This document shows positions 1 through 37,470 of a stretch of DNA of 37,470 nucleotides, in pieces. Position numbers and translations under genes: made by a program. The notes beneath the pieces are model-generated. The model saw only the letters and a list, made by a program, of their open reading frames with translations. It did no database searches and was not told where the DNA came from. This DNA comes from Thiobacillus denitrificans. GTDB lineage: Bacteria; Pseudomonadota; Gammaproteobacteria; Burkholderiales; Thiobacillaceae. Location of the stretch: positions 1-37,470 of the forward strand of contig DYFW01000012.1 in NCBI GenBank assembly GCA_020725005.1. Reading direction: 5' to 3'. Numbering within the stretch: position 1 is the stretch's first letter; every line of letters starts with the position of its first letter.

Positions 1-550
1 CGGTTTTCAGCGCGTCGATGTCGAGCCCGGAATCGGTTTCGTCGAGGATGGCGAGGCGCGGTTCCAGCACCGCCATCTGCAGGATTTCGTTGCGCTTTTT
101 CTCGCCGCCGGAAAAACCTTCGTTGACCGCCCGGTAGAGAAAGCTTTCGTCCATGCCGAGCAAGGCCAGCTTGCTTTTCACCCGGTCGAGGAAATCCATC
201 GCGTCGAGTTCGGGCTCGCCGCGCGCCTGCCGCGTGCTGTTGAGCGCGGTGCGCAGCATCTGCACGTTGGCCACGCCAGGGATTTCGAGGGGGTACTGGA
301 AGGCGAGGAACACCCCGGCGCGGGCGCGCTGCTCCGGCGTCAGCGCCAGCAGGTCCTGCCCCAGGTAAAGCACGCGCCCGGCCGTCACGGTATAGCCCTC
401 GCGCCCGGCCAGCACCTGGGCCAGCGTGCTCTTGCCGGAGCCGTTGGGGCCCATGATGGCGTGCACTTCGCCCGCCTGGACTGTGAGGTCGATGCCGGCG
501 AGTATGGGGGTGTCGCCGATGGACACGTGCAGGTTCTCGATATGCAGCAT
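1..550 (-). CDS. sufC: SufC, Fe-S assembly ATPase (partial, C-terminus off window)
   Basis: Cytosolic ABC-type ATPase of the SUF system; it binds SufB and SufD and powers Fe-S cluster assembly on the scaffold. About 183 codons are visible from the ATG at 550, and the 3' end lies beyond position 1. Visible motifs are Walker A (GPNGSGKST), the Q-loop region ([13 protein letters not shown]), the SufC-type signature ([15 protein letters not shown]) and Walker B running into [13 protein letters not shown]. The start is supported by GGAGAACGTC just upstream. It lies 10 bp after the sufB stop, so both belong to one minus-strand operon headed by the Rrf2 regulator. Identification is firm; only the truncation by the window edge limits it. 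Confidence 0.96.
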
Positions 551-560
551 GACGTTCTCC

Positions 561-2053
<1,493 letters not shown>

Positions 2054-2057
<4 letters not shown>

Positions 2058-2500
2058 GACAATTTCTCCTTCAAACCCTGCATGCGGACCGGTTGCCACG
2101 GCGTCCTGGCCATGTCGTCCAGTCTGACCGTATCGAGTGCGGCGCGAACGGCGCGGCTGATGCGCTGCCAGTTGGCCCCGGTCGCACAGTCCGGTTCCAG
2201 CGCACAAACCCCCTTGCCGACGGCACACTCGGTCAATGCCACCCGGCCTTCGATCGCCTCCACCACGTCGGCGACCGAAATCGCGTGGGGCGCCAGGGCC
2301 AGGCAATAACCGCCGCCCGCGCCACGCACGCTCGTCAGCAGACCGGCGCGCAGCAGGCGTTTCATCAGCTTGGCCACGGTCGGCGACGGCAGCCCCAGCT
2401 CGTCGGCAAGCTGCGCGGCGCTGAAGCAGCGTGCCGGCTCGCGGGCAAGGCGCACCATCAGCAGGGCGGCGTAATCGGTCAGTTTGGCAATTCGCAACAT
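2054..2500 (-). CDS. SUF-type Rrf2/IscR-family Fe-S regulator
   Basis: A 148-aa winged-helix transcription factor of the Rrf2 family, first gene of the suf operon. The N-terminal half is the wHTH ([19 protein letters not shown], then [20 protein letters not shown]). The cluster-binding loop has C92, C99 and C105, close to the C92/C98/C104 arrangement of IscR, so it probably binds an Fe-S cluster and senses cluster status. It matches the SUF-associated regulator subfamily seen at the head of suf operons in gamma- and betaproteobacteria. The start at 2500 (ATG with AGGAGCGCCC upstream) begins the conserved domain; the open frame to 2932 is non-coding extension. Autoregulation is inferred from its position. 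Confidence 0.92.
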
Positions 2501-2514
2501 GGGCGCTCCTGAAT

Positions 2515-2542
2515 GCACTAATAGGACTGTATCGGTGCTAAT
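2515..2542 (-). promoter_or_regulatory. Candidate suf operon operator (direct repeat)
   Basis: On the plus strand GCACTAAT (2515-2522) and GTGCTAAT (2535-2542) are direct repeats offset by 20 bp, about two helical turns, in an AT-rich patch 15-42 bp upstream of the regulator start. This is a plausible binding site for the Rrf2 regulator. It does not clearly match the IscR type 1 consensus, so the assignment is positional inference. Confidence 0.35.
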
Positions 2543-2610
2543 TGGTTCACAAAAAAAAGCCGGGGGTTCGCGGGGGTGCGAGCGAAACCGCCGACCGTAC
2601 GGGAAGCGCG

Positions 2611-3021
2611 CTACGAAAACCAGCGCAGGAAGGCGGCTGCCGTCAGGGCAAGCGCGGCCAGTGCGGCCAGGCCCAGGAATGCGCGCCGCGCGCCGGCGTG
2701 GCCCCATTGCTCGCCGCGCCGCAGATACCAGGCGGCGAGCGCAAGCCCCGCCAGCGCCGCCGCCACCTTGATCGCGAGGGCGGCCGTGGCAATGCTGCTC
2801 AGATCCGGTGTTTTGCCGTAGTAGTAGAGGCTGGTGGCGCCGAACGAGGCGCCGCTGAGAATTTGCGCGCTCCAGGCGCCGAATATGAGCCAAGCAAGCT
2901 TGCGTCCGTGCGACAACCGGGAATCCGGCCATACCGCGAACACCGCGCCGCCCAGCACGCCGACGGCGCCGAAGTTATGCACCACCTGGGTCAGGGCATA
3001 GGCGAGATTTTCCGCTCCCAT
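2611..3021 (-). CDS. Small integral membrane protein (unknown, 4 TM)
   Basis: A 136-aa hydrophobic protein with about four predicted membrane helices: residues about 11-30 (VVHNFGAVGVLGGAVFAV), 42-65, 74-100 and 112-134. I do not recognise a family. A histidine in the first helix (VVHNFG) could suggest b-type haem or metal binding, but there is no second clear ligand. It starts 3 bp after the stop of the small secreted-protein gene upstream (3025-3369), so the two are surely co-transcribed. It ends about 110 bp from the suf regulator start, with the suf promoter region in between. The function may be linked to the partner envelope protein. Confidence 0.7.
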   Translation of the reverse strand: MGAENLAYALTQVVHNFGAVGVLGGAVFAVWPDSRLSHGRKLAWLIFGAWSAQILSGASFGATSLYYYGKTPDLSSIATAALAIKVAAALAGLALAAWYLRRGEQWGHAGARRAFLGLAALAALALTAAAFLRWFS

Positions 3022-3024
3022 GGC

Positions 3025-3369
3025 CTACTTGACCACGACCTGGACGCACTGCTCGATGCCGATCGGTACGTGGGCCTTGTTCACCACCTTGACGCAGAGA
3101 TTGCGCTTGCCGGGCGACAGGGTCTCGAGCGTGTAGCTCCCCTTGAGCCGGCGCAGGATGCCGACCTCCTTGTTGTCGACATAGACGTGGACATGGTCGC
3201 CGCGCGGGCCGGGATCGACGTCATAGACAAGCTTGTTTTCGTCCATCGCGTCGAGGGTGGCGCCTGCCGCCGGCGAGGTGATCAACACCTTGCCCTGCGC
3301 AAGAACGATCGAGGGAATGGCCAGCACGAGCCCCAGTGCAAGGGCGGCCGGCAGGGGGTTTCCGTTCAT
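3025..3369 (-). CDS. Small secreted Ig-like/beta-rich protein
   Basis: A 114-aa protein with a Sec signal peptide (residues about 6-25, ending SIVLAQG) and a mature domain of about 90 aa rich in beta-strand pattern. The segment DHVHVYVDNKEVG resembles small periplasmic domains annotated as DUF4399/DUF6130-like, but this similarity is from memory and weak. Two cysteines in the C-terminal half (NLCVKVV and IEQCVQVV) could form a disulfide. GGAGAATCGCC precedes the ATG at 3369. It forms a two-gene operon with the 4-TM protein downstream. Upstream lies a block of palindromic repeats and no further gene on this strand. Function unknown. Confidence 0.75.
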   Translation of the reverse strand: MNGNPLPAALALGLVLAIPSIVLAQGKVLITSPAAGATLDAMDENKLVYDVDPGPRGDHVHVYVDNKEVGILRRLKGSYTLETLSPGKRNLCVKVVNKAHVPIGIEQCVQVVVK

Positions 3370-3402
3370 GGCGATTCTCCTGTTCGGTGGCGAGACAAGT
3401 CT

Positions 3403-3563
3403 AGTGTGGTGTTGCACGCTATCCAGAACATAAAACCGCGTCTTTTCGTCCATGGCTTCGTTGCAAATCCTCGCAATAGTCGAACTATTGCTGCGGTTTG
3501 CGCCTCGCCCTGAACAAAAATCCATCGGTTGTATTTGTCCCGTCAAGCGTGCAACACCACACT
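3403..3563. repeat. MITE-like palindromic element A (copy 1)
   Basis: A 161-bp element with perfect 18-bp terminal inverted repeats: AGTGTGGTGTTGCACGCT at 3403-3420 and its reverse complement at 3546-3563. The interior has a central hairpin, GCAATAG (3473-3479) with CTATTGC (3485-3491), followed by TGCGGTTTGCGC. The same element recurs in inverted orientation at 15078-15237 with about 9 differences. There is no coding capacity and no obvious target duplication. It behaves like a non-autonomous mobile palindrome. Confidence 0.88.
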
Positions 3564-3564
3564 G

Positions 3565-3726
3565 GTACCTCAACCCATAAGTTTCGCTATGTTCGACCCG
3601 CCCCGCATCGCCGATGGCTTTGTCGCGCATCCTCGCCATAGCTACGGCTATGGCTGCGGTTCGCTTCGCGCACTCGGCGCGCGGATGCGTGTCTCGGCAT
3701 GTACGCAAACTTATGGGTTGAGGTAC
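3565..3726. repeat. MITE-like palindromic element A' (second family)
   Basis: A 162-bp element with perfect 20-bp terminal inverted repeats: GTACCTCAACCCATAAGTTT at 3565-3584 and its reverse complement at 3707-3726. The arms extend to 3561-3730 with one mismatch. It abuts element A with a 1-bp gap. The ends differ from those of A, yet the core aligns with A: ATGGCTTTGTCGC, ATCCTCGC, then a 7-bp hairpin GCCATAG/CTATGGC at 3635-3654, then TGCGGTT. The stretch 3370-3819 therefore holds two repeats and no gene. Confidence 0.82.
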
Positions 3727-3807
3727 TAGTTATAGCGAGTCGATAGCCACAAAACAAAGCAGGTTTCGTGTCGTCCGTGACACCGCCCCGGCTGGGCGGA
3801 CGCTGCC

Positions 3808-3813
3808 TATACT
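3808..3813 (+). promoter_or_regulatory. Putative putA -10 element, leaderless start
   Basis: TATACT lies six bases before the putA ATG (3820), which would put the transcription start at or next to the ATG. No Shine-Dalgarno sequence is visible. No convincing -35 was found, so this is a weak prediction. Confidence 0.35.
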
Positions 3814-3819
3814 GCGGCC

Positions 3820-6678
3820 ATGGCTGACGCGTCCCTCGAACCCTCGATCCAGGCAATCGGCCGCACGCTTTACCGGCGCGCGCGGGCGCATCCACCCGGC
3901 TTCTACGCCGGACGCCGCATGATGCTGAAGCGGGCCATCGCCGACGCGCGGCTGCGTGATGCGCTGTTCCAGTTCGTCGACGTCCTGCCGCAACTGCGCG
4001 ACGCCCCCATGATCGCCACGCACTTTCGCGCCTGTCTCGGCAGCTTCGAACTCGGCGGGGTGTTGGGGCGGCTGCTGAAGGTGGGCGGGCAGGTCTGGGT
4101 GGCGCCGCTGCTGCAGCGGGCGGTGGCGCGCACGGCACGCCTGTTCGTGGTCGAGGAGGACGCCCAAGTCTTTGCCGCGACCTTGAAGAAAATCACCGGC
4201 CTGCCCGCCACGGTGAGCCTCGACGCCCTCGGCGAGGTGGTGCTCTCCGAGGCCGAGGCCGACGCCTATGCCGCGCGCATCCTGAAGCTGCTCGCCTGGC
4301 TCGCGGCCGGTTCCGCGCAGCAGCCCGATCTTTCGATCAAGCTGTCCGCGCTCACCCCGCGCTTCGACCCGATCGATCTGGAAGGCAGTGTGGCACGCGT
4401 GCTCGGTCGCCTGGAGCCGATCCGCGCCGCAGCCGCAGAAGCCGGCGTCAGCCTCACCCTCGACATGGAAAACCACGACAGCCGGCCGCTGGTGCTGGCG
4501 GTGTTCCGGACCCTGGCGGAACGGCCCGGCCAAGCGCCTGGCCTTGCGCTGCAGGCGTATCGCCCGGACGCCGAGGCGGACCTGCACGCCTTGCTGGCCC
4601 TGCCGTGGACGCCCGAGCGACCGCTGCGCGTGCGCCTGGTCAAGGGCGCCTACTGGGACAGCGAGGTGGCGCTGGCGGCGCAGCGCTTCTGGCCCTGCCC
4701 GGTGTACACCGACAAGGCCGCCACCGACGCGAGTTTCGAACGGCTCACCGCGTTGCTGTTCGCGGCGGGTGACCGCGTCTACCCGATGATCGCCAGCCAC
4801 AACCTGCGGTCGCTGGCGCACGCGCTGGCGCTGGCGCGTGCGTCGGGACGCGCGGCCGCCAGCTGGGAAGTGCAGATGCTCTACGGCATGGCCGACCCGC
4901 TCGCCGCCGCCGTGGTCGGGGAGGGCGCGCGCCTGCGCCTGTATCTGCCGGTGGGCGACCTCATCGGCGGCATCGCCTATCTCATCCGCCGGCTGCTGGA
5001 AAACACCGCGTCCACCTCGGTGCTGCGCCAGGCGTATCTGGAGGACGCGCCGCCCGAGAGCCTGCTCGCCCCGCCGCAGGTGACATCGCAGGAATCCGCG
5101 CCCGAGCCGGGGTTCCGCAACACGCCGCTGGCCGATTTCAGCGACGACGCGCCGCGCCGGGCGATGCGCGCGGCGCTGGCGCAGGCGGCGGGGGAATCGG
5201 GGCGCGCCTATCCGCTGCACCCGGTCCTGCGATGCGAGACGGCGACGCGCTGGCACGACAGCCGCAACCCGGCCGACCCGGCGCACATCCTCGGCCGCAT
5301 CGAACAGGCCGAGCCCGCGCACGCGCAGCAGGCGATACGCCATGCCGTCGCCGCCTTCCCCGGCTGGCGCGAGACCGCGGTGGGCGAACGCGCGCGCCTG
5401 TGCCGCGCGGCGGCGAACCTCATGGCCCGCCGCCGCTTCGAACTGGCGGCGTGGCAGGTGCTGGAAGTCGGCAAGGCGTGGCGCGAGGCCGACGCCGACG
5501 TGGCCGAGGCGATCGACTGCTGGAACTATTACGCGGATGTTGCGGAGCGGCTGCTGGACTGGCGAACGACGCGCGACTTTCCCGGCGAGAAGAACGCCAC
5601 GTGCTACGAGGCGCTGGGGCCGACGGCCGTCATCGCGCCCTGGAATTTCCCGCTCGCCATCCTTTCCGGCATGAGCGCGGCGGCGCTGGTGTGCGGCAAT
5701 CCGGTCATCATGAAGCCGGCCACGCCGGCGCAACTCAATGCCTGCAAGCTGCACGACATTCTGCTGGAGGCCGGCTTCCCGCCCGCGGTGGCGCAGCTGC
5801 TGCCGGGCGACGGCGCGACGCTGGGTTCGTTGCTGGCCGCACATCCCGACATTGCCGCGATCGCCTTCACCGGCTCGCGCGAGGTCGGGCTCGCGCTCAT
5901 CGAACAGGCGCTCCGCCGCAGCCCCGCGCAGCGGCGCGTCAAGCGCGTGGTGTGCGAAATGGGCGGCAAGAACGCGATCATCGTCGACGAGGATGCCGAC
6001 CTCGACGAGGCGGTAACGCACATCCTGGCGTCCGCGTTCGGCTACCAGGGACAGAAATGTTCCGCCGCTTCGCGCCTCATCACCGTGGGGCGCGTGCACG
6101 AACGCCTGCTGGCGCGGCTGGCCGACGCGCTGGCGAGCTGGCCGCCGGGTCCGCCCGTCGATCCGCAATTCCGCTTCGGCCCGCTCATCAACCCGCAGGC
6201 GCTGGAGAAGGCGCAACGCTATTTCGATATCGGCCGCGCGGAAGGCAGGCTGGTGTACCAGGGCAAGGCGCCGGCGGGGGGGCACTACTTTGCGCCCGCG
6301 ATCTTTGCCGACATCCAGCCGCACCACCGGCTGGCGCGCGAGGAAATCTTCGCGCCGATCCTCGCCGTGCTGCATGCGCCCGATTTCGACACCGCGCTGG
6401 CGTGGGCGAACGACAGCGACTACGCGCTGACCGGCGGCGTGTTCTCGCGCCTGCCCGCGCACCTGGACGCGGCGCAGCGGCAATTCCGCGTCGGCAATCT
6501 CTATTTCAATCGCAGCATCACCGGCGCCCGCATCGGCATCCAGCCGTTCGGCGGAACGGCGCTCTCGGGCACCGGCGTGCAGGCGGGCAGCGAGGATTAT
6601 CTGCGGCAGTTCGTGTGGTCGCGCACGGTCAGCAGCAACCAGCTGCGCCATGGCTACGTGCCGGGAACGAGCCGCTAG
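3820..6678 (+). CDS. putA: PutA, bifunctional proline dehydrogenase / P5C dehydrogenase
   Basis: Oxidises proline to glutamate in two steps with substrate channelling: FAD-dependent proline dehydrogenase, then NAD-dependent glutamate-semialdehyde dehydrogenase. The protein is 952 aa, the short PutA type with no N-terminal ribbon-helix-helix repressor domain. The PRODH barrel spans about residues 60-420, with LVKGAYWDSE and the proline-carboxylate-binding pair in YLIRRLLENT. The ALDH domain spans about residues 470-945, with APWNFPL, FTGSREVG, the general base in CEMGGKNA (about E713) and the catalytic Cys in GYQGQKCSA (about C747). The start at 3820 begins the family N-terminus. It stands alone, flanked by repeats on the left and the convergent rhodanese/MBL gene on the right. 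No evidence of regulation beyond the -10 box. Confidence 0.96.
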   Translation: MADASLEPSIQAIGRTLYRRARAHPPGFYAGRRMMLKRAIADARLRDALFQFVDVLPQLRDAPMIATHFRACLGSFELGGVLGRLLKVGGQVWVAPLLQRAVARTARLFVVEEDAQVFAATLKKITGLPATVSLDALGEVVLSEAEADAYAARILKLLAWLAAGSAQQPDLSIKLSALTPRFDPIDLEGSVARVLGRLEPIRAAAAEAGVSLTLDMENHDSRPLVLAVFRTLAERPGQAPGLALQAYRPDAEADLHALLALPWTPERPLRVRLVKGAYWDSEVALAAQRFWPCPVYTDKAATDASFERLTALLFAAGDRVYPMIASHNLRSLAHALALARASGRAAASWEVQMLYGMADPLAAAVVGEGARLRLYLPVGDLIGGIAYLIRRLLENTASTSVLRQAYLEDAPPESLLAPPQVTSQESAPEPGFRNTPLADFSDDAPRRAMRAALAQAAGESGRAYPLHPVLRCETATRWHDSRNPADPAHILGRIEQAEPAHAQQAIRHAVAAFPGWRETAVGERARLCRAAANLMARRRFELAAWQVLEVGKAWREADADVAEAIDCWNYYADVAERLLDWRTTRDFPGEKNATCYEALGPTAVIAPWNFPLAILSGMSAAALVCGNPVIMKPATPAQLNACKLHDILLEAGFPPAVAQLLPGDGATLGSLLAAHPDIAAIAFTGSREVGLALIEQALRRSPAQRRVKRVVCEMGGKNAIIVDEDADLDEAVTHILASAFGYQGQKCSAASRLITVGRVHERLLARLADALASWPPGPPVDPQFRFGPLINPQALEKAQRYFDIGRAEGRLVYQGKAPAGGHYFAPAIFADIQPHHRLAREEIFAPILAVLHAPDFDTALAWANDSDYALTGGVFSRLPAHLDAAQRQFRVGNLYFNRSITGARIGIQPFGGTALSGTGVQAGSEDYLRQFVWSRTVSSNQLRHGYVPGTSR

Positions 6679-6741
6679 CCTTTCATGTCATGACCGCCGT
6701 CGGTGGCGGCATTCCAAGGCTGTGCCGTGCGCCGCTACCCG

Positions 6742-7968
6742 CTACGCCGCCTCGCGCCGCGCTTCCGCGTGTTGCGCCAGCGCGCAGCGGTTGCGGCCGA
6801 GTTCCAGTTCGCTCGCCTTGGCTTCGTCCACTTCCAGCAACCCGGTGTTGACGCGCCGGATGTCGTCGTAGGCTTTGGGATGCGGTTGCAGCCGTGCCAG
6901 GGTGTAGGAAACGAAGGCGGGCAGGCCGTGTTCGAGCAGGCGCAAGCCCTCGTGATGCTTCTTGAGCGCGCCCAGGGGGGCGCGGTAGCCGCCCGTCTTG
7001 TCCGCCTCGTGCATGTTGCTGAAATGGGCCGGCAGCACGACGGTGTCCTCGGGCAGGGCGAGCAGTGTTTGCAGCGAGCGGAACAGCAAAGGCGCCCAGG
7101 TTTCCGCCCGCCCGCCCAGGTCGGGGCGGCCGACCGATTCGATGAACAGGGTGTCGCCGGTCAACACATAGCGGCCGTCGACCAGCGGGTTGATCATGCC
7201 CAGCGTGTGGCCGGGCAGGTGCTGCGCGCGCAGGCCGACCTCGCCCACCGTGAAGTTCGTGCCGTCTTCCAGAAAGCGGAAGGGGAACGTCGCCGGCAGC
7301 AGGTCGTCGGGATGGATGCTGTCGTAGGGGTGGAGCCAGTAATCCACGCCTGCAAGCTTGGCCAGCGCCCGCCCGCCGCTGATGTGGTCGGCCTGCAGGT
7401 GGGTGTCGAGCACGGCGCTGATGCGCCAGCCGCGTTCCTTCGCCAGCCGGGTGTAGGTGTCGACATGACGCGCGGCGTCGACCACGATGGCTTCATTGCC
7501 GCTCGCGATCATGTAGCTCAGGCAGCCGCGTGCCGGACGGCTGATCTGGAGCAGGGTGAGGCGGGGGGTTTCCTCCACCGCGCGCACTTCGTAGTGGTCG
7601 CCCCATGCCGCCATGCCGCCTTCCAGGTTGGCCGCCAGATAGCCCAGCCGCCGCAGCCCCTCGGCCACGTGGGTCGAGGTGTCGCCCTTGGCGCAGACTG
7701 CCAGTATCTGGCCGCTTGCGGGCAGCTTGTCCTGCAGCCGCCCGGGCACCGCGCGGGCGACCGCGGCGGCGATCTCCTCGTTCTCGTCCTGCAAGTCCAG
7801 CAGGTCGAAATAGGGCATGTTGACGGTCGGGACCGGGGCCTTGCCCTCGATTTTCCAGGCCTCGAACTCATCCTTGTTGCGCACGTCCAGGATGGTGAAG
7901 CGGCTGCCCTCATCCAAATGACGGTGCAGTTCTGCGGGGGTCCAAACGGGCATCTTGCGTGCAGTCAT
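6742..7968 (-). CDS. Rhodanese / metallo-beta-lactamase fusion, persulfide dioxygenase-like
   Basis: A 408-aa cytosolic fusion. The N-terminal rhodanese domain (about 8-125) has active-site Cys92 in CAKGDTS. The MBL domain (about 136-345) resembles ETHE1/CstB-type persulfide dioxygenases, with ligand-region motifs THLQADH (190-195), PGHT (H254) and LTGDTLF (D272). The canonical HxHxDH is altered: the second His is Gln192. In ETHE1 the iron ligands correspond to the first His, the PGHT His and the Asp, all kept here, so Fe binding may survive. Likely role: oxidation or transfer of glutathione or protein persulfide sulfane sulfur to sulfite, feeding AprMBA nearby. GGAGGGGGC precedes the ATG at 7968. 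It is convergent with putA and on the same strand as dsrA, separated by 247 bp of hairpin-rich DNA. Confidence 0.85.
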   Translation of the reverse strand: MTARKMPVWTPAELHRHLDEGSRFTILDVRNKDEFEAWKIEGKAPVPTVNMPYFDLLDLQDENEEIAAAVARAVPGRLQDKLPASGQILAVCAKGDTSTHVAEGLRRLGYLAANLEGGMAAWGDHYEVRAVEETPRLTLLQISRPARGCLSYMIASGNEAIVVDAARHVDTYTRLAKERGWRISAVLDTHLQADHISGGRALAKLAGVDYWLHPYDSIHPDDLLPATFPFRFLEDGTNFTVGEVGLRAQHLPGHTLGMINPLVDGRYVLTGDTLFIESVGRPDLGGRAETWAPLLFRSLQTLLALPEDTVVLPAHFSNMHEADKTGGYRAPLGALKKHHEGLRLLEHGLPAFVSYTLARLQPHPKAYDDIRRVNTGLLEVDEAKASELELGRNRCALAQHAEARREAA

Positions 7969-8003
7969 TTTGCCCCCTCCACAGGCTCAAGGGATATTTT
8001 TCC

Positions 8004-8163
8004 CCGGATGGACGCGCCGCGAAGCGCGGCCATCCGGACTTGTACATGAACCGCCCCTTTCGTGAAGGGATGCGAACGCTGTGTGCCTACGGGCGACGCC
8101 ACAGCGGTGGGCGCGCCGCCGGGCAGGCGGCCCGGGCGGGGCCGGACGGGTAGGCCCCGCCCG
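8004..8163. other. Series of four hairpins between dsrA and the MBL gene
   Basis: Four consecutive inverted repeats: CCGGATGG/CCATCCGG (8004-8011 with 8030-8037), CCCTT/AAGGG (8055-8069), CGCTGTG/CACAGCG (8077-8083 with 8100-8106) and an 11-bp GC-rich stem (8133-8143 with 8153-8163, 9-nt loop). The last is the nearest to the dsrA stop (8216) and could terminate or protect dsrA mRNA, although no U-run follows it on the minus strand. Confidence 0.55.
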
Positions 8164-8215
8164 CGGGGGATCCGCCTCGACCTCGCGGGCGGGCAGCCGG
8201 GGCTGCGCCCGGGTT

Positions 8216-9526
8216 TCAGGCCGCTTTCTGCTGTTGTTTGTATTCAACCCACTTGGCGACCTGCTCGTCCCAGTCGTCGGAACGGAAGTACGGGTTGGAA
8301 CGCGGCTCCCTGATCATGTTGGGATCGACCGGGATGTCCATGCCCTCGAGGAAGTTGGCAAGCCCGATGCGCTCGATCATCTCGCCGGTGCGCTCGTGCT
8401 CCAGCGCGTTTTCGGCGAAGAAGTCGAGGATGTTGCGGGCCAGCTCGTTCAGCTTCTCGAAGTCCTCGTCGGTCTCGAGCTTCATGAACGGAATGATCAC
8501 GGTGCCCATGGTGGCGCCGATTTTCAGCACGCCCTTGCCGCCGACCAGGATGGTCACGCCCTTGTCCTTGCCGGGCAAGAGGCCGCCGGGGATGACGTTC
8601 AGGCAGTGCATGCAGCGCACGCAGTTCTTGTTGTCGATGCACATGGTCTGGCCGTTGCCGAGGTTGGCGGCGGACACGTGCTCGCTGGGCTGGAACTTGC
8701 CGGTCTCGACCAGGGTGATCGCCTTGGTCGGGCACTTGCTGATCACGTCGTTGACGAGATCGTTCATGCCGTGGGCCTTCATGTAGTCCTGGACCAGGGC
8801 CTCGTTGACGCGGATGTTGTCGCGCCAGGTGCCGATGGTCGCCATGTCGGAACGCTGGATCGCGTTGACGCAGTCGTTCGGGCAGCCGGAGAACTTGAAC
8901 TTGAACTTGTACGGCAGGGACGGGCGGTGCATGTCGTCCAGGTTGTTGTTGATGACGGTGCGCAGGGCGCGGGCTTCGTCATAGCACGACATCTCGCAGC
9001 GCGCGGCGCCGACGCAGGACATCGAGGTGCGCAGCGCGGGGCCGGCGCCACCGAGGTCGAAGCCCATTTCGTTGAGCGCGTTGAACACCGCCTGCACATT
9101 CTCGGTCTTGACGCCCTGGAACATGATGTCGCCGGACTGGCCATGGAAGGCGATCAGGCCGGAGCCGCCGTTGTTGACCCAGACGTCGCACAGCTTGCGC
9201 AGCAGATCGGAGGTGTAATGCATGCCGGCGGGCGGCTGCACGCGCAGGGTGTGGAATTCGGCGGCCTCGGGGAACTTGGGATTGCCGTTCTCGTCCTTCA
9301 GCTCGGTGAAGCGGGGGATCACGCCGCCGCCGTAGCCGAACACGCCGACCGTGCCGCCCTTCCAGTAGCCGAACTTGGTCTCGTACGACGTTTCCAGCTG
9401 ACCCATGAGGTCAACCATCATGTCGTTTTCCTTGGCCAGACGCTTGAGGCCGGTCACGAAGCTGGGCCACGGGCCACTCTCGAGCTGGTCGAGCATGGGG
9501 GTGTCATGAAATGCACGTGTGGTCAT
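8216..9526 (-). CDS. dsrA: DsrA, dissimilatory sulfite reductase alpha subunit (orphan)
   Basis: A 436-aa sirohaem protein, full length for DsrA. The N-terminus PMLDQLESGPWPSFVTGLKRL matches oxidative-type DsrA of sulfur bacteria. Sirohaem/[4Fe-4S] cysteines are present (C171, C177, then SGCPNDC at C215/C219), and the inserted ferredoxin domain has C265 and MCIDNKNCVRCMHC (C296, C302, C305, C308). DsrA normally works as an alpha2beta2 complex with DsrB in the cytosol, oxidising sulfur carried on DsrC to sulfite. Here no dsrB, dsrC or other dsr gene is adjacent: downstream is the MBL fusion, and upstream, divergent, are a CHRD-like gene and aprMBA. GGAGG precedes the ATG at 9526. The frame stays open to 10042, but that part overlaps the divergent gene and is not DsrA. 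Confidence 0.93.
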   Translation of the reverse strand: MTTRAFHDTPMLDQLESGPWPSFVTGLKRLAKENDMMVDLMGQLETSYETKFGYWKGGTVGVFGYGGGVIPRFTELKDENGNPKFPEAAEFHTLRVQPPAGMHYTSDLLRKLCDVWVNNGGSGLIAFHGQSGDIMFQGVKTENVQAVFNALNEMGFDLGGAGPALRTSMSCVGAARCEMSCYDEARALRTVINNNLDDMHRPSLPYKFKFKFSGCPNDCVNAIQRSDMATIGTWRDNIRVNEALVQDYMKAHGMNDLVNDVISKCPTKAITLVETGKFQPSEHVSAANLGNGQTMCIDNKNCVRCMHCLNVIPGGLLPGKDKGVTILVGGKGVLKIGATMGTVIIPFMKLETDEDFEKLNELARNILDFFAENALEHERTGEMIERIGLANFLEGMDIPVDPNMIREPRSNPYFRSDDWDEQVAKWVEYKQQQKAA

Positions 9527-9636
9527 GTAAGCCTCCAGTGATAAGGAAACCATCACCAATATAGACAATACCCGACTAAATTGCTCTGGTTTATTCAAAC
9601 AATTCATGGTGCCGCCGCCATGGCGCGACGGCCGCA

Positions 9637-9664
9637 TTGTCTTTCGCCGGGGCGGTGCTATACC
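9637..9664 (+). promoter_or_regulatory. Candidate promoter of the CHRD-like/apr genes
   Basis: TTGTCT (9637-9642), a 16-bp spacer and TATACC (9659-9664), ending 34 bp upstream of the ATG at 9699. It lies in the 172-bp divergent region between dsrA and this gene. The dsrA side is AT-rich, but no clear consensus box was picked there. Confidence 0.4.
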
Positions 9665-9698
9665 CCGAAACCCAGGGGTGTCATTCGAGGAGTTCGCC

Positions 9699-10100
9699 AT
9701 GTCCAGACTACACATGATCCTGTTGTTGGCCGGGCTGTCCGCGGGGGCCGCGCACGCCCTGGACGACGTGGTCACGGTGCGCCTCGAGGCGCAGAACAAT
9801 TCGGGCCAGAACGGCGTCGCGACGCTGTTTCCCCAGGGCGATAAAACCCGGGTCGTCATAGAAATTTTGAATGCCCCGCCGGGGGTCGCGCAGCCTGCGC
9901 ATATCCACGCGGGGCGTTGCGACAAACTGGACAAGGCGCCCAAGTGGCCGCTGGAGGCGGTGAAGGGCGGCAGGTCCGTCACACTGGTGCCGGCCTCGAT
10001 CGATGCCATTCTGAAAGACAAGACCGCGATCAACATCCACAAGAGCGCGGCCGAGGCCCAGGTCTACGTCGCCTGCGGAAACATCATCGGTTTGATGTAG
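9699..10100 (+). CDS. Secreted CHRD-like domain protein
   Basis: A 133-aa protein with a Sec signal peptide (about 1-20, ending AAHALDD). The mature domain pattern NNSGQNGVATL, then PAHIHAGRC, resembles the CHRD/superoxide-dismutase-like beta fold, in which an HIH motif sits in the core. Cysteines in AGRCDKL and VACGNI may pair. Its biochemical role is unknown. GAGGAG lies 6-8 bases before the ATG at 9699. It is divergent from dsrA and 34 bp upstream of aprM on the same strand, so it is probably the first gene of the apr transcript. That position suggests a link to periplasmic sulfur chemistry, but this is inference. Confidence 0.75.
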   Translation: MSRLHMILLLAGLSAGAAHALDDVVTVRLEAQNNSGQNGVATLFPQGDKTRVVIEILNAPPGVAQPAHIHAGRCDKLDKAPKWPLEAVKGGRSVTLVPASIDAILKDKTAINIHKSAAEAQVYVACGNIIGLM

Positions 10101-10134
10101 TACGGCGGAAACAGCCGGCTACCGGGAGGGAAGG

Positions 10135-10905
10135 ATGTTCACCCGCAACCCATTCTCCATGCTGACCGATTTCGTCTCCCCCGGATTCATGCAGGTCTAT
10201 GCCGCGCTACTGATAGTCGCCGTCGTGGCGGGCACCGTTTACGACCTGCTGCACGATGGCAAGGCGAGGTTCTTCCTGCAGGATCGCCGGCGCGCCCGGG
10301 CTGCGGCCAGGCGCCCGCTGGACGGCATGGCGCGCGCCGCCATTGCGGTCAAGACCCTCGCCACCGACATCGCCACCTTCGGCGAGTTCTGCAACCGGAG
10401 CCGCCGGATTTCCCATGTCCTGATGTTCTATGGCTTCGTGCTTTATGTGATCACGACGCTGGTGCTGGTGTACGGGTATCCCGGCGAGCCGTATCCGCCC
10501 GTGTACTTGCCAGTGTCGTGGAACCTCGGCTTGCTGCTGGCGCTGCTCGGGGGCTACTGGTTTTTCTTCCTGCTGCGGGTCAACGTCGTCCATGACGGCC
10601 AGCCGCCCTGGCGGCTGGTGCGCGCCGACCTGTTCATCGTCACGCTGCTCGGCAGCCTCACGTTTGCCTTGCTGTTCGAGGGCGCGGCCATGCTGGGGAA
10701 CGCGACGGCAACGAAAGCGTTTGCCGCCTTGTACCTTCTGTTCACGACCCTGCTCTGCGTGACCGTCCCCTGGTCCAAGTTCGCCCACATGTTCTACAAG
10801 CCGGTGGTGGCCGTACAGAAACGTCTGGAGGAAGCGGACGGTTCATCCAGCCTGCCGGCGCCAACAGCGCCAAGAGGGGAGCGATGCCCACATTTACCTA
10901 CATGA
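10135..10905 (+). CDS. aprM: AprM, membrane anchor of adenylylsulfate reductase
   Basis: A 256-aa inner-membrane protein with about five helices: 16-37, 97-119, 128-150, 163-185 and 192-222. It resembles the cytochrome b-like subunits of QmoC/NarI type and carries histidines near helix ends (ISHVLMFYG and KFAHMFYKP) that could bind haem. In sulfur oxidisers lacking Qmo, AprM is thought to pass electrons from AprBA to the quinone pool. GGGAGGGAAGG precedes the ATG at 10135. Its last 22 bp overlap aprB, which indicates translational coupling. The order aprM-aprB-aprA matches that known in Thiobacillus- and Allochromatium-type sulfur oxidisers, which strengthens the call. Confidence 0.9.
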   Translation: MFTRNPFSMLTDFVSPGFMQVYAALLIVAVVAGTVYDLLHDGKARFFLQDRRRARAAARRPLDGMARAAIAVKTLATDIATFGEFCNRSRRISHVLMFYGFVLYVITTLVLVYGYPGEPYPPVYLPVSWNLGLLLALLGGYWFFFLLRVNVVHDGQPPWRLVRADLFIVTLLGSLTFALLFEGAAMLGNATATKAFAALYLLFTTLLCVTVPWSKFAHMFYKPVVAVQKRLEEADGSSSLPAPTAPRGERCPHLPT

Positions 10906-11336
10906 CGCGTTGCGACGGGTGTGGCGAGTGCGTGGACATCTGTCCCTCCGACATCATGCACATCGACACCGTCTATCGCCGGTCGTACAACATCGAACCG
11001 AATTTCTGCTGGGAATGCTACTCGTGCGTGAAAGCCTGCCCGCAGCACGCGATCGACGTGCGCGGATACGCCGATTTCGCGCCCCTGGGCCACAGCGTCC
11101 GGGTACTGCGGGAAGAGGCCAGCGGCACCATTTCCTGGAAAATCCGCTACCGCGACGGGCGCGAGAAACTGTTCACCTTCCCGATCCGCACCACGCCATG
11201 GGGATCGATCAAGCCGCCCTCGGCATATGCCGCGCCCGACGCCGCCGCGCTGAACACGCCGCTGCTCGCCCACGAGCCCGAGGTGCTCCGGGTGCCGGCC
11301 TTGCCGACGCTGCGCGCCCAGGCAGAAGCAGGGTGA
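10884..11336 (+). CDS. aprB: AprB, adenylylsulfate reductase beta (iron-sulfur) subunit
   Basis: A 150-aa cytoplasmic subunit carrying two [4Fe-4S] clusters that relay electrons from the AprA flavin. The ligands are C10, C13, C16, C20 (CDGCGECVDIC) and C42, C45, C48, C52 (CWECYSCVKAC). The region after residue 60 forms the beta-sheet and C-terminal tail that wraps AprA, as in known AprB proteins (about 150 aa). The ATG at 10884 lies inside the 3' end of aprM, with GAGGGGAGCG just upstream. It ends 4 bp before aprA. Pathway: AMP-dependent oxidation of sulfite to adenosine-5'-phosphosulfate, working in reverse of sulfate reduction. Confidence 0.97.
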   Translation: MPTFTYMTRCDGCGECVDICPSDIMHIDTVYRRSYNIEPNFCWECYSCVKACPQHAIDVRGYADFAPLGHSVRVLREEASGTISWKIRYRDGREKLFTFPIRTTPWGSIKPPSAYAAPDAAALNTPLLAHEPEVLRVPALPTLRAQAEAG

Positions 11337-11340
11337 CGCC

Positions 11341-13185
11341 ATGGGCCTGTTCGCTTCCCGCAAAACCCGCATCGTCGACACCGACATTCTCATCATCGGC
11401 GGCGGCTTCGGCGGCTGCGGCGCCGCCTACGAATCGCGCTACTGGGGGCGCGGGCTCAGGATCACGCTGGTCGAGAAGGCCAACATCGAAAGGAGCGGCG
11501 CGGTCGCCCATGGCCTGTCGGCGATCAACTGCTACATGGGCATGCGCTGGGGTGAAAACCAGCCGGAGGATTTCGTCCGCTATGCGCGCGGCGACCTGAT
11601 GGGGCTGGTGCGCGAGGACCTGATCTACGACATCGCCCGCCACGTCGACGGCACGGTCCACCTGTTCGAGGAATGGGGCCTGCCGATCATGACCCATCCG
11701 GAGACCGGACACTACCTGCGGGAAGGCAAATGGCAGGTCATGATCCACGGCGAGAGTTACAAGCCGATCGTCGCCGAGGCCGCCAGGAAATCCGTCGACG
11801 CCGTGTACAACCGCATCATGGTGACCCATCTGCTGCTGGACGCGACGCATCCCAATCGCGTCGCCGGCGCCGTCGGCTTCAACGTGCGCGACGGCAGTTT
11901 CCATGTCTTCCGCGCCAAGGCCGTCATCGTCGCCGCCGGTGGCGCATCGCACATCTTCAAGCCCCGCTCGGTCGGCGAAGGCATGGGCCGCACCTGGTAT
12001 GCGCCGTGGAGCAGTGCGTCGGCCTACGGCCTCGTTCTCCATGCCGGCGCCCGGATGATCCAGATGGAAAACCGCATCGTGCTCGCCCGCTTCAAGGACG
12101 GCTACGGCCCGGTCGGCGCCTGGTTCCTGCTGCTCAAGGCCCTGGCCACCAACGCCTACGGCGAGCGTTTCGAAGCCGCGATGCTGGACGAAATGAAATC
12201 CCTCGTCGGCAAGTATGCTGAGACCGCGCCCTTGCCGACCTGCCTGCGCAATCACGCCGTGCTGCAGGAACTCAAAGCGGGCAAGGGCCCCATCTACATG
12301 CACACGCAGGATGCGATCGACACCCGGGAGAAGGAGGCAATCGGCTGGGAGGATTTCCTCGACATGACCGTCGGCCAGGCCGTCGTCTGGGCCTCGCAGA
12401 ACATCGACCCCAAGGAGAAGCCGTCGGAGCTGATCACCTCCGAACCCTACGTCATGGGTTCCCACGCCACCTGTTCCGGTGCGTGGGCCAGCGGGCCGGA
12501 GGACGTGGCGCCCGCCGATTACCACTGGGGCTACAACCGCATGACCACGGTCGAAGGCCTCTTCGGCGCCGGCGACACGATCGGCGGTTCCGCCCACAAG
12601 TTCTCGTCCGGCTCCTTCACCGAAGGCCGCATAGCCGGCAAGGCGGCGGTGCGCTACGTCATGGACCTGGCCGGGACCAGGCCGCAGGTGGACGACACGC
12701 AGGTCAAGATGCTGCGGGACGAAATCTTCAAGCCGCTGGAAAATCACGCCATCGGCCGCCACGAGATCGTAGCCGGCTGCGTGGCGCCGAGCTATATCTC
12801 GCCGCTGCACGGCCTGCAAAGGCTGGAAAAGATCATGGACGAATACGTCGGCGGCATCAGCACGCAGTACCTGACCAGCGAACCGATGCTCAGCCGCGGC
12901 CTCGAACTGCTGACCCTGTTGAAGGAAGACCTCGACCACATCGGCGCCGACAGCCTGCACCAGCTGCAGCGAGCCTGGGAACTCAAGCACCGGGTCTGGA
13001 CGTCGGAGGCCGTGCTCCGGCACACGCTGTATCGGCAGGAAACACGCTGGCCGGGCTATTACTACCGGGGGGATTTTCCGAAACTGGATGATGCGGAATG
13101 GCACGTCTTCACCGCATCCCGATACGATGCCCGGTCGGGGACGTGGCAGATGAGCAAGCTGCCGGTGCACCACATCGTTGCGTGA
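11341..13185 (+). CDS. aprA: AprA, adenylylsulfate reductase alpha (flavin) subunit
   Basis: A 614-aa FAD enzyme that interconverts sulfite + AMP and adenosine-5'-phosphosulfate. The N-terminal dinucleotide-binding motif is ILIIGGGFGGCGAA (about 17-30). It belongs to the fumarate-reductase/succinate-dehydrogenase flavoprotein family, and its length is normal for AprA. Conserved blocks include VEKANIERSGAVAHGLSAIN (flavin region), ENRIVLARFKDGYGPVGAW and the GAGDTIGGSAHKFSSGSFTEGR block typical of AprA. It is third in aprMBA, 4 bp after aprB. It is followed by a 118-bp AT-rich gap and a convergent gene, so it is probably the end of the operon. In the oxidative direction it acts downstream of sulfite-producing reactions (Dsr, persulfide dioxygenase) and upstream of ATP sulfurylase or APAT, neither of which is in this window. 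Confidence 0.98.
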   Translation: MGLFASRKTRIVDTDILIIGGGFGGCGAAYESRYWGRGLRITLVEKANIERSGAVAHGLSAINCYMGMRWGENQPEDFVRYARGDLMGLVREDLIYDIARHVDGTVHLFEEWGLPIMTHPETGHYLREGKWQVMIHGESYKPIVAEAARKSVDAVYNRIMVTHLLLDATHPNRVAGAVGFNVRDGSFHVFRAKAVIVAAGGASHIFKPRSVGEGMGRTWYAPWSSASAYGLVLHAGARMIQMENRIVLARFKDGYGPVGAWFLLLKALATNAYGERFEAAMLDEMKSLVGKYAETAPLPTCLRNHAVLQELKAGKGPIYMHTQDAIDTREKEAIGWEDFLDMTVGQAVVWASQNIDPKEKPSELITSEPYVMGSHATCSGAWASGPEDVAPADYHWGYNRMTTVEGLFGAGDTIGGSAHKFSSGSFTEGRIAGKAAVRYVMDLAGTRPQVDDTQVKMLRDEIFKPLENHAIGRHEIVAGCVAPSYISPLHGLQRLEKIMDEYVGGISTQYLTSEPMLSRGLELLTLLKEDLDHIGADSLHQLQRAWELKHRVWTSEAVLRHTLYRQETRWPGYYYRGDFPKLDDAEWHVFTASRYDARSGTWQMSKLPVHHIVA

Positions 13186-13303
13186 AAGTGAAACGGAACT
13201 CGCCGCCGGCTTGCGATGCCGCCACACCGTCCTTGTGCCATCAACGATTCCAGTATTTATTGTTTAATTTCAATATGATGAACAACAATTGCAATGTAAA
13301 GAA

Positions 13304-15022
13304 TTATGTATTTCCCGCGCCGACCGTGGCCTCGCCGGTCGGGGGCCGGTAGAACCGGTAAGCATCCCGGCTGGTGCGTTTCACGGCGTACATGGCCTCA
13401 TCCGCTGCCTGCAGCAGGGCATAGGGCTCCGTGCCATCCTGCGGATAGCTCGCCACCCCGATGCTGGCCGTGATGGGCCATTCCAAGCCGCCTCCCAGAA
13501 AAGGCGCCTGCAGGCTGGCGCGTAACTTGGCCAGGATGCAGGCGATCTGTTCGGGGGTGCCCGCGTCCGGTAGCACGACAACAAATTCGTCGCCCGCGAA
13601 ACGCGCCACGATGTCGCTCTGGCGCACGCCCTGGCGCAGCCGCTCGGCGACGACTTGCAACAGGCTGTCGCCGGCGGCGTGCCCCAGAGTATCGTTGACT
13701 TCCTTGAAGTGATCGAGATCGATGAGTGCGACGGCCAGGGTGGCGTGCTGACGCTGCGCCAGGAGAATCGCCTGCTGCAGGCGGTCGAGCAACAGCTTGC
13801 GGTTGGGCAGGCCGGTCAATGCGTCGAAATGGGCCAGTTCCCACAACTGGCTTTGCAACCTGTGGGATTCGGTGATGTCCTGCACGGTTCCGACCATGCG
13901 CAGCGGGTTCCCGTGCGGATCATAGGTCACGTGCGCCATTTCCTGCATCTGGCGCACCGAGCCATCGGGGCGCACGATCCTGTGCTGGACCTGATATTCG
14001 CCGCGCGCAAGCCCATGCGCCACGGCCGTTTCGACCTTGTCGCGATCGTCCGGATGCACCGCACACAGAAAGTCCTCATAGGACGCGATCGGCGGGTCGC
14101 ACGGCAAGCCGAACAGGCGATAAACCTGCTCAGACCAGGTCAGCGTGCCCTCCGGTATGTCCCATTCCCAATGTCCCATCTGGCCGATGCGCTGGGCTTC
14201 TTCCAAGCGCGCGGCGGTTTCCTGCAGTCGCGTGGTCCGCGCCTCGACGAGCGATTCAAGACTGTCACGCAGCACGTGCAGGCGGGCTTCCGCATTCCGG
14301 CGGACTTCGATTTCGGCCTGCAAGGCTATGCGATCCCGCATGATCCGGCGCACGGCCAGCGCTGCCGCCATCAGGGCCAACACCAGCGCTGACACCCCCA
14401 GGCCGACCACGGTGCGAAAAGCGGCATCGTACAGACGTCGCGCAGAAGCGAGCGTTTCGGTGCCGCGCTCGCGGTAGAAGGCATGCACGGCATCACTGGC
14501 AGCAAACACCCGTGCCTGCGCCGGGATGGTCACCGCCAGCAGATGACGCCGGCCATCTTCCAGACGTCCGTGCTGATAAAGATCGACAACCCTCTCGACC
14601 GAGGGCGTCGCCGCAATCGTCTCCGCACGGAATGCCATGAAAACACGGCGTTCCGCCGCGTCGTCGGCCTGCGGCTCGAGCTGCCGGCGGACCGCGATGA
14701 ACCGGTTCCCCAATTCGAGAAACCGCAGGTAGGCGGCATCCTGCTCGAAAGGGTCGTCCTCCAGGAAAATCCGATTCAGGTTGAGAATGCGCTCGCGGAT
14801 GATCATGCGCAGCCCATGGGCCTGGCTGATGCGATGCAACTCGCCCCTGACCACGTTCTCCAGCTGGCCGCGAAGCTCGGCCAGGTAAAGGACGCTGGCG
14901 CCGACCACCAACACCACCAGCAGGATTGGAAAACCGAAACTGGCGACCAGCCAGCGTGGAATAGCCGTCGTATGCTGCGGGACGTCAGGCAGCGAGTCCT
15001 TGGCTTGAGTGTGATCGGGCAT
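13304..15022 (-). CDS. Membrane-bound PAS-GGDEF diguanylate cyclase
   Basis: A 572-aa inner-membrane signalling protein. Order: TM helix about 25-48; periplasmic region about 49-205 with helical content; TM helix about 206-228; linker coiled coil about 235-285; PAS_3-type domain about 288-400 (HWEWDIPEGTLTWSEQVYRLFG through VQDITESH); C-terminal GGDEF domain. The catalytic motif reads AGDEF, a variant found in active cyclases, and RQSD lies five residues before it, matching an intact inhibitory I-site (RxxD). It probably makes cyclic di-GMP in response to an unidentified periplasmic or PAS signal. No EAL domain. It is convergent with aprA. The start at 15022 has only a weak ribosome-binding site. 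Confidence 0.92.
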   Translation of the reverse strand: MPDHTQAKDSLPDVPQHTTAIPRWLVASFGFPILLVVLVVGASVLYLAELRGQLENVVRGELHRISQAHGLRMIIRERILNLNRIFLEDDPFEQDAAYLRFLELGNRFIAVRRQLEPQADDAAERRVFMAFRAETIAATPSVERVVDLYQHGRLEDGRRHLLAVTIPAQARVFAASDAVHAFYRERGTETLASARRLYDAAFRTVVGLGVSALVLALMAAALAVRRIMRDRIALQAEIEVRRNAEARLHVLRDSLESLVEARTTRLQETAARLEEAQRIGQMGHWEWDIPEGTLTWSEQVYRLFGLPCDPPIASYEDFLCAVHPDDRDKVETAVAHGLARGEYQVQHRIVRPDGSVRQMQEMAHVTYDPHGNPLRMVGTVQDITESHRLQSQLWELAHFDALTGLPNRKLLLDRLQQAILLAQRQHATLAVALIDLDHFKEVNDTLGHAAGDSLLQVVAERLRQGVRQSDIVARFAGDEFVVVLPDAGTPEQIACILAKLRASLQAPFLGGGLEWPITASIGVASYPQDGTEPYALLQAADEAMYAVKRTSRDAYRFYRPPTGEATVGAGNT

Positions 15023-15077
15023 GATGGTGGATAGGCGTGGCGTCGACAGTGACGATACCGGCGGGCAGTGTCAAGCT

Positions 15078-15237
15078 AGTGTGGTGTTGCACGCTTGGCG
15101 GGACAAATAAAACCGATGGTTTTTTGTTCAGGGCGAGGCGCAAACCGCAGCAATCGTTCGACTATTGCAAGGATTTGCAACAAAGCCATGGACGAAAAGA
15201 CGCGATTTATGTTCCGGATAGCGTGCAACACCACACT
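15078..15237. repeat. MITE-like palindromic element A (copy 2, inverted)
   Basis: A 160-bp element. Its reverse complement matches the 3403-3563 copy throughout, with about 9 differences by eye. Terminal inverted repeats AGTGTGGTGTTGCACGCT at 15078-15095 and the complement at 15220-15237 are perfect. The central hairpin has one mismatch (GCAATCG/CTATTGC). The two copies face opposite directions and flank 11.5 kb that includes putA, dsrA and aprMBA. Confidence 0.88.
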
Positions 15238-15360
15238 TGATATCGGCAGGAATCGCGCTTCCTTGACGTTCTGGCGGCCCGGGCTGGTGCCAGGGGCCTG
15301 GTCGAATAGAATCAAGGACGGGAGAAAGCGGTCGTTACGCACGTCCCTGCCGCGACCCAT

Positions 15361-15498
15361 TTATACGCATAATGTATAGCAACGTAAAATCAACGGCTTA
15401 CACGCTTGTCTTGAGTTATCGGAACTTGAATGCAGGAATCCGCTACGGGGCAGGGATTTCAGCGGGCCATAAAAAATACTTTGGGCAGGTTTTGCCAT
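15361..15498 (-). CDS. Possible small ORF ending in the left att site
   Basis: A 45-codon ORF with an excellent ribosome-binding site (GGAGG, 7-base spacer) before the ATG at 15498. The product has no recognised family. Its last residues and TAA stop are encoded by the dif-like left junction (15362-15389), so integration would alter its C-terminus. No homology can be judged from sequence alone; the RBS is the only support. It would be the fourth gene of the minus-strand set of the Xer-dependent element, about 300 bp downstream of the XafT-like gene. The intervening 15499-15797 appears non-coding, with an 8-bp hairpin at 15528-15556. Confidence 0.4.
   Translation of the reverse strand: MAKPAQSIFYGPLKSLPRSGFLHSSSDNSRQACKPLILRCYTLCV
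15362..15389 (+). other. Left att site of the integrated element (degenerate dif-like)
   Basis: XerC-arm-like TATACGCATAA (15362-15372), central TGTATA (15373-15378), then GCAACGTAAAA (15379-15389) where the XerD arm should be. The XerC arm and centre match dif and the XerD side is degenerate. This is the junction expected when an element whose attP lacks a proper XerD site inserts at dif. Confidence 0.8.
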
Positions 15499-15797
15499 CG
15501 TAGGGCCTCCGGGGTTCGGGAACAAGGCGGACGCCTGCGCGCTTCGCTGGCGTCCGTGGTGGGTTGAGGGGGTTTGGCTTGCAGGTGGGAAGCTCCCGCA
15601 GGGCGCAGCGGCAGGCGCACCGAGGGGCCGCCGGCGGGAGGCAGGCACCACCCCCCGTTGTGGCGCTGGGGCCTGTGCTCGCACGCGAGCCGCGCGCGGC
15701 AGGGGTCCGGGGTAGGCGACGTTCACGGCGCCGGCTCGTGGCGTGGGCGCGGCACGCCGCGCCTCTCGCCACCTTGCCGGGCACCGCTTCCGTGTGC

Positions 15798-16217
15798 TCA
15801 TGCGACCACCCGCAGCGCGGGCCGGTCCACAGCAGGGACAGGCGCAGGCTTGCGGGCCTCCATGTAGCGGCGGGCGAGACTGACGACGAGCTGAAGGTTT
15901 TGCAGCTCCCATGCGTGGAACGTGCGTCCGTCAGGCGTCACCAGAGCCCCATCACGGGCAAATCGCCAGCCTTCCCACCCCTCGACATGGACGATGGCCT
16001 TGGCGCGCATCCTGACGAGCTTGAAGGCCGGGTAGGGAATGCGGTTGCAGCCTGTCTCCCAGTTGCGCACGGTGCGCAACGAGACGCCCAGGTATTCGGC
16101 GGCGGCGGTCTGCGTCAGGCCGGCGGTCTTGCGCTCGGTGCGGAAGCGCTCGGGATCGGCCCAGACGAAATGCGGATGCCGGCGCGGGTGCTTCTTGCGG
16201 CGGTGTTTCTCAATCAT
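15798..16217 (-). CDS. VC1465/XafT-family Xer recombination activation factor (HTH + DUF3653)
   Basis: A 139-aa basic protein. An XRE-type HTH spans about 25-65 (RKTAGLTQTAAAEYLGVSLR, then TVRNWETG). The C-terminal part matches the DUF3653 pattern: GWEGWRFARDGALVTPDG, then FHAWELQNLQL. This two-domain layout is that of VC1465-family proteins of dif-integrating filamentous and satellite phages, one of which (XafT of the TLC phage) activates XerCD recombination independently of FtsK. It is last of three overlapping genes and starts 8 bp inside the preceding gene, with GGGGGC upstream. The nearby dif site and degenerate left site support the same job here. The family call is strong; the activity is inferred. 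Confidence 0.85.
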   Translation of the reverse strand: MIEKHRRKKHPRRHPHFVWADPERFRTERKTAGLTQTAAAEYLGVSLRTVRNWETGCNRIPYPAFKLVRMRAKAIVHVEGWEGWRFARDGALVTPDGRTFHAWELQNLQLVVSLARRYMEARKPAPVPAVDRPALRVVA

Positions 16218-16497
16218 CGCGGCCCCCTGTCAGCAGTTCGGCCGGGACGCCGTCGAGGTCGGCCGCGAGGCCGTCGTCGATGTCGTCCGGGTAGAGATCG
16301 GGCGCAGGCATGATGCGGCCCGCTGCGGACTCGGGGAACGGGCAGGACGCGACCAGATCGGCGAGACGCGAGCGCAGCACGTAGGCGGTGGCCGAGAGGC
16401 CCTCGGGCTCCTCGATGCCGGTCAGAACGTGGCCGATGGCGTCGGCGAGGATGGCAAGCTCCAGATGCCAGGCGTTGAGGCGGTCGGCGTGGCTCAT
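16210..16497 (-). CDS. Hypothetical protein of the IMEX operon
   Basis: A 95-aa acidic protein, not recognised. The N-terminal half is helical (LNAWHLELAILADAIGHVL) and the C-terminal tail is rich in Asp and Glu. The ATG at 16497 overlaps the stop of the upstream HTH gene by 4 bp (ATGA), and its own stop overlaps the XafT-like start by 8 bp, so the three genes are translated as a unit. The longer frame to 16815 overlaps the HTH gene and is rejected. The acidic tail could indicate protein-protein contact or DNA mimicry, but nothing in the sequence proves this. Confidence 0.65.
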   Translation of the reverse strand: MSHADRLNAWHLELAILADAIGHVLTGIEEPEGLSATAYVLRSRLADLVASCPFPESAAGRIMPAPDLYPDDIDDGLAADLDGVPAELLTGGRDD

Positions 16498-16709
16498 GCT
16501 GCACCGCCCTTCGCGATCATGCGCAGGCTTATCGGGCTCATGCTGTCCAAGGCGAGCTTCGCGGGCGGGTAGATGACCCACTTGCCAGTCAGGACGTGTT
16601 TGCGGGCGCCGACGACCTTGCCGGCGCGACACCAGTTCAGCAGGCAGCGCTCGGAGACGCCGATTTGCTCCGCGAAGCGGCGAACGGAAATGCCGTCTTG
16701 GTGGCTCAT
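16494..16709 (-). CDS. Small HTH DNA-binding protein (excisionase-like)
   Basis: A 71-aa protein with an N-terminal helix-turn-helix (ISVRRFAEQIGVSERCLLNW) followed by a short basic wing region (CRAGKVVGARKHVLTGKWVI), as in MerR/excisionase-type or phage regulatory proteins. It is first gene of the three-gene operon. The ATG at 16709 has GGGGGTG upstream and the stop overlaps the next start. Candidate roles are repressor of the operon, acting at the palindrome 16806-16827, or architectural factor for Xer recombination at the ends. The sequence does not distinguish between them. Confidence 0.72.
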   Translation of the reverse strand: MSHQDGISVRRFAEQIGVSERCLLNWCRAGKVVGARKHVLTGKWVIYPPAKLALDSMSPISLRMIAKGGAA

Positions 16710-16805
16710 GCGGCACCCCCGAAAATGGCTGATTTTTGCCCCACGTCTGGATGCGGGTTTGCGGGGTGTTTCTCCCGTGCAGGCCGCGTGGATGCGTGGG
16801 GGGTG

Positions 16806-16827
16806 TTTGTCTCACCCATGAGACTAA
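16806..16827 (-). promoter_or_regulatory. Palindromic operator upstream of the IMEX operon
   Basis: Inverted repeat GTCTCA (16809-16814), spacer CCCA, TGAGAC (16819-16824). With one mismatch the arms extend to 9 bp each (16806-16827). On the minus strand TAATAC (16834-16839) lies just upstream and could be a -10 box, placing the operator over the start of transcription. No good -35 was found. Binding by one of the element's HTH proteins is inferred. Confidence 0.5.
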
Positions 16828-16828
16828 G

Positions 16829-16917
16829 TCCGGGTATTACAGAGGACCCGGACAAAATCCGGCGACCCTCGACCGAGGGGCTAAAAATCCGATCAGCCGA
16901 CGACCCCGAAACGGGGT
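16829..16917. other. Three hairpins near the right end of the IMEX
   Basis: TCCGGGT/ACCCGGA (16829-16835 with 16846-16852), CCCTC/GAGGG (16866-16879) and ACCCCG/CGGGGT (16903-16917, 3-nt loop), spaced through non-coding DNA between the operon promoter and dif. Such arrays are typical of single-strand replication origins or packaging signals in filamentous and satellite phages, but no nick motif is recognised. The whole 16710-17233 interval has no gene. Confidence 0.45.
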
Positions 16918-16979
16918 GATTCTGGCGACGGAGGAATGCGGGTTTCCGAGGCGGAACGGATTGCCTCTTCCCGTCGGAT

Positions 16980-17007
16980 ACTTCGCATAATGTATATTAT
17001 GTTAAAT
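16980..17007 (+). other. dif chromosome dimer resolution site (right junction of IMEX)
   Basis: XerC arm ACTTCGCATAA (16980-16990), central TGTATA (16991-16996) and XerD arm TTATGTTAAAT (16997-17007). From CGCATAA onward this is identical to E. coli dif; only the four outer XerC-arm bases differ. It is therefore almost certainly the functional dif, rebuilt by integration, and marks the replication terminus. Confidence 0.93.
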
Positions 17008-17143
17008 GTGTAATCGCGACGCACGGAAAGCCCATGACGGTCGTCCCCGGCTCGCTGGAGTAAATCGGATCCCTGCATAAACCCAAAGCAATTACGCGAA
17101 GCCCGAGGCACCCGAATTCCCTGCCCAGCTTGTTGATCGGGAA

Positions 17144-17172
17144 TTGACAGGTGCATCATGGCCGAGAATATT
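17144..17172 (+). promoter_or_regulatory. Sigma-70 promoter of the transglutaminase-like gene
   Basis: TTGACA (17144-17149), a 17-bp spacer and AATATT (17167-17172). The -35 is perfect and the spacing ideal. It leaves a leader of about 55 nt before the ATG at 17234. Confidence 0.65.
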
Positions 17173-17233
17173 CGCAGATGTGGCCCGCAGCGATTTCCGA
17201 ACGCTGTGATTGGTTGAACTGGAGGGATCGCAG

Positions 17234-18355
17234 ATGGACCGTCGCACTTTCATGAAAACCGCCGCGCTGACCGCCGCCGGCCTGGGCCTTGGCCGCTTCG
17301 CCGCGGCCGCCGGCATGCGTTTTGACCCGCATCCCGCGTACGGCTGGCGGATATTCGAGGTCACCACCCGCGTCGAGCCTGTCGTCGATGGGATGACCCA
17401 GGTCTGGCTGCCGCTGCCCTCGGTGGAAGACGCCGCCTGGATCCGGCCGATGGGCAACCTGTGGCAAGGCAACGCCGACAACGTGCGGGAATGGCGCGAT
17501 CCGGTCTGCGGCGCGCGCGGGCTCGCCGCCCGCTGGGACGCCGGCGGGCGCGCGGCGACATTCGAAGTGACGAGCCGCTTCGCGACCAGCGACCGCGCGA
17601 TCGACCTGCGCCGGCCCGGCAAGGCCGCCCCCCTCGACCGCGCCACACGCGCGCTCTACACGAAGGCCACCGAGATGCTGCCGACCGACGGCATCGTCCG
17701 GAAAACCGCTGCCAGCATTACCCGGGGCGCCAGGACCGACCTCGACAAGGCCCGGGCCATCTACGATTGGATCGTCGACAACACCCGGCGCAATCCCCAG
17801 ACGCGAGGCTGTGGCCTCGGCGACATCCGTTTCATGCTCGAAACCGGGGACCTCAGCGGCAAGTGCGCCGACCTGAACGCCCTCTACGTCGGGCTTGCCC
17901 GCGCCGCCGGCCTGCCGGCGCGTGACGTCTATGGCGTGCGCGTCGCCGATTCGCGATTCGGCTACACGAGCCTGGGCAAGAGCGGCGATATCAGCAAGGC
18001 GCAGCACTGCCGCGCCGAGGTCTGGCTCACCGGGTTCGGCTGGGTGCCGGTGGACCCCGCCGATGTGCGCAAGGTGGTGCTGGAAGAAAGGCCCGGCCTC
18101 ACGCTACAGGACGAGGCGGTGGTTGCAGTGCGGGAAAAGCTCTTCGGCGCCTGGGAGATGAACTGGCTGGCCTATAACTTCGCCCATGATCTGAAGCTGC
18201 CGGGTTCCCGCGGCGCGGCGATTCCCTTCTTCATGTACCCGCAGGGCGAAAACGCGGCAGGACGCCTCGACAGCCTCGACGCCGCGGGCTTCGTCTACCG
18301 GTTGAGCGCGAAGGAAATCACCGCTGTCGGCGCGCATGGGCCGGCCGCCGCGTAA
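17234..18355 (+). CDS. Tat-exported transglutaminase-like protease-fold protein
   Basis: A 373-aa protein with a twin-arginine signal (MDRRTFMKTAALTAAGLGLG), so it is folded in the cytosol and exported to the periplasm. The transglutaminase-like core at about 160-280 holds the catalytic triad C211 (LSGKCADLNALYVGLARAAG), H258 (KAQHCRAEVW) and D274 (WVPVDPADV). Members of this family act as cysteine peptidases or amidases on peptides or cell-wall material; the substrate is unknown. The start is fixed by GGAGGG nine bases upstream and by the Tat motif. It is monocistronic: convergent with the sigma-54 regulator (8-bp gap) and preceded by a strong promoter and dif. Confidence 0.88.
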   Translation: MDRRTFMKTAALTAAGLGLGRFAAAAGMRFDPHPAYGWRIFEVTTRVEPVVDGMTQVWLPLPSVEDAAWIRPMGNLWQGNADNVREWRDPVCGARGLAARWDAGGRAATFEVTSRFATSDRAIDLRRPGKAAPLDRATRALYTKATEMLPTDGIVRKTAASITRGARTDLDKARAIYDWIVDNTRRNPQTRGCGLGDIRFMLETGDLSGKCADLNALYVGLARAAGLPARDVYGVRVADSRFGYTSLGKSGDISKAQHCRAEVWLTGFGWVPVDPADVRKVVLEERPGLTLQDEAVVAVREKLFGAWEMNWLAYNFAHDLKLPGSRGAAIPFFMYPQGENAAGRLDSLDAAGFVYRLSAKEITAVGAHGPAAA

Positions 18356-18363
18356 GCGCGCAG

Positions 18364-19650
18364 CTACGTTGCCAGCTTGCGGTAAAGGGTCCGTTCACTG
18401 ATGCCCAGGCGTGCCGCGAGTGACTTGCGATCGCCGTCGTGGTGTGCGAGTGCCCATTGCAGATAGCGCAACTCCGCCGTTTCCAGCGGCACGATCATGT
18501 CACCGTCCGCTATGTCCATGTTTGTTTCGGCAGCCAGTTCGGGCGGCAGATGCTCCGGCAGCAGCGTATCGCCGTCGGCCATGAGCATCGCGCGTTCAAG
18601 GATGTTGCGCAGTTCGCGGATATTGCCCGGAAAATCGTAGGCCTGCAGTCGCGCCCGCGCGCCCGCGCTCAGGGTGTAGGCGCGGCCGGGTGCCAGCCGG
18701 TTCAGCAGGGTTTCGGCCAGCAGGACGACATCCTCGCGCCGATCGCGCAAGGCCGGCAGATGGATGGGGAATACGCTCAGACGATAATACAGGTCGCTAC
18801 GGAAACTGCCGCGCTCGACCATGGCCTTGAGATCCCGATGGGTCGCGGCGATGAGGCGGAAATCGGCACGCAGCGTCTCCACGCCGCCGACCCGTCGGAA
18901 CGTCCCCGATTCCAGCAGGCGCAGCAGCTTGACCTGCAGGCTCAGGGGAATATCGCCGACCTCGTCCAGGAACAGCGTGCCGCCCGCTGCCGCCTCGACC
19001 AGGCCGGTCTTGCGCTGGTTGGCGCCAGTGAAGGCGCCTTTCTCGTAGCCGAACAACTCGCTTTCGAACAGGGTTTCGGTCAGCCCCGAGCATTCCACCA
19101 CCACGAACGGGCCATTTTCGCGTCCGCTCAGCTGGTGAATGGCCTGCGCGACCAGTTCCTTGCCCGTGCCCGACTCCCCCAGGAGCAGGGCGGTCGTGTC
19201 TGCAGGGGCGACGCGGCGCACCAGCTCGAGCATGCGGCTGAAGGCGGGCGACTTCCCGACCAGACCCTTCGCGGCGGGCAAGCTGCTCGCTTCGCGCACT
19301 GTGAGCATGCGCTCGACAAAGTACTCGACCTGTCCCGATGCGCCAATGATCGGCGTCAACTCGACGTCGACGTGCTCCTCGCCGCGCGGCGTGTGATGCA
19401 GATGCAGGACGCGGTGCGGCTCTCCGTTGGCCCGGCTGGCGGCCAGCGGGCAAGACTCTCCGCATTCGTCGCACGGCCGGCTGTAGCCATGCGATACCGC
19501 ATAGCAGGTCTGCCCCACGACGTCGCGCCCGTCGGCATAGTGCCGTCGATAGGCGGCGTTGGCGGCGAGGATGCGATAGTTCGTGTCCATCACGATTTGT
19601 GCGTCGGGATGGTTTTCCAGATAACTGATGAGCTCGTTGGTGGGCGACAT
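18364..19650 (-). CDS. Sigma-54-dependent activator (PAS, AAA+, Fis HTH), probable regulator of cyd genes
   Basis: A 428-aa bacterial enhancer-binding protein. An N-terminal PAS domain (about 1-110) contains a Cys motif (C..., [11 protein letters not shown]) that could bind metal or sense redox. The central AAA+ domain (about 125-350) has Walker A GESGTGKE, the sigma-54 contact loop GAFTGA and Walker B TLFLDEVG. The C-terminal Fis-type HTH is [17 protein letters not shown]. The ATG at 19650 has GGAG six bases upstream; a TTG at 19662 is also possible but poorer. The gene is divergent from cydP-cydA, which has a perfect -24/-12 promoter and an upstream inverted repeat, so control of cytochrome bd expression in response to oxygen or redox state is a strong inference. 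Confidence 0.93.
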
Positions 19651-19663
19651 TGCCGGCTCCAAA

Positions 19664-19708
19664 TGTCAAATACGGCAGTCATTTTATACATTACCGACAT
19701 ATTTGACA
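19664..19708. promoter_or_regulatory. Inverted-repeat enhancer site (UAS) for the sigma-54 activator
   Basis: TGTCAAATA (19664-19672) and TATTTGACA (19700-19708) form a perfect 9-bp inverted repeat with a 27-bp AT-rich spacer. It lies 86-130 bp upstream of the -24 box, the usual distance for an activator site. One half lies next to the regulator ribosome-binding site, so autorepression is possible. Confidence 0.7.
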
Positions 19709-19793
19709 GGATCAGATTAATACACTTTTTGGAGTTGACTTATAAGCCAATGAATATTCGACGATTTCTATGCGGGTTGCAGAGGACATGATC

Positions 19794-19808
19794 TGGCACA
19801 CCTGTTGC
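19794..19808 (+). promoter_or_regulatory. Sigma-54 (-24/-12) promoter of cydP-cydA
   Basis: TGGCACACCTGTTGC matches the sigma-54 consensus TGGCAC-N5-TTGC exactly. The -12 GC is at 19807-19808, giving an expected start of transcription near 19819-19820, only about 4-5 nt before the cydP ATG. Confidence 0.85.
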
Positions 19809-19823
19809 AAAGACAAGAGCGCC

Positions 19824-20009
19824 ATGAACCTACAAATACCTGCCATCCTGCAACACCCGCTCGCCAGGGAAATCGCCTTGGCGATCGTGATCAAGCTCGT
19901 GCTGATCAGCGTGCTGTACTTTGCGTTTTTCGACGGCCGCACGGTTTCGACCGATCCGGCCACTGTCGCCGAGCGCCTGATCGCCCCCTCTCATCCGCCT
20001 AAGCATTAA
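19824..20009 (+). CDS. cydP: CydP, small subunit associated with cytochrome bd oxidase
   Basis: A 61-aa single-pass membrane protein. The pattern HPLAREIALAIVIKLVLISVLYFAFFDG (helix about 15-38) with a short soluble tail matches the small protein CydP found immediately before cydAB in many betaproteobacteria. Its function is not established; an assembly or stability role for the oxidase is assumed. It is 12 bp upstream of cydA. The start codon lies only about 15 bases after the sigma-54 -12 element, so the transcript would be almost leaderless and no Shine-Dalgarno is evident. Confidence 0.8.
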   Translation: MNLQIPAILQHPLAREIALAIVIKLVLISVLYFAFFDGRTVSTDPATVAERLIAPSHPPKH

Positions 20010-20021
20010 ACAGGACTCACC

Positions 20022-21614
20022 ATGCTGACAGAAGAACTCGTCGACCTCTCAAGACTGCAATTCGCCGTCACGGCGCTGTACCACTTCCTCTTCGTGCCGC
20101 TGACGCTGGGGCTGGCGTTCATCCTGGTGATCATGGAGCTGACCTACGTGATTACCGATCGCCCCATCTACAAGGACATGGTGCGCTTCTGGGGCAAGCT
20201 GTTCGGCATCAACTTCGCGCTCGGGGTGACCACGGGCATCACCATGGAATTCCAGTTCGGCACCAACTGGGCGTACTACTCGCATTATGTCGGCGACATT
20301 TTCGGCGCGCCGCTGGCGATCGAGGGCCTGATGGCCTTCTTCCTCGAATCGACCTTCATCGGCCTGTTCTTCTTCGGCTGGGACCGCCTCAACAAATGGC
20401 AGCATTTCATGGTCACGGTGCTGATGGCGGTGGGCTCCAACCTGTCGGCGCTGTGGATCCTCATCGCCAACGGCTGGATGCAGAACCCGGTCGGCGCGGA
20501 GTTTTCCTTCGTGACCATGCGCATGGAGATGACCGATTTCTGGGCCATCGTCTTCAACCCCGACGCGCAGGCCAAGTTCGTGCATACCGTGTCGGCGGGT
20601 TACGTCACGGCGTCGCTTTTCGTACTCGGCATTTCCAGCTGGTACCTCCTGAAGGGCCGCGATCTTGACTTCGCGCGCCGTTCCTTCCGCATCGCCGCCG
20701 GCTTCGGCTTCGCCTCGGCGCTGTCGGTGATCGTGCTGGGCGACGAGTCCGGCTACACCGTCGGCGAGGCGCAGCAAACCAAGATGGCGGCGATCGAGGC
20801 GATGTGGGAAACCGAGCCCGCGCCTGCCGCGTTCACCGTGTTCGCGCTGCCGAACCAAGCGGCCCAGCGCAACGATTACGAATTGCAGATTCCCTACGTG
20901 CTGGGCCTGATCGGCACCCGCTCGATTACCAAGGAACTGCCCGGCATCAAGGAAATCAAGGAAAAAAACCGCGAACGCATCGAGTCGGGCATCCAGGCCG
21001 TCGTCGCGCTGGAAACGCTGCGCAAGAACCGCGACGACGCGCAGGCGCTGGCCACGTTCGAGGCGCACAAGGCCGATCTCGGTTTCGGCCTGTTGCTCAA
21101 GAAATACACCGCCGATGTCTCGCAGGCGACGCCGCAGATGATCCAGCAGGCGGTGGACGACACCATTCCGCGCGTCGCGCCACTGTTCTGGAGCTTCCGC
21201 ATCATGGTGGCGCTGGGCTTCGCCTTCCTGCTGCTCTTCAGCCTGGCACTGCTCTATTCGGTGAAGGGCAACTTCATCGAGAAGAAATGGCTCCTGCGCT
21301 GGGCGCTGTGGTTCATCCCCATGCCCTGGATAGCCGCCGAACTCGGCTGGGTCGTCGCCGAATATGGCCGCCAGCCGTGGACCATCTATGGCGTGCTGCC
21401 CACCCACCTTTCGGTATCCAACCTCACGCCCGGCAACATCTATGGCTCGCTCGCAGGCTTCGTCGGCTTCTACACCCTGCTGCTCATCGTCGAAATGTAT
21501 CTGATGGTGAAGTATGCACGCCAGGGCCCGGCCAGCCTGGGCACCGGCAGGTACCACGGCGAAAAATCGAGCGGCGGCGCCCTGCCCGCTGGCGCCCCGG
21601 CACAAAAGATCTGA
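20022..21614 (+). CDS. cydA: CydA, cytochrome bd quinol oxidase subunit I
   Basis: A 530-aa inner-membrane subunit that holds haems b558, b595 and d and oxidises quinol, reducing O2 to water with high affinity. Haem-ligand histidines are visible at H21 ([14 protein letters not shown]) and about H188 ([10 protein letters not shown]), equivalent to E. coli H19 and H186. The family block [13 protein letters not shown] is near the C-terminus. The stretch about 305-385 is a long Q-loop of the E. coli type, with a charged helical insert ([14 protein letters not shown]). Length and start (CAGGA upstream) are normal. It is expressed from the sigma-54 promoter with cydP. Its partner cydB is truncated immediately downstream, so the encoded oxidase would be incomplete unless another cydB exists. 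Confidence 0.97.
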
Positions 21615-21624
21615 AGGAGCTGAC

Positions 21625-21912
21625 ATGGATTACGAAACCCTCAAACTCATCTGGTGGCTGCTGGTCGGCGTGCTGCTGGTCGGCTTCGCCATCATGGACG
21701 GCCACGACATGGGCATGGGCGTGCTGCTGCCCTTCGTCGGCCGCAACGACCTCGAACGCCGCGCCGTCATCAACACCGTGGCCCCGCACTGGGACGGTAA
21801 CCAGGTCTGGTTCATCACCGCCGGCGGCGCGATCTTCGCTGCCTGGCCGCTGGTGTACGCCACCGCGTTCTCGGGCTTCTACTGGGCGATGATGGCCGCG
21901 CTGTGGGCGCTA
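21625..21912 (+). pseudogene. cydB: cydB 5' fragment (cytochrome bd subunit II, truncated)
   Basis: The first about 96 codons are normal Cyd[46 protein letters not shown], then [23 protein letters not shown] precedes the ATG at 21625, 10 bp after cydA. A complete CydB is about 380 aa. After codon 96 the sequence switches to flavocytochrome c DNA in another reading frame. Read on, the cydB frame stays open to 22596 as 323 aa with a meaningless second part. The break is at or just before 21913, next to a CTAG. Either a real deletion or an assembly join. Confidence 0.9.
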
Positions 21913-21913
21913 G

Positions 21914-22576
21914 CACAACCCGAAAGCCAAGGTGATCATCCTCGACCACAAGGACGCCTTCACCAAGGAAGTGCCGTTCAAGAAAGCCTGGGAACGTCTG
22001 TACGGCTTCAACACGCCGAATGCGATGATCGAATGGATTCCCGCCGCCCAGGGTGGCAAACCCAAGCGCGTCGACGTCGACCGTATGACGGTGATTGCCG
22101 AGGCCGGCGCCTTCAAGGCCGACGTGATCAACTACATCGCGCCCCAGCGCGCCAGCCCCATCGCCTTCCGCATGGGCCTGACCAACCGCGAGGGCTGGTG
22201 CCCGGTCAACCGGCGCACCTTCGAATCGGAGATCGTGCGCGACGTATTCGTCATCGGCGATGCGGCCGTGGCCGACGCCATGCCCAAGTCCGGCTATTCG
22301 GCCAACTCGCAGGCCAAGGTCGCGGCGCAGGCCATCGCCGATCAGCTGGCCGGCAGGACGCCGGGCGAGCCGTCGATGATCAACGTCTGCTACAGCCTGG
22401 CCGGGGAGAACTACGGCGTGTCCATCGTCGACATCTTCAAGGTGGTCGACAACCGCATCGTCAAGCTGCCTGCCTCGGGCGTTTCGCCGATTACCGATTC
22501 GCCCGCCCAGCCCTTGCTGGAAGCCATTTACCAGCGCAACTGGCATCGCACTTTCGCCAACGACTGCTTCGCCTGA
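21914..22576 (+). pseudogene. fccB: fccB 3' fragment (flavocytochrome c sulfide dehydrogenase flavoprotein)
   Basis: The last about 220 codons of FccB/Sox[30 protein letters not shown]-like [60 protein letters not shown]. The N-terminal half with the FAD-binding fold and its catalytic part is absent. In this frame a TAG stands directly before the fragment (21911-21913), and there is no convincing start, though a GTG at 21932 exists. It lies +1 relative to the cydB frame. The intact fccA gene follows at once, so this is the remains of an fccBA operon. The encoded sulfide dehydrogenase would be inactive. Confidence 0.88.
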
Positions 22577-22592
22577 CATTTCTCCACCGACC

Positions 22593-23321
22593 ATGAAAAA
22601 CCTGCTGATCACCCTCCTGACCACTGGTGCCGCCGTGCTCGCCGTGACCGTCGCGCAGGCAGCCAGCGAGGCGCCCGCGCCCGAATGGGAACCGAGCCGG
22701 CTGGAACAAGCCCTGTCGCGCGTCGCGCAGGGCAAACCAGCGGAAGGCGAACGTTTGCACCACTATCTGTATTGCTCGGCCTGCCACGGCGACGACGGCA
22801 ACTCGCCGTCGCGCAACTGGCCCAGCCTCACCGGCCAGAAGCCGGACTATGTGATGAAGACCTTGCTGGATTACAAACAAAACATGCGACGCGACCATTA
22901 CCGCAAAGCCTACGTGATGACGCGCATGACTCAGCTGCTGGACGAAAAGCAGATGGCCGACCTGGCCGCTTACTACGCCAGCCGACCGGCGCCCGTGGTG
23001 CCGCCGCAAACCAGCGCGAAACTGGCGAAACAGGGTGCCCGCCTCGCGCAACAGGGCGACGGCAAGCGCGGCATCACCGCGTGCGCCGCCTGCCACGGCG
23101 AACGGGGCGAATCGGGCGTCACGCCGGACACGCCGGCGCTGGCGGGACAAACGCCGGAATACTTCGTGCAGGCGATGCAGATGTACAAGGCCGGCATGCG
23201 CACGTCGGACGTCGGCGGCGTGATGCGGATGTTCGCCAAGCCGCTGACCGACAGCGAAATCCAGGCGCTGGCGCACTACTACGCCAGCCTGGGGCGACAA
23301 GTACAAGCGCCTGCAAAGTGA
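22593..23321 (+). CDS. fccA: FccA-like dihaem cytochrome c (c4 family)
   Basis: A 242-aa periplasmic protein with a Sec signal peptide (about 1-23, ending VAQAAS) and two class I cytochrome c domains with haem motifs CSACH and CAACH. Candidate distal methionines lie in each domain ([10 protein letters not shown] and [12 protein letters not shown]). Next to fccB it is most likely the haem subunit of flavocytochrome c sulfide dehydrogenase, which passes electrons from sulfide oxidation to other cytochromes. A stand-alone cytochrome c4 is the alternative. It starts 16 bp after the fccB fragment stop. It remains intact although its partner is truncated. Confidence 0.85.
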
Positions 23322-23406
23322 CGCGATGCGACGCCCCGCAGGCAGGCTGCCGCAACACGATCGCGGACTCGAACCCGGCCCGTGCGCAGAAGGCGTATAA
23401 GCACCC

Positions 23407-24144
23407 ATGACCTGGCTCATAGTTTTCAGTTTGCTGGGCAGCATCGGCGCGATGGGCGGGGCGGCGCTATTGCTGGCGTTTCCGGATGCGATGCGGCGGC
23501 GGCTGTTGCCCGGCCTGTTGTCCTACGCCACCGGCACGCTGCTGGGCGCAGCATTTCTCGGCATGATTCCGCAGGGACTGAAACAGGCACCGCCGCTGGC
23601 CATCACCGGCACCGTTCTGGCCGGTCTGGTGGCTTTTTTCATCCTGGAAAAACTCGTCATCTGGCGTCACTGCCATGAAGCGGGCTGCGAAACCCACGGC
23701 CATCAGGGCGGCGCGCTCATCCTGCTGGGCGATGCCTTCCACAACTTCGTCGACGGCGTGGTGATCGCCGCCGCCTTCCTCACCTCGCCCGCGCTCGGCG
23801 TAGCGACGGCGCTCGCCGTCATCGCCCACGAAATCCCGCAGGAACTGGGCGACTTCGCCATCCTGCTGCATAGCGGCTTGCGCAAGTCGCGCGCCTTTGC
23901 CTACAACCTACTGTCTTCGCTCGCCACGCTGCCCGGCGCGCTCCTTGGCTGGTTCTGGCTCGCCGACGTGCGCCAGGCCATCCCCTATGTCCTGGCCATT
24001 TCCGCCGCCAGCTTCATCTACATCGCCGTGGCCGATCTGGTGCCCAGCCTGCATCGCGACACCACGCTGAAATCTTCCGTGACCCAGGTCGTGCTGATCC
24101 TCGCCGGCATCACCACGATCGCATTCTTTCGTTTTGGACATTGA
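23407..24144 (+). CDS. ZIP-family divalent metal transporter
   Basis: A 245-aa inner-membrane protein with about eight helices. The family metal site is visible in HNFVDGVVIAAAF and HEIPQELGDFAILLH, the two conserved amphipathic helices of ZIP/ZupT-type carriers. A His-rich loop (RHCHEAGCETHGHQGG) between helices 3 and 4 is typical. It imports or exports Zn2+, Fe2+ or similar metals; specificity cannot be read. It starts 85 bp after fccA and is followed by the DUF3817 gene, so it may be in the same transcript. A metal-supply role for the oxidases or hydrogenase is possible but speculative. Confidence 0.88.
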   Translation: MTWLIVFSLLGSIGAMGGAALLLAFPDAMRRRLLPGLLSYATGTLLGAAFLGMIPQGLKQAPPLAITGTVLAGLVAFFILEKLVIWRHCHEAGCETHGHQGGALILLGDAFHNFVDGVVIAAAFLTSPALGVATALAVIAHEIPQELGDFAILLHSGLRKSRAFAYNLLSSLATLPGALLGWFWLADVRQAIPYVLAISAASFIYIAVADLVPSLHRDTTLKSSVTQVVLILAGITTIAFFRFGH

Positions 24145-24200
24145 ACGATCGAGCGCCCCGCCCACTCCGCCTTGCAAGCTGACCTTGAATCGAGAAAACC

Positions 24201-24515
24201 GTGAAAACTCCCTTGTCCCTTCGTTACCTGAGCATCCTCGCGCTGGTCGAAGGCGCATCGCTGGTCGCGCTGGTCGCCATCGCCATGCCGCTCAAATATC
24301 TGGCCGACTTGCCGGAAGCCGTCCGCGTGGTCGGCCTGGCGCACGGCGCCCTGTTTCTGTTGGCCACCGCCACCCTGGCGACGACCCTTGCGCGCGGCCA
24401 TCTCTCCCCGCCGAAAGGCGCAAGCGTTTTTGTCGCCTCGCTAATTCCCTTCGCCGGGTTGTGGTCGCACCGGATGCTGGCGCGTTACATTGCCGCCCGC
24501 TCAGGCCGAGGGTGA
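24201..24515 (+). CDS. DUF3817 family small membrane protein
   Basis: A 104-aa protein with three predicted helices. The opening RYLSILALVEGASLVALV, followed by AHGALFLLAT and a C-terminal hydrophobic stretch before SHRMLARY, matches the DUF3817 pattern of small integral membrane proteins of unknown function. It uses a GTG start at 24201. It lies 56 bp after the ZIP gene. Confidence 0.75.
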   Translation: MKTPLSLRYLSILALVEGASLVALVAIAMPLKYLADLPEAVRVVGLAHGALFLLATATLATTLARGHLSPPKGASVFVASLIPFAGLWSHRMLARYIAARSGRG

Positions 24516-24718
24516 GTTGCATGACCACCGTTCCAGAAAGAGGCGGCGCCACGTTCCAGGGCGTCGAAATGCTGCTGTGCGTATGCCCGCCACCCCCAAT
24601 CGACGAAGCGATCGTGGCAACCGCGGCCGTGCTGCGCGTACCGCTCGGTCCCTGGCTCGCCTCGACATGTCCTGGGATCGGCCTTCTCTTCCATGCCCGC
24701 TATTACCCGAGGTTAAAT
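24516..24718. other. Gap with no supported gene
   Basis: 203 bp between the DUF3817 gene and the haemoglobin remnant. Frames are open on both strands but show no known family, and an ATG at 24521 lacks supporting features. It may be residue of a decayed gene, as the next feature is itself decayed. The downstream sqr promoter could lie here or in the pseudogene. Confidence 0.5.
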
Positions 24719-25024
24719 ATGCAAGCCGACCCATTCACTCACGCCACGCCCTATGCGCGCATCGGCGGCGACACTCTTCGCGCGCCGGTCGGACCTACAA
24801 CATTTCATCGGAAAGCATGGCCACCCCATGCTGCTGCGGCGCCACCTGCCTTATGCCATCGCCCGCAGGAACGCGACGCATGGCTGCTGTGCATGAAACC
24901 CGCACTCGATGAAACCATGGAAGACGGCGCCCTGCGCACCGCCCTCCACGAGCAGTTCGTCCAGCTGGGTGAGCACATGCGCAACCAGCCCGGTACGGCT
25001 CGGCCCGTGTCCGACGCGGCCTGA
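24719..25024 (+). pseudogene. Truncated haemoglobin (group 2) gene with internal deletion
   Basis: The N-terminal part (THATPYARIGGDTLRA) and C-terminal part (ERDAWLLCMKPALDETMEDG) are those of group II truncated haemoglobin. Between them about 40 codons are missing. The following segment encodes HFIGKHGHPMLLRRHLPYAIA, which contains the proximal haem His region, only in a different frame. A one-base loss then restores the first frame. The open frame (101 aa) therefore makes a scrambled middle and cannot bind haem normally. The start at 24719 has GAGG upstream. Function before decay: O2/NO/sulfide-binding protein. Confidence 0.8.
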
Positions 25025-25059
25025 CCTCGACTTTCTCCACTCTATTTTTTCATTCCGAT

Positions 25060-26331
25060 ATGGCACACATTGTTATTTTGGGCGCAGGCACTGGCGGCAC
25101 GCCAGCCGCCTATGAAATGCGTCAGTTACTCGACAAATCCCACACCGTCACGCTCATCAATGCGTCAGAAACATTCCAGTTTGTACCGTCCAATCCCTGG
25201 GTGGCGCTCGGCTGGCGCAAGCCGGGCGAGGTTACGTTCGCGCTACGCCCCCATCTTGAAAAAAAGGGCATCCGCTTCATCGCCGAGCGCGCCGACCGAA
25301 TCGATGCGGCCCACAATACGATCCATCTCGCCAATGGAGAACCGGTCAGTTATGACTACCTGGTCATCACCACCGGCCCGCGCCTGGCCTTCGATCTCGT
25401 CCCTGGCGCCGGCCCCGAAGGCGGCCACACCGAGTCGGTCTGCACCGTCGATCACGCGCAGCGTGCCTATGCCAACTATCTGGAATTCCTCGAGAACCCC
25501 GGCCCCGTCATCGTCGGCGCGCTGCCCGGCGCATCGTGTTTTGGCCCTGCCTACGAATACGTGATGGCACTGGAAACCGATCTCCGTCGCCGCAAGCTGC
25601 GACACAAGGTGCCCATCACCTATGTCACTTCCGAGCCCTACATCGGCCATCTGGGGCTGGGCGGCGTCGGCGACTCGAAAACCCTGCTGGAATCGGAATT
25701 CCGTCAGCGCCACATCAAGTGGATCACCAACGCCAGGACCACGCGTGTCGAAGCGGGCAGGATGCACGTCGAGGAGGTGAACGACGCCGGCCAGACGATC
25801 CGCGAACATACGCTTGATTTCCGTTATTCGATGATGCTGCCGCCGTTTCGCGGCGTGGATGCGGTCGCCGGCGTGGATGGCCTGTGCAATGCCGCCGGTT
25901 TCGTCAATGTCGACGAATTCCAGCGCAATCCGAAGTACCCCAACATCTACGCGGCGGGCGTTTGCATCGCCATTCCGCCCGTCGAGCAGACGCCGGTCGC
26001 CACCGGCACCCCCAAGACCGGCTACATGATCGAATCCATGGTCACCGCCATCGTCCACAACATCGCCGATGAGATTGCGGGCAAGGCGCCTGGCCATACC
26101 GGCACCTGGAGCACCATCTGCCTCGCCGACATGGGGGATACCGGTGCGGCCTTCGTCGCAATCCCGCAGATTCCGCCACGCAACGTGACCTGGGCGCGCA
26201 AGGGTAAATGGGTGCACTACGCCAAAGTGGCGTTCGAAAAATACTTCATCCGCAAGATGAAGACCGGCAACTCCGAGCCGCTGTATGAGAAATACGTACT
26301 GAAGGCCCTGGGGATCAAGCGGCTGAACTGA
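25060..26331 (+). CDS. sqr: Sulfide:quinone oxidoreductase
   Basis: A 423-aa flavoprotein of the inner-membrane face that oxidises sulfide to polysulfide and reduces quinone. The FAD fold begins at residue 3 (HIVILGAGTGGTPAAYEM). Redox-active cysteine candidates are C128 (SVCTVD), C160 (GASCFGPA) and C302 (AAGVCIAIPP), the three positions expected in SQR. A second nucleotide-binding motif and the C-terminal amphipathic tail (YAKVAFEKYFIRKMKTGN) for membrane attachment are present. No clear Shine-Dalgarno precedes the ATG at 25060. With fccB broken, this is the only intact sulfide-oxidising enzyme in the window. A neighbouring remnant haemoglobin lies 35 bp upstream. The type within the SQR family is not assigned. 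Confidence 0.93.
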   Translation: MAHIVILGAGTGGTPAAYEMRQLLDKSHTVTLINASETFQFVPSNPWVALGWRKPGEVTFALRPHLEKKGIRFIAERADRIDAAHNTIHLANGEPVSYDYLVITTGPRLAFDLVPGAGPEGGHTESVCTVDHAQRAYANYLEFLENPGPVIVGALPGASCFGPAYEYVMALETDLRRRKLRHKVPITYVTSEPYIGHLGLGGVGDSKTLLESEFRQRHIKWITNARTTRVEAGRMHVEEVNDAGQTIREHTLDFRYSMMLPPFRGVDAVAGVDGLCNAAGFVNVDEFQRNPKYPNIYAAGVCIAIPPVEQTPVATGTPKTGYMIESMVTAIVHNIADEIAGKAPGHTGTWSTICLADMGDTGAAFVAIPQIPPRNVTWARKGKWVHYAKVAFEKYFIRKMKTGNSEPLYEKYVLKALGIKRLN

Positions 26332-26430
26332 TCGCCCGGCAGCCCGGCCAGCAGGTGCGGCCGGATTTCCGCCTCGCTGGCCATGCGTCCCGGAAGGCGG
26401 CAGACGAAGCGGCGGGAAGCGCGCGTGGCC

Positions 26431-28815
26431 CTACATGGCGTCCAGCCGTGCGCTCATGGCTTCGGCGTCGACCGGGCGGCTCAGCAGGTAACCCTGGTAG
26501 TCATGGCAGCCTTCGCGCTGCAGCAAGCCCCGCTGTTCGGGGGTTTCCACGCCTTCGGCGATGACGGCCAGGCGCATCGCGCGCGCCAGGGCGACGATGG
26601 CGCGGACGATGGCGAGGTCGTTGCCGTCGTGCGTGATGTCGCGCACGAAACTCTGGTCGATTTTCACGCGGTCGATCGGGAAGCGCTTGAGGTAGCTCAA
26701 CGACGAATAGCCGGTGCCGAAGTCGTCGATCGCCAGCGTGACGCCCATTTGCTTCAGCGCGAGCAGCGTGTCGAGGGTACGGTCGCCGTGTTCGAGCAGC
26801 ACGCCTTCGGTGATTTCGAGCTCCAGCGCATACGGCGGGACACCCGCGGCGGCGACGGCCTCGCGAACGCTCTCCAGGAACCCCGGATCACGGATCTGGC
26901 GCGCGGCGACATTGACCGACATTTTCATATGGCGATGCCCCGCTGCATGCCAACGCCCGAGCTGCGCGCAGGCGGCCTGCAGCACCCATGACCCGATGGG
27001 TACGATGAGGCCGGTTTCCTCGGCCAGCGGAATGAAGTTGGCGGGAGCGATCTGCCGGCCCTCCGGGTCATGCCAGCGCAGCAAGGCCTCGACACCGGTA
27101 ATGCAGCCGCTGCGCGCGTCGGCCTGGGGCTGGTAGAGAAGCGCGAATTCGTGATTCTCGAGCGCGTGCCTGAGCTCGGTTTCGAGTTTCAGGCGCGCCT
27201 GCACATTCGCGGTCATGTCGTGCGAGTAGAACTGGAAATTCTGGCGGCCGCTTTCCTTGGCGTGGTACATCGCCGAATCGGCGAATTTCAACAGCGCATC
27301 GGCCTCTCGGCTGTCGTCGGGATACAAGGAGATGCCGATGCTGGCGTTGACAAACACTTCGTGGCCGCCGAGGTCGACCGGTGCGGCAAGACGCGTCAGC
27401 ACGCTCTGTGCGAGTTGCGCGACGTGCTGGAGATTACCCACGTCCGAAAAAATCAACGCGAATTCGTCGCCGCCCAGCCGCGAGACGGTGTCGCTCTCCC
27501 GGATACCGTGCCTGAGACGCTCCGCGACCGCCCGCAGCAGTCCGTCGCCGGCCTCGTGACCGAGCGTGTCGTTGACGACCTTGAAGCGATCGAGATCGAG
27601 CAGCATCAGTGCGACCAGCGCGCCGCGCCGGCGGGCGTCGCCCAGCGCCTGCTGCAGGCGGTCGTTGAATAGCGCCCGGTTGGGGAGGCCGGTCAGGGCG
27701 TCGAAATAGGCCAGCTGGTGTAGTGCCGCCTCGGTCTTCTTGCGTTCGCTGATGTCGACGAAGGTGACGACCGCGCCGATCAGTTGGCCGTCCCGATACA
27801 TGGGATGCGACCAGTATTCGACAGGGAAACTCGTGCCGTCGGCGCGCCAGTGCACCTCGTCGTTGCGGTGGCAGGGCAGGCCGGCGCGGCTCGCGACACG
27901 GATCGCGCATTCTTCGACCGGGTAAGGCCTGCCGTCGGCGTGACTGTGATGGATGAGGTCGTGGATGCGTTTGCCGACGAGGTCGGACTCGTGCGCAAAG
28001 CCGAGCATGTCGAGGCAAGCCGGGTTGGCGAAGGTGCAGTAGCCTTCCGTGTCGACGCCGAAAATCGCTTCGGCGGTCGAATCCAACAGCAGGCGCACCC
28101 GCGCCTCGCTTTCCTTCTGCGCGGCGAGCGCCGTGTGTATCCGTCCCTGCATGGCATTGGCCGAAGCGACCAGCATGTCCAGCTCATCGGGTTGGGGCGA
28201 CGGCGGGCGATCGAGCGCGATGATTTCGAGCGGGCCGTCAGGATCGATCGTGCGCAGGCGCCCGGCGACTGCCGCCAGATGGCGGGTGACGCGTTGATGG
28301 AACAGGACGAACAGGAGCAGCGCCGCCATGAAGATGATGAACGCGTTGCCGAGCAGGACGGTGATGGCATTGCGCACGAGCCGGGCATGGATGTCGTCGA
28401 GCGACGCCACCACCGTCAGCGTGCCTATTTCCCGCAGCCCTCCCAGATGCTCATGGCGCAAGGGGTAGACGCGCTCGATCGTATGCTCGGGCCGGCCCGC
28501 TCCGACCTGGTATTGCACGCGGCCGCCCTCCTCGACCGTGACATGGACGACGTTCGGCACATGCAGAATGCCTTCGAGCAGCAAGTGGATTTCCCGGTCA
28601 TGGATCGTCCACAGCGACTGCGAGAGCGCGGGCACGTGCACTTTGCGCACGAGCTCGAGCTGGGCCTCGAGGCTGCGGATGTCGCGCCGGTACTCCCTGA
28701 CCAGTTGGATGGCCGTCATCACCAGGGTGAGTGTCGCGCTGAACAGGATCATCGCCACGATCAGCCGGCGTGCCAGCGGTGACCGCAAGGCGCGTGGGAA
28801 ATGCACCCGTCTCAC
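26431..28815 (-). CDS. Membrane PAS-GGDEF-EAL cyclic di-GMP signalling protein
   Basis: A 794-aa protein. TM helix about 18-38; periplasmic sensor about 39-150; TM helix about 152-172; HAMP-like linker about 175-230; PAS about 240-360 (TAEAIFGVDTEGYCTFANPA); GGDEF domain with intact GGDEF and an RESD I-site five residues before it; C-terminal EAL domain with EALLRW, DDFGTGYSSL and AEGVETPEQ. Catalytic motifs of both domains look intact, so it may make or degrade cyclic di-GMP. The GTG start at 28815 overlaps the stop of the upstream binding-protein gene by 4 bp (GTGA), which indicates that the two products work together. Confidence 0.93.
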   Translation of the reverse strand: MRRVHFPRALRSPLARRLIVAMILFSATLTLVMTAIQLVREYRRDIRSLEAQLELVRKVHVPALSQSLWTIHDREIHLLLEGILHVPNVVHVTVEEGGRVQYQVGAGRPEHTIERVYPLRHEHLGGLREIGTLTVVASLDDIHARLVRNAITVLLGNAFIIFMAALLLFVLFHQRVTRHLAAVAGRLRTIDPDGPLEIIALDRPPSPQPDELDMLVASANAMQGRIHTALAAQKESEARVRLLLDSTAEAIFGVDTEGYCTFANPACLDMLGFAHESDLVGKRIHDLIHHSHADGRPYPVEECAIRVASRAGLPCHRNDEVHWRADGTSFPVEYWSHPMYRDGQLIGAVVTFVDISERKKTEAALHQLAYFDALTGLPNRALFNDRLQQALGDARRRGALVALMLLDLDRFKVVNDTLGHEAGDGLLRAVAERLRHGIRESDTVSRLGGDEFALIFSDVGNLQHVAQLAQSVLTRLAAPVDLGGHEVFVNASIGISLYPDDSREADALLKFADSAMYHAKESGRQNFQFYSHDMTANVQARLKLETELRHALENHEFALLYQPQADARSGCITGVEALLRWHDPEGRQIAPANFIPLAEETGLIVPIGSWVLQAACAQLGRWHAAGHRHMKMSVNVAARQIRDPGFLESVREAVAAAGVPPYALELEITEGVLLEHGDRTLDTLLALKQMGVTLAIDDFGTGYSSLSYLKRFPIDRVKIDQSFVRDITHDGNDLAIVRAIVALARAMRLAVIAEGVETPEQRGLLQREGCHDYQGYLLSRPVDAEAMSARLDAM

Positions 28816-29588
28816 CGGCCCGGCGCCCTGACGACCGACAATACCTTCTCGCGATAGAGACGCCCGTACAGTCCTTCGGCCTTGATGTCGCGAAGCGCGC
28901 GGGCGATCTTCGGTACCAGGGCCGCGTGGCGCTTGTGCAGATAGATGTACATCTCGCGCCGGGCGAGCGGCGGCTCGAGCACCTGCACGCCGGCCAGCTG
29001 CTCCCGCTCGATGCGAGCAAGCCCCTGCCAGCGCTCGAACAGGGCGATCTCGATGCGCCCCTGCTGGAGCAGGCGGAACAGCTGGTTTGCATCCTCGGCC
29101 GTGATCTCGGCAGGCGTTGCGGCCAGCTTGTGCTCGTAGATCTTCCAGCCGCGGATATGTCCCATGGACCGGGTGCGCAGGCTATCCCAGCTTGCTTGTC
29201 TTGGCCCCTGCCTGCTGAAGGCGCTGAATTCCCAGTCGATCAGTTTTTCGGGTACGCGGACCAGGTTCGGGTAACTGGCCTCGAGGCCGGCGATACGGGT
29301 GAGATCACCGTCTTCGAGGCCGCTATTGGCATTGACCAGGCCACGTTCTGCCGGCAGCCGCACCAGTTGCAGTCGCACGCCCGCGCGGCGAAACGCCTCG
29401 CCGGCGACGAGATCGAGAAATCCCTGGCCGTCGGCCGTGGTGAACGGCGGTTCGTTGGCGTCGTTGAGCACGAGCACCGGCAGTTCGGCCGCCCGCACGT
29501 CGGCGGCAGCCGCCAGCAGTATGCCGGCCAACCACAGCATACGCAGGGTTTTTGACGGGAAATCAACGGCGTGCAGCAGATATTTCAT
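28812..29588 (-). CDS. Periplasmic solute-binding protein (SBP_bac_3-like)
   Basis: A 258-aa protein with a Sec signal peptide (about 13-34, ending DVRAAELP). The mature fold resembles family 3 amino-acid-type binding proteins: the start (VLVLNDANEPPFTT) and the domain AEGLYGRLYREKVL at the C-terminus are typical. No ABC permease or ATPase is nearby. Instead its stop overlaps the start of a GGDEF-EAL membrane protein, so it probably serves as a ligand sensor for that receptor. The ATG at 29588 is 77 bp after hupE, so it may also be read from the hydrogenase transcript. The ligand is unknown. Confidence 0.82.
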   Translation of the reverse strand: MKYLLHAVDFPSKTLRMLWLAGILLAAAADVRAAELPVLVLNDANEPPFTTADGQGFLDLVAGEAFRRAGVRLQLVRLPAERGLVNANSGLEDGDLTRIAGLEASYPNLVRVPEKLIDWEFSAFSRQGPRQASWDSLRTRSMGHIRGWKIYEHKLAATPAEITAEDANQLFRLLQQGRIEIALFERWQGLARIEREQLAGVQVLEPPLARREMYIYLHKRHAALVPKIARALRDIKAEGLYGRLYREKVLSVVRAPGR

Positions 29589-29665
29589 CCCTGCTCTATC
29601 GGCAGGGGGCGCGGTTTCTGAATGCTCGAGGCTGGGGGGTGCACACCAGCGGATCGTCCATCGGT

Positions 29666-30241
29666 TCAGGCAGCAATGATCAGCACCAGGCCGGTCGCGG
29701 CGATCGCAACCCCGGACCACTGCACCACACGGCGACCGAACAGGCTGCCGCCGATACCCGCGGCATGCAGCGCAGCCGTGGCCAGCACGAGACCGAGCGC
29801 ATACTGGAATGGCGAGGCGGCATGCGGCATTTCCAGGCCATGCGCATGACCGTGGAACAACGCGAAGCTCGCGGCAACAGCCATGCCGACTGGCACCGCC
29901 CATTTCTGCCGGGCGGCGATCAAGAGGCCCAGCACCAGCACCGACAGCGCGAGGCCGGTCTCGACCTGCGGCAAGGCCCCGCCGGTCCACGCCAGCAGGC
30001 CGCCCAGGCCCATCGCGGCGAGGAAGGCAACAGGCATCGCCCACAGGGCGCGGCCGCCCTGCTGCGCGGCCCACAGGCCAACGGCGATCATCGCCAGCAG
30101 GTGATCGAGTCCCAGGAAGGGATGCGCGAGGCCGCTGGCGAAGCCGGCGACGGCGTGGCCGCCGGTGTGCGCAGAAGCGGTTCCCGCAACCAGGGCGAGG
30201 CTGGCAGGGACGATCCAGCGGGTGATAGTGTTCAGGGTCAT
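29666..30241 (-). CDS. hupE: HupE/UreJ-family nickel/accessory membrane protein
   Basis: A 191-aa membrane protein with an N-terminal signal-like helix (about 9-25) followed by six helices. The hallmark HPFLGLDHLLAM (about 40-52) identifies the HupE/UreJ family; a His-rich loop (FHGHAHGLEMPH) may bind nickel. Known HupE proteins assist hydrogenase maturation, probably by Ni2+ uptake. It follows hynL by 29 bp on the same strand, as last gene of the hydrogenase operon, which fits. Confidence 0.92.
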   Translation of the reverse strand: MTLNTITRWIVPASLALVAGTASAHTGGHAVAGFASGLAHPFLGLDHLLAMIAVGLWAAQQGGRALWAMPVAFLAAMGLGGLLAWTGGALPQVETGLALSVLVLGLLIAARQKWAVPVGMAVAASFALFHGHAHGLEMPHAASPFQYALGLVLATAALHAAGIGGSLFGRRVVQWSGVAIAATGLVLIIAA

Positions 30242-30270
30242 TGCGGGACTCCAGGGACGGTTCGGGTTCA

Positions 30271-32061
30271 TCACTTGATCTTCACCTGCACGAGTTCCTC
30301 GCCGTCCGGATCGGTCACGTGCACGGCGCAGGCGATGCAGGGATCGAAGGAATGGATGGTGCGCAGGATCTCGATCGGCTGCCTGGGGTCGGCCATCACG
30401 TGGTTGTGCTGCAGCGCCGCCTCGTAGGCGCCGGGCTGGCCCTGGGCGTCGCGCGGGCCGGCGTTCCAGGTGCTCGGCACCACCGCCTGGTAGTTGCTGA
30501 TCTTGCCGTCGTCGACGACGATCCAGTGCGAGAGGCCGCCACGCGGCGCTTCCATGAGACCGACGCCCTGCATGTGCCTGGGCCAGGTCGACGGATCCCA
30601 GTACTGGTCGTTGAAGGTTCTGAGGTCGCCCGCCTTGATGTTGGCCATCAGCTGGTCGAACCATCCCTGCATGGCGTCGGCGAGGAGCTTGGATTCCAGC
30701 GTGCGCGCGGCGGTGCGGCCGAGCGTGGAGTACAGGGCGGCGACCGGCACGTCGAGCGTCTTCAGGGTGAGGCCGACGAGTTCCTTCGCCTGCTTGTCGC
30801 CCTTGGCGACCATCATCAGCACGCGGGCGAGCGGTCCGACCTCCATGGCCTTGCCCTTCCAGCGCGGCGACTTGAGCCAGGAATATTTCTGCTCGACGTC
30901 GAGGTGCTGGTAGGGCGGCTTGGGGCCGGTGTAGTTGAGCTCGGTCTCGCCCTTGAACGGGTGCAGGCCCTGGGCGTCGCCGCCGGCGTACTTGTACCAG
31001 GAGTGGCTGACGAATTCCTGAATTTCGGCGTCGTTGTCGAGGTCGATGGGATGGATTTTCGACAGGTCGCGGTCGAGGATGACGCCGCGCGGGATCAGAT
31101 AGGAATCGGGATCCCAGACCCCCTTGGACGGCAGGTCGCCGAAGGAGAGGAAATTGCCGAGCCCCTCGCCGCGGCTCGCCCAGTCCTTGTAGAAGCCGGC
31201 GATCGCCAGCGTGTCGGGCACATAGACCTGGTCGACGAAGTCGCGCATTGCCTTGATGACGTTGGCCACCGTCTGCAGGCCGACCATGTTGAGCGCGGTG
31301 GCGTCCTGGCCGCCACGGTGCTGCGGGCCCTTGCCGTGACCGCCACCGCCCTGCACCGAAATCGCCGAGGGCACGCCGCCGACGACGAAGTTGGGGTGCG
31401 GGTTCTTGCCGCCGAAGATCGCGTGCAGCTTGACGACGTCGCGCTGCCAGGCGAGCGCGTCGAGGTAATGCGCGACCGCCATCAGGTTGGCTTCCGGCGG
31501 CAGCTTGTAGGCCGGGTGGCCCCAGTAGGCATTGGCGAAAATGCCGAGCTGGCCCTGCTCGACGAAGGTCTTGACCTTCTTCTGCACGTCGGCGAAGTAG
31601 CCGGGCGACGACTTCGAATAGCCGGAGATCGCCTGCGCCAGTTGGGATGTCGCCTTGGGGTCGGCTTTAAGCGCCGACACCACGTCGACCCAGTCGAGCG
31701 CGTGCAGGTGATAGAAGTGCATGACGTGGTCGTGCACGTGCTGCGCGGCGATCATCAGGTTGCGGATCAGCTCGGCGTTGGGCGGCAGGCTATAGCTCGG
31801 GATCGCGCGGTGCAGCGCATCCTCGACCGAGCGTACCGAGGCGATGCCGTGCACCAGGGTGCAGACGCCGCAGATCCGCTGGGCGAACGCCCAGGCGTCG
31901 CGCGGATCTCTTCCTCTGAGAATGATTTCGATGCCGCGCACCATGGTGCCGGCCGAATAGGCCTGGGTGATGCGGCCGTCGGCGTCGGTCTCCGCCTCGA
32001 TGCGCAGGTGGCCCTCGATGCGGGTGATGGGGTCGACGACGACGCGTTGTGCAGTGGTCAT
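30271..32061 (-). CDS. hynL: HynL, [NiFe] hydrogenase large subunit (group 1e, Isp type)
   Basis: A 596-aa subunit carrying the Ni-Fe active site, which oxidises H2 on the periplasmic side. The four cysteine ligands are in RICGVC (L1, about 62-67) and DPCIAC (L2, near the C-terminus). After AVH the C-terminal 15 residues (VTDPDGEELVQVKIK) form the extension removed by the maturation protease, here HynD. It is exported with HynS via its Tat signal. The large subunit is separated from HynS by isp1 and isp2, the order typical of the Isp1/Isp2 hydrogenases of purple sulfur bacteria and Thiobacillus-like organisms. It starts 4 bp after isp2. Confidence 0.97.
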   Translation of the reverse strand: MTTAQRVVVDPITRIEGHLRIEAETDADGRITQAYSAGTMVRGIEIILRGRDPRDAWAFAQRICGVCTLVHGIASVRSVEDALHRAIPSYSLPPNAELIRNLMIAAQHVHDHVMHFYHLHALDWVDVVSALKADPKATSQLAQAISGYSKSSPGYFADVQKKVKTFVEQGQLGIFANAYWGHPAYKLPPEANLMAVAHYLDALAWQRDVVKLHAIFGGKNPHPNFVVGGVPSAISVQGGGGHGKGPQHRGGQDATALNMVGLQTVANVIKAMRDFVDQVYVPDTLAIAGFYKDWASRGEGLGNFLSFGDLPSKGVWDPDSYLIPRGVILDRDLSKIHPIDLDNDAEIQEFVSHSWYKYAGGDAQGLHPFKGETELNYTGPKPPYQHLDVEQKYSWLKSPRWKGKAMEVGPLARVLMMVAKGDKQAKELVGLTLKTLDVPVAALYSTLGRTAARTLESKLLADAMQGWFDQLMANIKAGDLRTFNDQYWDPSTWPRHMQGVGLMEAPRGGLSHWIVVDDGKISNYQAVVPSTWNAGPRDAQGQPGAYEAALQHNHVMADPRQPIEILRTIHSFDPCIACAVHVTDPDGEELVQVKIK

Positions 32062-32065
32062 GGGT

Positions 32066-33328
32066 TCAGTCCTCCAGGTGTTCCGCCAGCAGCTCGGTCA
32101 GGCCGAGCAGCTGGGTGTCCATTTCGTAGTGGTCGATCGCCTCTTCCATCACGATGCGGCAGTTGGCGCAGAAGGTCACCATGGTCTTGACGCCGGCGTC
32201 CTCGATCTGTCGCTTCTTGATGCCGAAGGCCTTGGCGCGCAATGCCTCGGCCTCCTCGGTGTGGATCGCCGACGCGCCGCCGCCGCCGCCGCAGCACCAG
32301 TTCCACATCTGCTTGTCGGCGACCGGGATATAGTTTTCCGCGACCATCTGGACCAGCGGCTCGGGGGCGTTCAGCACGCCGCCGCGGCGCACGATCTGGC
32401 AGGGGTCGTGCAGGATCAGCTTTTCCTTGAACTTGTCCTTCACCTTCAGCACGCCCTTCTGGCGCAGCTCGTCGAGCAGCTCCAGCACATGCACGACCTT
32501 GAAGCTGTAGGGCCGGCCGATCAGGTTGGGGCCTTCCCAGCGCACCGCCATGTAGGCGTGGCCACATTCGGGCGACAGCACGTTATTCACCTTCAGGCGT
32601 TCGGCGGCGTCGACGATGCGCGAGACGATGACGCGCGCGAGGTCCGAGTTGCCGATCTGGATGCCGGCGTTGGTCGCCTCGAAGGCGTCGGACGCGAGCG
32701 TGAACGTGATCCCGGCCTTGTTGAAGATCTTCGCCAGCGCCTCGAGGTACTCGGGGAAATTGACGATCTCCATCGAGGAGAGCAGCACCAGATAGTCGGC
32801 GCCCGCCTGGTCGACCGGGATCGTGAGGCCGGTCGCCTCCTCCGCCTTCTTGATCACGTTGGCGACCGCCGGCCACTTCAGGCCCATCGGCCCGCCGATC
32901 TCGACCGTGCGCTTGGCCGCGCCCTTGATGCCGTCGGGAACGTGGCCGGATACGGCCATGCCTTCGCGCAGCTTGCGCACCATGTAGACGATGTCGTTGC
33001 CGACCGGGCACACCAGCGAGCAGCGGCCGCACATGGTGCAACTGTCGTAGACGAGTTCCTGCCACTGGTCGAGTTCGTCGTCGGTGACCGGTTTGGAGAG
33101 ACCGGTCCATTTCTTGAGGCGGCCGAGCAGCGTGTATTCCTGCTCGTAGACGCGGCGCAAGGGCTCGAGCTTGTGGATCGGCGTGTACTTGGGGTCGCCC
33201 GTTTCCAGGTAGAACAGGCAGGCTTCGGCGCACAGGCCGCAATGCACGCAGCTGTTGAAATAGCTGGCGATCGGGGCGTCGATGACTTCCTTCAGCGCGT
33301 GGATGCCTTTTTCGAGTGAGGCGCTCAT
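32066..33328 (-). CDS. isp2: Isp2, HdrD/DsrK-like iron-sulfur protein
   Basis: A 420-aa cytosolic Fe-S protein. Two ferredoxin-type [4Fe-4S] motifs are CVHCGLCAEAC (about 27-37) and CTMCGRCSLVCP (about 97-108). Two CCG-type cysteine domains follow: the first around PECGHAYMAVRWEG, the second with HDPCQIVRRGG, WNWCCGGGGG and FCANC, as in the non-cubane cluster of HdrB/HdrD and DsrK. With Isp1 it links hydrogenase electrons to the quinone pool or to cytosolic thiol/disulfide chemistry; the physiological partner is not proven. AAGGAGAAAACGG precedes the ATG at 33328. A palindromic repeat separates it from isp1. Confidence 0.95.
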   Translation of the reverse strand: MSASLEKGIHALKEVIDAPIASYFNSCVHCGLCAEACLFYLETGDPKYTPIHKLEPLRRVYEQEYTLLGRLKKWTGLSKPVTDDELDQWQELVYDSCTMCGRCSLVCPVGNDIVYMVRKLREGMAVSGHVPDGIKGAAKRTVEIGGPMGLKWPAVANVIKKAEEATGLTIPVDQAGADYLVLLSSMEIVNFPEYLEALAKIFNKAGITFTLASDAFEATNAGIQIGNSDLARVIVSRIVDAAERLKVNNVLSPECGHAYMAVRWEGPNLIGRPYSFKVVHVLELLDELRQKGVLKVKDKFKEKLILHDPCQIVRRGGVLNAPEPLVQMVAENYIPVADKQMWNWCCGGGGGASAIHTEEAEALRAKAFGIKKRQIEDAGVKTMVTFCANCRIVMEEAIDHYEMDTQLLGLTELLAEHLED

Positions 33329-33360
33329 GCCGTTTTCTCCTTATGGAATCCGGGTGCTTA

Positions 33361-33537
33361 AACCCGGATAATCCATTGGCGGCCTTGGGGGCCTACGCTC
33401 GCCCTGGCGGACGCTTTGCGGCGCCTCGTGGCCTGGGCTTCGCACCCATAGGCCTTGCTATGGGCTTGTCGCCCATGCCCCGATTCGCTCGCAAACCGCC
33501 TCGCCATCATCGCGCGCCCTAATGGATTATCCGGGTT
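33361..33537. repeat. MITE-like palindromic element C, inside the hydrogenase operon
   Basis: A 177-bp element with perfect 17-bp ends: AACCCGGATAATCCATT at 33361-33377 and its complement at 33521-33537. A central 7-bp hairpin CCCATAG/CTATGGG (33445-33451 with 33458-33464, 6-nt loop) flanked by GGCTTCGCA resembles the core of elements A and A'. Its end provides part of the TAA stop of isp1 (33536-33538). In the mRNA it would fold into a strong stem between isp1 and isp2. Confidence 0.8.
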
Positions 33538-34201
33538 AAACTGGCACGCCGCGCTGGCCGTTGACGCGGCCGTTGTACCAGCGCGAGCCGATCAGCGTGA
33601 ATGCGTGGAAGAGCTTGGTGAACGGCAGCACGATGAGCAGGATCTCGACCGTCAGGATGTGGATCGCGAGCATCAGCGTGTACGGCAGCAGCAGATGCTG
33701 CACCGCCATCCACCCCGTCAGCACCGGCAGGAAGGTCACCGCCCAGGTAAACCAGTCCTCGAAGGTGGAAAGAAAGCGCTTGGCCGGCTTGTTGATGCGG
33801 TCGACCAGCACGACGATCATCGCCGCCATGGTCACCACGGTCACCAGATCGACGAACTGCGACGGCAACCCGGGCCACGACAGGCCGGTCAAGTTGGTGA
33901 TGAGCAGGATGTGCGGTGCGAACAGGAACACGATGATCGCCAGCCCCACGTGGAAAATGTAGCCGCCGATGTAGCTCACCGGCGAGCGCTTCATCATGCC
34001 GGGCGGCGGCAGCGAACGGCGGAACACCGTGTGCCAGCCGGAGGCGCCGGCGGCGTGCCGCGCTTCGGCAAGGTCGGGCTTGCGGCCCAGCGTGTAGATC
34101 TCGATCAGCCGCCACAGCACGCCGAGCACGAAAATGCCGACGGCGATATCGAGACCGGGACCGCGTACCCAGGTGAGGAATTGCAGGGCATCCATGCTCA
34201 T
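33536..34201 (-). CDS. isp1: Isp1, cytochrome b-type membrane subunit
   Basis: A 221-aa inner-membrane protein with about five helices. Histidines in helix regions (IFHVGLAIIVFLFAPHILLI and LFHAFTLIG) are suitable haem b ligands, as in DsrM/NarI/HdrE-type subunits. It receives electrons from HynSL and passes them to quinone, with Isp2 on the cytosolic side. The ATG at 34201 overlaps the hynS stop (ATGA), showing coupling; a second ATG lies two codons later. The stop codon is in the edge of repeat C. Its position between hynS and isp2 is typical for this family. Confidence 0.93.
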   Translation of the reverse strand: MSMDALQFLTWVRGPGLDIAVGIFVLGVLWRLIEIYTLGRKPDLAEARHAAGASGWHTVFRRSLPPPGMMKRSPVSYIGGYIFHVGLAIIVFLFAPHILLITNLTGLSWPGLPSQFVDLVTVVTMAAMIVVLVDRINKPAKRFLSTFEDWFTWAVTFLPVLTGWMAVQHLLLPYTLMLAIHILTVEILLIVLPFTKLFHAFTLIGSRWYNGRVNGQRGVPV

Positions 34202-35277
34202 TTCTCCAGATCAGCGAGCGTGGCCTTCTCGTGGGACGCCTTGGCCGCGCCTTTCTTGACCCGGTTGGCGACGCTCACCGCCACGCCCGCGGCTGCCCCT
34301 GCCACCGCGGCCGCGCCGCCCAACTTTAGCGGGTCGGCCGGCATCGACAGCGCCTTGTAGAAGCTGCCGCCGTCCCAGAAGTCGGGTTCCGAGCAGCCGA
34401 GGCAGCCGTGGCCCGATTCCACCGGCCACGAGGTGCCGCCGTTCCACTTCACCGTGGCGCAGGCGTTGTACGTCACCGGGCCCTTGCAACCGAGTTCGAA
34501 CAGGCACCAGCCGCGGCGTGCGCCTTCGTCGTCGAAGGTCTTGGCGAACTTGCCCTGGTCATAGAACGGCCGGCGGTAGCAGCGGTCGTGGATGGTCTCG
34601 CCGAAGAAGGCCTTGGGCCGGCCCTTGGCGTCGAGTTCGGGCAGCGCGCCGAAGGTGAGGTAATGCGCGAGCACGCCGGTCATCACCACCGGAATCGGCG
34701 GGCAGCCGGGAATGTTGACGATGGGCTTGTCCTTGACGAGGTCGGACACCGACACCGCGCCGGTCGGGTTCGGGTTGGCCTTGGGAATGCCGCCGTAGGA
34801 GGCGCACGAACCCATGGCGACGATGGCCGCCGCACCGGAAGCTGTCTCCTTGAGCAGGTCCACGTTGGAGCGACCGGCGATACAGGAATAGGCGCCGTTC
34901 ATGCCCAGCGGGATCGAGCCGTCGACGATCAGCAGGTATTTGCCATGGTTGGACTTCATCGTCGCATGCAGCGCTTCCTCGGCCTGGTGACCGGCCGCCG
35001 CCATGAGGGTTTCCTGGTAGTCGAGCGAGATCAGGTCGAAGATCATGCCCTCGATGCTGGGCGAGTGTGACCGCGTGATCGATTCGGTGCAGCCTGTGCA
35101 TTCCTGGAACGGCAGCCAGATCACCGACGGCCGTCGGGCTGTTGCCATTGCCTCGGCCATCGCCCGCCCCGCCGAAGGCGGCAGCGCCATCATCGACGCC
35201 AGCATGGCGCAGTACTTGAGGAAGGCGCGGCGGGTGATGCCCTGCCGCGCCAGAGAATCGATCAGAGATCCCTGCAT
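34198..35277 (-). CDS. hynS: HynS, [NiFe] hydrogenase small subunit
   Basis: A 359-aa subunit with three Fe-S clusters that carry electrons away from the active site. A Tat signal (ITRRAFLKYCAMLASMMALP) exports the HynSL dimer. Proximal-cluster ligands: ECTGC, GSCASYGG, IPGCPPIP. Distal and medial ligands: HDRC, GWCLFELGC and NACATVKW with HGCLGC. The C-terminus has an Ala/Gly-rich hydrophobic segment (about 312-332) that may anchor it. It overlaps the hupH-like gene by 16 bp at the 5' end and isp1 by 4 bp at the 3' end. The operon order is hynD, hupH-like, hynS, isp1, isp2, hynL, hupE. Confidence 0.97.
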   Translation of the reverse strand: MQGSLIDSLARQGITRRAFLKYCAMLASMMALPPSAGRAMAEAMATARRPSVIWLPFQECTGCTESITRSHSPSIEGMIFDLISLDYQETLMAAAGHQAEEALHATMKSNHGKYLLIVDGSIPLGMNGAYSCIAGRSNVDLLKETASGAAAIVAMGSCASYGGIPKANPNPTGAVSVSDLVKDKPIVNIPGCPPIPVVMTGVLAHYLTFGALPELDAKGRPKAFFGETIHDRCYRRPFYDQGKFAKTFDDEGARRGWCLFELGCKGPVTYNACATVKWNGGTSWPVESGHGCLGCSEPDFWDGGSFYKALSMPADPLKLGGAAAVAGAAAGVAVSVANRVKKGAAKASHEKATLADLEK

Positions 35278-35729
35278 GATGCTGCCTCCTCGTCGTATGG
35301 AGCCGTGCTCCGTGCGCTTGGGTTTTCGCTCATCAATGACTCAAGATAGGCGGATCCGATTCTGATGTCCTCGACCTGCGCCCTCACCAGCTCGGGCACG
35401 AAAGCCACCTCGAGGAACTGCGCGACCACAGCGCCCTGTTCATTGCGATGCGTCACCCACCACACGCCCGGACACGCCGTCTCGTCGAGCGACGACTCGC
35501 CGTTGGCGTCGAGCGTGACGCGCACCTCGCCCTGCCCCAGCGTGTCGCGCAGCCAGTCGAGGTCGGCCGGGGTCAGCGGCAGGGCGGTGAGGTCGATCGA
35601 AGACGGCTCGGCGTCGCTGAGCAGGCGTCGCACGCCGGTGAGGAGTTCGCGCAGGAGTGGCGGCGCGTTGCCACTGAGCCCGCCCTCGCCGGCATTCACG
35701 ACATGAACCGGAATGGCGTCAAGCGACAT
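35262..35729 (-). CDS. hupH: HupH/HyaF-like hydrogenase expression/formation protein
   Basis: A 155-aa cytosolic protein that matches the C-terminal HupH domain: GVWWVTHRNEQGAVVAQFLE, then EVAFVPELVRAQVEDIRIG. Full-length HupH/HyaF proteins are about 280 aa, so this is a single-domain form. Such proteins help in maturation of the hydrogenase small subunit. The ATG at 35729 gives the best start; a GTG at 35741 is possible. It overlaps hynD at the 5' side by 11 bp and hynS at the 3' side by 16 bp, so it is translated with them. Confidence 0.85.
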   Translation of the reverse strand: MSLDAIPVHVVNAGEGGLSGNAPPLLRELLTGVRRLLSDAEPSSIDLTALPLTPADLDWLRDTLGQGEVRVTLDANGESSLDETACPGVWWVTHRNEQGAVVAQFLEVAFVPELVRAQVEDIRIGSAYLESLMSENPSARSTAPYDEEAASCRDL

Positions 35730-36192
35730 GGTTCCAGGCACGGATCTGCTCGACGATGGCGTCGCAGACGGGGGGAATCGCGGCGGCGACGGCGGGGGTC
35801 AGCTGTTCGCCCCAGTCGACGACCTGCGGGCGGATCGCGACCAGCGCGCGCTTCTCGGGCCAGTGTCCGGTGAGCAGGGCAATCGCGCGCAGGTCGGTGA
35901 GGCCGACCTCGTGAACCGAGGCCTTGCGATGACTCATCAGGAAGGCGTCCATGGCGTCGCCCTCGAGCAGGGCCCACTCGCCAGCGCGGGATTTGATATT
36001 GGCAGCGTCGACGACGATCAGCGCGTCGGCGTCCTCGATCGGTCCCGCCAGGGTGAACGACAGCGTGCCGCCGTCGAGCAGGGTCACGTCCTCGCGCCGG
36101 CCCAGTTCGGGTTCGAGTGCCTGGAGGACATGTACCCCCACCCCCTCGTCGGTAAGCAGGGTATTGCCGATGCCGAGCACGAGCGTTTTCAT
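35719..36192 (-). CDS. hynD: HynD, hydrogenase maturation protease
   Basis: A 157-aa endopeptidase (HybD/HupD family) that cleaves the C-terminal extension of HynL after Ni insertion. The N-terminal motif KTLVLGIGNTLLTDEGVGVH contains the Glu metal ligand; the Asp in ALIVVDAA and the His in ASVHEVGLTD complete the nickel-sensing site. Start: ATG at 36192; a TTG at 36201 is possible. The Shine-Dalgarno is poor. It is first in the minus-strand hyn operon and divergent from hypC. Confidence 0.93.
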   Translation of the reverse strand: MKTLVLGIGNTLLTDEGVGVHVLQALEPELGRREDVTLLDGGTLSFTLAGPIEDADALIVVDAANIKSRAGEWALLEGDAMDAFLMSHRKASVHEVGLTDLRAIALLTGHWPEKRALVAIRPQVVDWGEQLTPAVAAAIPPVCDAIVEQIRAWNHVA

Positions 36193-36307
36193 TGTCTGCA
36201 ATGTAGCAATGGCCTATTCGGATAACAACCGACCGAATCGCTCAAGTTTCATTTTTCGTCACGATTTCATGACAGGCAGTGGAAAGACACCGCGCCGGCG
36301 ATCGGCC

Positions 36308-36313
36308 TATACT
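36308..36313 (+). promoter_or_regulatory. Putative -10 box of the hypCAB operon
   Basis: TATACT, 30 bases before the hypC ATG, in the context GCCTATACTG, which also precedes putA. No clear -35. The 151-bp intergenic region also contains the hyn operon promoter on the other strand, which I could not locate. Confidence 0.4.
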
Positions 36314-36343
36314 GACAGTCGTACTTGTTCCGGATCGACGCGC

Positions 36344-36574
36344 ATGTGCCTTGCCATCCCCATGCAGATCGAAGCCATCGATGGCTTCACCGCGCGCTGC
36401 CAAGCCAAGGGCGTGTGGCGCGACGTCAGCCTGTTCATGATGCAGGACGCGCTGCCCGCAGTCGGCGATTTCGTCATGGTCCACGTCGGCTACGCGATCC
36501 AGAAGGTGAGCGAAGCCGACGCGCGCACCTCGTGGGATCTGCTCGACCAGATCCTGGAGGAAAGCCGTGCATGA
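36344..36574 (+). CDS. hypC: HypC, hydrogenase maturation chaperone
   Basis: A 76-aa protein beginning MCLAIPMQIEAI, with the essential Cys2 that binds the Fe(CN)2CO precursor and the large subunit. The middle VGDFVMVHVGYAIQKV is typical of HypC/HupF. Its 3' end overlaps hypA by 8 bp. It works with HypD, which is not in the window. The start at 36344 is fixed by the required Met-Cys. Confidence 0.96.
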   Translation: MCLAIPMQIEAIDGFTARCQAKGVWRDVSLFMMQDALPAVGDFVMVHVGYAIQKVSEADARTSWDLLDQILEESRA

Positions 36575-36953
36575 ACTCGCCGTGGCGCAGGCGCTGGTCG
36601 AACAGGTGGACGGCGTGATCCGCCAGCACCATGCGTCTTCCGCTTCCCGCATCCGCGTGTGCATCGGCCCGCTCGCCGGCGTCGTGCCTGAACTCTTGGC
36701 CAGCGCCTTCCCGCTCGCCGCCGCCGGGCACGCCATGGAACACGCCACGCTCGACCTCGTTGCCGCGCCGATCACCGTGCGTTGCCGGAGCTGCGGCGAA
36801 GTAACCGAAGCCGCGATGAACCGCCTCGTCTGCGGCGCCTGCGGCGACTGGCACACCCAGTTGATCTCCGGCGACGAACTCCTGCTCGAAAGCGTCGAGC
36901 TGACCATCGACCCCCCTCACGCCGCCCGCCTCTCCCCTCACCGAAATGTGTGA
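36567..36953 (+). CDS. hypA: HypA, nickel-insertion accessory protein
   Basis: A 128-aa protein with the N-terminal MHE nickel-binding motif (MHELAVAQALVEQV) and zinc-binding cysteine pairs CRSC and CGAC. It delivers nickel to the large subunit with HypB. It overlaps hypC by 8 bp upstream and hypB by 8 bp downstream, so the three are coupled. The region after GDELLLESVEL is a short tail. Confidence 0.96.
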   Translation: MHELAVAQALVEQVDGVIRQHHASSASRIRVCIGPLAGVVPELLASAFPLAAAGHAMEHATLDLVAAPITVRCRSCGEVTEAAMNRLVCGACGDWHTQLISGDELLLESVELTIDPPHAARLSPHRNV

Positions 36954-37470
36954 CACCTGCGGCTGCAACCTCACCCCCGGCAACCAGCACCTCGCGTTCA
37001 AGCCTGTCGCCCAGGGCGCAACCGCGGTATCGGTGCTCAAGGGCCTGCTGCAGAAGAACGACGACCAGGCTGCGCACAACCGCGCGCATTTCGACCGTCG
37101 CGGCATCCTCGCGATCAACCTGATGTCGTCGCCCGGCGCCGGCAAGACCGCGCTCCTGGAGGCCACGCTCGCCGCGCTGAAGGACGAATTCACCTGTGCC
37201 GTGATCGAGGGGGATCTGGAAACCGAGAACGACGCCCTGCGCATTCGCGCGCTCGGGATTGCGGCGCACCAGATCGTTACCGGCACCGCGTGCCACCTCG
37301 ACGCGCACCTGGTGCACGATGCACTGCATCACATGGCGCTCGACGGCGTCGATATCCTGTTCATCGAGAACGTCGGCAACCTCGTGTGCCCGGCGAGCTT
37401 CGACCTTGGCCAGCATCTCAACGTCACCCTGCTCTCGGTCACCGAGGGCGACGACAAGCCGGCCAAGTAC
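36946..37470 (+). CDS. hypB: HypB, nickel-binding GTPase (partial, C-terminus off window)
   Basis: 175 codons are visible. The N-terminus MCDTCGC is the high-affinity Ni-binding CxxCGC motif. The GTPase P-loop is SSPGAGKTALLE, and further elements are IEGDLETENDALRI and FIENVGNLVCP. It powers nickel insertion with HypA. No His-rich nickel-storage stretch follows the N-terminal motif. It overlaps hypA by 8 bp and runs past the window end. Confidence 0.96.
   Translation, partial: MCDTCGCNLTPGNQHLAFKPVAQGATAVSVLKGLLQKNDDQAAHNRAHFDRRGILAINLMSSPGAGKTALLEATLAALKDEFTCAVIEGDLETENDALRIRALGIAAHQIVTGTACHLDAHLVHDALHHMALDGVDILFIENVGNLVCPASFDLGQHLNVTLLSVTEGDDKPAKY

Follow-up and report, generated by a model that had tools for sequence, protein, structure and literature searches.

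A 1.6-kb XafT-encoding unit at dif in Thiobacillus denitrificans, probably an inovirus satellite without a recognisable replication gene

Known elements at dif and the anatomy of the unit

Several described systems resemble in part the locus analysed here. RS1, the satellite of the filamentous phage CTX-phi, is likewise small and linked to dif, but it encodes replication and regulatory functions itself and is not known to carry XafT. Laboratory phagemids carry a helper origin without helper genes, and are man-made and devoid of an integration system. A plasmid acting as an inovirus satellite has reportedly been described by Schmid et al. in 2024; this would be another replicon that exploits inoviruses, but, unlike the present unit, it is by its title an autonomous plasmid. 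TLC-phi of Vibrio cholerae, which is about 4.7 kb in size, shares with the present unit a XafT-family protein, integration at dif, and the character of a satellite without morphogenesis genes. According to passages in two publications, the attP of TLC-phi has a conserved XerC arm and centre and a degenerate XerD arm (PMC4246890, PMC5357621), and the replication module of this satellite is autonomous (PMC4246890). In contrast, the present units have no recognisable Rep and about a third of the size of TLC-phi, and those of Thiobacillus have inovirus origin-like hairpins in place of the replication module. GGI, EludIMEX-1, and LME-1 are also mobile DNAs that exploit host Xer/dif and have one site modified, but these IMEXs bear transfer or cargo genes, and a size of 29-57 kb is given for GGI and EludIMEX-1 in a passage of PMC5357621.

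The window, by which we mean the whole 37,470-nucleotide stretch of T. denitrificans DNA that was analysed, contains a unit of 1,618 bp between two dif-type sites on the same strand (starts at 15362 and 16980; Table 1). Positions, strand, and spacing all agree with the initial annotation, which had described two direct dif-like sites bounding 1.6 kb, the right one a near-perfect dif and the left one with a good XerC arm and centre and a replaced XerD arm. The 28-mer of the right site is identical to the T. denitrificans dif as listed in a passage of PMC2731167, and this site is presumably the working dif of the host chromosome, while the left XerD arm matches that of the right site (TTATGTTAAAT) at 5 of 11 positions. 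The unit has two direct dif-type sites of which one is a complete dif, as in IMEXs, and a dif-like XerC arm and centre with a degenerate XerD arm, as in an attP of the TLC-phi type. It is plausible that the original dif before insertion consisted of the TATACGCATAA and TTATGTTAAAT arms. Sequences with at least 11 of 13 matches to CGCATAATGTATA were found only at the two boundary sites in the whole window, and the same was true of exact matches across the whole host genome. When 35 genomes of the same genus were searched with a dif pattern allowing up to 3 mismatches, exactly one match was found in 25 and none in 10, so that a single dif is the rule among relatives.

Table 1. Coordinates in the window of the boundary sites, genes, and candidate cis elements of the unit
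Feature	Position	Strand	Description
Left boundary site	15362-15389	+	TATACGCATAA.TGTATA.GCAACGTAAAA; XerC arm and dif-type centre; non-canonical XerD arm
Palindrome GGCAGGTTTTGCC	15484-15496		94 bp inside left site; candidate protein-binding site
8-bp-stem hairpin	15528-15556		Left non-coding part; packaging signal guessed
xafT-like gene	15798-16217	-	139 aa, HTH + DUF3653; Xer recombination activation factor of the VC1465 family
Gene 2	16210-16497	-	95 aa; conserved middle gene in the seven Thiobacillus units compared
Gene 3	16494-16709	-	71 aa; first gene of operon; weak HTH matches, below cut-off
Hairpin 1 of module	16809-16824	+	GTCTC-ACCCAT-GAGAC; 5/5 pairs covary
Hairpin 2 of module, type B	16828-16853	+	GTCCGGGT-ATTACAGAGG-ACCCGGAC; candidate rolling-circle nick hairpin
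Imperfect palindrome partner GGAACGGATTGCC	16953-16965		14 bp from right XerC arm
Right boundary site	16980-17007	+	ACTTCGCATAA.TGTATA.TTATGTTAAAT; complete dif

Three overlapping genes are supported (genes 3 and 2 overlap by ATGA), although three or four had been proposed; a fourth is not. The assignment of the 139-aa protein to the VC1465/DUF3653 family was borne out by both profiles, since it belongs to the VC1465/XafT family with 131.2 bits against NCBIfam NF040522 (cut-off 70) and scores 51 bits against DUF3653 (cut-off 22.4). Its tblastn matches to known phages and plasmids amounted to one record each, partial and restricted to the HTH part. Nothing in Pfam, PHROGs, or NCBIfam matched the gene 2 product above cut-off (best Pfam E 0.13), and in the same libraries none of the three proteins of the unit matched a Rep family or a virion or assembly gene. 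Among the seven Thiobacillus units compared, xafT and gene 2 are intact in all and gene 3 in five, the last being absent from the G002 and G013 units and found also in G139. The genes are under selection: dN/dS was 0.18-0.36 for xafT and 0.10-0.42 for gene 2 (21 pairs of relatives each), and 0.15-0.66 for gene 3 (15 pairs).

Recurrence of paired-site units

The unit recurs as one of 21 paired-site units in 17 genomes, the other units having been selected by a close match in the XerC arm and centre. In the G290 unit, the match to XafT reaches only 6e-4; the remaining 20 are 1.2-2.0 kb in size, and each contains a match to XafT with E <= 1e-9. The canonical XerD arm is missing from their left sites; in the Thiobacillaceae units, including that of G139 and a partial unit in G111, 2-5 of the 11 positions of this arm match. 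Tandem pairs of non-identical units occur in G011, G247, G692, and G791, and the right neighbour is an arm of another element, not dif, for G011a, G247a, G692a, G791a, and the G013 and G126 units. XafT matches above the cut-off yet without dif-type sites were found in G064, at a contig end, and in G072, and XafT-like matches in G127 and G085 were below the cut-off. No site pair was accepted in 4 of 15 G247-family genomes (G738, G637, G654, and G547), and the site rows L207 +, L208 -, L209 -, L211 381, L213 603, and L214 + were discarded as chance.

The family-library scans (Pfam, PHROGs, and NCBIfam) covered the proteins of the window unit, and the other units were probed with inovirus protein queries. 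Four inovirus Reps (best E 0.46), two Zots (best E 0.61), and SSB and RstB-like queries gave nothing below E 0.2 in 23 units. With the Rep searches empty, the units have no recognisable replication module of their own of the TLC-phi type, and neither the Zot queries nor the profile scans of the window proteins found virion or assembly genes, as expected for a satellite. When two units were compared with phages by blastn, one gave a dif match and the other nothing. For transposon-like end repeats left of dif, no transposase was found in two long ORFs near G024 or in one near G004.

The G013 and G126 units directly adjoin a large island at its conserved left end; in G032, this island extends for about 118 kb to a dif-type site at its right end. 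This would fit a unit that is mobile by accretion, through co-excision with an adjacent large dif-integrated island and not through phages. However, the units (or pair) of the window, G011, and G002 have dif as their right end, the 7-15 kb read leftward from these three showed no additional dif-type site, and the inovirus hairpins described below would be left unexplained, so that we consider mobility by accretion very improbable.

The two-hairpin module and inovirus Rep types

The two-hairpin module at 16809-16853, which is found in inoviruses at the start of gpII-type rep, is new here. In four satellite and four inovirus sequences, all 5 pairs of hairpin 1 were altered on both sides, and for the whole module this was the case for 8 of 13 pairs, which was reached by 0 of 500 shuffles. 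A covariance model gave 13 matches at E < 0.01 among 78 loci, all of them in units or inoviruses and three outside the training set, and a genus-wide model search of 56 Thiobacillus genomes found nine places, of which six lie in units, two in inoviruses, and one in a CRISPR spacer. The type-B hairpin, with up to 2 mismatches, was found at five places in 117 family genomes (four satellite units and one inovirus), and a reversed-pattern control gave 0 matches in the same genomes. In IMG/VR, the exact type-B pattern was found in 4 contigs, each with a repB-like Rep (42-100% identity, a range that includes L230, the repB query itself); in L230, the 36 bp that separate SSB from rep contain hairpin 2, and hairpin 1 reaches into the beginning of the rep ORF. 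The hairpin type tracks the Rep type, with type B accompanying repB in 5 of 5 cases and type A accompanying repA in 9 of 9, counts that include both query phages and the pairs L225/L172 and L229/L169, which seem to be identical phages. A minimal satellite had initially been guessed from the absence of genes, and the hairpins common to inovirus rep genes now provide positive evidence for it.

Hairpins that belong to different inovirus Rep types are present in other Thiobacillus units, with two hairpin types in each of the two G011 units, and a helper-specific cis signal is present in the window unit and six other Thiobacillus units. The type-A genome pattern fits the G011 units only, and the genus-wide survey is that of type B. 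A hairpin seen in one inovirus is present in 2 of 14 Burkholderiaceae-type units; no comparable helper-like hairpin was found in 12 of the 14, the G290 unit, or the truncated G139 unit. The hairpin ATGGGGGGCACACCCCCCAT of the Burkholderiaceae-type units, tried as a pattern, had no IMG/VR match, and the generic pattern GTCTCA..TGAGACTAA had no match. The type-D hairpin pattern was found in three contigs: inovirus L234, the tailed-phage-like L236, and L235, which is without a Rep match. The motif GTAACT..GTTAC, with 18 scattered matches mostly in large contigs, was judged to be chance, and for R1 the two weak matches in 299 G247-family genomes were judged false (L232 by sequence, L233 by ORFs). 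A generic two-hairpin scan was positive for 8 of 23 units and is of little weight, because shuffles were also positive in 0-20%.

The hairpin could instead be an operator or attenuator and not an origin. If the shared hairpins were operator, attenuator, or packaging signals, the unit would still exploit a helper but would be copied via excision and repair or host replication. The hairpins are known from sequence and position, and the module in the phages is at the start of rep, which is also the expected place of an operator. On the other hand, the Rep family is linked to the hairpin type, and the loop core GTRTTAC is constant while the stems change, as in the nick-site hairpins of rolling-circle elements, which have a conserved loop core and varying stems. 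We therefore regard regulatory or packaging signals as an improbable explanation.

A putative satellite cycle and its helpers

The unit is probably an integrated inovirus satellite without a recognisable replication, coat, or assembly gene, which uses the origin of its helper. We infer every enzymatic step of the following cycle, including integration, nicking, and packaging. The circular unit DNA would have an attP consisting of the XerC arm, the centre, and a poor XerD arm; XafT would activate XerD at attP, and host XerCD would recombine attP with dif, which would leave a full dif at the right end. In the prophage state, the three-gene operon would supply regulators and XafT, which would also drive excision of the unit. 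Upon entry of a helper inovirus, its gpII-type Rep would nick the module, since this would be a copy of the origin of the helper itself, and the unit would be replicated by rolling circle, with the single strand exported by the helper coat and Zot-type assembly proteins.

Several observations count against such a satellite. Neither Zot nor gpII-type Rep was found in four of the six hairpin-bearing Thiobacillus genomes (the window's, G011, G002, and G017), the window host genome showing no inovirus; the unit and the resident inovirus differ in hairpin type in G013 and G126; and the 12 Burkholderiaceae-type units noted above show no helper-like origin. Furthermore, no syntenic empty dif locus was found when the 7-8 kb flanks were compared by blastn with 20 loci, in which matches were short or inverted only, the longest being 1.3 kb (L078).

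The four genomes without an inovirus, and the absence of gene 3 from two of the seven Thiobacillus units, would also fit decayed remnants, in which a larger prophage at dif, inoviral or TLC-like and encoding XafT, lost its rep and morphogenesis genes and is now immobile. Parents for such remnants exist, since the IMG/VR inovirus L156 has Zot-like and XafT-like proteins and a related module. Decay is nevertheless unlikely, as the genes have stayed intact to the extent given above with dN/dS of 0.10-0.66, the boundary sites are intact, tandem pairs consist of non-identical units, and the origin modules are maintained by compensatory changes. In addition, tblastn with the products of genes 2 and 3 of the window unit, and with two proteins of Burkholderiaceae-type units, gave no match in the inovirus loci, so that the units are not simply pieces of inoviruses.

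The chances appear even that the satellites are widespread natural phagemids of 0.9-2 kb, with xafT as the only recognised mobility gene and with exchangeable inovirus origins, the two-origin units of G011 (T. denitrificans) being served by two unrelated helpers. If the satellite reading is true, the unit would rank with the smallest integrating DNA satellites known, and the minimum for a mobile element would be one activator of host recombinases and a copied helper origin. XafT, which has so far been studied in a Vibrio satellite, would be linked to a class in environmental betaproteobacteria, the key between hairpin type and Rep type would predict the phage serving each satellite, and T. denitrificans would be a safe model for FtsK-independent Xer activation.

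Other candidate cis elements were also compared among units. The position of the palindrome GGCAGGTTTTGCC is kept in 5 of the 6 two-site Thiobacillus units, and the equivalent of its imperfect partner is GGCA-N5-TGCC in the other units (5 of 6). The region of the 8-bp-stem hairpin holds, in the G002 unit, a hairpin common to inoviruses, which the window sequence at 15528-15556 does not match; a packaging-type hairpin is found in the G002 unit only. A GAA..TTC motif, picked after inspection of the sequences, is present beside the XerD-like arm in 12 of 14 units, compared with 4.3% of other 50-bp windows.

XafT-bearing units at dif

The initial annotation had placed two dif-like sites in direct orientation at the ends of the window element, and both were present as written. 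The exact CGCATAATGTATA was found at two places in this genome (a draft of 388 contigs, 99% complete), both being the sites of this unit, and the right site is identical to the T. denitrificans dif tabulated in the consulted part of PMC2731167. Among 35 genomes of the same genus, 25 had a single match to the dif pattern and 10 had none, and blastn of the 7-8 kb flanks of the unit against 20 loci detected no empty site with these flanks. The assignment of the 139-aa protein to the VC1465/DUF3653 family was likewise borne out, with 131.2 bits against NF040522 ('VC1465 family Xer recombination activation factor', cut-off 70) and 51 bits against DUF3653. Judging from this family name and the papers on TLC-phi, the protein may function as XafT, the XerD-activating factor encoded by a V. 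cholerae IMEX (PMC9765430, consulted in part).

The xafT gene is the last of three overlapping minus-strand genes, of which gene 2 (95 aa) matched nothing above any cut-off and gene 3 (71 aa) gave weak HTH matches only. In the seven Thiobacillus units compared, xafT and gene 2 were always found and gene 3 was found in five (absent from G002 and G013); gene 3 also occurs in G139. Nei-Gojobori dN/dS, calculated with our own script and approximate because several dS values exceeded 1, was 0.18-0.36 for xafT and 0.10-0.42 for gene 2 (21 pairs each), and 0.15-0.66 for gene 3 (15 pairs).

NF040522 matches above the cut-off were found in 9 of the 117 genomes of the family, and a dif-type site adjoins the match in 7 of these, with both sites in the window genome, G011, G002, G013 and G126 and one site plus a contig end in G017 and G139. 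G011 carries a tandem pair (1,855 and 1,718 bp) with an identical attP arm and different middle genes. In the family of genome G247, 15 of 299 genomes had XafT matches, and 11 of them had paired sites that we accepted; these hold 14 units of 1.2-2.0 kb, arranged as tandem pairs in three genomes. These units, which we infer to be Burkholderiaceae-type, have a dif form (GATACGA.TGTATA) similar to the Rhodoferax dif tabulated in the consulted part of PMC2731167. At E<=1e-15, a class-wide sample had matches in 3 of 369 genomes, including the window genome. A 930-bp unit at dif in genome G290, another of these three, with a weak XafT match below the cut-off, would be the smallest member, if real.

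The left XerD arm deviates from TTATGTTAAAT in all 21 two-site units (17 genomes). The units were sought by near-identity of the XerC arm and centre, with left XerD arms unconstrained, and therefore the conservation of the former across units is built in. TLC-phi has the same layout, a degenerate XerD arm beside a kept XerC arm and centre (PMC5357621 and PMC4246890, as far as consulted). In 5 of 6 two-site Thiobacillus units, a palindrome GGCA-N5-TGCC lies 93-94 bp inside the left site, and in 5 of 6 a second lies 14 bp from the right XerC arm, the window copy being imperfect. In Burkholderiaceae-type units, GAA-N(2-5)-TTC, a motif picked after the sequences had been inspected, was found 10-26 bp inside the XerD-like arm in 12 of 14, compared with 4.3% of other 50-bp windows, 1 of 14 right ends and 1 of 11 host flanks. 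Both motifs are candidates for binding by XafT or by partners of it; an activator bound to DNA could stand in for the missing XerD arm.

Hairpins shared with inoviruses

When the units were compared by BLAST with nine Zot-bearing Thiobacillus loci, short, near-identical non-coding matches were found. A search of 389 kb from further Thiobacillus loci (E<=1e-4) yielded the dif ends and additional sequence of xafT-like or unit kind, and none of these blocks. A hairpin of type A, B or C was present in all 7 Thiobacillus units whose right half was readable, and type B has a second hairpin ahead of it. In an alignment of this two-hairpin module built from eight sequences (four from satellites, four from inoviruses), pairing holds in 99% of cells, and the paired fraction falls to 14-53% in slid controls; both sides have changed in 8 of 13 pairs, which was equalled by none of 500 shuffles, a test inflated by kinship since the alignment was picked from matches.

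Features and their locations
Feature	Location	Positions	Detail
Left dif-type site of unit	Window	15362-15389	
Right dif-type site of unit	Window	16980-17007	
17-bp inverted copies	Window	15078-15094 / 15221-15237	AGTGTGGTGTTGCACGC / GCGTGCAACACCACACT
Smallest unit, if real	L179 (G290)	9325-10282	Reverse-strand coordinates
Hairpin type B	Window, G011 (two), G013, G126 with compensating changes		GTCCGGGT-ATTACAGNNG-ACCCGGAC form
Hairpin type A	G002; G011 (two) with changes and an extra base		GAACGGACTAGTGTTACTAGCCGTT
Hairpin type C	G017		TTCCGGGT-GTTACTGGGA-ACCCGGAA
SSB gene end / rep start	L230 (IMG/VR inovirus)	306 / 343	PF02303 / PF05144
rep start	L227 (inovirus)	6190, minus	PF05144/PF05155
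Noted locus	L156 (IMG/VR inovirus with Zot-like and XafT-like proteins)	5947-6387	
CRISPR spacer	G130:C13, L269	8038-8071	
Large island	G032:C17	3913-122581	Also L149 (9999 onward), L150, L137, L181-L186
dif-type site with triplet repeats to its left	L066	7198	Also L078, L083, L116, L118, L147, others

The same hairpins are located beside inovirus replication genes. In L230, the SSB gene and rep are separated by a gap that holds the second type-B hairpin, and the first extends into the beginning of the rep ORF. Type A is found between rep and an RstB-like gene in L227, and type C likewise between an SSB-like gene and rep in the resident inovirus of G126. Type B goes with RepB in 5 of 5 loci (42-100% identity to the L230 Rep) and type A with RepA in 9 of 9 (75-100% to the L227 Rep), counts that include the query phages L230 and L227 and whose independent numbers are smaller, as L225/L172 and L229/L169 look like the same phages. 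The stretch read of inovirus locus L176 had neither hairpin nor Rep match; it shares a 65-bp block with the G002 unit. The hairpin GTCGCAGG..GACGR..CCTAARCGCTCC is found in the G002 unit and several other inovirus loci and is absent from other units, the window having a different hairpin at the corresponding place; a packaging signal would be our guess. Two Burkholderiaceae-type units (G632, G624) have GTGAGGTGTTACA..CTCAC, also present at the rep start in inovirus L234, and no comparable hairpin was found in the other 12 of 14.

The type-B pattern, with up to 2 mismatches, occurs at 5 places in the 117 genomes: units account for four and the G112 inovirus for the fifth. Run over 78 loci (1.15 Mb), a covariance model from the module alignment had 13 hits at E<0.01, each of them a unit or an inovirus, three being outside the training set (the G017 unit, the G126 inovirus and L156). 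In 56 Thiobacillus genomes (E<=0.05), its nine places were six units, two inoviruses and, unexpectedly, a CRISPR spacer in genome G130. Of the 33 bases of this spacer, 32 agree with the G112-type inovirus and 30 with the G011 units; the 17 readable spacers include one more with a match to that inovirus, a weak one (24/27, E 0.004). Because the spacer matches the module, its sequence indicates that a Thiobacillus lineage has met module-bearing DNA as an invader.

Replication genes and relation to known satellites

When four inovirus Reps, two Zots and SSB/RstB-like proteins were compared with 23 unit sequences, nothing better than E 0.2 was found. Family-library scans covered the three window proteins, and the other unit proteins tested had no match in the inoviruses examined. 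L156 is the only examined inovirus also having an xafT-like gene; it also carries a related two-hairpin module. The units would be Rep-less satellites using a copied helper-type origin. Counting against this reading, no Zot or gpII-type Rep match was found in 4 of the 6 Thiobacillus genomes with hairpin-bearing units, including that of the window, and in G126 and G013, where unit and inovirus are both present, the hairpin types are mismatched.

XafT-like IMEXs are reportedly widespread in beta- and gammaproteobacteria (Midonet et al., 2019), so that carrying XafT is in itself no novelty. Among the titles listed on inovirus/filamentous-phage satellites, XafT, DUF3653/VC1465 and natural phagemids, none dealt with Rep-less elements bearing XafT, which is weak evidence as subscription journals were thinly covered; the papers checked that name the activation factor do no more than cite it in the parts consulted. 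TLC-phi is described with its own, autonomous replication module (PMC4246890, consulted in part), whereas the units have no recognised Rep. We file the window unit as a TLC-type Xer-exploiting satellite pared to an activator, one or two small genes and copied helper origins.

Other features near dif

A dif whose XerC arm is ACTTCGCATAA lies 0.8 kb from the G112 inovirus (L169, G112:C146; putative type-B origin); no left boundary of this inovirus could be located within 14 kb. A large island spans about 118 kb from end to end in G032, and both of its ends are dif-type, the left with a TTAGCAAGTCC/TTAGCGGTTTC arm and the right with XerC arm TATGCACATAA. A ParA-type ATPase is encoded at the left end, where conservation is about 90-98% over 1.7-5.8 kb across 12 Thiobacillus genomes; reading of ORFs also suggests ParB- and Ssb-like genes, and the island resembles an ICE that uses dif. 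To the left of many dif-type sites, and stopping about 30-40 bp short of them, are triplet direct repeats (TAGTCAGTTGG.. ending ..TAGTCACACCA, or TTAGCAGGTTGC..) that resemble transposon ends, possibly Tn7-like; no transposase was identified in three ORFs tested near them. Just left of the window unit, the perfect 17-bp inverted copies, about 126 bp apart, are perhaps a small insertion remnant.
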